Shown here: positions 1-38,153 of the stretch, one piece after another
Numbering within the stretch: the stretch's first letter is position 1
Layout of the letters: every line of letters begins with the position of its first letter
Origin: a virus
Length of the DNA stretch: 38,153 nucleotides
Reading direction: 5' to 3' (one strand)
IMG/VR virus record: IMGVR_UViG_3300034092_002053
Span: 1-38,153 of that record
Position numbers and translations under genes: made by a program
The notes under the pieces: model-generated
The model's database searches: none
What the model saw: only the letters and a program-made list of their open reading frames with translations
Told to the model about the DNA's origin: nothing

Positions 1-2
1 CG

Positions 3-737
3 CTGGTCAGGCTCCCGGCTGACCAGTTCGCTCGCGCGGTGCGTGGCACGGTCTATGCCACCGACAACGAGTCGAGTCGGTTCGCACTCGGTGCCGTGCT
101 CGTCGAGGTGTCCGGCAGTGTGTGCTCGTTCGTCGCTACCGACGGGCGGCGTCTGTCGCTGGTGAAGTGCGAGCACGACCAGGCAGTGGACGACGCCACG
201 GCGCTGGTGCCTGCTCGTGCGTTGCATAGCCTGCGGGCGATCGCCGAGCGTCACGGTGACGATGCCGTGCAGCTGGAGGCGACGGCCGGCGAGTTGGTCG
301 CTGTCCTGCCGGGCTGCACCGTGCTAGCACGCCAGATCCAGGGCCGCTTCCCGCGGTGGCGTGATGTGATCCCCGACCGCGATGGCGTGAGCGAGACGGT
401 CGTGGCCCGTGACGATCTGCTGGCGGCGACCAGGGCTGCCGCGATCGTGACCAGCGAGCAGTCGAAGGGCGTCGAGTTCACCTTCGGCGAGAGCGGCGTG
501 ACGCTGCACGGGCAGTCGAGCGAGTACGGCACGAGCGATGTGACGATCGACGTGGTGAGCGGCGGCAAGCCGGTGCGGATCAAGTTGGACCCGCGGTTCG
601 TTGTGCAGTGGCTGGGCGGGCTCTCGACCGAGGACGATCCGAACGTGACCGTCGAGCTGGTGGATCCGCAATCGGCGTGCATCCTACGCTCGGGCGAGGA
701 CTGCACCGGCGTCATCATGCCGCTCGCGGCGGACTGA
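3..737 (+). CDS. dnaN: DNA polymerase III beta-clamp-like protein (5' truncated by window edge)
   Basis: This is a processivity clamp of the DnaN family, which encircles DNA and tethers the replicative polymerase. The frame is open to the left edge, so 244 residues are visible and the start is missing. The visible part begins LPADQFARAVRGTVYATD, which matches the start of clamp domain II. ATDGRRLS follows, as in the family motif TVATDGHRLA, and the C-terminus ends CTGVIMPL, like the canonical YVIMPM end of domain III. Family members are about 370 residues in three domains, so only domain I is probably off-window. A GTG at 39 could be taken as a start, but the homologous sequence continues upstream of it. 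Phage-encoded clamps imply that the phage supplies part of its own replisome. No polymerase is visible in this window. Confidence 0.85.
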   Translation: MVRLPADQFARAVRGTVYATDNESSRFALGAVLVEVSGSVCSFVATDGRRLSLVKCEHDQAVDDATALVPARALHSLRAIAERHGDDAVQLEATAGELVAVLPGCTVLARQIQGRFPRWRDVIPDRDGVSETVVARDDLLAATRAAAIVTSEQSKGVEFTFGESGVTLHGQSSEYGTSDVTIDVVSGGKPVRIKLDPRFVVQWLGGLSTEDDPNVTVELVDPQSACILRSGEDCTGVIMPLAAD

Positions 738-746
738 GGAGGCACC

Positions 747-1130
747 ATGAGCACCATCGACACGACCAGCGTGGTCGGCATGAACCGGGCTCGCGTGATA
801 GACGTGCCTCGCCTGTTCCGCCTGTGGCACGAGACTGACCTGTCGCAGGCGGCGATTTCGCGGGAGCTTGCGGTCAGCGAGAGCGCAGTGAAGCGTGCGG
901 TTCGGCGATACGGACTCGCTAGGCGACCGCAGCACGCCGCGGGCATCGCGGCTGATGAGGACGATGTGCCGTCCGATGAGGCTGCAGCGTCGTTCAGCTC
1001 GCTGCGTCTCGCGCCGAGCGTGCAACGTGCGGCGGACGAAGTGCGCCGCACGTGGACGCCGGAGGAGGAGTACAATCGCCGCGTGACGCGGCGGCAGCCG
1101 GTGACGTACGCACACGAGGCATGGGCATGA
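747..1130 (+). CDS. Helix-turn-helix DNA-binding protein
   Basis: This 127-residue protein has a helix-turn-helix-like segment at about residues 20-55. LFRLWHETDLSQAAISREL followed by AVSESAVKRAVRRYGL has the spacing of resolvase/sigma-70-region-4-type HTH domains. The rest (SSLRLAPSVQRAADEVRRTW) is basic and probably helical. It starts 9 bp after the clamp gene with an AGGAGG-type ribosome site, so the two are probably cotranscribed. A role as a phage transcription regulator is inferred from the fold only, and no operator could be identified. Confidence 0.6.
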   Translation: MSTIDTTSVVGMNRARVIDVPRLFRLWHETDLSQAAISRELAVSESAVKRAVRRYGLARRPQHAAGIAADEDDVPSDEAAASFSSLRLAPSVQRAADEVRRTWTPEEEYNRRVTRRQPVTYAHEAWA

Positions 1131-1270
1131 GCGCGACGCTGTTGTTCGTCGTGTCGCTGATCTACTGGGCCGTCGCCATCGACCAGTGGTGGCGCGGCTC
1201 GCCGGCTGGGGCGCTCGTGTGGGCCAGCTACGGGACGGCGAACTGGGGACTCATGTGGATGACGAGGTGA
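1127..1270 (+). CDS. Small single-pass membrane protein
   Basis: This 47-residue protein begins MSATLLFVVSLIYWAVAID, which forms one hydrophobic helix of about 16 residues, followed by a short Trp-rich tail. The ATG at 1127 overlaps the previous stop as ATGA, which favours it over the in-frame ATG at 1121. Function is unknown. Such tiny membrane proteins are common in early phage regions. Confidence 0.5.
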   Translation: MSATLLFVVSLIYWAVAIDQWWRGSPAGALVWASYGTANWGLMWMTR

Positions 1271-1274
1271 CGTG

Positions 1275-1520
1275 ATGGGCGAGAGCAAGTGGATTCCCGT
1301 TGCCGAGCGGTTGCCGGACATCGACCCGGAGTCGATGCTGCTCGTCTGCGTGCAGTGCGAGGACGGCAGCAGGTCCGTAGACGTTGCCAGATGGCGACTG
1401 GACGCAGATGGCAGGCCATCGTGGGGTGACATTTGCGGCAGCAACCAGACGATCTACGGCTGGTCTAACCTGGTTGTTGTGGCATGGATGCCCATGCCCG
1501 AGCCGCCGGAGGTGACGTGA
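1275..1520 (+). CDS. DUF551-like protein
   Basis: This is an 81-residue protein. It begins with KWIPVAERLPDIDPESMLLV and ends with VVVAWMPMPEPPE. Together these are the two ends of the DUF551 signature (WIPVSERLP ... ThWMPLPEPP) seen in many phage and prophage accessory genes. No biochemical function is established for the family. A GTG lies directly before the ATG, but the ATG gives the better distance to the GAGGTGA ribosome site. The same junction, GAGGTGACGTGATG, is repeated at the start of the next gene. Confidence 0.7.
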   Translation: MGESKWIPVAERLPDIDPESMLLVCVQCEDGSRSVDVARWRLDADGRPSWGDICGSNQTIYGWSNLVVVAWMPMPEPPEVT

Positions 1521-1750
1521 TGATCTACACGCAATCCAACTGGCCTCGCGGGCACAGGCTCTTTGACGCCAACGGCACCGAGATAAAGAACGCCATTTGG
1601 TGCAACACCGAGACTGGTGAGTGCGAGCGTCTCGTTCCCAACAGTGAGCCGGGCAACGAGTACCGTGAGGCAAATCTGTCCTTCGGGTGCTGGGTAGACT
1701 ACGAGCCCCTGCCCGCGCCTTTGCGGGTTGTGCCGCCGGAGGTGAAGTGA
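1520..1750 (+). CDS. Hypothetical protein
   Basis: This 76-residue protein has no recognised domain. It begins MIYTQSNWPRGHRLFDANG and ends PLRVVPPEVK. The middle, IWCNTETGECERLVPN, looks like a small beta-rich segment. The ATG at 1520 overlaps the previous TGA and follows GGAGGTGACGTG. It belongs to the coupled run of small early genes. Confidence 0.55.
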   Translation: MIYTQSNWPRGHRLFDANGTEIKNAIWCNTETGECERLVPNSEPGNEYREANLSFGCWVDYEPLPAPLRVVPPEVK

Positions 1751-1956
1751 TGGAATGGACTCACCTAGCCTGCATGGCTGCTGGCGGCCTGCTCGGCTCG
1801 TTTCTGATGACCGTCTGGCAGAACGAGCGGCGGTATCAGCGGCGAGTTTCGCTGGGCTTTGAGAACGAGGCGATCCGCCTTGCTGACGGCCTTTGGTTCC
1901 CGCCCGCAACGAACCCGCCCCCGCCAGCACCGCCAGCGCCTCCCCGCGCTTCATAG
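1750..1956 (+). CDS. Small membrane protein with proline-rich tail
   Basis: This is a 68-residue protein. The hydrophobic segment ACMAAGGLLGSFLMTVW at about residues 7-23 is probably a membrane anchor. A charged stretch (QNERRYQRR) follows, and the protein ends in a Pro/Ala tail (NPPPPAPPAPPRAS). Start and stop overlap as TGATG. Function is unknown. Confidence 0.5.
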   Translation: MEWTHLACMAAGGLLGSFLMTVWQNERRYQRRVSLGFENEAIRLADGLWFPPATNPPPPAPPAPPRAS

Positions 1957-1964
1957 ATTGTGAA

Positions 1965-2180
1965 ATGAACATGGAACTGCCGCCAGAACTGGCCCAAACG
2001 GTGAAGTCGATGCGCCTGCTGGCGGCCTTGTACGCCAAGCGGCTCATTGACAAGCACGGCTGGACAGAGGAGGACATCCGGCAGATGGATGACCGCATCC
2101 ACTATGCGGTGCTGCACGGCGAAGAAACGCCCTGCGACCTGCCGACGAACTGGGCAACCCGCGACACAGACGGAAACTGA
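1965..2180 (+). CDS. Hypothetical protein
   Basis: This 71-residue protein is probably mostly helical (LAQTVKSMRLLAALYAKRL), followed by HGWTEEDIRQMDDRIHYAVL. No family is recognised. The ATG at 1965 is the first plausible start after the preceding stop, and a second ATG at 1971 is possible. It lies in the early small-gene run. Confidence 0.5.
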   Translation: MNMELPPELAQTVKSMRLLAALYAKRLIDKHGWTEEDIRQMDDRIHYAVLHGEETPCDLPTNWATRDTDGN

Positions 2181-2182
2181 CG

Positions 2183-2398
2183 GTGCGAATCAACCCCGAC
2201 ACATGCACCGACGTTGCCCTCCTCGCCGCCGAGGTGCGGCGGCTGCGGGCCGTGATCGCCAGTGCGACTCCCACGCTGACCGACGCGGAGCGGGAGGCGG
2301 TGGAAACCGCGATGAACGCATACGGATCAGACAACGCAAGTCCTGAGTGTGCTGCCATAGAGGCGACGCTCTGGGGACTGCTGGAGCGGCTCCAGTAG
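2183..2398 (+). CDS. Small 'LTDAEREAV' family protein, copy 1
   Basis: This 71-residue protein contains LAAEVRRLRAVIASATP, a predicted helix, then LTDAEREAVE and a C-terminal LWGLLERLQ. It is clearly paralogous to the genes at 2430 and 2708. The DNA at 2218-2301 matches 2743-2826 with only a few substitutions. The GTG start at 2183 has little room for a ribosome site and may be served by translational coupling to the gene ending at 2180. Function is unknown. Confidence 0.5.
   Translation: MRINPDTCTDVALLAAEVRRLRAVIASATPTLTDAEREAVETAMNAYGSDNASPECAAIEATLWGLLERLQ
2218..2301 (+). repeat. Direct repeat, copy 1 (84 bp)
   Basis: This 84-bp stretch inside the gene at 2183 is repeated at 2743-2826 with only a few substitutions. 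A shorter part of the same repeat (about 33 bp, encoding LTDAEREAVKW) recurs at 2601-2633. Confidence 0.85.
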
Positions 2399-2429
2399 TC
2401 CACAGAACACGCGAGATCAGGAGCATCGC

Positions 2430-2717
2430 ATGAGCGACGGAACTACACCGCAGGACGATTCAGCGATGTCTCCTGCATCGGCTGGTTCTGTGGCTGGTGA
2501 TCCCCCCAAGTACCCCCCAAGTACCCCGCAAGTGTCTTTGGTCCCGGCAGAGATGTATCACGCGCTCGTCGTGGCCCATAAGGAGGTCGCCCGCCTGCGG
2601 CTCACCGACGCGGAGCGGGAGGCGGTGAAGTGGGCGGAAGAAATCGCGGGCAACTGCGAGGAGTTTGACCGCGTAGCCACCCTGCGCGGGCTGCTGGAGC
2701 GGCTCAAATGCGCATAG
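2430..2717 (+). CDS. Small 'LTDAEREAV' family protein, copy 2
   Basis: This is a 95-residue protein. Its N-terminal half is low in complexity, with a tandem YPPS/STPQ stretch encoded by a repeated CCCCCCAAGTA. Its C-terminal half carries RLTDAEREAVKWAEE and TLRGLLERL, shared with the genes on both sides. A good ribosome site (AGGAG) precedes the ATG. Its end overlaps the start of the next paralogue by 10 bp. Function is unknown. Confidence 0.5.
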   Translation: MSDGTTPQDDSAMSPASAGSVAGDPPKYPPSTPQVSLVPAEMYHALVVAHKEVARLRLTDAEREAVKWAEEIAGNCEEFDRVATLRGLLERLKCA

Positions 2718-2911
2718 ACCCAGACACATGCCGAGACGCCGACCTCCTCGCCGCCGAGGTGCGGCGGCTGCGAGCCGTGATCGCCAGTGCGACCCCCACG
2801 CTCACCGACGCGGAGCGGGAGGCTGTCAAGTGGTTCGCCTGCTACGGAGTCGACCGGCCACTGGGGCACTCGACGACGCTGCGCGGCCTGCTGGAGCGGT
2901 TGGCCCGCTAA
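2708..2911 (+). CDS. Small 'LTDAEREAV' family protein, copy 3
   Basis: This is a 67-residue protein, MRIDPDTCRDADLLAAEVRR at the start and TTLRGLLERLAR at the end. It is nearly a shortened copy of the gene at 2183. The three copies look like local duplication and divergence. Its stop lies at the promoter-like AACTGCAAG element that begins at 2910. Confidence 0.5.
   Translation: MRIDPDTCRDADLLAAEVRRLRAVIASATPTLTDAEREAVKWFACYGVDRPLGHSTTLRGLLERLAR
2743..2826 (+). repeat. Direct repeat, copy 2 (84 bp)
   Basis: This is the second copy of the repeat at 2218-2301, offset by exactly 525 bp. It encodes the LLAAEVRRLRAVIASATP-LTDAEREAV segment of the gene at 2708. Confidence 0.85.
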
Positions 2912-2942
2912 CTGCAAGCACGCTAGCCTCGCCTGTCATGCT
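2910..2942 (+). promoter_or_regulatory. Promoter-like element AACTGCAAG-N18-CATGCT
   Basis: AACTGCAAG (2910-2918) is followed, after exactly 18 bp, by CATGCT (2937-2942) and then CGGG. The same arrangement occurs at 8740, 15539, 19459 and 22773. The second box keeps A at position 2 and T at position 6, as in a sigma-70 -10 box. A start site 6-8 bp downstream of CATGCT would fall on or beside the ATG of the protease gene at 2948, implying a leaderless mRNA. This is inference from pattern only. Confidence 0.5.
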
Positions 2943-2947
2943 CGGGC

Positions 2948-3739
2948 ATGCGTTGGCTCGCGGCTCTCGTCGTCGCAGCGTCGCCGGTCATGGCCGGCAC
3001 GATCGACGAGTCGGTTGGCGACGCTCGCTACCTCGAGTACGGCGCGACCTTCGGCGAGTACGTCGTGCGGGTCACTGGTCCGACGCGAGACGGCGTGCCG
3101 CTCGCGGGCTCTGGCACGATGCTCTCGCCGTGCTGGGTGCTCACGGCGGCCCACGTCACCGATGAGATGATCGCGGTGGACGTGGTGACGCTGCGCCGAC
3201 GACACCGCGTGGACCGCGTGTTCGCGCACCGGGACTACCGCAGCGGCGACTACGGATGGCATGACATCGCCCTGCTCCACGTCGCCGAGCCGTTCACGGC
3301 CCGCGTCTACCCTGCCCTCTCGGACGCAACGGAACGCATCGGGACGGTCGCAGCCGCCGCGGGCTATGGCATGACGGGCTCGCTGTCAGTCGGGCTCCAG
3401 GGAGGCGACCAGAGGCTCAGGGCAGGCACCGTGTTCCTCGGGGCGATCGAGCGTGGCATCTACGTCTGCCCGATCCGGCGGACGCCCGACGCGGGTCCGC
3501 TGCCGCTGTGCATCGCGCCGGGCGACTCTGGTGGCCCGCTCTGGGCCACGGCGGCGGACGGGACGACGCGGTTGGTTGGCGTTCACTCGTGCGTCAGCCG
3601 GACGGGCGGCAAGGCGAGGTACGTGGTCGGTGAGGAGAGCGGGCACACACGCGTCTCGCTCTACCTCGACTGGATCGCGGAGGTGGCGGGCCCGCTTGAC
3701 GCGGCATGCACGATGCCGGGATGCCAACCGCCACGCTGA
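2948..3739 (+). CDS. Secreted trypsin-like (S1) serine protease
   Basis: This 263-residue protein starts with a signal peptide (MRWLAALVVAASPVMAG, cleavage probably near residue 17). The S1 catalytic triad is complete. His69 lies in VLTAAHV, Asp106 in HDIALLHV and Ser194 in PGDSGGPLW. Cysteines at 62, 174 and 188 and near the C-terminus could form disulfides. The predicted role is proteolysis outside the cytoplasm, but the substrate is unknown. Tailed phages rarely carry secreted chymotrypsin-fold proteases, and in this position (between small early genes and RusA) it is not obviously structural. The start has no Shine-Dalgarno and lies directly behind a promoter-like element. Fold assignment is secure and role is not. 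Confidence 0.85.
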   Translation: MRWLAALVVAASPVMAGTIDESVGDARYLEYGATFGEYVVRVTGPTRDGVPLAGSGTMLSPCWVLTAAHVTDEMIAVDVVTLRRRHRVDRVFAHRDYRSGDYGWHDIALLHVAEPFTARVYPALSDATERIGTVAAAAGYGMTGSLSVGLQGGDQRLRAGTVFLGAIERGIYVCPIRRTPDAGPLPLCIAPGDSGGPLWATAADGTTRLVGVHSCVSRTGGKARYVVGEESGHTRVSLYLDWIAEVAGPLDAACTMPGCQPPR

Positions 3740-3939
3740 GATTCCGCCTGCCCGACGAGGAGCCCGAGTTCCGCGACGCCTGCGACGGCGGTCGCGCGAA
3801 GGCCGTGCTCCATCGTCTGGACGAGCATCTGCGGTCGCAGATCAAGCACTCCGAGCTGCCCGCCGAGGTGGAGACGGCGCTCCAGGAGATCCGCGAGTGG
3901 GTCGCGCAGCAGTGCTCGGACTTGGGGGTGGAGGTGTGA
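3721..3939 (+). CDS. Conserved small phage-type protein
   Basis: This 72-residue acidic protein begins MPTATLRFRLPDEEPEFRDA and continues with a helix and ALQEIREWVAQQ. This pattern (a short beta strand, LPxExxEF, then helices) is typical of small proteins encoded just before RusA or other recombination genes in phages. The ATG at 3721 overlaps the protease stop, and an in-frame ATG at 3706 is also possible. Its end overlaps the RusA start as GTGA. Function is unknown. Confidence 0.55.
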   Translation: MPTATLRFRLPDEEPEFRDACDGGRAKAVLHRLDEHLRSQIKHSELPAEVETALQEIREWVAQQCSDLGVEV

Positions 3940-4334
3940 CGATCACGCTCTCCGTCCCTGGCGATCCGGTGCCGCAGCCTCGCCCGCGAGTCTCGACGGC
4001 TGGCGGGTTCGCGCGGGCGTACGTACCGAAGTCGCACCCGGTGCATGCATACCGCGAGGCGATCGCGATGGCCGCAGTCGTCGCCGGACTCCGCGAGCAG
4101 GCCAAGCCGGTGTCGGTCGTCATCGACGCGGTGTTCGCACGCCCGAAGTCGCACATGACGAAAAGCGGCGTCAAGGCATCGGCACCTGCCCTGCCCCGCC
4201 CCGACGTGGACAACCTCGGCAAGGCGGTGCTCGATGCCCTGCAGGATGTGATGGGCGACGACACGCACGTGGCTCGGCTCGTCGTCGAGAAGTCGTGGGG
4301 CACCGAAGGTCGCACGACGATCCGCATCACTTGA
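3936..4334 (+). CDS. rusA: RusA-like Holliday junction resolvase
   Basis: This 132-residue protein has the usual RusA length. The N-terminus (TITLSVPGDPVPQPRPR) gives the characteristic strand and PxPQxRPR turn. PRPDVDNLGKAVLDAL followed by GDDTHV carries the metal-binding acidic residues Asp90, Asp92 and Asp109, corresponding to the catalytic aspartates of E. coli RusA. It is predicted to resolve four-way junctions formed during phage recombination and replication before packaging. The GTG start at 3936 overlaps the upstream stop (GTGA). No longer N-terminus is needed. Confidence 0.88.
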   Translation: MTITLSVPGDPVPQPRPRVSTAGGFARAYVPKSHPVHAYREAIAMAAVVAGLREQAKPVSVVIDAVFARPKSHMTKSGVKASAPALPRPDVDNLGKAVLDALQDVMGDDTHVARLVVEKSWGTEGRTTIRIT

Positions 4335-4396
4335 CGCCGCGTCTACCGTGCATGGGCCGCCACGGATCGGCGGCATCACCCGAGAGGAGAATCGCC

Positions 4397-4687
4397 ATGC
4401 GTTCGCTCGTCATCGTGCTCGCCTTGCTCGCCGCCTCGCCTGTCGTCGCTCAGCAGACGCACACGTACGTCTCGGCCCAGGCTCACGCCGAGCACCTCGC
4501 CGCGACCGGCACGTTCTCGCACTGCTCTCGCCGTGGCGGCGGATACGAAGGTATCGGCATGTCGTCGTCCTCGCCTGACGCGGCGATGCGCAACTGCTGC
4601 TACTGGGGGCAGCGTCGCGTCCGTGAGATCGGCACGGCGTGGAGTCCGCTGCGGCGGATGTGGGTCGCGGTCGTGAGGTACGAGTGA
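4397..4687 (+). CDS. Small secreted protein with Cys-pair motif
   Basis: This 96-residue protein has a clear signal peptide (MRSLVIVLALLAASPVVAQ). The mature part contains GTFSHCSRRGGGYEGIGMSS, then AMRNCCYWGQRR and a C-terminal strand with WVAVVRYE. Three cysteines (one plus a CC pair) could form disulfides. A GAGAGGAGA ribosome site precedes the ATG. It lies at the head of the glycosyltransferase cassette and its stop overlaps the next GTG. The family is not recognised. A periplasmic or surface role is inferred from the signal peptide alone. Confidence 0.65.
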   Translation: MRSLVIVLALLAASPVVAQQTHTYVSAQAHAEHLAATGTFSHCSRRGGGYEGIGMSSSSPDAAMRNCCYWGQRRVREIGTAWSPLRRMWVAVVRYE

Positions 4688-5310
4688 GCCTTGCAGTCCT
4701 CACCTATGCGACGCAAGAGACGCACGCGATGCGGCGGGCGATGGAGTCGTTCCGCCGCATCGGTGGCGTCGAGCCGGTGGTCGTCGGCATGGGCGACACG
4801 CACTCATGGCAGGGCCGCATTGCGGCGCTCTACGCGTGGTGCCTCGAGCACCCTGCCGCCAGCGTGCTCTGTGTCGATGCGTACGACACGTGCTGCGTGC
4901 GGTCGCTCTACGGACTGCTCTGCGGCGGACTGACATTCTCCGCAGAGGCGAACTGCTGGCCCGATCAAGAACGCGCAAACGACTACAAGCCGTGCGACAC
5001 GCGATACCGCTACGTGAATGCCGGCGTGTGGTTCGGCGAGGGCGGCGCGTACTGCCAGCTCGTCGAGGCTCGCGGGCTGCTGGCTGGCGTCACTGACGAT
5101 CAGCGTGCGTACACTGCGGCGCATCTCGCCGGCGAGCCGTTCGCCGTCGACCACCGATGCCACATCGCCCACAACCGTTACCTCGCGGAAGACGACTGGG
5201 AGATCCGCGACGGCATCTACTGGGTGAAGAGCACCGGCACCGCGCCGCTGGTTGTCCACGGCAACGGCGGCAGCAGCATCGACGTGGTGTGGGAGGCTTT
5301 CGGCGTATGA
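4684..5310 (+). CDS. PLOD-type glycosyltransferase (procollagen glycosyltransferase-like)
   Basis: This is a 208-residue enzyme resembling the glycosyltransferase domain of procollagen lysyl hydroxylases. The metal-binding acidic motif is VDAYD (Asp65-Asp68). FSAEANCWPD (about 85-94) matches the family FxAExxCWPD motif. YRYVNAGVWFG (about 108-118) matches the conserved 'YLNSGGFIG' loop, and DDQRAYT follows. It is expected to use a nucleotide sugar, and the acceptor is unknown. The GTG start at 4684 overlaps the previous stop as GTGA. This is the first of four glycosyltransferase-like genes in a row and is coupled to the methyltransferase downstream by an ATGA overlap. Confidence 0.75.
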   Translation: MSLAVLTYATQETHAMRRAMESFRRIGGVEPVVVGMGDTHSWQGRIAALYAWCLEHPAASVLCVDAYDTCCVRSLYGLLCGGLTFSAEANCWPDQERANDYKPCDTRYRYVNAGVWFGEGGAYCQLVEARGLLAGVTDDQRAYTAAHLAGEPFAVDHRCHIAHNRYLAEDDWEIRDGIYWVKSTGTAPLVVHGNGGSSIDVVWEAFGV

Positions 5311-5873
5311 AAAACATCGGACGCATGATCTGCGAGGGCCACCTTGGCGGGTTCATCGAGGGCGGCGACCCTCGCACGTACTGCCCGAACGTGTGGGATC
5401 ACTTCATCCACGCCGAGGGCGTGCCGTCGATGGTCGATGTCGGCTGCGGCATCGGCGTCGCGTGCGAGCACTTCGCCGCGGCCGGCGTCCACGTCACGGG
5501 CATTGACGGCAGCGGGACGGCACAGGCAATGTTCCGCGTGCCTGGACGGTTCGTGCTGCACGACTTCACGAGCGGCGAAATCTACAAGCCGGGATGGCTG
5601 GCGTGGTCGTGCGAGTTCGTGGAGCACGTCGAGTCGCGGTATCTGCCGCACGTTATGTCAGCCTTCCGCTACTGCTCGATGGTCGCCATGACCTACGCCG
5701 CTCCGGGCCAGGATGGACACCACCACGTGAACTGCCAGCCGGCTGATTACTGGATCGGCGCGTTCGCAGCGATCGGCTTTGCGTTTGACGAGCCGACGAC
5801 GCTGCGGCTGCGGACTCTCGACCCCGACACGCACTTTGCCGAGCGTGGCATGGTGTTCCGACGATGCAACTGA
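5307..5873 (+). CDS. SAM-dependent class I methyltransferase
   Basis: This 188-residue protein has a Rossmann-type SAM site. Motif I is VDVGCGIGV at about 43-51, followed by HVTGIDGS ending motif II. WSCEFVEHVES resembles the post-II acidic/hydrophobic motif of the Methyltransf_11/23 group. HHHVNCQPADYWIGAF and the C-terminal MVFRRCN also fit that family. There is no DNA-methylase NPPY or PCQ motif, so a sugar, lipid or small-molecule acceptor is more likely. The ATG overlaps the glycosyltransferase stop. Its place inside the glycosyltransferase run suggests O-methylation of a glycan. Confidence 0.75.
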   Translation: MKNIGRMICEGHLGGFIEGGDPRTYCPNVWDHFIHAEGVPSMVDVGCGIGVACEHFAAAGVHVTGIDGSGTAQAMFRVPGRFVLHDFTSGEIYKPGWLAWSCEFVEHVESRYLPHVMSAFRYCSMVAMTYAAPGQDGHHHVNCQPADYWIGAFAAIGFAFDEPTTLRLRTLDPDTHFAERGMVFRRCN

Positions 5874-6463
5874 TCGCCATCACGACCAGCGTCAACTACA
5901 CCGACTACCTCGCGTGGTGTCTGGAGTCGCTGTCTCGCGTCGCCGATGGCGTGTGCGTCGTCACGGAGGAGCACGATTCTGCGATCGACGCGTGCCACCG
6001 CTACGGCGCGACCGCGATCGTCTACGACGGGTGGGACAACAAGGGCGCGGCGTTCAACAAGTCAGGTGCAATCCGCCACGCTCAAGAGAAAATCCACGCG
6101 GCACATCCCGACGCATGGTATCTGCTGGTCGATGCGGATGTGGTGATGAATGGGGACGCGAGGGCGATCATCGAGGAGCACGCGACAGACGCGGACGCGC
6201 TCTACTCGGCGCGGCGGGTCGACTACCACACCGTCGAGGAGTTGCGTGCGGGCGAACCGACGAAGACGTACGGCAGTCTCTTCGCCGGGTACTTCCAGCT
6301 CTACCGCCGGCACGTCCTCTACCCCGAGTGGTCGCGGAGCGCCGAGGGATGCGACCTCGCGTTCGTCCGCCAATTTGCGTCGTGCTCGATGCTTCCGATG
6401 GTCGTCGGGCACCTGGGCCGCGAGCAGGTCAACTGGGAGGGGCGACGTTCGCCCGCTTGGTGA
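5864..6463 (+). CDS. Family 2-like glycosyltransferase
   Basis: This 199-residue GT-A-type protein begins with a typical nucleotide-binding start (MQLIAITTSVNYTDYLAWCL). CVVTEEHDSAID and IVYDGWDNKGAAFNKSGA follow, and the metal-binding DxD is in WYLLVDADVV (Asp90, Asp92). FAGYFQLYRRHVLYPEW resembles the acceptor-side region of small GT2-like enzymes. It overlaps the methyltransferase by 10 bp and the next gene by 1 bp, so the three are translationally coupled. Sugar and acceptor are unknown. Confidence 0.7.
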   Translation: MQLIAITTSVNYTDYLAWCLESLSRVADGVCVVTEEHDSAIDACHRYGATAIVYDGWDNKGAAFNKSGAIRHAQEKIHAAHPDAWYLLVDADVVMNGDARAIIEEHATDADALYSARRVDYHTVEELRAGEPTKTYGSLFAGYFQLYRRHVLYPEWSRSAEGCDLAFVRQFASCSMLPMVVGHLGREQVNWEGRRSPAW

Positions 6464-7233
6464 TGCTGACGCTCTTCACGATCGTGCTCAACGGCGAGCC
6501 GTACATCGAGCGGCACCTGCCGATGCTGCAGCAGCTGACGATCCCGTGGCAATGGCGGATCGTCGAGGGCGTGGCGTCACCGACGCACTGCACGTCGTGG
6601 TGTCGAGAGATGCCGGGCAAGTGGCACCGCGACCATGTGAGCGTTGACGGCACGCACGAGTACCTGCGGTCGATCAACGATCCCCGCGTGTCCGTGCGAT
6701 GCCGCCACTCGCCTTGGGATGGCAAGGTCGCGATGGTCGCCAAGGCGCTCGAGGGCGTGACCGATGGCGTTGTGATGCAGATCGACTCCGACGAGATATG
6801 GCAGCCGTGGCAGTTGGCGGAGGTGCACCGGATGATGTTGCCGCAGACGCCGGGCACGGCGGCACGGTTCACCTGCCGCTACTGGGTCGGGCCGTCGAAG
6901 CTCTTGACCAGTACGACCGGCTGGGCCCGCGGCGACCTCGAATGGCTGCGGGCATGGCGGTGGGGGCCGGGTGTGCGGTTCGAGCGGCACGAGCCGCCGA
7001 TCGTCGCCGGGTTTGACCGATGCGTAAGCATCGAGAGCACCGAGGCGGCGGGGCTGGTGTTCGACCACTACGCATACACGACGCAGCAGCAGATCGAGAT
7101 GAAGCAGGACTACTACGGGTACACGGGGCTCGTCGATGCGTGGCATCGGCTCCAGGCGACGAGCGGGCCGGTGAACCTGCAGGAGTATTTTCCGTGGGCG
7201 ATCGGTGCTACGGCGGATGATGCGGGGATATGA
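6463..7233 (+). CDS. Glycosyltransferase-like protein
   Basis: This 256-residue protein begins LTLFTIVLNGEPYIERHLPM, the usual first strand and helix of a GT2-like fold ('vlNGexyI'). The acidic motif VVMQIDSDEIW (Asp108, Asp110, Glu111) is the probable metal/donor site. The later VFDHYAYTTQQQIEMKQDYY is typical of phage GTs of this type. The ATG at 6463 overlaps the previous TGA, and a GTG one codon upstream is possible. Donor and acceptor cannot be told from sequence. Confidence 0.7.
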   Translation: MLTLFTIVLNGEPYIERHLPMLQQLTIPWQWRIVEGVASPTHCTSWCREMPGKWHRDHVSVDGTHEYLRSINDPRVSVRCRHSPWDGKVAMVAKALEGVTDGVVMQIDSDEIWQPWQLAEVHRMMLPQTPGTAARFTCRYWVGPSKLLTSTTGWARGDLEWLRAWRWGPGVRFERHEPPIVAGFDRCVSIESTEAAGLVFDHYAYTTQQQIEMKQDYYGYTGLVDAWHRLQATSGPVNLQEYFPWAIGATADDAGI

Positions 7234-7236
7234 AAC

Positions 7237-7503
7237 ATGGTTGCCATCGGCATCGACACTCGACGACATGCTGCGGAAGTCTACGGCTCGTCGGACGGGC
7301 GACAGTGGGTGCTACGCGAGGACTACGAAGCGTTGATGCGGAAAGCGACGCTTACGCCAATGGAGGTGACTTCGGCGTACTACCTTGCCGCAATCGCTCA
7401 ACAACTCCTAGACGGTCCGCATTTGCTCAACGACGAAGAAAGCGCGAGGGCCACTGCATACCTTGCGGCGTTTCGCGAGTTCATTTCGAGGCTCGTTGAA
7501 TGA
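7237..7503 (+). CDS. Hypothetical protein in the glycosyltransferase cassette
   Basis: This 88-residue protein begins MVAIGIDTRRHAAEVYGSS and ends AYLAAFREFISRLVE. The second half is helical and no family is recognised. It starts 3 bp after the upstream gene and its stop overlaps the next ATG, so it belongs to the same operon. Codon use looks slightly less GC-rich than its neighbours. Confidence 0.5.
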   Translation: MVAIGIDTRRHAAEVYGSSDGRQWVLREDYEALMRKATLTPMEVTSAYYLAAIAQQLLDGPHLLNDEESARATAYLAAFREFISRLVE

Positions 7504-8381
7504 CTCGCATCGCCCTCTCCGACATCGCCGCGCATGACCCCGACGTGCTGCTCCCGCCGGACGAAGAGTTCGCCGAGCAGTACGCTCACGCCGTGCGTGT
7601 CGGTCGCGAGCTCGCCGCCGAGCGGTCGGTTGCGTTTGTTGCGATATGCCGCAACGCGATGCCCTGGCTCTCGCGGACGCTCGCGCTCGTTGAGGAGACG
7701 GGCAAGATGTTCGCGGACTGGAAGTGCCACATCGTCGAGAACGACTCGACCGACGGCACGAAGCAGGCCCTGCTGACAAACGGCATGCCTCGCATCTCGT
7801 TCGAGATGAGCGACAACGGTCGCCCGCACCTATCGCACACTATCTCGCAGGAGCGGACGATCGCGCTCGCGGAGTACCGCACGCGGTGCCAGGAGTGGGT
7901 GCGAAACAGCGAGCCGGTGGGCTACGTGGTGGTGTTCGACACCGATGCGTGGGGAGGCTGGAGCGTCGACGGTGTGGCGACGAGCATCTACCACATGGAG
8001 ACCGACGAGTCGTGGTACGGGCTCGCGAGCTACTCGTGGTGCGAGATGGACATGGGCGGCGGCCGTCGGTTCGCCGGCCAGTATGACGCCTTCGCTTTGC
8101 GTCTCAACCACTGGCGGCGACGTGACCAGCAGTGGATACACCACTGGAATCCGCCGGCCGGATCGTTCCCGGTCGAGCTCAATTCGGCATTCGGTCAGCT
8201 AGCGGTCTACGGCTACGACCAGTACGTGAGGGGCACCTACAGCGGCGAGGACTGCGAACACGTGATGTTTCATCGCAGCATCGCCGACGCTTTTCCGCAC
8301 CATCGCTTCGGGCTGAACCCGTCGAGTCGCTGCGTGTCCTTCTGGGTGCCGACCGATGCCGGGCAACACATCGACCATTGA
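7500..8381 (+). CDS. Glycosyltransferase-like protein (CAP59/GT69-like motifs)
   Basis: This 293-residue protein has VAFVAICRNAMPWLSRTL and CHIVENDSTDGTKQAL, the first strand and the 'ENDSxDGT' nucleotide-sugar loop. The DxD follows in YVVVFDTDAWGGW (Asp147, Asp149). The ENDSxDGT form recalls GT69/CAP59-like mannosyltransferases, but the assignment to that family is tentative. The C-terminal part contains Trp/His-rich segments (LNHWRRRDQQWIHHW) and GEDCEHVMFHRSI. It overlaps its neighbour upstream (ATGA) and closes the cassette. The acceptor is unknown. Confidence 0.7.
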   Translation: MTRIALSDIAAHDPDVLLPPDEEFAEQYAHAVRVGRELAAERSVAFVAICRNAMPWLSRTLALVEETGKMFADWKCHIVENDSTDGTKQALLTNGMPRISFEMSDNGRPHLSHTISQERTIALAEYRTRCQEWVRNSEPVGYVVVFDTDAWGGWSVDGVATSIYHMETDESWYGLASYSWCEMDMGGGRRFAGQYDAFALRLNHWRRRDQQWIHHWNPPAGSFPVELNSAFGQLAVYGYDQYVRGTYSGEDCEHVMFHRSIADAFPHHRFGLNPSSRCVSFWVPTDAGQHIDH

Positions 8382-8739
8382 CGTTGCGGTCCTGCGCGAG
8401 CAGTGGTCATCGCAGATGCCGATGGTGGCGATCTGCACTCACTGGACCGTCAGCAAGGATCAGCTCATACGCCTGCGCGATGTGTACTCGCTGCCGAAGC
8501 GAATGGACCGCCGGTTGCGTCACAAGCCGCCGCGAGCCCCGCGGCCCGACGCTGCGGAGATCGCCGCGAGCGAATCCTCGCTCGACCTCGCGCCGCAGAT
8601 CGCCGAGCGTGTGACGACCACTCAGGCGGCGTGGACGTTCGAGGTGCGGATGGCCCGCCGCATGGCGGAATCGTCGCCATTCATGTTGCGGTGGATCGAG
8701 GCTGACGGCGTGATCCGACGGTTCCTCGACGACGGCTGA
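8356..8739 (+). CDS. HTH-like protein
   Basis: This is a 127-residue protein. Residues about 12-45 (VLREQWSSQMPMVAI, then WTVSKDQLIRLRDVYSLPKR) look like the winged or simple HTH of small phage and GcrA-like regulators. The rest is basic and helical (RRLRHKPPRAPRP). The start overlaps the glycosyltransferase gene by 26 bp. It is followed directly by a promoter-like element at 8740. A regulatory role is inferred from fold and place only. Confidence 0.5.
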   Translation: MPGNTSTIDVAVLREQWSSQMPMVAICTHWTVSKDQLIRLRDVYSLPKRMDRRLRHKPPRAPRPDAAEIAASESSLDLAPQIAERVTTTQAAWTFEVRMARRMAESSPFMLRWIEADGVIRRFLDDG

Positions 8740-8772
8740 AACTGCAAGGGGCCGGGGCGGAACTGCCAGACT
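8740..8772 (+). promoter_or_regulatory. Promoter-like element AACTGCAAG-N18-CAGACT
   Basis: AACTGCAAG at 8740-8748 is separated by exactly 18 bp from CAGACT (8767-8772), which is followed by CGGGG. The arrangement is the same as at 2910, 15539 and 22773. It lies in a 59-bp gap before the lysis-region genes. Confidence 0.5.
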
Positions 8773-8798
8773 CGGGGAACCCCCCGGAGACGGCAGAC

Positions 8799-9104
8799 AT
8801 GGACGCCCGCGAGCTCGGTGCGACGCCCGACGAGATCACGCAGTACGGCAACGCGCTCAACATCTGGGATGCGCTGCGGCTGCTCCAGCGATGGTCGCCG
8901 CTGGTGAACTACGCTCGAGCGTTCGTCGCCGAGGTGGATCCGCACAGGAAGAGCCTCATCGTCGTCGATGCGTGCGAGTGGCTGGCCCAGCACACCGACG
9001 CGACGCTCGACAACGAGCTCGTGCGGCACGTGTCCGCCGTGGCCCGCACGAGGGAAGGCGAGGCGCTGATCCGGTTCTGCCTCTATCAGGTCGGAGTCCG
9101 CTGA
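8799..9104 (+). CDS. Conserved hypothetical protein
   Basis: This 101-residue protein is probably all-helical. It contains EITQYGNALNIWDALRLL and QRWSPLVNYARAFV, then SLIVVDACEWLAQHTD and a C-terminal VRHVSAVARTREGEALIRFC. No signal peptide or catalytic motif is visible. It is the first gene behind the promoter-like element at 8740 and sits just upstream of membrane and lysis-type genes. Function is unknown. Confidence 0.55.
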   Translation: MDARELGATPDEITQYGNALNIWDALRLLQRWSPLVNYARAFVAEVDPHRKSLIVVDACEWLAQHTDATLDNELVRHVSAVARTREGEALIRFCLYQVGVR

Positions 9105-9105
9105 G

Positions 9106-9708
9106 ATGAGCACCGATGCCATCGTACGCACCCTCGCCGTCATCGGTGCTGCTGCTCTCCTGGCTGCGCCGTACGCGGGGCAAATCCGAGATACGGCCGC
9201 CCTCGCCGCCGAAGCCATCCGAAAGCACGGCGGCATCCTGAGCCGCATTGCCGCGGCGGGGCTCATTCTCGCCGCGGCGTGGGGCGTGGTGCCGCTGCCG
9301 ACGCTGCCGCAGTCTCCCGGCGTGGTGCTGCCCGAGGTGCCTGAGCCGTCGCCCGAGATGCGGGCTCTCGTCGAGCCCGTGCGTGCCGCGCTCACGTCCG
9401 CTCCGGCGGGCGATCGTGCGGTGTGGATCGAGACGTGGGGAAAGCTCGCGGTCGTGGCTGCGGCAGACGCGACACTCACGCCATCGGTCTACGCCGACGT
9501 TCGCTCGCTGCGGGCTGGGCAAGTGGTGGCCCTCGACGTCGCGTGGCGTCGCATTGCCGGCGTCCAGCCTGGAAGGTATCCGGGGCTGCGGGATGCGGTC
9601 GAGGCGGCGTTTGCGAGCGTGCTGGGCCTCGACGACGTGACGGTCAATGCTGCGGTCCGCGAGCGGTATGTGTCGCTGGCCCGTGCTCTGGCGTGGGCCG
9701 GGAGGTGA
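9106..9708 (+). CDS. Membrane protein with soluble C-terminal domain
   Basis: This 200-residue protein has two hydrophobic segments, about residues 8-22 (RTLAVIGAAALLAAP) and 46-62 (SRIAAAGLILAAAWGVV). These are followed by a Pro-rich linker (LPTLPQSPGVVLPEVPEPSP) and a helical domain of about 110 residues. The topology suggests a cytoplasmic membrane protein with its C-terminal domain on one side. It lies directly before the papain-like peptidase, which makes a lysis-associated role possible but not proven. Confidence 0.55.
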   Translation: MSTDAIVRTLAVIGAAALLAAPYAGQIRDTAALAAEAIRKHGGILSRIAAAGLILAAAWGVVPLPTLPQSPGVVLPEVPEPSPEMRALVEPVRAALTSAPAGDRAVWIETWGKLAVVAAADATLTPSVYADVRSLRAGQVVALDVAWRRIAGVQPGRYPGLRDAVEAAFASVLGLDDVTVNAAVRERYVSLARALAWAGR

Positions 9709-9710
9709 CG

Positions 9711-10637
9711 ATGGAGCCGCACGGATTCGGCTACCTGCCAGACCCGGCCGGTGCGGAGGCGTTCGCCGCGACGCTGCCGCATCCGACGCTCGCGCAGGCC
9801 GGGCCCGACCTCGTCGCTGACGGCAAGACCGAAGTGCATCTGTGGCCGGCGCTCTTGCAGTGCTCGCCGCAGTGGAGGCGCGGGAGCCAAGGCAACGTCG
9901 GCTCGTGCGTCGGCTGGGGCGCGAGCCTCGCGGTCGATTTCGTCGCCGCATGCGACGTGGTCTACCGCAAAGAGCCCGAGGTATGGCGTGGTCGCACGAT
10001 CGAAGCTTCGCTCTATGGGTTCAGCCGCGTCGAGGCCCGCGGGCTGAAGGTCAACGGCGGCGGCGATGGATCGACCGGGTTCCATGCGGCGAAGGCAATC
10101 CGCGAGTTCGGCTCGCTCCACTACGGCGTGGACTACGGCGGGACCGTGATTCCCGAGAGCGGCAAGGCGGCCCGCGATCGCGAGTGGGGACGCAACGGCG
10201 TACCCAACGTGCTCGAGCCGTTCGCCCGCGAGCGGCGGTGCTCGGAGGTGACGCTCGCCGCGTCGTTCGAGATGGCCGCCGCGGCGATCCAGAACGGCTA
10301 CCCGGTCGTCGTCTGCTCGATGCAAGGCTTCTCGATGAGCCGCGATGCCGACGGCTTCTGCGCCCCCGGCGGGACGTGGCCGCATTGCATGGTTCTGGCC
10401 GCGGTGCGGTGGGGCCGGCGACCGGGATTGCTGTGTGTCAACTCGTGGGGCGACAGCAACACCACCGGCAAGCACTACCCGGAGACGATGCCGCAGGCGG
10501 TGCGGAACTGCTCTTTCTGGATCGACGCCCCGGTCTGCACGCGGATGCTCTCGGGCCGTGACTCCTATGTCTACGCGGGCTACAGCGGGTTTCGACGCAC
10601 GCAGATCCCCGACTGGACTGGAGGCATCCTCGCATGA
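9711..10637 (+). CDS. Papain-like (C1) cysteine peptidase, candidate endolysin
   Basis: This 308-residue protein shows the papain catalytic set. Gln60 and Cys66 lie in SQGNVGSCVGWGAS (oxyanion Gln and nucleophile), His225 in WPHCMVLAAVRW, and Asn244 in LLCVNSWGDSN. No signal peptide is visible. It starts after a strong GGGAGGTGA ribosome site, between a two-helix membrane protein and a lipoprotein/holin-like group. That setting makes a cell-wall peptide hydrolase (endolysin) the most reasonable role. A structural or host-directed protease is an alternative. C1-fold enzymes are uncommon as endolysins, and no lysozyme, amidase or CHAP gene is seen elsewhere in the window. Confidence 0.75.
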   Translation: MEPHGFGYLPDPAGAEAFAATLPHPTLAQAGPDLVADGKTEVHLWPALLQCSPQWRRGSQGNVGSCVGWGASLAVDFVAACDVVYRKEPEVWRGRTIEASLYGFSRVEARGLKVNGGGDGSTGFHAAKAIREFGSLHYGVDYGGTVIPESGKAARDREWGRNGVPNVLEPFARERRCSEVTLAASFEMAAAAIQNGYPVVVCSMQGFSMSRDADGFCAPGGTWPHCMVLAAVRWGRRPGLLCVNSWGDSNTTGKHYPETMPQAVRNCSFWIDAPVCTRMLSGRDSYVYAGYSGFRRTQIPDWTGGILA

Positions 10638-10882
10638 GATGGCTCGTCGTCTTCGCTGTCGTCGCTGCTGGATGCGTGAGCTCGCTGCCCAGCGACAACG
10701 CGAGCATCACCGCCGACCTCGCTGCGGAGACTGCCCGCGAGATGGTGCGTTTGCGGTCCGAGGTTGCGCCGACGCCGGTGCCGCCGTCTGGCACGTGCGA
10801 CAACTGCGACGGGCGAGGATACGTAGGAGACGGGACGGTCCGCGTGAAGTGCCAGCCGTGCAACGGGACGGGCAAGCGATGA
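10634..10882 (+). CDS. Lipoprotein with DnaJ-like CxxCxGxG motifs
   Basis: This 82-residue protein has a signal peptide and lipobox (VFAVVAAGC, lipidated Cys14). The C-terminus carries CDNCDGRGYVGDG and CQPCNGTGKR, two CxxCxGxG motifs like half of a DnaJ zinc domain. It could bind one zinc ion. It overlaps the peptidase (ATGA) and the next gene (ATGA). A small lipoprotein next to a single-pass membrane protein in a lysis region recalls o-spanin/i-spanin pairs, but the Cys motifs are not part of known spanins. Confidence 0.7.
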   Translation: MRWLVVFAVVAAGCVSSLPSDNASITADLAAETAREMVRLRSEVAPTPVPPSGTCDNCDGRGYVGDGTVRVKCQPCNGTGKR

Positions 10883-11238
10883 TCCTCGACGATCTGCAAG
10901 AGCATGTGTGGCAGCGGTTGCCCATGCGCAAATACATGGTCGGCAGGAAGATCGTCAACGAGCTCACGCTCCTGGCGATCGAGAACTGGGAGGCCGAGTA
11001 CCTCGGGCACGCGGCGAGCGAAGAGGGTCGTGACATTGTGGCGATGAGCATCGCGGGCCGCGTGAAGCGCGCCCACCAGTGGCAGAGCGGCAAGGAGCCG
11101 CAGGAGTACGGGATGCTTTGGACGCTCGTACTCGGTGCCGTCGTCAGTGCGGTCGTGCAGATCCTCGTGCGGTGGTGGATGGAGCGACAGGTCCACCGCG
11201 TGCTCATGGCAGGCTGGCAGCAGGAGATGACGCGATGA
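10879..11238 (+). CDS. Single-pass membrane protein of the lysis region
   Basis: This 119-residue protein has a charged N-terminal 75 residues and one hydrophobic helix at about 79-98 (MLWTLVLGAVVSAVVQILV), followed by a basic end. It is coupled to the lipoprotein upstream and to the holin-like gene downstream. Holin, antiholin or inner-membrane spanin are all possible, and sequence alone does not decide. Confidence 0.5.
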   Translation: MILDDLQEHVWQRLPMRKYMVGRKIVNELTLLAIENWEAEYLGHAASEEGRDIVAMSIAGRVKRAHQWQSGKEPQEYGMLWTLVLGAVVSAVVQILVRWWMERQVHRVLMAGWQQEMTR

Positions 11239-11489
11239 CGCGAGAGGAAGCCGCTGCAGGACTGCACTCAATCATGGAGCGATGGGGCTTTCCCGTGCTC
11301 GTGGCCGTGGCCATCGGCTACGTGATGCGGCAGGACGTGCTGCTGCCACTCGTGGAGGCTCACCGGCAATTCCTGACGCAACTCGGCGAGACGCAGCGTG
11401 ACATCGCGACCGCAGTGCAGGAGCAGACCCGTCTGCTCTATGCGCTCCAGCCGCGAGTGGGCCAGCCCGCGAAGAGCGAGGGCGAATGA
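11235..11489 (+). CDS. Holin-like small membrane protein (BhlA/UviB-like layout)
   Basis: This is an 84-residue protein. A hydrophobic helix at about 18-31 (GFPVLVAVAIGYVM) is followed by a long amphipathic helix (LLPLVEAHRQFLTQLGETQ...). This layout and length resemble BhlA/UviB-type holin-like proteins. The ATG at 11235 overlaps the previous stop. A lysis role fits the neighbours but is inferred. Confidence 0.5.
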   Translation: MTREEAAAGLHSIMERWGFPVLVAVAIGYVMRQDVLLPLVEAHRQFLTQLGETQRDIATAVQEQTRLLYALQPRVGQPAKSEGE

Positions 11490-11809
11490 TGACGACGTTC
11501 GAACAACTGCCCGGCGAGCTCAATCTCGCGATCAAGCGATCCGATGAAGTCGGCGTCGCGATCGACTTCTCGATCCCGCTCACCGACTACACAGTCACTT
11601 CGCAGATTGTGTCGCTTGTCACGGGCGGGCTGGTCGCTACGCCGACGGTGACGGTGAGCAACGCGGCGGATGGGATCGTCAATATCGCCCTGACTGAGAC
11701 GCAGACTGCCGCGCTGCCGCTGGGCACCTACCGCTGGCGTGTGGACTGGATTTCGCCGGGCGACGTGGCACGGCAAACTCTGGCGGGATTCGTCGAGGTG
11801 ACGCGATGA
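11486..11809 (+). CDS. Phage structural protein with Ig-like beta domain
   Basis: This 107-residue beta-rich protein contains LNLAIKRSDEVGVAIDFSIP and TSQIVSLVTGG, then VNIALTETQTAALPLGTYRW. The 'LTxxQTxxLPxGxYrW' ending is typical of N-terminal domains of phage baseplate or fibre-associated proteins that resemble BppU. It is coupled to the fibre gene downstream by ATGA, so it may attach or fold the fibre. Confidence 0.6.
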   Translation: MMTTFEQLPGELNLAIKRSDEVGVAIDFSIPLTDYTVTSQIVSLVTGGLVATPTVTVSNAADGIVNIALTETQTAALPLGTYRWRVDWISPGDVARQTLAGFVEVTR

Positions 11810-13512
11810 GCATCAACGTCAGCGTCGCAGGCAATACGGTCCGGGCGACCGTGACCACCGGCATCGGTCCGCAGGGGCCGCCTGGCCCGGTCGGTCCGCA
11901 GGGGCCGGTGCTGGTCGCCAGCGTCAACGAGCAGACCGGCACGATCGTGCTCACGAGCGTCAGTGTCTCGGCAGCATCTGCCGTCCACGGGCACGTGATC
12001 TCAGACGTGACTGGGCTCCAGGCGTCGCTCGACAGCAAGGCGAGCGCGGCATCGACGAACCTCACGCGGGTCACGACGCTCAACGGGCTCAACGGTGCGA
12101 TCACGATCGCGGCCGGCTCGAACGTCACGGTGGCGACCCAGGGGGCGACGATCACGATCGACGCCGCGGCGGATGCCGTGTCCAGCGTCAACGGGTCGAA
12201 GGGCGCGGTCGTACTGACCAGCCAGAGCGTGTCTGCCGCAAGTGCGGTGCATACGCATGTCTCATCGAGCATCACGGACTTTGCCGCTGCGGTCACGACC
12301 GCGAACATCGTGCGATCGCTCAACGGCATCACGGGTGCCGTGGCAATCTCCCACACCAGCGTGAGTGCCGCCGCAGCGAGCCATACGCACACCATCGCCC
12401 AGGTCGATGGGCTGCAGTCCGCCCTCGATGGCAAAGCATCGGCCGCAGCGACGAACGTCACCCGCGTCGTGTCGCTTGGTGGCGTGACCGGCGAGATCAC
12501 GCTTACGGGCGTGAATCTCACGGTCGCGACCGCGGCTGGCTCGATCACGCTCACCGCTCCGGTCGGCGGCGGTGGAGGAGGCGGCGGCGGAGACGTGTCC
12601 AGTGTCAACGGGCTCACCGGCGCTGTTGTGTTGAACAGCACGAGCGTGTCTGCCGCCTCTGCTGTTCACTTGCACGTCGTCGCCGATGTGACTGACTTCA
12701 CCGCGAAGGCGAACGTCGTCAGCGTCAACGGCATCACGGGATCAGTGCTGCTGACGAACGCGAGCGTATCGGCGGCGAGCGCAACCCACACGCACGCAGT
12801 CTCCGACATCACTGGCTTTGCAACCGAGGCTGCGAAGCACGGGCCCGTATCGAGCGTCAACTCGCTCACGGGCACGGTGACGCTGACCTCGCTGAGCGTG
12901 TCAGCGGCATCAGCCGTGCATACGCACACGACGACCGACATCACCGGTTTCACTGCCGCTGCCGCGTCAGCCGCCCCGGTGGCCAGCGTCAATGGCGTCA
13001 CTGGCACGGTCGTGCTCACGAGCGTGTCGGTGTCAGCGGCGTCTTCCGTCCATACGCACGTGCCTGCGGATATCACTGGGTTCAGTAGCGCCGTTACCAA
13101 CGCGAATATCGTCCGGTCGCTCAATGGAATCACGGGCGCTGTCGTCCTCACGCACACGAGCGTGAGCGCGGCGGCTGCGAGTCATTCGCACGCGGCCAGC
13201 GATGTGACCTCGGGCACGTTCGACATCGCGCGAATCCCGACCATCGGCTACACGGCTCTTTCGGGCGTGCCGACGACGTTCACGCCAGCGAGCCACACGC
13301 ACGACGCATCGGCGATCGCGGCCGGCACGGTGGACGCCGCGAGGCTCCCGGCCAACGTGGCAAGCCTCAACGGGCTCACCGGCACGCTGACGATTGCAGC
13401 GGGCAGTAACGTGACGGTATCGACGGCTGGGAGCGCGATCACGATTACTGCGGCGTCTGGCGGTGGCGGGAGTCCCGCGGGTTCGCGTTCGATCGTCTGG
13501 TTACTGAGGTGA
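11806..13512 (+). CDS. Tail fibre with collagen-like start and 44-residue HxH repeats
   Basis: This is a 568-residue fibre. Residues about 21-35 are a short collagen-like run (GPQGPPGPVGPQGPV). The rest is a repeat of about 44 residues: SVNGLTGAVVLTS, then SVSAASAVHTH, then DITGF. HxH pairs fall at residues 61, 149, 193, 288, 328, 372, 416, 460 and 497. Gaps of 40-44 predominate, with two longer ones of about twice that. A Gly10-rich linker lies at about 254-262 and another near the end. In trimeric phage fibres (T4 gp37 tip) HxH motifs from three chains bind iron, so the same may hold here. No receptor-binding head domain is visible; the C-terminus is short (SIVWLLR). Confidence 0.8.
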   Translation: MSINVSVAGNTVRATVTTGIGPQGPPGPVGPQGPVLVASVNEQTGTIVLTSVSVSAASAVHGHVISDVTGLQASLDSKASAASTNLTRVTTLNGLNGAITIAAGSNVTVATQGATITIDAAADAVSSVNGSKGAVVLTSQSVSAASAVHTHVSSSITDFAAAVTTANIVRSLNGITGAVAISHTSVSAAAASHTHTIAQVDGLQSALDGKASAAATNVTRVVSLGGVTGEITLTGVNLTVATAAGSITLTAPVGGGGGGGGGDVSSVNGLTGAVVLNSTSVSAASAVHLHVVADVTDFTAKANVVSVNGITGSVLLTNASVSAASATHTHAVSDITGFATEAAKHGPVSSVNSLTGTVTLTSLSVSAASAVHTHTTTDITGFTAAAASAAPVASVNGVTGTVVLTSVSVSAASSVHTHVPADITGFSSAVTNANIVRSLNGITGAVVLTHTSVSAAAASHSHAASDVTSGTFDIARIPTIGYTALSGVPTTFTPASHTHDASAIAAGTVDAARLPANVASLNGLTGTLTIAAGSNVTVSTAGSAITITAASGGGGSPAGSRSIVWLLR

Positions 13513-13515
13513 CTG

Positions 13516-13890
13516 ATGGCAGCCCCGAACATTGGATCAACGGCGTCGGCGGTGTATCTGCGGATGGCAGCCGGGCCGGTGGCGACGACCACCGGCACGA
13601 ACGCCACGCTCATCGTGTCGTGCGGCTCGACTTCGAGCACGGTGCTCCGCGTCACGCGGCTCGACATCGCCAACATCGACGCCACGAATGCCGCCGACAT
13701 TTCGATCTTGCGGTTCAGCGGCACCAACTCGACGACCATCGTGAGCACCGTCAGCGTTCCCGCCGATGCCGTGCTGCGCGTCTATGACGACTACGGGTCG
13801 CTGTCTGTCGTCGAGGGACAGGACATCCGGGCAATCGCCAGCGCCGCGAATGACCTGACATTCGACGCCGAATACCAGGAGTTCACGTGA
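13516..13890 (+). CDS. Probable structural protein
   Basis: This 124-residue protein is rich in Ser, Thr and Ala and mainly beta (TLIVSCGSTSSTVLRVTRLD, TTIVSTVSVPADAVLRVYDD). It has no signal peptide or motif. Its place between the fibre and a fibronectin-like protein suggests a virion or fibre-associated part. It overlaps the next GTG start. Confidence 0.5.
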   Translation: MAAPNIGSTASAVYLRMAAGPVATTTGTNATLIVSCGSTSSTVLRVTRLDIANIDATNAADISILRFSGTNSTTIVSTVSVPADAVLRVYDDYGSLSVVEGQDIRAIASAANDLTFDAEYQEFT

Positions 13891-14318
13891 GCAGGCCACG
13901 CGGCGGATATATCGGCCACTATGCGACGCCAGCTGCGTCTGGCGTGAGCTCTCAGGCCTCCGGTGTCTGGACGCTGCGAGAGGCTGAGTCGCTCAAGCGC
14001 GCCGGGACGTGGCCGACCGTACCAGAGCAGGGATCGCCGCCTGCGACGCCCACCGGCCTCGCGCAGACGGCGTGCGATACCGACACGGGCACCGGCACGA
14101 TTGCTTGGAACAACGTCGCCGGCGCAACGTCCTATGTGCTGGAGTGGTCTTTCAGCCCGGGCGGCCCCTACACCGAAGCGTTTTCCGGCGCTGGCAACAG
14201 CACCAACCTCGATGTTGAGGGCTTCGGCGGATCGGCGTACTACCGCGTCAAGGCCGTCAACGCCGACGGCTCCAGCGCGTGGAGCGACGAGGTCTACGCC
14301 GTGTGTGCGATTGGATGA
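13887..14318 (+). CDS. Structural protein with fibronectin type III-like domain
   Basis: This is a 143-residue protein. Its N-terminus (RGGYIGHYATPAAS ... GVWTLREAESLKRAGTWP) is the short segment often found at the start of phage virion proteins. From about residue 50 a fibronectin-III-like domain follows: ATPTGLAQT, TIAWNNVAGATSYVLEWS, and YYRVKAVNADGSSAWSDEV. Such domains are common in tail and capsid surface proteins. The GTG start overlaps the previous stop as GTGA. Confidence 0.7.
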   Translation: MSRPRGGYIGHYATPAASGVSSQASGVWTLREAESLKRAGTWPTVPEQGSPPATPTGLAQTACDTDTGTGTIAWNNVAGATSYVLEWSFSPGGPYTEAFSGAGNSTNLDVEGFGGSAYYRVKAVNADGSSAWSDEVYAVCAIG

Positions 14319-14328
14319 AGGGGATGCC

Positions 14329-14613
14329 ATGATCCGCTACTTCCGCTCATCGCCTGCGGCGTATGCCGACATCGCCGCGCAGTTGGACGCGGCGTACGGG
14401 TACCCGCGACCGGAGACGCTCACGGAGCGGACGCTGCCGGCGGTGGAGACGCTGCCAACCGACGCGCAGGGCCGCGTCTACCTCGCGGTGTCGGCGGACT
14501 ACTGCGAATACGTGCTGCCGAGCCAACTGCTGGCCGACCTGCTCAGCAGCGGCGTGGTCGAGGAGATCACGGCCGCGCAGTACCAGGCGGTGCTACCGGA
14601 GGTGATCGACTGA
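14329..14613 (+). CDS. Hypothetical protein, probable structural accessory
   Basis: This 94-residue protein, MIRYFRSSPAAYADIAAQLD followed by a beta stretch (GRVYLAVSADYCEYVLP) and a helical end, belongs to no recognised family. The ATG is preceded by GGGGATGCC, a weak ribosome site. Its stop overlaps the lectin start. It is probably cotranscribed with the adhesion genes. Confidence 0.5.
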   Translation: MIRYFRSSPAAYADIAAQLDAAYGYPRPETLTERTLPAVETLPTDAQGRVYLAVSADYCEYVLPSQLLADLLSSGVVEEITAAQYQAVLPEVID

Positions 14614-15386
14614 TGCCGCTCTCACCCGTCACCATGCGTAGCGGTCTACGCGGTAGCCTGCCGCAGCGTATTGCCGGTCTTGGCCTCTGGCTTGATGCCA
14701 GCGTCGACTCGTCGCTGACGTTCAACGGCAACGGCGTCAGCGACTGGCGAGACCTGTCCGGCAACGGGAGGCACTTCTCGCAGGCGACGGCTGCGAATCA
14801 GCCGGACGGTGTGACGCGGACGCAAGGCGGGTTGCGGGTGCTCGACTTCGACGGCACGCGGTTTCTCAGTGGCAACGCGGCTGCATCGAACCTGGCACGC
14901 AACGTGGCGGGGTTGACCATCGTCGCGGTCGTCAAGTTCGATGCGCTAGTGACCGACGCAGGCCGCGTGCTGACGCTCCAGGCTGGCGTTGCTGACGTCG
15001 GCGCGAGGGCGACGTTGTTCGTCGCTGGCACGACTTTCACGCTGCGGTCTCGCCGGCTGGACAGCGGGCTCGCGTTTCAAGACTTAGAGTATGCAGCCGG
15101 AGCCGCTGTTACGAACGCGAACGTATTCACGGGCATTGTCGATTACGCCAACACGGATGCGTACCTTTACGCTAGCGGTGTGCTCCGTGACAGCGACACC
15201 GACCTCCTCGACGCCGGCACGTCCGCAGACACGGCGAGTGCATCGACCACGCTGGGAGCGTTTGACGCCGCTCTAGTGCAGCCGCTCGACGGCTTCATCG
15301 GCGAGCTCATCGTCTACCGCCGCGCTCTCGCCAACGCCGAGCGGGAGCGGCTCGAGACGTGGCTGATGGCTAAGTGGGGGTTGTGA
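14613..15386 (+). CDS. LamG/concanavalin A-like lectin domain protein
   Basis: This 257-residue protein shows the signature of the Laminin_G_3 superfamily. It has GLGLWLDASVDSSLT, VSDWRDLSGNGRHFSQA, LDFDGTRFL, LTIVAVVKFDA and finally DGFIGELIVYRRALANAERE. These motifs ('W.D.SGNG', 'f.G.iae.ivy...Ls..er') are typical of carbohydrate-binding jelly-roll domains in phage and bacterial surface proteins. Host-glycan adhesion is the likely role, probably as part of the tail or fibre complex. No catalytic residues are visible. Confidence 0.75.
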   Translation: MPLSPVTMRSGLRGSLPQRIAGLGLWLDASVDSSLTFNGNGVSDWRDLSGNGRHFSQATAANQPDGVTRTQGGLRVLDFDGTRFLSGNAAASNLARNVAGLTIVAVVKFDALVTDAGRVLTLQAGVADVGARATLFVAGTTFTLRSRRLDSGLAFQDLEYAAGAAVTNANVFTGIVDYANTDAYLYASGVLRDSDTDLLDAGTSADTASASTTLGAFDAALVQPLDGFIGELIVYRRALANAERERLETWLMAKWGL

Positions 15387-15387
15387 C

Positions 15388-15618
15388 GTGGACGACCTCG
15401 CGCAGCGTTGCCGGCATCTCGCCGACCTGCACGCCGGCCTCGACATCCCCGAGCGAGTGACGACCGCCTGGGCGATCCAGCAGGAGCAGCGGGCCGCACT
15501 GCTCCAGGCCGCAGAGGAGATCGAGCTGCTGCGGGCGGAACTGCAAGCCCCGCGACAGTCCGCGGTAGGATCGGCGATGCGAGCGATCACCAGCGTAATA
15601 AGCGGGAGACGTACATGA
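15388..15618 (+). CDS. Small coiled-coil protein
   Basis: This is a 76-residue mainly helical protein with a coiled-coil-like stretch (AIQQEQRAALLQAAEEIELL). Start is GTG at 15388. The DNA encoding the end of that helix (AELQA) contains the promoter-like AACTGCAAG element. Function is unknown. Confidence 0.5.
   Translation: MDDLAQRCRHLADLHAGLDIPERVTTAWAIQQEQRAALLQAAEEIELLRAELQAPRQSAVGSAMRAITSVISGRRT
15539..15571 (+). promoter_or_regulatory. Promoter-like element AACTGCAAG-N18-TAGGAT (inside a gene)
   Basis: AACTGCAAG at 15539-15547 and TAGGAT at 15566-15571 have an exact 18-bp spacer and are followed by CGGCG. The element overlaps the end of the small coiled-coil gene and points to the gene at 15615. 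Use of CAA for Gln at this place, where CAG is usual, fits a constraint on the DNA, but chance cannot be excluded. Confidence 0.4.
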
Positions 15619-15971
15619 GCGAGTTCAAGATGCGGCGTCGGTGCGTGACGTTTCCTGCCGTGCTGTCCACCTCGACGGCCGCGGCGACCACGCTGTACCT
15701 CGAGGACTTCGCCGGCGCAGTCATCGACATGGGCACGATTGCCACGGCCGTCACCACGCTGACGGTGCATGCCGCATCGGCCGACGCGGGCCCGTATCGA
15801 CCGCTCTACAGTGACGCTGGCGTGGCCGTGGCGATCTCGCTGGCACCGAGCACCACGACTGGCCGCGTCTACGCGTTGCCCGATGCAGCGTTCGCAGTGC
15901 CATTCGCCAAGCTCGTGGCCAACAACAGCGGAGCCGAGGGCGTCCCGGCGACGGTGACGATCAAGAGCTGA
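15615..15971 (+). CDS. Probable structural protein
   Basis: This 118-residue beta-rich protein contains RRRCVTFPAVLSTSTAAATT, TLTVHAASADAGPYRPLYSD, and YALPDAAFAVPFAKLVANNS. The 'ltvhaSadg..y.pl.d..G' arrangement is typical of small beta-sandwich virion proteins. It starts 44 bp behind a promoter-like element and overlaps the upstream stop (ATGA). No function is proven. Confidence 0.55.
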   Translation: MSEFKMRRRCVTFPAVLSTSTAAATTLYLEDFAGAVIDMGTIATAVTTLTVHAASADAGPYRPLYSDAGVAVAISLAPSTTTGRVYALPDAAFAVPFAKLVANNSGAEGVPATVTIKS

Positions 15972-16294
15972 TGCCGCAGCGGATACCAATCGCACGACCG
16001 CCCAGGCTGAGGACGGCACGCACACCAGAGTTGCGGCCAAACGGATACCAGCGGGGCTACTGCGACAAGCGGCATTTCGCGTGGCGTGTCGCGGTGCTGA
16101 CACGTGATGCCTGGACGTGCCGAGCCTGCGGGCGAGTGTGTGCCGACAAGTACGAAGCTCACGCTGACCACATCTCGCCGGTCGTGCATGGGACCGAGGT
16201 GTGCCGCGACGGGCGATCGCGATACGACGTGGATGGCGGGCAGTGCTTGTGCCATGCGTGCCACAATCGGAAGACGGCGGGAGAAAGCCGTTAG
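15971..16294 (+). CDS. HNH endonuclease, packaging type
   Basis: This 107-residue HNH protein has zinc-binding Cys50/Cys53 (WTCRACG), the catalytic ADHISPVV (His67), and CLCHACHNRKT with Cys94/Cys97 and Asn99. Small HNH proteins encoded beside the terminase genes are known to be required with the terminase for cos cleavage and packaging in HK97-like phages. This one fits in size and place, except that another HNH gene now lies between it and the small terminase. Its start overlaps the preceding stop. Confidence 0.8.
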   Translation: MPQRIPIARPPRLRTARTPELRPNGYQRGYCDKRHFAWRVAVLTRDAWTCRACGRVCADKYEAHADHISPVVHGTEVCRDGRSRYDVDGGQCLCHACHNRKTAGESR

Positions 16295-16344
16295 GTAAAC
16301 CGGCGTACACCTACTACACTAGTGCCGCCAAAAGGAGGTGGCGC

Positions 16345-17508
16345 ATGGTCGTGTTGGCGGTTGATTGCAGCGGAAGGACATCTACATGTTCCGGCTGCGG
16401 GAAATCCCTTGCGTGCCGTTCCGCCATAGGCAGGCTTCCAAAGTGGTGCGACCCTTGTCGTAAGGCGGCGAAAGCCAAGGGCGAGAAAGGAAGGAAGCGC
16501 AAGGCTTGGCAAGAATTGCAGTCCAAGCCGTGCGAGCAGTGCGGCCAAGAGTGGAAGCCAAAGAGACGATCGACTCGCTTCTGTAGCCCTCGCTGCAGGT
16601 CTCTTGCCAGCGGCGACAGGCTTGTTCTGTCTTGCGCCTGTTGCGGCGAGTCGTTTGAGTGTTGCTCTGCTTACGCGAAAGCCCGCAAGTACTGCTCTCG
16701 CGAGTGCAGCCGCAAGCATCACGGCGTGCAAGAGCGATCATGCGTTGAGTGCGGCAAGTCCTTCAAGAGATCTCCGCACTCGAGAGACAAGGCAAAGTAC
16801 TGCGGACGAGCGTGCTACTTCGCAGCGAGGAACGCAGGACGCCAAGCATGGGACAGGACCAGACAACTAGAAGGCGTGTGGCATCGCGGTGGACCGTGGG
16901 CCTGCGCTCCGTCCAAGAAGCCGATGCAAGAGATGATGACTAACATGGGCCACTTTCTCGGCAAGTTGCGAATACTCTACGGCAAGGCAGTGCGGAAGAT
17001 GCCTGCATGCGAGACGTGCGGAGAGCCATGCAAAAGGGAAGAAGCAAGGTTCTGTTCACCGAAGTGCTGTGGCCAGAACGTTGTCCAAGTCGAGTGCCAC
17101 AAGTGCGGTTCGCAATGCGAGCGACGTGGAGTCGGCAAAAAGGCGATGTGCTATGGATGCAAAGAAGCAGCAAGAAAGGAAGAGCTGCGGAGGCGGCGAG
17201 AAACGTACGGCCGCAATCACCCTAGCCGCGCAAGGCACTTGGGAGTGAAGTGTGCAAGATTCCCGCGCAAGACTGTCTTTGAGCGTGACGGCTGGAGGTG
17301 CCAGCTTTGCGGCAAGCCTGTTCTCCGCAAGACGACTTACCGCAAGCCAGATGGCAAGATTCATTCCCGGTCGCCAACCGTTGACTGCATTGTTCCTATG
17401 AGCAGAGGCGGCAACTACGAACCAGACAACTGCCAGACCGCGTGCTTCATATGCAACAGCAGGAAGGGCGCAAGGTTGTTGGGGCAGATGCGCCTGCCTC
17501 TTTCGTAG
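16345..17508 (+). CDS. Multi-zinc-module HNH endonuclease-like protein (probable mobile gene)
   Basis: This is a 387-residue Cys-rich protein. Residues 1-275 hold about six four-Cys modules, for example C15-C18/C35-C38, C63-C66/C80-C84, C97-C100/C117-C121, C133-C136/C153-C157, C222-C225/C237-C241 and C251-C254/C269-C272. Several have the FCSPxC or YCSRxC form. The C-terminal HNH domain runs VFERDGWRCQLCGKPV, VDCIVPMSRGG, DNCQTACFICNSRKGARL. The residue after Asp347 is Cys where the general-base His is usual. AAAGGAGG precedes the ATG. Lys-rich, less GC-rich codon use and the position between the packaging HNH and the terminase suggest a free-standing homing-type insertion. Confidence 0.75.
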   Translation: MVVLAVDCSGRTSTCSGCGKSLACRSAIGRLPKWCDPCRKAAKAKGEKGRKRKAWQELQSKPCEQCGQEWKPKRRSTRFCSPRCRSLASGDRLVLSCACCGESFECCSAYAKARKYCSRECSRKHHGVQERSCVECGKSFKRSPHSRDKAKYCGRACYFAARNAGRQAWDRTRQLEGVWHRGGPWACAPSKKPMQEMMTNMGHFLGKLRILYGKAVRKMPACETCGEPCKREEARFCSPKCCGQNVVQVECHKCGSQCERRGVGKKAMCYGCKEAARKEELRRRRETYGRNHPSRARHLGVKCARFPRKTVFERDGWRCQLCGKPVLRKTTYRKPDGKIHSRSPTVDCIVPMSRGGNYEPDNCQTACFICNSRKGARLLGQMRLPLS

Positions 17509-17692
17509 GCAAGCATATGCCAGGGAGGGGTGTTCTTGCCGGGGGTCGTGAGGAAAGCCCGCTGTTCCTATGGGGGAGGACGGGCGAGGGTAACGCCGCG
17601 GGGGTAGGTCTCGCCACCTTTTACCCACCCCAAGTCACGCCACCACAGACTGCCGCCGCATAATTCATCAGCACGTTTTGCGAGCACAAACA
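17509..17692. other. 184-bp non-coding gap upstream of the small terminase
   Basis: This is the largest gap in the window. It contains several G-runs, a weak dyad (AGGT-CTCGCC-ACCT, near 17606) followed by TTTTACCC, and a local AT-rich pocket with CATAAT near 17660. It is a reasonable place for a promoter or a cos site, but no exact match to either was recognised. Confidence 0.3.
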
Positions 17693-18196
17693 ATGGGCAG
17701 ACGCGGACCAAAACCGCAGCCGACGCAACTCAAGATTCTCCGCGGCAACCCTGGCAAGCAGGCGTTGAACGCTAACGAGCCGCAGCCGCCAGCGGATGGC
17801 GTGACGATGCCGTCGCACCTCGGCGAGGTTGCCGCCCGACGCTGGGGAGAGCTCCTACCGATGCTCCAGGCGACCCGCGTGATGACGCGGGCGGATGTCG
17901 AGGCGCTCGCCCGCTACTGCGACACGTACGAATGGTGGCTGGCGGTGCGTGCGAAACTCAAGGCCGAGGGCGACACGTACCCGATCCTCAACGACGGCGG
18001 CGAGGTGAAGTACATCGCGCAGCGTCCTGAGGTGGCGATCGCTCACAAGCTCGCCCAGCAGTTGCGGCAACTCGAGTCGGATTTCGGTCTGAGCCCGGCG
18101 GCTCGCGTGTCGCTGAAGGTCGAGAGTGATGACAAGCCGCAAAGCGCGCTCGAAAAGTTCCGTGCTCTCCGCGCTGCCCGACAGGCGAAGACCTGA
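17693..18196 (+). CDS. terS: Phage terminase small subunit, P27 family
   Basis: This 167-residue protein begins MGRRGPKPQPTQLKILRGNP, the typical P27-family N-terminus ('GRrGPkPtPt.lK.lrGNp'). HLGEVAARRWGELLPMLQ and MTRADVEALARYCDTYEWW follow, the usual helices. It would bind the packaging site and regulate the large subunit. The ATG at 17693 is chosen over an upstream TTG because homology begins with the MGRRGPKP block. Its end overlaps the large-subunit frame. Confidence 0.9.
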   Translation: MGRRGPKPQPTQLKILRGNPGKQALNANEPQPPADGVTMPSHLGEVAARRWGELLPMLQATRVMTRADVEALARYCDTYEWWLAVRAKLKAEGDTYPILNDGGEVKYIAQRPEVAIAHKLAQQLRQLESDFGLSPAARVSLKVESDDKPQSALEKFRALRAARQAKT

Positions 18197-19766
18197 GAAG
18201 GTCGCGGGATGCCGGTTCGACCAAGACGCCGCCGATACGGTAGCGGACTTCATCGAGTCGATGTGCTGTCACACGAAGGACTCGCCGACCGCGAAGGCTG
18301 GCGATCCGATGCGCGTGCTCGACTGGCACCGGCACCACGTCATCGAGCCGCTGTATGGATGGAAGACCGAGGAAGGCGACGTTCGCCGCTACCGTCTCGC
18401 GTACATCGAGGTGCCGAAGAAAAACGCGAAGTCCACCCTGCTCTCCTGCCTCTCGATTTGGCACCTGCTGATGGAGGGCGACGGCGAGCTCGGGTGCATC
18501 GCCGCGAAGGACCGCAACCAAGCGGCGATCATCTTCGACGAGACGGCGGCGATGGTGAAGCGGTCGCCGGAACTGCGCGATGCCCTGGAGGTGGTGGACT
18601 CGCGGAAGACGATCGTTTGTCACGCGACCGGCTCGAGCATGCGTGTCATCTCGCGTGACGCTGGTGCCGCAGAGGGTCCGTCCTACTCGTTCGTGTTTTG
18701 CGACGAGCTCCATGCGTGGCCCGACAGGAGGCTATTCGAGGCGCTCCGCTACTCGGGTCGCTCGCGTCCGCAGCCGTTGCTCGTGACGATCACGACCGCG
18801 GGGGACCGCCGCGACACGATCTGCTGGGAGCAGCACGAGTACGCGGAGCAGGTCATCGCGGACCCGAACTACGACCCCCGCTTCTACGGCAAGATTTTCG
18901 CCGCGAAAACGGACGGCAGCGACGACTACTTCGACCCGTCGGTCTGGCGTCGCGTGAACCCCGGCATGGGGATCACGATGACGGAGGAGTCATTCGCCGC
19001 GGATGCCCAGGAGGCGAGGAACAAGGCGAGCAAGCTCAACGGGTGGCTGCGGTACTCGCTCGGGGTGTGGACCGAGAGCAGCACGCGGTGGCTGGACCCG
19101 GAGAAGTGGGCCGCGTGCTCGGCGGGCCCGACGACGCCTTTCGCAGGGCGGAAGTGCATCCTCGGACTCGACCTGTCGAAGACGACCGACCTGTCGGCGA
19201 TGGTCGCCCTGTACCCGTGCGAGGGCGACGAGTTCGAGGTGGACGCGATGTTCTGGAGCCCTCGCGACCTCATCATGGAACGGGAGCGAACCGACCGCCA
19301 ACCGTTCCAGCACTGGGTAAATAGTGGGTTCATCACGGCGACCGACGGGAACATCATCGACCACTCGGCGATCCGCGAGTTTGTCCTGGAGTACGCGAAG
19401 ACCCACAACGTCGAGCGGGTCTACATGGACTTGAACGGGGCGGTTCAGTTGGCCGTGGAACTGCAAGGGGCTGGGTTGGCCGTGGAAGGATGGTCGCAGG
19501 GCTTTCGCGGCATGAGCAGCCCGAGCAAGCGGCTCGAGTCGCTGGTCATGCAGCAGAAGATCCGCCACGGCGGCAACCCGGTCCTGTCGTGGATGGCTGG
19601 CTGCGTGACGATCGAAACGAACGCGTATGAGGACATCCGCCCTGTGAAGAAGAAATCCACGGGCCGCATCGACGGCATCGTGGCGCTCATCTTCGCCCTC
19701 GGCGGATGGGAGCAGCACCAGTTCAAGAACCAGCCCGGCGCGGAACCCTCCATCCTCTTCCTATGA
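18126..19766 (+). CDS. terL: Phage terminase large subunit
   Basis: This 546-residue motor/nuclease matches the HK97-like Terminase_1 group. The Walker A-like motif is IEVPKKNAKST (about 95-104), Walker B is FVFCDELHAW (Asp193, Glu194), and a nuclease-domain Asp349 lies in CILGLDLSKTTDLSA. MDLNGAVQLAVELQ and the C-terminal TGRIDGIVALIFALGG complete the nuclease domain. It cuts concatemers and pumps DNA into the prohead. The start is uncertain: GTG 18126, ATG 18129 or GTG 18162 are possible, all overlapping terS. An AACTGCAAG element lies inside the gene at 19459. Confidence 0.92.
   Translation: MMTSRKARSKSSVLSALPDRRRPEKVAGCRFDQDAADTVADFIESMCCHTKDSPTAKAGDPMRVLDWHRHHVIEPLYGWKTEEGDVRRYRLAYIEVPKKNAKSTLLSCLSIWHLLMEGDGELGCIAAKDRNQAAIIFDETAAMVKRSPELRDALEVVDSRKTIVCHATGSSMRVISRDAGAAEGPSYSFVFCDELHAWPDRRLFEALRYSGRSRPQPLLVTITTAGDRRDTICWEQHEYAEQVIADPNYDPRFYGKIFAAKTDGSDDYFDPSVWRRVNPGMGITMTEESFAADAQEARNKASKLNGWLRYSLGVWTESSTRWLDPEKWAACSAGPTTPFAGRKCILGLDLSKTTDLSAMVALYPCEGDEFEVDAMFWSPRDLIMERERTDRQPFQHWVNSGFITATDGNIIDHSAIREFVLEYAKTHNVERVYMDLNGAVQLAVELQGAGLAVEGWSQGFRGMSSPSKRLESLVMQQKIRHGGNPVLSWMAGCVTIETNAYEDIRPVKKKSTGRIDGIVALIFALGGWEQHQFKNQPGAEPSILFL
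19459..19491 (+). promoter_or_regulatory. Promoter-like element AACTGCAAG-N18-AAGGAT inside terL
   Basis: AACTGCAAG at 19459-19467 is followed after 18 bp by AAGGAT (19486-19491). This is the same spacing as the other four copies, but without the CGG that follows their second box. It lies about 270 bp upstream of the portal gene and could be an internal promoter or chance. Confidence 0.25.
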
Positions 19767-21586
19767 TCGCAGAAAACCGCATCCTGTGGCTCCCGACCTC
19801 CGAGTACGAGGGCCGTGACTGGGATTATGAGTCGGGCGGGTACGGTGCGAACCGGAACCCGTCCGGCGTGCGGGTGGATGCCGACACCGCGCTCCGCTCC
19901 ACGGTAGTGCTCGCGTGCGTGCGAGTCTTGGCATCGAGCGTCGCCGGGCTTCCGCTGCACCTGTATCGGCGGCTTGATGACGGCGGCAAGGCTCGTGCGA
20001 GCGAGGTGCCGCTCTATCGCACGATTCACGAGCGGCCGAACAGCTGGCAGACTTCGTACGAGTGGCGGGAGCAGATCATGCTGCACCTGCTGCTCCACGG
20101 GAATGCGTTCGTTCAGATCACGGGCGCGGGCCCGACGCGGCAACTCATCGCGTTGCACCCGTCGCGGATGAAGGTGGAGCGGGTCGAGAGCGGCAGTCTC
20201 CGCTACGTCTACCGCGAGGCGGACGGTTCGCAGACGACCTACACGCAGTCGCAGATCATGCACCTGCGATGGCTGTCCGATGACGGCGTCAACGGCATGG
20301 TGCCGGTGGAGCTCGCCCGTGACGCGATCGGCCTGGCACGTGCGTGCGAGATCCACGGGGCGGCGTACTTCGGCAACGGTGCTCGGCCCGGCATAGTGCT
20401 CGCCACAGATAGCACGCTCTCGGCGGATGCCGCTGAGAACCTGCGGAACCAGTGGGAGAGGATGCACCGCGGTGCTGACCGCTCGCACCGCACGGCGGTG
20501 CTCCAAGGCGGCATCAAGCCGCATGAGGTGGGCGGCTCCAATATGCAGGAGTCGCAGTTCCTCGAGACGCGGCGGTTCAGCGTCGAGGAAATCTGCCGCA
20601 TCTACGGCGTGCCGCCGCACCTCGTCGGCGACCTGACGCGGTCGTCGTTCTCGAATATCGAACAGCAGAGCCTCGACTTCCTGACCAACGGTCTCGTGCC
20701 GTGGCTGCGTCGAATCGAGTCGGCGATCGGTCGCGACCTCATCACGGATGACACGCTCTTTGCGGAGTTCGACACCCGCGGCATCCTGCGGGCCGACGCT
20801 GCCGGTCGGGCCAGCTACTACAACACGCTCTGGAACCTGGGCGTCGCGAGCGTCAACGAGATTCGCTCGTGGGAGAACATGAACCCGGTCGATGGCGGCG
20901 ACACGCGGTTCGTTCAACTCAACATGACGACGCTCGGCAAGGCTGCTGCCGAGCCTGAGCCGGTGCCGGCGGTTGCGGAACCCATGCCCGAAAACATTTC
21001 GGCAGACGTTTCGGCACAGGCGGGCGAGCCAGCCGAAGAGCCGCAGGTCGCCGAGGTGTCGCTCAATGGAGCGCAGATCACGGGTGCCATCGCGATCGTC
21101 TCGCAGGTGACGGCGGGCGTGCTGACCAAGGACGGTGCTGCCGCGATGCTGGCGGCGGCGTTCCCGTCGTTCTCTCGCCCGCAGATCGACGCGATCCTCG
21201 CCGGGGTGGTCGAGGCGTCGCCGCCGCAGGCAGCGGACCCAGCGCAGCCGCCGCAGGCGTCGGTGGGCGATCCTGCCCCGGCGGGGTCGCCTGACGAGGA
21301 GCGTGCCGCACCCGGCACCATCGTCGAGGGCAACTGGGTCACGTTCGGCGATGGCGAGATCGGCAAGGTCGATCACGTGATGACCGAGGGCGTGCTGAAT
21401 CTCGGCGACATCGAGGTGCCCGCGTCGCCCGACGATCCCGTGATGCTCGTGAGCGTGTGGCTCGGCGGCGACTTCACCGGGCAGCAGCCGGTGCTGATGG
21501 CGGACGCCGAGCTCGTCGATGAGCCCGAGGACGCTCGCGGGTGGAAGCCGAAGCGGAAGCCGGGGAGGCGGAAGCGTGGCGGCTAG
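19763..21586 (+). CDS. HK97-type portal protein with long C-terminal extension
   Basis: This is a 607-residue portal. Residues about 40-400 show the family pattern: TVVLACVRVLASSVAGLPLHLY, PNSWQTSYEWREQIMLHLLL, GNAFVQI, YGVPPHLVGD, SNIEQQSLDFLTNGLVPWLRRIE, then NEIRSWENMNPVDGGD. It forms the dodecameric DNA entry ring. From about residue 405 it carries an extra 200 residues: a Pro/Ala/Glu-rich linker, a helical segment (GAIAIVSQVTAGVLTKDGA), then a small beta domain (GTIVEGNWVTFGDGEIGKVDH) and a basic end (KPKRKPGRRKRGG). Most HK97 portals are 400-450 residues, so the extension is unusual. The start overlaps terL (ATGA). Confidence 0.9.
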   Translation: MIAENRILWLPTSEYEGRDWDYESGGYGANRNPSGVRVDADTALRSTVVLACVRVLASSVAGLPLHLYRRLDDGGKARASEVPLYRTIHERPNSWQTSYEWREQIMLHLLLHGNAFVQITGAGPTRQLIALHPSRMKVERVESGSLRYVYREADGSQTTYTQSQIMHLRWLSDDGVNGMVPVELARDAIGLARACEIHGAAYFGNGARPGIVLATDSTLSADAAENLRNQWERMHRGADRSHRTAVLQGGIKPHEVGGSNMQESQFLETRRFSVEEICRIYGVPPHLVGDLTRSSFSNIEQQSLDFLTNGLVPWLRRIESAIGRDLITDDTLFAEFDTRGILRADAAGRASYYNTLWNLGVASVNEIRSWENMNPVDGGDTRFVQLNMTTLGKAAAEPEPVPAVAEPMPENISADVSAQAGEPAEEPQVAEVSLNGAQITGAIAIVSQVTAGVLTKDGAAAMLAAAFPSFSRPQIDAILAGVVEASPPQAADPAQPPQASVGDPAPAGSPDEERAAPGTIVEGNWVTFGDGEIGKVDHVMTEGVLNLGDIEVPASPDDPVMLVSVWLGGDFTGQQPVLMADAELVDEPEDARGWKPKRKPGRRKRGG

Positions 21587-21854
21587 ATACGACCATATTG
21601 ATTTCACGCCGCCGGCTGGCGTGCGTGAAGAGGCAGCGAGAGGACTGGCGTGGCGAGAAGAACACGGCCGCGGAGGCACGGCAGTAGGCGTCGCCCGCGC
21701 ACGCGACCTGAGCAACGGGGTGAACATCTCACCAGAGACGGCGAAGCGGATGGCGAGCTACTTCGCCAGGCACGAGGTGGACAAGCAAGGAAAGGGCTTT
21801 AGCCCAGGCGAGGACGGCTTTCCAAGCGCCGGCCGCATCGCCTGGGCGCTTTAG
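21576..21854 (+). CDS. Small phage head-region domain protein, ends at in-frame amber
   Basis: This is a 92-residue protein with the conserved phage motif GVREEAARGLAWREEHGRGG, GVARARDLSNG, YFARHEVDKQGKGF and PSAGRIAWAL. In related proteins the last motif normally continues as WGGDxGxxWA. Here TAG (21852-21854) intervenes, and the next codons in the same frame read LWGGDPGQAWASKLTRQMDA, running on into the prohead protease frame. The GTG start at 21576 follows GGGGAGG inside the portal end. The protein is therefore either a truncated version or the first part of a readthrough product. The function of this domain is not established. Confidence 0.65.
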   Translation: MAARYDHIDFTPPAGVREEAARGLAWREEHGRGGTAVGVARARDLSNGVNISPETAKRMASYFARHEVDKQGKGFSPGEDGFPSAGRIAWAL

Positions 21855-21938
21855 CTCTGGGGCGGCGACCCCGGTCAGGCATGGGCGAGCAAGTTGACGC
21901 GGCAGATGGATGCCGCTGACGAAGACAGGAGCACAATC

Positions 21939-22604
21939 ATGGCGAACATCGAGCGACGCGCCCTGGCGATCGACGAGGTGGAGTCGGCGGTGCCGCTCCT
22001 GGCGGTCGAGAGCCGCAGCGAAGGCGACGCCGAGCGCGAGTACATCGTCGGCTACGCGGCGAAGTTCGGCGTCAACTCGCTCGAGCTCGAAGGGTCGTTC
22101 ATCGAGCGGATCGACCCTGGCGCGTTCGGCATCGTGTCCGAGCGTCGTGGCCGGCGTCGTCCGCTGGAGACGCGGGCGTTGTGGAATCACGACGCGAACT
22201 ACCCGCTCGCCCGCTATCCCGGCACGCTCTCGATGAGCGTTGACGAGATCGGGCTGCGGTATGAGTTCCCGGTGCCCGACACCAGCTACGGTCGGGACAT
22301 CGCGGCGAACATCCGGGCCGGGATCGTGCGTGGCTCATCGTTCTCGTTCACCGTCCCCGCCGACGGCGATTCGTGGGCCGTCGAGGAGGGGCGATCTGTG
22401 CGGACCATCACCCGCATCGACTCGCTGCTGGATGTCGGGCCGGTGACGTTCCCTGCGTACCCGGATGCCGACGTGAAGGTTGCCCAGCGGTCCTACGATG
22501 CGTTCCGTCGGCAGCGTGACGCCGCCGCGATTCGCCGTGCAGCGGCGTCGGCGAAGGCCCGCGAGATCCGCGAGTATCTGAGGCAGCATGGCCGCCAGCG
22601 GTGA
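21939..22604 (+). CDS. HK97-family prohead protease (S78)
   Basis: This 221-residue protein carries the S78 motifs: YIVGYAAKFGV, SFIERIDPGAF, ALWNHDANYPLAR (catalytic His84), VRGSSFSFTVP (nucleophile Ser134 likely), and LLDVGPVTFPAYPDAD. It matures the capsid by cutting the N-terminal delta domain of the major capsid protein. The ATG at 21939 has an AGGAG 8 bp upstream and is chosen over upstream in-frame ATG (21906). The frame is open upstream as far as the amber at 21852. It overlaps the next gene by 17 bp. Confidence 0.9.
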   Translation: MANIERRALAIDEVESAVPLLAVESRSEGDAEREYIVGYAAKFGVNSLELEGSFIERIDPGAFGIVSERRGRRRPLETRALWNHDANYPLARYPGTLSMSVDEIGLRYEFPVPDTSYGRDIAANIRAGIVRGSSFSFTVPADGDSWAVEEGRSVRTITRIDSLLDVGPVTFPAYPDADVKVAQRSYDAFRRQRDAAAIRRAAASAKAREIREYLRQHGRQR

Positions 22605-22773
22605 GCAGTGCCCGCGGTGTCGCCAGGGTCGCCTGGGCGTCGCGTCGAGCCAGCGGTCGGGCGAGTACCAGATCCGGTACCTGCGGTGCTCGCGGTGCGG
22701 CGCGACCGACAAGCAGACCGTGCCGGCAGAAGGCGTGAGGCGGCGAAAGTTCTTTACTAACGCCGAGCCTTGA
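22588..22773 (+). CDS. Small zinc-ribbon protein
   Basis: This 61-residue protein has CPRCRQGRL and LRCSRCGATDKQ, two CxxC knuckles separated by about 23 residues, which would bind one zinc ion. Arg-rich strands between them (SGEYQIRYLRC) resemble phage zinc ribbons of the Ogr/Com-like or transcription-factor kind, so nucleic-acid binding is plausible. It overlaps the protease gene and ends just before the promoter-like element at 22773, upstream of the capsid gene. Confidence 0.65.
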   Translation: MAASGEQCPRCRQGRLGVASSQRSGEYQIRYLRCSRCGATDKQTVPAEGVRRRKFFTNAEP

Positions 22774-22805
22774 ACTGCAAGGGTGGCAGTGTCGCTCCAT
22801 AGGTT
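22773..22805 (+). promoter_or_regulatory. Promoter-like element AACTGCAAG-N18-TAGGTT upstream of capsid gene
   Basis: AACTGCAAG (22773-22781), 18 bp, TAGGTT (22800-22805), then CGGGG. It lies in the 83-bp gap between the zinc ribbon and the major capsid gene, which carries a separate ribosome site (AGGAG). High-level capsid expression from its own promoter would be expected biologically. Confidence 0.5.
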
Positions 22806-22856
22806 CGGGGTAGGTGACGCGTCCGTCGCCGCATCCCGATCACAGGAGCGCACGCC

Positions 22857-24224
22857 GTGGACAAGATCAAGGCACTGCTCGACGAGCTCGCCGCCGTTGT
22901 CGCCGAGATGGAGGCGATGCAGGAGGCTCCCGCCGAGGGCGACGCTGAGCCCATGAGCGAGGAGCAGGAGGCGTCGCTCCGCTCGCTGTCCGAGCGTGCC
23001 GACAAGCTCCGCAGCCGCATCGAGCTACTCCGCAGCATCGAGGCGAAGAGCCTGGAGATGCGGGCGGTGATCGAGCGTGGTGCACCGGCCAAGGCGATCG
23101 AGCAGAAGTCCACCGAGGAGTCCGCCGTGGAGAAGCGAACCGTTCCCGCGGTGCCCGTGTCGCACGGACCGCTGAAGGCGTTCCGGTCGGCCGAGTCCGC
23201 CTATCGTGCCGGCATGCACGTCAAGGGCTTTGTGTTCGGCGATGCCGAGGCTCGCCGGTGGTGCTATGACCACGGCGTCGAGAGCCGCGCTCAGGCCGGC
23301 GGAGTCAACTCGCTCGGCGGTGTGCTGACCAGCCCCGAGATGTCCACCGAGATCGTCCGGCTTGTCGAGGAATACGGCCAGTATCCGCAGTATGCCCGCC
23401 GGGTGCCTATGTCGAGCGACACGCTCGTCTACGCCCGCCGGACCAGCGGCCTCGCGGCTCGGGCTGTTGGCGAGAACGCCGAGATCACGCAGAGTGACGT
23501 GACGTTCGATAACATCGAGCTCACGGCCAAAATTTACGGCATCCTCAACAGGGTTCCCAACTCCCTGCTCGAAGACTCGATCATCGACCTCGCCGATGCG
23601 ATGGCGGTCGAGACGGCTCAGGCGTTCGCGGAAGTCTTCGACGAGGCTGGCTTCATCGGTGCCGGCGAGGACAAGTACCACAAGACGCATGGCATCTGCA
23701 CGAAGATTCTCCTCGCGGCTCACTCGGCGTCGGTGGTCAGTTCGACCGCCAGCACCGAGGACACGTTCGCCACGCTGACGATGAAGAACTTTACCGACTG
23801 TGTGGCGAAGCTGCCGATGTACGCCCGTCGTCAGGCGGCGTGGTACATCTCGCCGGCCGGCTGGGGCTCGGCGATGCTGCGGCTCGCGATGCTGCCCGGC
23901 GGTGCCAGCGGCCCCGGAGGCAACAGCACGAGCGACGTGGCGGCCGGTTTCGGCGAGCGCTTTTTGGGATATCCAGTGAGGCTCGTGCATGCCATGCACT
24001 CGGACCTCACCGACTCCAGCGGCAAGGTGGCGTGCTTGTTCGGCGACCTGTCGCAGGCGGCCTACTTCGGCGAGCGTCGGGTCATCACGGTCCGCACGCT
24101 GTCCGAGCGGTACGCCGAGTTCGACCAGACCGCGACGTGGGCGACGACCCGCAACGCGATCGCCGTGGCAAACCTCGGCTCGACCAGCAAGGCCGGTCCG
24201 GTCATCGCCCTGAAGTTCGGCTGA
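22857..24224 (+). CDS. Major capsid protein, HK97 fold
   Basis: This is a 455-residue protein. Residues 1-75 form a charged coiled-coil delta domain (MDKIKALLDELAAVVAEMEA ... LRSLSERADKLRSRIELL). After this the mature capsid follows, with GVNSLGGVLTSPEMSTEIV, ARRVPMSSDTLVYARR, ENAEITQSDVTFDNIEL, NRVPNSLLEDS, AWYISPAGWGSAML, and GYPVRLVHAMH. These are the HK97 E-loop, spine-helix and P-domain landmarks. The prohead protease upstream would remove the N-terminal segment, probably near residue 90-110. The GTG start has an AGGAGC ribosome site. Confidence 0.9.
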   Translation: MDKIKALLDELAAVVAEMEAMQEAPAEGDAEPMSEEQEASLRSLSERADKLRSRIELLRSIEAKSLEMRAVIERGAPAKAIEQKSTEESAVEKRTVPAVPVSHGPLKAFRSAESAYRAGMHVKGFVFGDAEARRWCYDHGVESRAQAGGVNSLGGVLTSPEMSTEIVRLVEEYGQYPQYARRVPMSSDTLVYARRTSGLAARAVGENAEITQSDVTFDNIELTAKIYGILNRVPNSLLEDSIIDLADAMAVETAQAFAEVFDEAGFIGAGEDKYHKTHGICTKILLAAHSASVVSSTASTEDTFATLTMKNFTDCVAKLPMYARRQAAWYISPAGWGSAMLRLAMLPGGASGPGGNSTSDVAAGFGERFLGYPVRLVHAMHSDLTDSSGKVACLFGDLSQAAYFGERRVITVRTLSERYAEFDQTATWATTRNAIAVANLGSTSKAGPVIALKFG

Positions 24225-24264
24225 GCCTTCGACTGACTCTCAACCCTCCCCGGAGACCTGATCC

Positions 24265-24702
24265 GTGAATCATCTTGCAGCCACGAAGAGCGTCGTCGGC
24301 CACACAGAGAACGTGACGGCGGCTCAGACCCACACGCTGACGATCGACACGCTCGGCTACGAGTACGTGTCGCTGGATGTGTGCCAGGAGGTGTGGGCCA
24401 ACGCTGGTGCCACCTCGCAGGCGTCCTACGCCGTGCTGAAGCTCGAAGAGTCGGACAACAACTCGTCTTACTCCGCTGTCGCGACTGGCGGCACGGACTT
24501 CGACCTGCCGACGCCAGCGAACACGACGAGCGACGTGGTCGTGCGGATGGACATGGACCTCCGCGGGAAGAAGCGTTACCTCAAGGTGTCAGCGACCCCG
24601 TACACGACCGGCACCGTCTACACGGTTGCCCGGCTCGGCAAGGGCGTCGAGGGCCCGGTGAGCGCCTCCGCGAAGGGCGTCAACGTCACTATCAGCAAGT
24701 GA
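24265..24702 (+). CDS. Probable head decoration or structural protein
   Basis: This 145-residue beta-rich protein contains HTLTIDTLGYEYVSLDVC and YAVLKLEESDNNSSYSAVAT, then KRYLKVSATPYTTGTVYTVA. This pattern ('v.vd.....t.s..f..L.esdd....y' ) is common in small capsid-associated proteins placed directly behind the major capsid gene. A GTG start lies after CCCCGGAGACC. A strong hairpin lies 32 bp after its stop. A role as decoration protein is inferred from place. Confidence 0.55.
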   Translation: MNHLAATKSVVGHTENVTAAQTHTLTIDTLGYEYVSLDVCQEVWANAGATSQASYAVLKLEESDNNSSYSAVATGGTDFDLPTPANTTSDVVVRMDMDLRGKKRYLKVSATPYTTGTVYTVARLGKGVEGPVSASAKGVNVTISK

Positions 24703-24733
24703 CACCTGCGGCTTGACAACGAGAGCACAGTGG

Positions 24734-24770
24734 ACGGCGGGTGGCGAAGAGCCGCCCGCCGTTTCACTTT
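24734..24770 (+). terminator. Strong hairpin, terminator-like, after the capsid/decoration genes
   Basis: ACGGCGGGTGGC (24734-24745) pairs with GCCGCCCGCCGT (24751-24762) through a GAAGA loop, with 12 pairs including one G-U. Downstream is TTCACTTTT, a weak T-tract. This could be an intrinsic terminator or an mRNA 3'-stabilising hairpin for the capsid transcript. The T-tract is broken, so termination may be partial. Confidence 0.6.
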
Positions 24771-24783
24771 TGAGGGCTCACCA

Positions 24784-25518
24784 GTGATCGTCCAAGTCGG
24801 CGGAACGCAGGTCGAGGTGCGGTGCGAGGCGGTGTTGTCGGCTCCGCGGTTCGGGCCGCTCACCAACGTGTTCTCGTTCATCGAGAGCCTCATGCCGATT
24901 CACATCCGGCCGACGCTCGGCCAAGGTGCGTTCTGGTCGCAGGTGCTCACGCGGATGCTGGAGCAGTTCGCTCCGACGACCGAGTACATCCTGACGCTCG
25001 ACTACGACACGTTCTGCACGCGCGACAACGTCGAAGCTCTGTTTGCCTTGGCGATGACCATGCAGTGCGACGCGCTCGCGCCGATGCAGTGCAAGCGGGA
25101 GGACGGGCGACCGATGCTCACGCTGCTCGACACGCTGGACAACCCGCCAGAGGGCGGCAAGAGCGAACTGCCGATGTCGTGGTTCGCCGAGCCGGTGCAG
25201 CAGGTGGATTCGGCCCACTTCGGCTGCACGCTCATCAGCACGCGGGCTCTGCGGCGGACGCTGAAGCCGTGGTTTTGGAGCAAGCCCGACGCGGATGGCG
25301 GCTGGGGCGACGGGCGGATCGACGACGATCTGTGGTTCTGGCGTCAGTTCAAGGCGAGCGGCAACCGCCTGTTCATCACGCCGCGGGTCGTCATCGGCCA
25401 CGGCGAGTACGTCATCTCGTGGCCGTCGAAGGGTCTCAACGGCCCGGTGTTTCAGCACACGTCTGCATGGCAGCAGACGAAACGCCCGCCCGAAACTGCA
25501 TGGAGCGTACCTCAGTGA
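24784..25518 (+). CDS. Glycosyltransferase-like protein next to the capsid genes
   Basis: This 244-residue protein has APRFGPLTNVFSFIESLMPI and GQGAFWSQVLTRMLEQFAPT, then a metal-binding ILTLDYDTFCTRDNVEAL (Asp73, Asp75). DSAHFGCTLISTRAL and GGWGDGRIDDDLWFWRQF follow. This arrangement (GAFW near the start, DYD, then an acidic DDxxFW) is typical of GT-A-fold glycosyltransferases. A GTG at 24730 is in frame but lies before the hairpin, so the GTG at 24784 is preferred. The gene sits between capsid and connector genes, so virion glycosylation is a reasonable guess. It overlaps the next gene as GTGA. Confidence 0.7.
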   Translation: MIVQVGGTQVEVRCEAVLSAPRFGPLTNVFSFIESLMPIHIRPTLGQGAFWSQVLTRMLEQFAPTTEYILTLDYDTFCTRDNVEALFALAMTMQCDALAPMQCKREDGRPMLTLLDTLDNPPEGGKSELPMSWFAEPVQQVDSAHFGCTLISTRALRRTLKPWFWSKPDADGGWGDGRIDDDLWFWRQFKASGNRLFITPRVVIGHGEYVISWPSKGLNGPVFQHTSAWQQTKRPPETAWSVPQ

Positions 25519-25727
25519 CGACAATACGAGTGCGGATGAAGCGGGCCTACGGGGCGTACAAGGCCAACGAGCTGGTCGATGTCGATGAGGGCCTCGCGGC
25601 TCGGCTGTTCGCGTGGGACTACGCCACGCGCGAGACGCAGCGGACGCTGATCGAGACGGCGTCGCTCGAGCCCGATGCGGAGCAGGCGGACGTGACGCCA
25701 CGACGACGAGGGCGGCGGCATGAATGA
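25515..25727 (+). CDS. Small basic protein of the head-tail region
   Basis: This 70-residue protein contains RVRMKRAYGAYKANELVDVD and LAARLFAWDYA, then a basic end (TPRRRGRRHE). The 'G.y..G..v.v....A..Li..g.A' pattern resembles small phage head proteins that follow the capsid gene. Its end overlaps the connector gene by 8 bp. No specific role can be assigned. Confidence 0.5.
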   Translation: MTTIRVRMKRAYGAYKANELVDVDEGLAARLFAWDYATRETQRTLIETASLEPDAEQADVTPRRRGRRHE

Positions 25728-26331
25728 CGGCAAGCGGTTCCGCAGCCTCAAGGCGCTGACGCAGCCGGTCGTCGAGCCTGTGTCGCTCGCCGAGGCGAAG
25801 GCTCAGTGTCGCATCGACACGACCGCCGACGATGCCTACGTGGTGGCGTTGATCGCTGCCGCCCGCGAGTACGTCGAGGCGTACATGGACGAGTCGCTGA
25901 TCGACCGGCAGTACGTCATGCGGCTCGATGCGTTTCCGGCCGTCATCGAGCTACCCCGGCCGCCGATGAGCCAGACCGCTGAGCGGACTGCTGTGTCGAT
26001 CACCTACGTGACGGGCGAGTCGGGCGCGACGGCGACGCTGGCTGCGACCGAGTACCGCGTGGATCGCGACAGCGTGCCGGGCAGGATTCGCACGCTCTAC
26101 GCCGGCTCCTGGCCGTCGCACCTACTCGACTACGGCAGCGTCACGGTGACGTGGTGGGCCGGGCGAGGCATCGACGGCACTGCCGTCTCGCAGCGGGTGA
26201 AGGCCGCGATGTTGATGCTGGTCGCCCAGTGGTATGAGCGTCGCATGGCGGCGGATGCTGCGAACCTTAGCGAGATGCCGTTCGGCGTCAGGGCGTTGCT
26301 CGACTCCGCGAAGTGGGGGTCATATACGTGA
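25720..26331 (+). CDS. Head-tail connector protein (gp6/phiE125 gp8-like)
   Basis: This 203-residue protein shows PVSLAEAKAQCRIDTTADDA, LIAAAREYVEAYMDESLIDR and QYVMRLDAFPAVIELPRPPM, then YGSVTVTWWAGRG and VKAAMLMLVAQWYERR. This is the standard pattern of the gp6-like connector that binds the portal ring after packaging. Length is usual for the family. Its end overlaps the next GTG start. Confidence 0.85.
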   Translation: MNDGKRFRSLKALTQPVVEPVSLAEAKAQCRIDTTADDAYVVALIAAAREYVEAYMDESLIDRQYVMRLDAFPAVIELPRPPMSQTAERTAVSITYVTGESGATATLAATEYRVDRDSVPGRIRTLYAGSWPSHLLDYGSVTVTWWAGRGIDGTAVSQRVKAAMLMLVAQWYERRMAADAANLSEMPFGVRALLDSAKWGSYT

Positions 26332-26747
26332 GCCTACGCGGACAGATCATCGTTGACGTGACGTTCGCCGACACGGCGAGCGCGACAGGCGTGGACACGA
26401 CCAAGGCGCTGTCGCTCATCACGCGAGACGAGTACGACTCAGGCAAGGTGGCGATCATCTCGGGCACGGTCGGCACCGGCACGGTGACGATCTCGTTCGC
26501 CAGCCCGGGCTACACGGCGGCGTCCGGCTCGGCGGTGTCGTTCGCCAACGTCTCGCGGCTAGCGTTCTCAGCCGGCTCGACAACGCTCGTGCGATGCACC
26601 GGCGTCACCACGGGTAAGCCAGCCGTGCTGTCTCGTGCCGACCAGGGCTCGGTGTCGGAGGTGGGATCGACCGAGACGGCGGTCCAGATCGCGGTGGACG
26701 CAGCGTCCGGCACGTCGTCCTACACGCTGGTGCTCTATGGCTCTTGA
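26328..26747 (+). CDS. Hypothetical structural protein of the connector region
   Basis: This 139-residue Ser/Thr/Gly-rich beta protein contains SLRGQIIVDVTFADTA, VGTGTVTISFASPGYTAAS and STETAVQIAVDAASGTSSYT. It has no family match that I recognise. Placement between connector and head-closure genes suggests a virion part. GTG 26328 overlaps the connector stop as GTGA. The end overlaps the head-closure gene by 11 bp. Confidence 0.5.
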   Translation: MSLRGQIIVDVTFADTASATGVDTTKALSLITRDEYDSGKVAIISGTVGTGTVTISFASPGYTAASGSAVSFANVSRLAFSAGSTTLVRCTGVTTGKPAVLSRADQGSVSEVGSTETAVQIAVDAASGTSSYTLVLYGS

Positions 26748-27057
26748 CCCGGGCCGGCTCCGTGAGCGGGTGACGGTGCAGCGGGCGACGGTCTCGCGGA
26801 ACAGCATCGGCGAGAGCGTGCAGACGTGGTCCGACCTTGTTGAGCGGTGGGCCAGCGTCGAGGGACTGTCGGGCCGCGAGGTGCTTCAGTCGGGCCAGCA
26901 GCAGACCGAGGTGACGCATCGTGTGAGGATGCGGTACGTGGACGGCATGACGCACACCGACCGGCTGCTCTGGCGTGGCCGAGTGCTGGAGATTTCGTCG
27001 CTGCTGGAGCACGCCAACCGGACCGAGCACGAAATCCTCTGCGTGGAGGAGGTGTGA
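26737..27057 (+). CDS. Head closure / head-tail adaptor protein
   Basis: This 106-residue protein matches the Phage_H_T_join pattern: MALDPGRLRERVTVQRATV, QTWSDLVERWASVEGLSGRE, THRVRMRYVDGMTHTDRLL and RGRVLEISSLLEHANRTEHE. It seals the portal-connector channel and joins the tail. Length is typical. The start overlaps the previous gene and the stop overlaps the next ATG. Confidence 0.88.
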   Translation: MALDPGRLRERVTVQRATVSRNSIGESVQTWSDLVERWASVEGLSGREVLQSGQQQTEVTHRVRMRYVDGMTHTDRLLWRGRVLEISSLLEHANRTEHEILCVEEV

Positions 27058-27839
27058 TGGCTGCGGTCGGGATCAAACTTGAGTTGGCGACGAGCAATCT
27101 CGAAGAGCTCGGGAAGATTGCTCGCAACCTATTCGACAGGCCGGGCAATGCGGCGATGCTTGCGAAGGCGTTGGAGAAGTCGCTCACGCCGGCGTTGGAG
27201 CGTCTGAAGCGCAATACGCCGGTCGGACCTACTGGCAACCTACGGTCGGCCGCTGCAGTCAAGGTCAAGGCATACGACAAGAGCGGCAACGCCGTTGGTC
27301 TGCTGGGCTACCGCCGAGCCGGCCGCGGTGCGTCCGCCAGTGCAGCCGGCGGCAAGGTACGCAAGGGACCGGATCGGGCGTTCCATCAGTTCTGGCTCGA
27401 GCTCGGCACGAAGGACTACACGCTCACGACGATCGCGAACAAGCCGTATGCCCGCAAAAGCCACACGCGCAAGACCAAGAGCGGGACGGTCACGACGGTA
27501 CAAGCGCATCAGGTCGCCCGCGGTCAGGGTGCCGTGATCGCATCGAGCTACGTCAAGCTCGGGCGGTTCGCCATGGCACAGACGCCGCGGCAGGAAGATG
27601 GGCAGCGGGTCGTGACGAACCCGCCCTACCCCGGCGCGTTCTTTCGCAAGGCGAAAAAAGGACAGGCTATCCGCATCGACGGCATGCGCCCTGGCGGCAC
27701 GACCGGCAAGCCGCCGCTCGCCACGACGTGGGAGCAGTCGCAGGCCGAGGTGGCCGAGATCCTCTCTCGAGAACTGCGGCTGTCCATCGAGGCGGCCCTC
27801 CAGACGCTGATCCAGAGTGCCGACCTGGGAGTGGACTGA
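27057..27839 (+). CDS. HK97 gp10-like tail completion protein (long form)
   Basis: This is a 260-residue protein. The core resembles HK97 gp10: LKRNTPVGPTGNLRSAAAVK, then AFHQFWLELGTKD and PPYPGAFFRKAKK. Family members are commonly 130-160 residues, and this one has an insertion of about 80 residues with basic stretches (KPYARKSHTRKTKSG). It probably connects the tail tube to the head-closure ring. It is coupled on both sides (TGATG). Confidence 0.7.
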   Translation: MAAVGIKLELATSNLEELGKIARNLFDRPGNAAMLAKALEKSLTPALERLKRNTPVGPTGNLRSAAAVKVKAYDKSGNAVGLLGYRRAGRGASASAAGGKVRKGPDRAFHQFWLELGTKDYTLTTIANKPYARKSHTRKTKSGTVTTVQAHQVARGQGAVIASSYVKLGRFAMAQTPRQEDGQRVVTNPPYPGAFFRKAKKGQAIRIDGMRPGGTTGKPPLATTWEQSQAEVAEILSRELRLSIEAALQTLIQSADLGVD

Positions 27840-28255
27840 TGCTGCAGGTGCCAGAGAAAGCCGTCGCGGACGCCCTCGTGGCCGACGTGTCGGTGAACGA
27901 GCTGCTCGGCGGGCGGATCGCCCCGGTGATTCAGGACGCCGCGACGCCGCTGCCGTTCATCAACTGGATTCGCCGCGGCGTCCAGCGGGAGGACACGCTC
28001 GCCGGCAAGACGGGTCTGGCGACGGTCACGCTCGACCTCGACATCTACGCCGCCACCTACCTCGGGGCGCGAGATTTGGCGGACCGCTGCCGCCGGAAAC
28101 TGGATGGGTGGGGCACGCCGGTGCAATCATCAATAAGCATCCGGCGCGTGGCGTTGCAGAACGAATCCGACGGGCTGGTGCAACTGTCCGGCGGCGACCT
28201 CCCGCCGGTCTACGTCGTCACACAGACATACACAGTCCTCTGGCAGGAGCCCTGA
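27839..28255 (+). CDS. DUF3168-like tail terminator/completion protein
   Basis: This 138-residue protein shows VADALVADVSVNELLGGRIA, then PLPFINWIRRGVQRED and LDIYAATYLGARDLADRCR, with PPVYVVTQTYTVLWQ at the end. This is the pattern of DUF3168 tail-completion proteins that cap the tail tube. Length fits the family. The position, after the gp10-like gene and before the tail tube, is standard. Confidence 0.82.
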   Translation: MLQVPEKAVADALVADVSVNELLGGRIAPVIQDAATPLPFINWIRRGVQREDTLAGKTGLATVTLDLDIYAATYLGARDLADRCRRKLDGWGTPVQSSISIRRVALQNESDGLVQLSGGDLPPVYVVTQTYTVLWQEP

Positions 28256-28258
28256 CGC

Positions 28259-28654
28259 ATGTCCGCTACGCCGCATGATGGTGTGGGAACGGTCCTCAAT
28301 CTGTTCGGCACTGTGTACACGGTGACGAACATCGTCATCAGCAACACCAATCCCGGCGAGGGCGAGGAGGCGACGATCCAGGTTGGGCACCTCGGCCAGA
28401 CGACCGGCGAGGCGCTGGCGACGATCAGCCGCCCGCTGACGGTGCCGGCGGCTGACGGCGGCACGGGGCGTCAGGTGACGTTTGACTACCTCGGCAAGAC
28501 CGTGATTCTCGACGGTGCCACTGGCACGGTGACGATCACGACCGGCGGCACGACGCTCATCAACGGCAAGGCCGCCACGGTGTCGAGCTCGACGCTGACG
28601 CTGGCGACGAACGACGCCATCCGCGGTCAGGCAACGGTCGCCGTCGCTCGGTGA
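28259..28654 (+). CDS. Probable major tail tube protein (candidate)
   Basis: This 131-residue beta-rich protein contains GTVYTVTNIVISNTNPGEGE, GQTTGEALATISRPLTVPA and RQVTFDYLGKTVILDGATGT. Tail tube proteins occupy this place, between tail terminator and tape-measure chaperones. The next gene could equally be the tube or a second tail protein. Assignment is by place and beta content, not by a recognised motif. Confidence 0.5.
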   Translation: MSATPHDGVGTVLNLFGTVYTVTNIVISNTNPGEGEEATIQVGHLGQTTGEALATISRPLTVPAADGGTGRQVTFDYLGKTVILDGATGTVTITTGGTTLINGKAATVSSSTLTLATNDAIRGQATVAVAR

Positions 28655-28657
28655 GCG

Positions 28658-28677
28658 TAGCGGAGGGCATCCGCTAT
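28658..28677 (+). promoter_or_regulatory. Hairpin enclosing the ribosome site and start codon of the next tail gene
   Basis: TAGCGGA (28658-28664) pairs perfectly with TCCGCTA (28670-28676) across a GGGCA loop. The stem contains the Shine-Dalgarno (GGAGGG) and reaches into the ATG at 28676. This would hold the start closed until opened by ribosomes or a protein. Confidence 0.5.
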
Positions 28678-29053
28678 GGCGATCCGGGTATCGGGCGTAT
28701 CTGTAACGTGGGGCGGCACCGCGCTCTCCAAGGTGTTTGACGCCACGCTGTCGCTCCAGCGTGGCGCGCCTGCGGCACGCACTGCGAAGTGGACGCTCGA
28801 CCTCGGCGAGGTGACGCTCTCGGCGTACACGCGCGTTGCCCTGCCAGACAGTGACTATGGGCAGCGTCGTCGCCTGACCATCACGGCGCAGAACGACCAG
28901 GGCACGGCGACAACGAGCACGTTCACCGTCTTCGACGCCGACTGTGTCTACCTCGGTGCCGAGATCCGAGGCGAGGTGAATAACGTCTGGCGATTTGACC
29001 ACTCTTTCAAAGTGATGGACACGGTCGGTAGTGCGACCGCGTATCCATCGTGA
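28676..29053 (+). CDS. Tail tube-region protein (second candidate)
   Basis: This 125-residue protein contains AIRVSGVSVTWGGTALSKVF, GAPAARTAKWTLDLGEVTLS and VYLGAEIRGEVNNVWRFDHS. The last motif, with a beta-sandwich look, resembles major tail proteins with a 'f.g.....v..~~~~~.dvve....f' ending. It is one of two tube candidates. Its start is inside a hairpin that also covers the ribosome site. Confidence 0.5.
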   Translation: MAIRVSGVSVTWGGTALSKVFDATLSLQRGAPAARTAKWTLDLGEVTLSAYTRVALPDSDYGQRRRLTITAQNDQGTATTSTFTVFDADCVYLGAEIRGEVNNVWRFDHSFKVMDTVGSATAYPS

Positions 29054-29064
29054 GGTAGTAAGAC

Positions 29065-29415
29065 ATGGCGACACTGACTCTCGAGCAGATTCTCGCGGCG
29101 AATGACATGGGGCTGCACGGCCCGATTGCGGTCCCCGAGTGGGGCGGCGAAGTGTTCATTCGCGTGATGAGCGTCGGCGAGCGCGACAGCTACGAGCGGA
29201 AGTGGATCGGCAAGAGGGAGACTGGCATCGAGAACTTCCGGGCCGAGTATCTGTCGCGGTGTCTGTGCGACGAGAGCGGCAAGCTCCTGTTCACACGCGA
29301 CAAGGTCGACCTGCTCGCTGGCAAGAGCGGCGCGGTCGTTTCGCGGCTGTTCGACTTGGCCCTCAAGCACAACAACATGACGGAGGCGGATGTCGAGCAG
29401 TTGGCAAAAAACTGA
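29065..29415 (+). CDS. Tail assembly chaperone (lambda G-like), zero frame
   Basis: This 116-residue protein begins MATLTLEQILAANDM. SVGERDSYERKWI and FRAEYLSRCLCDESGKLLF follow, then LAGKSGAVVSRLFDLALKHN and TEADVEQLAKN. It is the usual chaperone that keeps the tape-measure protein soluble. The gene ends at TGA 29413-29415, directly after the slippery heptamer A-AAA-AAC (29406-29412). The place, before the tape measure, is diagnostic. Confidence 0.85.
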   Translation: MATLTLEQILAANDMGLHGPIAVPEWGGEVFIRVMSVGERDSYERKWIGKRETGIENFRAEYLSRCLCDESGKLLFTRDKVDLLAGKSGAVVSRLFDLALKHNNMTEADVEQLAKN

Positions 29416-29732
29416 ATGCCTCGCCATCGCGGCGGTATCTGTTCGCGCTGGCGGGGCATCTGCACATGACGGTACGTGAGCTCTGCGAGCGGATGGACTC
29501 TCGCGAGCTCTCGGAGTGGATGGCGTATACGAGGTACTTCGTGGCGCTGCCCGACCCGTGGCTGCAGACGGGGCTACTGGCTGCGATCGCAACGGCACCG
29601 CACACCGACCCGAAAAAGGGCCCGCCGCCGACAGCATCCGACTACGTGCCGACGCTGACGCCGCCGCAGCATGAGGAGCAGGACCGGGCGGCAATCATGA
29701 AGCTCCGGGCAGAACTGGGGATTGTGGACTGA
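29065..29732 (+). CDS. Tail assembly chaperone, -1 frameshift product (G-T-like)
   Basis: A -1 shift at A-AAA-AAC joins the first frame to an open frame that continues to 29732, giving about 222 residues. The added segment runs KLNASPSRRYLFALAGHLHM, then TVRELCERMDSRELSEWMAY, TRYFVALPDPWLQTGLLAAI and ends ELGIVD. This C-terminal part has the pattern of the GpT/gp14 domain ('R.l....S.eL.eW.AY...Pfg') that binds the tape measure. It has no good independent start. Frameshift of this kind is a conserved feature of long-tailed phages. Confidence 0.85.
29406..29412 (+). promoter_or_regulatory. -1 ribosomal frameshift slippery heptamer A-AAA-AAC
   Basis: In the zero frame the codons are GCA-AAA-AAC-TGA, giving the efficient X-XXY-YYZ heptamer A-AAA-AAC directly before the stop. 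Downstream, GCCTCGCC (29418-29425) can pair with GGCGGGGC (29450-29457), an 8-bp stem starting 5 nt after the heptamer. An alternative smaller stem is CGCC/GGCG at 29422-29434. Confidence 0.88.
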
Positions 29733-32700
29733 TGGCGAACGTGCTCGGACTCGCGCTGAAGATTTCTGCGGATGCGTCGCAGCTCAAGCTGACGCCGGCC
29801 GAGCGTGCCATTCAGGCAATCGAGCGAGAGGCAAAGAAAGCAACTGCCGCATTCGACGCCTTCGCATCTTCAAGCGAGGCGGCTGCGGTTGCCCAGCGAG
29901 ATGCTGTGCAGTCGTTCTCAGACCTGTCGAAGCAGCTGCAGAGCAATCAGATATCAGCGGCGCAGTTTTCGCAAGAGTTCAGCAACTTAGGAGCTGCCGT
30001 AGAAGCCCAGGCAGACGCGTTTGCGCGTGCGGCTGAGATCACAGAGTCCGTAGTCACTCCAGCCGAGAAGTTTGCGAGAAGAGTGGCCGAGCTCGACGAG
30101 CAATTACAGGCAGGGAGAATCACCACCGAAACATACGGTCGCGCCGTCGCAGAGGTTCGCCGCGAGTACGGCGGGTTGGATGCAAATCTCTCAAGGGTCG
30201 AGGAGCGTGCCGGGAAGATTGCCAACATCTTCGGCAGAGTAGGTGATACGTTTCGGTCTGTATCTGGCGCTGCCGAGGGCGTCGGAAACGCTGTGCGTGC
30301 CATCTCTGAAGCCGGATCCGCTGTCGTTCAGTTTGGCTTTGATGTCGCGAAGGCGACCGCTGCATTCAAGGCATTTCAGTTCGCGACCCAGAACTACAGC
30401 GTTCCGCAAGGGCTGCTTGGGATAGTCCTAAACCTCGGAAAGTTCTTGACGATATTGAAGGTCGCAGAGGTTGCTGCTTCGCAGCTTGGCGTCGATATCA
30501 GCGGCGTTGCGGACGCGGCTACAAAAGCAAGCCTCGTCTTTGCCGGGTTCAAGGTCGGCGGATTGCTCGGGCTCGACAAAGCGCTCGCTCCAACGATAGC
30601 TACTCTTGGTACCGCGCTTCCTGCGGCTCTAGCAAGGGTTGGGGTTCCACTGGCTGCGAGTAACGCAGCAGGCGCAGCGCTCTCTGCAACATTTGTTCGT
30701 CTGCTCGGCTTTTCGATCCCGGGCTTCGGGCAACTTGCTGCGGCCGTCTACACGGGCGTGAAGGCGTTTTCGTCAGCCAGAGATCGCGCGTTTGATCTCG
30801 CAGAACAGTTGCGCGAAGGAACAGTTACAGCGGATCAACTCAATGAGCAGTTTGGCCCACGCATCACGGCAAACGTGGAATCGCTTGCTAGTGCTATCAC
30901 GCGAGTTGAAGAGGCGCAGTCAGGACTGAGCGGTGCCGCTCAATCGCTCTCAGATACGTTTGTCACGCCATTCCTTGGCGCATTCGCACGGCTGCAGGAC
31001 GGATACGCATCTCTCATCGACGGCATATCGCCGGTAGTCTCTGGCATCGCTGACGTGATTCGTCCATTCGCGGCGGCGTTCGAGCCAGTGTTTACTGCCG
31101 TAGGCAGCATTGTTGAATTCTTTGGGCGATTGGTTTCCTCAATCGGCAGTGTCGTGGGATCGCTACTGAGCTTTACGGGTGCGCTGGTTGGATTGCCGCT
31201 CAAGACTACTGCAGCGTCGCTTTCTGTGGTATCGGATGCGTTCAGTGTGCTTCTTGATGGCATCAATCTAGCAATCGACATAGCGTTGACGCCGCTACGC
31301 AGCGCGATGGGCGCACTTACTGATCTGGTGAATGCCGCCGGCGACTCTTATGCAGCATTTGTCGCGCCAGTGAATTTGGTCCAAGGCGCTCTTGCGTCTG
31401 TCGGAGCGCTTGTCGCAGATCAGCTGCTGCCTGCGTTCCGGTTCTTTTCGGAATCCGCCGATAGGGCATCCAGAATCGTAGTTGCAGCCTTTGAGAAGGT
31501 GCGTGAATTCTTCAAGGTCTTCACTGAAGTTTTCGTCGTCCTGATCGGCGAAAATGTGTCTGCGTTTCTTGAGTTCACCGGCATCGGAGACGTGGTTGTT
31601 GCTGTTGCGGACAGGATAGGACAGGCATTCAACTCCGCATGGGAACTCGTGCAAGGTGTCGCAGGCACTGTCGGAGGACTCATTGAGCGAGTTCTCGCAT
31701 TCGCGGAGGACTGGCTTGGAATCTCTAGGACGATTCAAGAGCCGGTCGTCGCCACGTTTGAGGTTGACACGGGCGACGCCATTGCGGAGCTCATCGCCGA
31801 GAACAAGGATCTCGGCAAGGTCATCGACGGCATCACGAAGAGCGTCAGCGATGCCATCAACAAGTCGGCTCAATTTGGTCAGGCCGGCTTCGATGCCGCG
31901 CTGCGGTATCAGCAGGGCATTGACGACCTCAAGGACAAACTCGCCCGCGGGTTCTTCAATGAGGAGCAGTTCCGCATTGAGGCAGAGAAGGCTCGTGTTG
32001 CCTTCCAGGGCGAGCTCGACCGCATCAGTCAAGACGCTCAACTGGACATTCAGATCAACGAGAACGCTGCACGTACGCTCGAAGGACTTCGGTCCCAGAT
32101 CAACGATGTCGTCGGCGACTCTGCCCGGCTAGGGCAAGCTGGATTTGATGCCGCTCTCCAATACCAGAGCGCCATCGAGCGACTCCAGAAGCAGTTCGAG
32201 CAAGGCGTCTTCAACGAGACGACGCTCGCCGCAGAGGCGAAGAAGGCTCGCGAGGAATACGACCTGCAGGTGAAGTCGATCGAGGCTGCTGTGGCTGCAC
32301 AACAGCAGCAGATCGACAACGACCGCAAGCGGATTGAGTCGCTGCTCCAGGTCAACGACGCCGCCTCGCGCATCACGGACGACATTGCCGCGGTCGATCG
32401 CGAGATTTCGCGCGTGCAGGAAGAGTTGGCGCGTGCCGAGGGCGAGTTGAATGTTGCGTCGGCAGAGGCCGCACGACGACGCATCGACGAACTTGAGCAA
32501 CTACAGTCCCGTCTAGCCGACGATCTCCAGGCAGCATCCCAAGGCTTTGAGCAGGGCTTCGACAAGGCATTCGCCGCGACCGGCGCGAACTTCGCCCGCC
32601 TCGCCGAGCAGGCTGCCCAGTTTGGCGAGGCGGGAAATGCCGCAGCGGCTCGCCTACAGGAAGGCATCGCCGCCGCCCAGGAGCAGGCTCGGGACGGCAT

Positions 32701-33406
32701 CCTCAACCGCGAGGCGTTCGAGGCCGAGGTTGCCCGCCGGCAGCAGCTGTTCGAGCAGGAGATCGAGCAGGTCAAGGCCGTCGCCGACGAGCGGAAGCGC
32801 GTCAACGACTTCGTCGATCAGCAGGGTCTGCTCGCCCGGTTCGGTGGCGACCAGCAGCGGCTGGCCGCGGCTCAGCGTGTCGCGGAGATCGAGCGAGAGA
32901 TCATCCGCGTGCAGGGCGAAGTGCAGGCCGCACGGGCCGCCGGCAACCAAGAGGCTGTCAACGCGGGCATCCAGCGGCTCGGGCTGCTCGATCAGGTTGG
33001 TGCCCGCGAGCGAGACATCGCGTCTGGCCGGCAGCAACTGGAGCAGCAGATCGCCCAGCAGCGTGACCAGTACCTCCAGCAGCTATCGCAGCAGCAGGAG
33101 CAGGCCCGGCAGCAGCAGGCCGCTTTCATTGCTGAGCAGCAGAAGGTCATCGAAGCCGAGCAGCAGCGGCAGGTCGCGCGTGTCCGCGAGCTCAACACGC
33201 TTGGCGCTGGCGTCATCGGCGGTGCCGACCTCCGCACGAGCGAGGGCGCGGCCCAGTTCCTCCAGCTTGCGGCCAGCCGTCAAGACCCCGCGCTCATCGA
33301 GGCCCGGCTACAGACTCGCCGCCTGCTGGAGATTCGCAACGGCGTACTTGAGCTCATTCGCTCGTTCGGTCTGCCGATCGTCCAGATCGGCGCAGGAGTC
33401 GGCTAA
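29732..33406 (+). CDS. Tape measure protein
   Basis: This 1224-residue protein is the longest in the window. N-terminal helices (LKISADASQLKLTPAERAIQ), long coiled coils and a hydrophobic central part (residues about 290-560, for example SIGSVVGSLLSFTGALVGLP) are typical of tape measures that set tail length and form a membrane channel. At about 0.15 nm per residue the tail would be near 180 nm. A related module occurs at residues 714, 799 and 963 (QFGQAGFDAALRYQ, RLGQAGFDAALQYQ, QFGEAGNAAAARLQ). The first half has less GC-rich codons than the second. It is coupled to the chaperone stop by TGATG. Confidence 0.88.
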   Translation: MANVLGLALKISADASQLKLTPAERAIQAIEREAKKATAAFDAFASSSEAAAVAQRDAVQSFSDLSKQLQSNQISAAQFSQEFSNLGAAVEAQADAFARAAEITESVVTPAEKFARRVAELDEQLQAGRITTETYGRAVAEVRREYGGLDANLSRVEERAGKIANIFGRVGDTFRSVSGAAEGVGNAVRAISEAGSAVVQFGFDVAKATAAFKAFQFATQNYSVPQGLLGIVLNLGKFLTILKVAEVAASQLGVDISGVADAATKASLVFAGFKVGGLLGLDKALAPTIATLGTALPAALARVGVPLAASNAAGAALSATFVRLLGFSIPGFGQLAAAVYTGVKAFSSARDRAFDLAEQLREGTVTADQLNEQFGPRITANVESLASAITRVEEAQSGLSGAAQSLSDTFVTPFLGAFARLQDGYASLIDGISPVVSGIADVIRPFAAAFEPVFTAVGSIVEFFGRLVSSIGSVVGSLLSFTGALVGLPLKTTAASLSVVSDAFSVLLDGINLAIDIALTPLRSAMGALTDLVNAAGDSYAAFVAPVNLVQGALASVGALVADQLLPAFRFFSESADRASRIVVAAFEKVREFFKVFTEVFVVLIGENVSAFLEFTGIGDVVVAVADRIGQAFNSAWELVQGVAGTVGGLIERVLAFAEDWLGISRTIQEPVVATFEVDTGDAIAELIAENKDLGKVIDGITKSVSDAINKSAQFGQAGFDAALRYQQGIDDLKDKLARGFFNEEQFRIEAEKARVAFQGELDRISQDAQLDIQINENAARTLEGLRSQINDVVGDSARLGQAGFDAALQYQSAIERLQKQFEQGVFNETTLAAEAKKAREEYDLQVKSIEAAVAAQQQQIDNDRKRIESLLQVNDAASRITDDIAAVDREISRVQEELARAEGELNVASAEAARRRIDELEQLQSRLADDLQAASQGFEQGFDKAFAATGANFARLAEQAAQFGEAGNAAAARLQEGIAAAQEQARDGILNREAFEAEVARRQQLFEQEIEQVKAVADERKRVNDFVDQQGLLARFGGDQQRLAAAQRVAEIEREIIRVQGEVQAARAAGNQEAVNAGIQRLGLLDQVGARERDIASGRQQLEQQIAQQRDQYLQQLSQQQEQARQQQAAFIAEQQKVIEAEQQRQVARVRELNTLGAGVIGGADLRTSEGAAQFLQLAASRQDPALIEARLQTRRLLEIRNGVLELIRSFGLPIVQIGAGVG

Positions 33407-34272
33407 TGGCTATCGTCTCATCGCGTGAGTTGTTTCGCGAGAACAAGTTTCGCTTCGGCGAGTCGCGCGACCTCACTCGACGCTTCGTAATCACGCACGA
33501 CGGGACGCAGCCGACCGGCAACGACCTTGTCGCCGAGCTCAACATCGACCTCGGCCACATTCACCCCGAGTACACGAACAACTACTGCATCGAGGTCGAG
33601 TACCGCGAGGGCTACGAGGACTCGCAGTATCACGGCGAGTTCATCGCGCGATACGGCACGACAGACCCGGACAATCTCAACCAGCCGACGCTACGTGCGC
33701 CGAAGTGGACGTTCACGACGCAGGGCAGCACGATCCCGGCGTTTCGCTACTTCGCAGGCGATGGCAACGCGACGCTGCTGCCGCTGACAAACAGCGCTTT
33801 TGATTTCTTCGAGGGGCTGACCGGCGATGAGGCACAGTGCAAAGTCACGATCCAGCAGAACGTCGCGACCTTCCCGAGTGCTCTGGCGATCGCGCTGACG
33901 AACTGCATCAACTCGACGGCGTGGATTGGTGGAGCCAAACACTGCTGGAAGTGCCAGGGCATCAGCGCAGAACTTAAGTTCGAAAACTGGGGCAACGCGC
34001 TGTACCGATTTTGGGACACGTCTGTCGAGTTGCTGTTTCGTCAGACAGGCTGGCCGCTGCAAATACCAGACGTGGGGTTCAACTTCATCTTGAATAGCCA
34101 GAAGCGTCGCGCGATGGTCTTCGATTTTGAAAACGCGGAATGGGTCGCGTCGCCCGGTCCTGTCGGGCTTGACGGAAACGGCGGACTGACGCTCGGTGCT
34201 CCGGCGATCCTCACGCGTCGCGTGCATCCCGAGGTGGATTTCAATTCTTACTTCGGGTCGCCTCCGGCGTGA
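33406..34272 (+). CDS. Tail protein downstream of the tape measure
   Basis: This is a 288-residue protein, beginning MAIVSSRELFRENKFRFGES. CIEVEYREGYEDSQYHGEFI, TLRAPKWTFTTQGSTIPAFR and GGAKHCWKCQGISAELKFEN follow. It is rich in Phe, Trp and Tyr and mainly beta. The place fits distal tail or baseplate proteins, but I recognise no family. Start overlaps the tape-measure stop (TAATG). A CxxC pair (HCWKCQ) may bind metal. Confidence 0.6.
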   Translation: MAIVSSRELFRENKFRFGESRDLTRRFVITHDGTQPTGNDLVAELNIDLGHIHPEYTNNYCIEVEYREGYEDSQYHGEFIARYGTTDPDNLNQPTLRAPKWTFTTQGSTIPAFRYFAGDGNATLLPLTNSAFDFFEGLTGDEAQCKVTIQQNVATFPSALAIALTNCINSTAWIGGAKHCWKCQGISAELKFENWGNALYRFWDTSVELLFRQTGWPLQIPDVGFNFILNSQKRRAMVFDFENAEWVASPGPVGLDGNGGLTLGAPAILTRRVHPEVDFNSYFGSPPA

Positions 34273-34275
34273 CGC

Positions 34276-34728
34276 ATGGCTAATCCAGTCCTGTTTGACA
34301 TTGCGTCAGCGACGCGTATTGCCAACGCGGTGCGGAAGGTCGAGATCGGCGACCGCAGCGAGAGGCCGCTGACGTTTGACCAGATCGTGCCGCAGCAGCA
34401 GCGGAAGACGTTTCGCATCGCCACGTTCACCGGCGCGTGGGCGATCAACGCCACGAAGACGGTCACGTTCAAGTATCAGACGAACACGCCGAATACGGCG
34501 GTCGTGACGAATCTGTTTTTCCCGGTGCCCGCGCCGGCCGGTGCGACTGACTGTGCCATCGCGAAGGACGGCACGGCTTGGTTCCTCATTGATGTGCCGC
34601 TTCAGACCGTCAGCGTCATAACAGGAGTCAGCCTGACCACGGCAGGCCTCCAGTTCACTCGGTCGAGCATCTCTGTACAGGCGTCTGCCACGCTTACGAT
34701 CACGACCATCGGAACTACGGCGTGCTGA
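34276..34728 (+). CDS. Tail-region structural protein
   Basis: This 150-residue Thr-rich beta protein has NPVLFDIASATRIANAVRKV at its start. Further on are RKTFRIATFTGAWAINATKT, VTFKYQTNTPNTAVVTNLFF and SISVQASATLTITTIGTTAC. The first part resembles N-terminal segments of phage tail proteins ('v.f..tar.i..~vr~vE'). It lies 3 bp after the previous gene. No specific role can be assigned. Confidence 0.5.
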   Translation: MANPVLFDIASATRIANAVRKVEIGDRSERPLTFDQIVPQQQRKTFRIATFTGAWAINATKTVTFKYQTNTPNTAVVTNLFFPVPAPAGATDCAIAKDGTAWFLIDVPLQTVSVITGVSLTTAGLQFTRSSISVQASATLTITTIGTTAC

Positions 34729-34729
34729 T

Positions 34730-35353
34730 ATGACGTTAGTGACGAAGGCTGGGACGTTATTGGTCAAGGACGGGGCTCTGCAGCAAGGCTGCGAGTGCTG
34801 TGCGCCGACGTTCACCTGTGGGGCATGCACCGCAATACCGTCGTCGCTTACAGCTACTATATCAAGTGCGGGCGGATACATATCAGACATGGGCTGCGTG
34901 TTTGGCAGCTCAACTCTTCTTTTGAGCCGCCCTAATTTTTTCCAAAAAGCAGCACCGAGCGGCTGTTGGAATTCCCAGACTGGGGCATTCTGCGACGAAT
35001 CAATACGAACAGACCTGTGGACGAGCGGCGTCGATACAAGCGTAGGAGGTATTCTGTATAAGTCTTTCGGGCAGTGCATCGATGGCTTAGGCGCTAGAGT
35101 CAACCCCCAGATGTTCGTAGGGTGCGGAGTCGTTGCGGGACTCTTCATAAGATTTTCTTGCGGAAGGAACCCGTCGCAGCAGACTGGGTGTCCAACGGCA
35201 TACGATCAAATAGGGTCTAACTTCGGAGGGTCCTTTGATACACTTCAGATAAACCTAACAATCACGTCTTGTAGTCCTTTTCTGGCGACCGGCTCGCGGG
35301 TCACTAACGGCGTGACGCTTACGGCAAGCGTCTCTGGCAACCCTCTCCCATGA
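34730..35353 (+). CDS. Cysteine-rich hypothetical tail-region protein, low-GC segment
   Basis: This 207-residue protein has about 14 Cys (GCECCAPTFTCGACTAI near the start, later GCVFGSS, FCDES, FIRFSCGRN, TSCSPF). It is mainly beta with Gly/Ser/Thr. From about 34840 to 35280 the DNA is clearly more AT-rich than the surroundings (frequent ATA, AGA, TCA codons). The N-terminal CxCC...CxxC part could bind zinc or form disulfides. Possibly a virion surface protein subject to exchange. No family is recognised. Confidence 0.55.
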   Translation: MTLVTKAGTLLVKDGALQQGCECCAPTFTCGACTAIPSSLTATISSAGGYISDMGCVFGSSTLLLSRPNFFQKAAPSGCWNSQTGAFCDESIRTDLWTSGVDTSVGGILYKSFGQCIDGLGARVNPQMFVGCGVVAGLFIRFSCGRNPSQQTGCPTAYDQIGSNFGGSFDTLQINLTITSCSPFLATGSRVTNGVTLTASVSGNPLP

Positions 35354-35802
35354 CCCCCTGCAACCGCTTGCACTTGGAGGCCCGCTGTCGCGAGCGTGGC
35401 TACACGCTCGACGAGGTGATGCCGTGCGTCGTCGCGCAGGACGGCGATGAGTGGACGATTGACGTTGACCACCCGGCATACCCGCGGCATCCGAAGCCGG
35501 GCTTCGCGACATCGCAGCCGGCTGCATCGCCTACGCAGCCGACCTCCGGCCCTGGCACAGAGCTCTCCCGCCTCCTCAAGCGATTCGGCATCGAGCCGAC
35601 GCCAACCTGCCAGTGCCGCGCAAAAGCCGCCGAGATGGACGCCTGGGGACCGGACGAGTGCGAGCGGCCCGAACGCATCGACGAGGTGGTTGCCGTGATG
35701 CGAGCGGAGGCCGAGGCTCGTGGCCTCCCGTTCCTCGACGCCGCCGGCCGTCTGCTCGTGCGACGTGCTATCGCCAACGCCCGGCGTGCCGCCGCGAGTT
35801 GA
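35350..35802 (+). CDS. Conserved phage-type protein with Cys pair
   Basis: This is a 150-residue protein. HLEARCRERGYTLDEVMPCV and VAQDGDEWTIDVDHPAYPRH form an N-terminal part. A Pro/Ala/Ser linker follows, then a helical domain with GPGTELSRLLKRFGIEPTPT, CQCRAKAAEMDAWG and a long final helix. The CxC followed by 'ka..Md..G...C' recurs in phage tail-adjacent small proteins. Its start overlaps the previous stop as ATGA. Function is not known. Confidence 0.55.
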   Translation: MTPCNRLHLEARCRERGYTLDEVMPCVVAQDGDEWTIDVDHPAYPRHPKPGFATSQPAASPTQPTSGPGTELSRLLKRFGIEPTPTCQCRAKAAEMDAWGPDECERPERIDEVVAVMRAEAEARGLPFLDAAGRLLVRRAIANARRAAAS

Positions 35803-35835
35803 CACGTTATCCACCATGTCGGCGAGAGGGACGCC

Positions 35836-36123
35836 ATGCCGCCGACCGACCACCACGTCACGATTGACGGCAAGCGCTGGCTGTTGCGGTTCACCCGCCT
35901 CCAGGGCGGTGCCGACGGCTGGACGATCTACGACGAGGCCCAGCCGCGGATGCTCATCGACGACCGCCTAGCTGACGGGCAGCGACTCGAGACGGTGCTC
36001 CACGAGCTCGCCCATGCCGTGCTCGGCTCGTCGATCAGCGAGCAGGCCGTGACGGAGCTCGCCCGCGTCCAGCGTCGTGTGCTCTGGCAGGTGCTGAGGT
36101 ACAGGGAGGTGCCACGTGGGTAA
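35836..36123 (+). CDS. HExxH metalloprotease-like mini protein
   Basis: This 95-residue protein has TVLHELAHAVLG with zinc-binding His56-Glu57-x-x-His60. Glu69 or Glu74 downstream (SEQAVTELARV) could be the third ligand. The N-terminal half (VTIDGKRWLLRFTRL) is a beta strand pair. The motif resembles ImmA/SprT-like zinc peptidases, but the protein is much shorter than ImmA and family placement is tentative. It overlaps the next, HTH-like gene, which recalls peptidase-repressor pairs. Confidence 0.65.
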   Translation: MPPTDHHVTIDGKRWLLRFTRLQGGADGWTIYDEAQPRMLIDDRLADGQRLETVLHELAHAVLGSSISEQAVTELARVQRRVLWQVLRYREVPRG

Positions 36124-36379
36124 GTCCTCAAGGCCATCGCTCACAGATGACGTGTTGGGCCGCATCGTAGTGCGCAAGCCCAGCCTGTCGTGGTTCGACC
36201 GCCTGCCGCCTGATGTGCAGGCCGAAACACTTGAGATTCGCAAACAGTTCGCGAGCGGGGCTCTGTCGGTGTCTGGGGTCGTGCTCGCCCGTGCGATGGT
36301 CGATGCGTACACGTCTCGTGGTTACTCGATGTCCAGCCCACGACAGGTGCGAGAGTGGCTCAGCGGAAAAACACTCTGA
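36116..36379 (+). CDS. Small HTH-like protein
   Basis: This 87-residue protein, GKSSRPSLTDDVLGRIVVRK, then SWFDRLPPDVQAETLEIRKQ and YSMSSPRQVREWLSGKTL, has a helical pattern like small phage DNA-binding proteins ('w...lp.d....l..i......g......~la~~~...~~~i.~s...vr.WL'). The GTG start is in a GGGAGGTGCCACGTG context. It overlaps the HExxH gene upstream and the phosphoesterase downstream. A regulatory or packaging role cannot be decided. Confidence 0.5.
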   Translation: MGKSSRPSLTDDVLGRIVVRKPSLSWFDRLPPDVQAETLEIRKQFASGALSVSGVVLARAMVDAYTSRGYSMSSPRQVREWLSGKTL

Positions 36380-37431
36380 CCGACGCGGTCGTTGCCGCTG
36401 CGGCGACTGCCGAGCAACTGGCGACCGATGCCGAGCTCGCGCGGCTGCGTGCCGAGGTGGCGACGCTCCGCGGTCGATACACGGCGGCACTCGGCCAGAT
36501 CGACCGCGAGCGTGAACGTGCCGACGCCCTCGCCGGGCTCAAGGGCATCGAGGGTAAGCGGCCGGCGATCAAGGCGAGCAAGGGCAAGAGGCACCCGGCG
36601 ACGATGGTCGTGCTGCTCTCCGACATTCACTGCGAGGAGACGGTGCGGCCCGAGACCGTCAACGGGCTCAACGCCTTCGACCTCGACGTATGCGATGCTC
36701 GCATCAACGAGTTATCTGAGCGGTTCTTCACGCTGCTCGACCACGAGCGGCAACTGTGCCGCATCGACCGCGTGTGCGTCTGGCTCGGCGGCGATCTCAT
36801 CAGTGGCATGATCCACCCGGAGCTCGCCGAGGAGAACAGCCTGCATCCGCTGGCGGCACTGCGGTGGATCGGCGAGCGGCTGCGCGGATTCCTCGACGCC
36901 GTCGCGGACAACGCGAAAGAGGTGCTCGTCGTCACGTCGTGCGGCAACCACGGGCGGACGACCGAGAAACTCCGCACGAACGAGGCCGACACGTCCTACG
37001 AGCATCATCTCTACGTGACGATGGCGGCGGCTGAGCAACGGAAAAACGTCGCGTGGCAAATTGGCGAGGGGCACCTGAACTACGTCGATCTCGACGGGTT
37101 CGCGATCCGCTTCATGCACGGGCACGCCGTGCGATTCCAGGGCGGCATCGGCGGCATCCACGTGCCGCTCAACAAGGCGATCGCCGCGTGGGACTCGACG
37201 CGTCGTGCGGACCTCACGTGCCTCGGGCACTGGCACCAGTTCTCGTGGTCGCGATCTGGCCGCTACGTGACCAACGGGAGCGTGATTGGACCGTCCGCCT
37301 ACAGTGTGCGAATCAAAGCCAGCTACGAGCCACCTTGTCAGGCGGCGTTCGTCGTCGATCACCATCGGCGCGAGGTGACGCGGGCGTATCCGGTGTTTTG
37401 TGATCGAGACTTGAGGAGCAAGCATCAGTGA
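36355..37431 (+). CDS. Calcineurin-like metallophosphoesterase
   Basis: This 358-residue enzyme has all five motifs of the family: VVLLSDIHCEE (Asp90, His92), VWLGGDLISG (Asp147), TSCGNHGR (Asn198, His199), RFMHGHAV (His255), and LGHWHQF (His292, His294). It is expected to bind two metals and cleave phosphoester bonds. The N-terminal 80 residues form a helical, coiled-coil-like part (ELARLRAEVATLRGRYTAAL). Phage proteins of this type are suspected DNA-processing or nucleotide enzymes. GTG start lies inside the end of the previous gene. Confidence 0.85.
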   Translation: MAQRKNTLTDAVVAAAATAEQLATDAELARLRAEVATLRGRYTAALGQIDRERERADALAGLKGIEGKRPAIKASKGKRHPATMVVLLSDIHCEETVRPETVNGLNAFDLDVCDARINELSERFFTLLDHERQLCRIDRVCVWLGGDLISGMIHPELAEENSLHPLAALRWIGERLRGFLDAVADNAKEVLVVTSCGNHGRTTEKLRTNEADTSYEHHLYVTMAAAEQRKNVAWQIGEGHLNYVDLDGFAIRFMHGHAVRFQGGIGGIHVPLNKAIAAWDSTRRADLTCLGHWHQFSWSRSGRYVTNGSVIGPSAYSVRIKASYEPPCQAAFVVDHHRREVTRAYPVFCDRDLRSKHQ

Positions 37432-38051
37432 CGACTACAGCGACGCTCGAGGAATCCAACGCCGCGCTACGATCTGCAGTAGAGACGCGGCTCTCCGGCA
37501 AGACGACGGTCGAGATGAGCCCGATGGTGGCGAGCCTGCACGGGTGCAAGCCGGCGCTCGAAGCGGCGACGGCGGCGCTCAGTGGCGGATGCTGCGAGGG
37601 TGCGAAGCCTCGTTGCCACGAGGAATCGTCAACGTACTCAGAGTGGACGCCGCCCGACTACTCGCGACGAGAGGAGGCGGTTGCCGGGTTCAAGCGGCTT
37701 GTGGAGGACGCACGGCCCGCACGCGAGGCGAGGGCGGCACGGGCCAGCGTCCACCCGTCGAGCCAGGCGTTCTACGACGCGTGCGATTCGCTCAAGGCGA
37801 TGCACCGGGCGAAGAGTGCCGACTACGGCTCGGCTCACGATCCGCTGGCGAACATCCGCAACGGTGCCGAGTTTGTCGGCGTCGAGCCGTGGCGTGCCGC
37901 GATGGTGCGACTCAGTGACAAGGTCACGAGGCTCGCCACATACAACCGCACGGGCACGCTGCTACATGAGGGCGTTGACGACACGCTGCTCGACCTCGCC
38001 AGCTATGCCCTGCTGTGCCTCGTGCTGCACCGGGAGTCGCGGCGTGACTGA
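37428..38051 (+). CDS. Nmad1/DUF1599-like protein
   Basis: This 207-residue protein has a C-terminal domain (about 112-205) with MHRAKSADYGSAHDPLANIR, VGVEPWRAAMVRLSDKVTRL and VDDTLLDLASYALLCLVL. These motifs match the DUF1599/Nmad1 pattern seen in phage genes linked to nucleotide modification and in MazG-like pyrophosphatase folds. The N-terminal half is helical with a Cys-containing turn (GGCCEGAKPRC). GTG start overlaps the phosphoesterase stop as GTGA. Substrate is unknown. Confidence 0.7.
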   Translation: MTTTATLEESNAALRSAVETRLSGKTTVEMSPMVASLHGCKPALEAATAALSGGCCEGAKPRCHEESSTYSEWTPPDYSRREEAVAGFKRLVEDARPAREARAARASVHPSSQAFYDACDSLKAMHRAKSADYGSAHDPLANIRNGAEFVGVEPWRAAMVRLSDKVTRLATYNRTGTLLHEGVDDTLLDLASYALLCLVLHRESRRD

Positions 38052-38153
38052 CCGAGTCGAGCTCACCGAGGACGACGTGGCGAGGATCATGGACCGCATG
38101 ATGCGGGCCCGCGAGGCTCGCTCGCGACAGGCGGCGTCGCTCGCTGAAGATGT
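38044..38153 (+). CDS. Hypothetical protein, cut by the window end
   Basis: A GTG at 38044 overlaps the upstream gene by 8 bp and opens a frame with no stop to the window edge, of which 36 complete codons are visible. It begins TDRVELTEDDVARIMDRMMR, a charged helical start. The full length is unknown. Confidence 0.5.
   Translation, partial: MTDRVELTEDDVARIMDRMMRAREARSRQAASLAED

Follow-up and report, generated by a model that had tools for sequence, protein, structure and literature searches.

Organization of the locus

The window, that is, the whole stretch of DNA analysed here, comprises the 38,153 nucleotides of the IMG/VR virus record IMGVR_UViG_3300034092_002053. Within it, a gene for a Cys-rich protein (40 Cys in 387 residues) lies between a small HNH gene, HNH1, and the terminase genes terS and terL, which are followed by the portal gene. 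The features are as follows.

15971..16294, + strand: upstream small HNH gene (HNH1), 107 aa, PHROG 589, in the HK97 gp74-like place
16295..16344, + strand: leader travelling with the gene, with a GTGTACTTAGTACACTAGTGCCGCC-like element (degenerate in the window) and the AAGGAGGTGG ribosome site
16345..17508, + strand: Cys-rich zinc-array HNH gene, 387 aa
16387..16815, + strand: four-Cys modules 1-4 (residues 15-38, 63-84, 97-121, 133-157)
16840..17004, + strand: Cys-poor, partly helical segment (residues 166-220, WHRGG...QEMxxNM)
17008..17160, + strand: four-Cys modules 5-6 (residues 222-241, 251-272)
17269..17505, + strand: HNH domain (residues 309-387), fold like Cas9 HNH, PacI and Gme HNH
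17386..17388, + strand: codon TGC, Cys348 replacing the HNH general-base His (VDCIVP, not VDHIVP)
17535..17692, + strand: right flank homologous to gene-less relatives (left-of-cos sequence, cos, terS leader)
17568..17569, no strand: predicted cos cut; the left genome end, from 17569, begins TATGGGGGAGG
17693..18196, + strand: terS (Terminase_4, PHROG 83)
18126..19766: TerL

Six copies of the pattern C-x2-C...C-x2/3-C precede the C-terminal HNH domain, in agreement with the preliminary description and borne out by the module scan, Pfam and PHROG. The Pfam HNH profile covers residues 319-377 (E 1.8e-8, above the Pfam cut-off) and PHROG 1271 matches with E 3.2e-33, placing the protein in the HNH (beta-beta-alpha-metal) superfamily by sequence as well as by predicted fold. 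The four-Cys modules gave no match of their own in the Pfam search of the window protein. The AlphaFold model, based on 32 aligned sequences, showed a mean pLDDT of 86.5 and a pTM of 0.40, with pLDDT mostly 80-95 across modules 1-4; as modelled, the small modules are confident and their mutual arrangement is uncertain. Clear fold matches were obtained for the HNH end alone (Cas9 HNH, PacI and Gme HNH, Z 5-7) in a fold search that barely covered the modules. One other HNH type (L013, L021) also has the Cys-poor segment. The four-Cys array presumably functions in DNA binding.

The gene is less GC-rich than the whole window (58.0% versus 65.2%), and its product is Lys-rich (9.6%, the highest of 14 genes measured), as had been described. 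Its GC3 is 0.665 against 0.72-0.87 for the neighbours, a low value likewise found for the tape-measure gene (0.670). It also has the ribosome site of its own that had been noted, a strong one (AAAAGGAGGTGGCGC-ATG). Several genes of different HNH types in this position (L001, L013, L149) have the leader GTGTACTTAGTACACTAGTGCC..CCACAAGGAGGTGGC-ATG in common, and a 15-bp leader palindrome, GTGTACTTAGTACAC, is exact in L001 and L149 and degenerate in the window.

The flank lengths given earlier, 50 and 184 bp, are correct. The idea that they stand out in an otherwise gap-free region holds for the lengths themselves, but the 184-bp right flank consists of cos and the terS leader. An insertion scar as the origin of this flank is ruled out because gene-less relatives have the same cos and terS leader. 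For terS, a TTG start at 17678 was considered and the ATG at 17693 was preferred.

The cos column was set by aligning the contigs of relatives. Ends of these contigs are strongly over-represented, relative to expectation, just upstream of terS: 21 of 76 lie at a distance of 30-160 bp, against 35 in the whole stretch between 300 and 3000 bp. The column equivalent to window position 17569 (TATGGG...) is the exact start of nine aligned contigs. A few contigs covering the other side of cos end 26-79 bp past the stops of the homologous genes. The cut is thus likely to lie at 17568/17569, and the window gene would come last on the linear chromosome, its stop 60 bp from the right end. The location near cos that had been suggested is therefore borne out by contig ends and alignment.

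Elsewhere in the window, two genes of the phage's early region stand out: at 2948-3739, one for a trypsin-like protease (Pfam Trypsin, E 2.8e-16), and at 4639-5310, one resembling PLOD-type glycosyltransferases.

Presence, absence and borders among relatives

Relatives were collected by TerL, TerS and HNH1 scans; nearly all are metagenomic contigs, and they are not independent samples. A total of 62 distinct sequences, window included, span HNH1 to terS. Of these, 37 have no Cys-rich gene at this junction; it is occupied by a Cys-rich HNH gene in 22 and by other cargo in 3. The gene therefore splits an HNH-terS pair, as had been proposed, and the outcome named beforehand as contrary to an inserted gene, its carriage by all relatives with matching composition, was not found. 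HNH1 is retained with or without the Cys-rich gene, and keeps the catalytic D-H. In the gene-less relatives the gap between HNH1 and terS is 99-213 bp, except in L112, where it is 306 bp and still includes the 3' remnant of a Cys-rich gene since lost.

By their HNH motifs, the Cys-rich HNH genes fall into at least four types. Types A (window and L001), C and D sit between HNH1 and cos while type B sits between cos and terS, indicating that both sides of cos are used. The Cys-rich HNH open reading frame on the terS side (L111, L115, L116, L127, L137, L142, L147) overlaps terS by about 115 bp in another frame. Four contigs with a different TerS type (39-41% identity; L038, L046, L055, L159) have other cargo in the cos-terS interval, which in L038 and L055 is a DNA-methyltransferase-like gene (...FLGSGTTLIAAEQLGRKCYGMEISPQYCDVIVKRW) upstream of terS.

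The preliminary description had suggested comparing phages with and without the gene, and such occupied and empty pairs define the borders. In L132 versus L066, 1015 bp replaces 29 bp, almost exactly from ATG to stop, with flanks of 93.5/88.5% identity; in L135 versus L068, almost exactly one open reading frame, from start to stop codon, likewise replaces 29 bp. Similarly, 984 bp replaces 15 bp in L071 versus L024, and 1158 bp replaces 65 bp in L021 versus L011. The 3' end of HNH1 (about codon 105) is the shared left border. Thus the gene is present or absent between conserved genes, with an uninterrupted site in relatives where the borders are exact. For the window itself the borders are approximate, blurred on the left near HNH1 codons 100-105 and on the right from 17509 to about 17535.

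No relative of the window gene was found in the genome contig collection, nor a second copy in the window's own record. Phage records hold no close relative, the best match having 73% coverage at 28.5% identity, with 47% over the HNH part only. A family-A profile scan of viral contigs yielded L001 again and nothing further.

Mobility, mosaic genes and terminase exchange

On a TerL tree of 58 rows, presence or absence changes at least 18 times, and even if only well-supported branches are counted, the type-B and empty labels must change 9-10 times. Near-identical terminases differ in their state at the locus. L074 and L075 carry the gene, in versions of just 73.5% amino acid identity, and L076 lacks it, although the TerL proteins of all three are 98% identical. 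Likewise, L063, L065 and L132 have the gene and L068 and L069 do not, with TerL 97-98% identical. The genes themselves are mosaic: identity between L115 and L116 is 62-70% over the first half but rises to 94-98% over the second, and L021 and L071 are 100% identical over the first 90 nt and about 70% thereafter. These intragenic mosaics indicate that zinc modules have been swapped onto similar nuclease ends. For the family as a whole, the TerL comparisons and mosaics point to transfer independent of the surrounding genome.

The locus is also a boundary of larger exchanges. The HNH1 and portal of L149 match those of the window at 83% and 82%, but its TerS and TerL only at 30% and 36%. For the set of L149, L154, L171, L175 and L198 the values are 69-83% (HNH1), 60-82% (portal) and only 28-38% (TerS/TerL), indicating exchange of the terminase pair, as a cassette lying between cos and the portal, with the locus as one boundary.

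A probable homing-endonuclease-like cassette beside cos

As judged from these comparisons, the gene is optional: it has repeatedly entered and left the locus or given way there to other Cys-rich HNH genes, its borders are sharp, and HNH1 and the terminase persist. An optional, replaceable gene with sharp borders and a modular DNA-binding part at an exchange hot spot fits the free-standing homing endonuclease genes, and we consider it fairly probable that the window gene is a cassette of this kind in a hot spot flanking cos. In mixed infection, the endonuclease would act on the allele without the gene, cutting it in the cos/terS/terL region, and recombination repair would copy the cassette together with nearby markers. 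The four-Cys array would supply DNA binding, and module swapping would alter its target. Since free-standing homing endonucleases usually cleave sites hundreds to thousands of bp away from the genes that encode them (PMC2988022), the target need not be the HNH-terS junction itself. A free-standing homing endonuclease had been proposed from the outset; insertion and mobile behaviour (tree, borders, mosaics) support it, but a His-to-Cys change counts against activity of the window allele. Cleavage and homing by the cassette are what we infer; of this scheme, only DNA binding and inheritance are likely to hold for the window's own allele.

Replacement of the general-base His

In the window protein, the HNH motif is VDCIVPM...DNCQTACFICN. 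Cys348 aligns with the D-H His of ZRANB3, Gme HNH and Cas9, so that D347-C348 stands in place of the canonical catalytic D-H pair. The aligned His is catalytic in ZRANB3, where H1021A abolishes cleavage (PMC5481773). Among distinct homologous C-termini, 79 of 83 have D-H; D-C is found in the window, in L001, its nearest relative, and in the distant L224, and L057 is disrupted. In L224, a distant HNH homologue (open reading frame 1355-2176) reads PDCVVPMSKGG, with D-C for D-H by a perhaps independent change.

Overall identity between the window and L001 proteins is 65%, rising to 80% within the HNH domain. Their dN/dS is about 0.12 in the HNH domain, like that of TerL; values were obtained from the HNH and some module regions only, dS being saturated for the whole gene. 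Since the Cys is common to a relative of 65% identity and dN/dS of the domain is low, the change is old and has left selection on the domain unrelaxed. From sequence comparison, the change is a derived one, in the window protein and L001, in a domain under purifying selection.

Because Cys348 replaces the general-base His, cleavage by the window allele is in doubt, and one alternative is serious for this allele: a domesticated, cleavage-dead DNA-binding protein, for example an autorepressor, an end protector or a decoy occupying the site against competing endonucleases. Such a role agrees with the Cys shared by the window and L001, with purifying selection on the domain and with the palindromic leader upstream of the genes in L001 and L149. 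However, the remaining active-site residues (D347, N362 and N371) and the zinc ligands of the HNH domain are retained. In addition, PacI has a Tyr positioned as general base (PMC4081073), indicating that the residue at this position can vary. On balance we regard domestication as unlikely.

A more specific proposal is offered tentatively. The window lineage may have swapped its general-base His for Cys and stayed functional, either as a Cys-based HNH nuclease or as a cleavage-silent cos-binding exclusion factor, in a two-sided cos hot spot of competing, mutually replacing zinc-array nucleases with swappable modules.

Comparison with known systems

The mob and seg genes of T-even phages, including Hef/SegH replacing mobE/mobC (PMC2988022), resemble the window locus in being optional between conserved genes, in same-place replacement and in that several are promoterless cassettes. 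In contrast to these free-standing HNH/GIY-YIG genes, the locus described here lies to either side of cos and has an N-terminal four-Cys array as its DNA-binding part, and the catalytic His is missing from the window allele. The T5orf172 homing endonucleases (Barth et al. 2023, PMC10448857) likewise have beads-on-a-string Zn-finger arrays with module shuffling and are tied to the terminase and to exchange boundaries, but the nuclease domain here is HNH and the finger type differs by Cys spacing. For such nucleases, the region upstream of the terminase has been described as a hot spot (PMC10448857). PacI combines an HNH fold and Cys4 sites with a non-His general base, Tyr (PMC4081073), and is a weak fold match to the window protein. 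It is, however, a restriction enzyme without an array, and the window protein has Cys, not Tyr. A cos-flanking locus resembling homing endonuclease genes is thus of a kind already known; the two-sided site, the shuffled zinc arrays and the derived His-to-Cys change are new.

Cluster F1 (Cheoctovirus) mycobacteriophages have, as here, a small HNH gene and then a Cys-rich HNH gene, the last before the right genome end (IrishSherpFalk gp105/gp106; Shauna1 gp106/gp107). The F1 homologue is 47% identical to the window protein over the C-terminal HNH part, but has a shorter array, in a protein of 247 aa, and an intact D-H. In Bubbles123, a viable F1 mycobacteriophage, about 556 bp is deleted inside the homologue.

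These comparisons bear on a second alternative, a packaging factor, that is, a second gp74-like HNH protein helping the terminase to cut or process cos. The HK97 gp74-type packaging HNH gene, a precedent discussed in PMC10448857, lies beside cos and the terminase as the window gene does. The strict position beside cos and the gene order agree with this role, the order HNH1-gene-TerS being still the same where TerL is as distant as 35% identity, in a distant set found with the gene itself as query and so biased towards presence. A conserved packaging module would not be expected to lose the gene in more than half of the relatives though HNH1 stays, to hold it on either side of cos or to tolerate the natural deletion in Bubbles123, and the window copy is without the catalytic His. 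We therefore judge this role improbable for the optional window gene; HNH1 fits the gp74 type and is the better candidate. Recent decay, with the gene an ordinary homing endonuclease gene about to be lost, as suggested by how common losses are at the locus (the L112 remnant, Bubbles123) and by the disrupted L057 copy, is very improbable for the window gene, whose open reading frame is intact, whose ribosome site is strong and whose Cys, shared with L001 in a domain of low dN/dS, is old.

A hairpin within TerL of relatives

In about 20 contigs, the window not among them, a stable hairpin with a 17-bp stem (about -38 kcal/mol) splits TerL precisely at the Walker A codons; it is located at 6283-6350 of L081 with equivalents in L070, L078, L079, L080, L082, L083, L044, L249, L250, L257-L267 and L270. 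The junction reads IEVPKKN-GGC / GTCTTGGCCCC...GGGGCCAAG... / GG(C/A)-KSTLL, and the take-off and landing Gly codons are 47, 48 (with an in-frame TGA), 49 or 50 nt apart. The reading frame is therefore not maintained, but in every case the protein picks up again at G-KST. The insert was not found in the genome contig collection. It is a strong candidate for translational bypassing like that of T4 gene 60, or for RNA removal, in divergent TerL genes. The 50-nt bypass of T4 is thought to guard against a neighbouring homing endonuclease (PMC5009743), and the TerL hairpin may in this way be linked to the cos hot spot.

Implications

The near-isogenic pairs with and without the gene at a phage genome end make homing beside cos directly testable, together with its link to the exchange of terminase modules and the selfish versus packaging role of terminase-adjacent HNH genes, cultured mycobacteriophages included. 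The module-swapped arrays form a natural series of DNA-binding variants, and the conserved His-to-Cys change would probe the tolerance of HNH chemistry.
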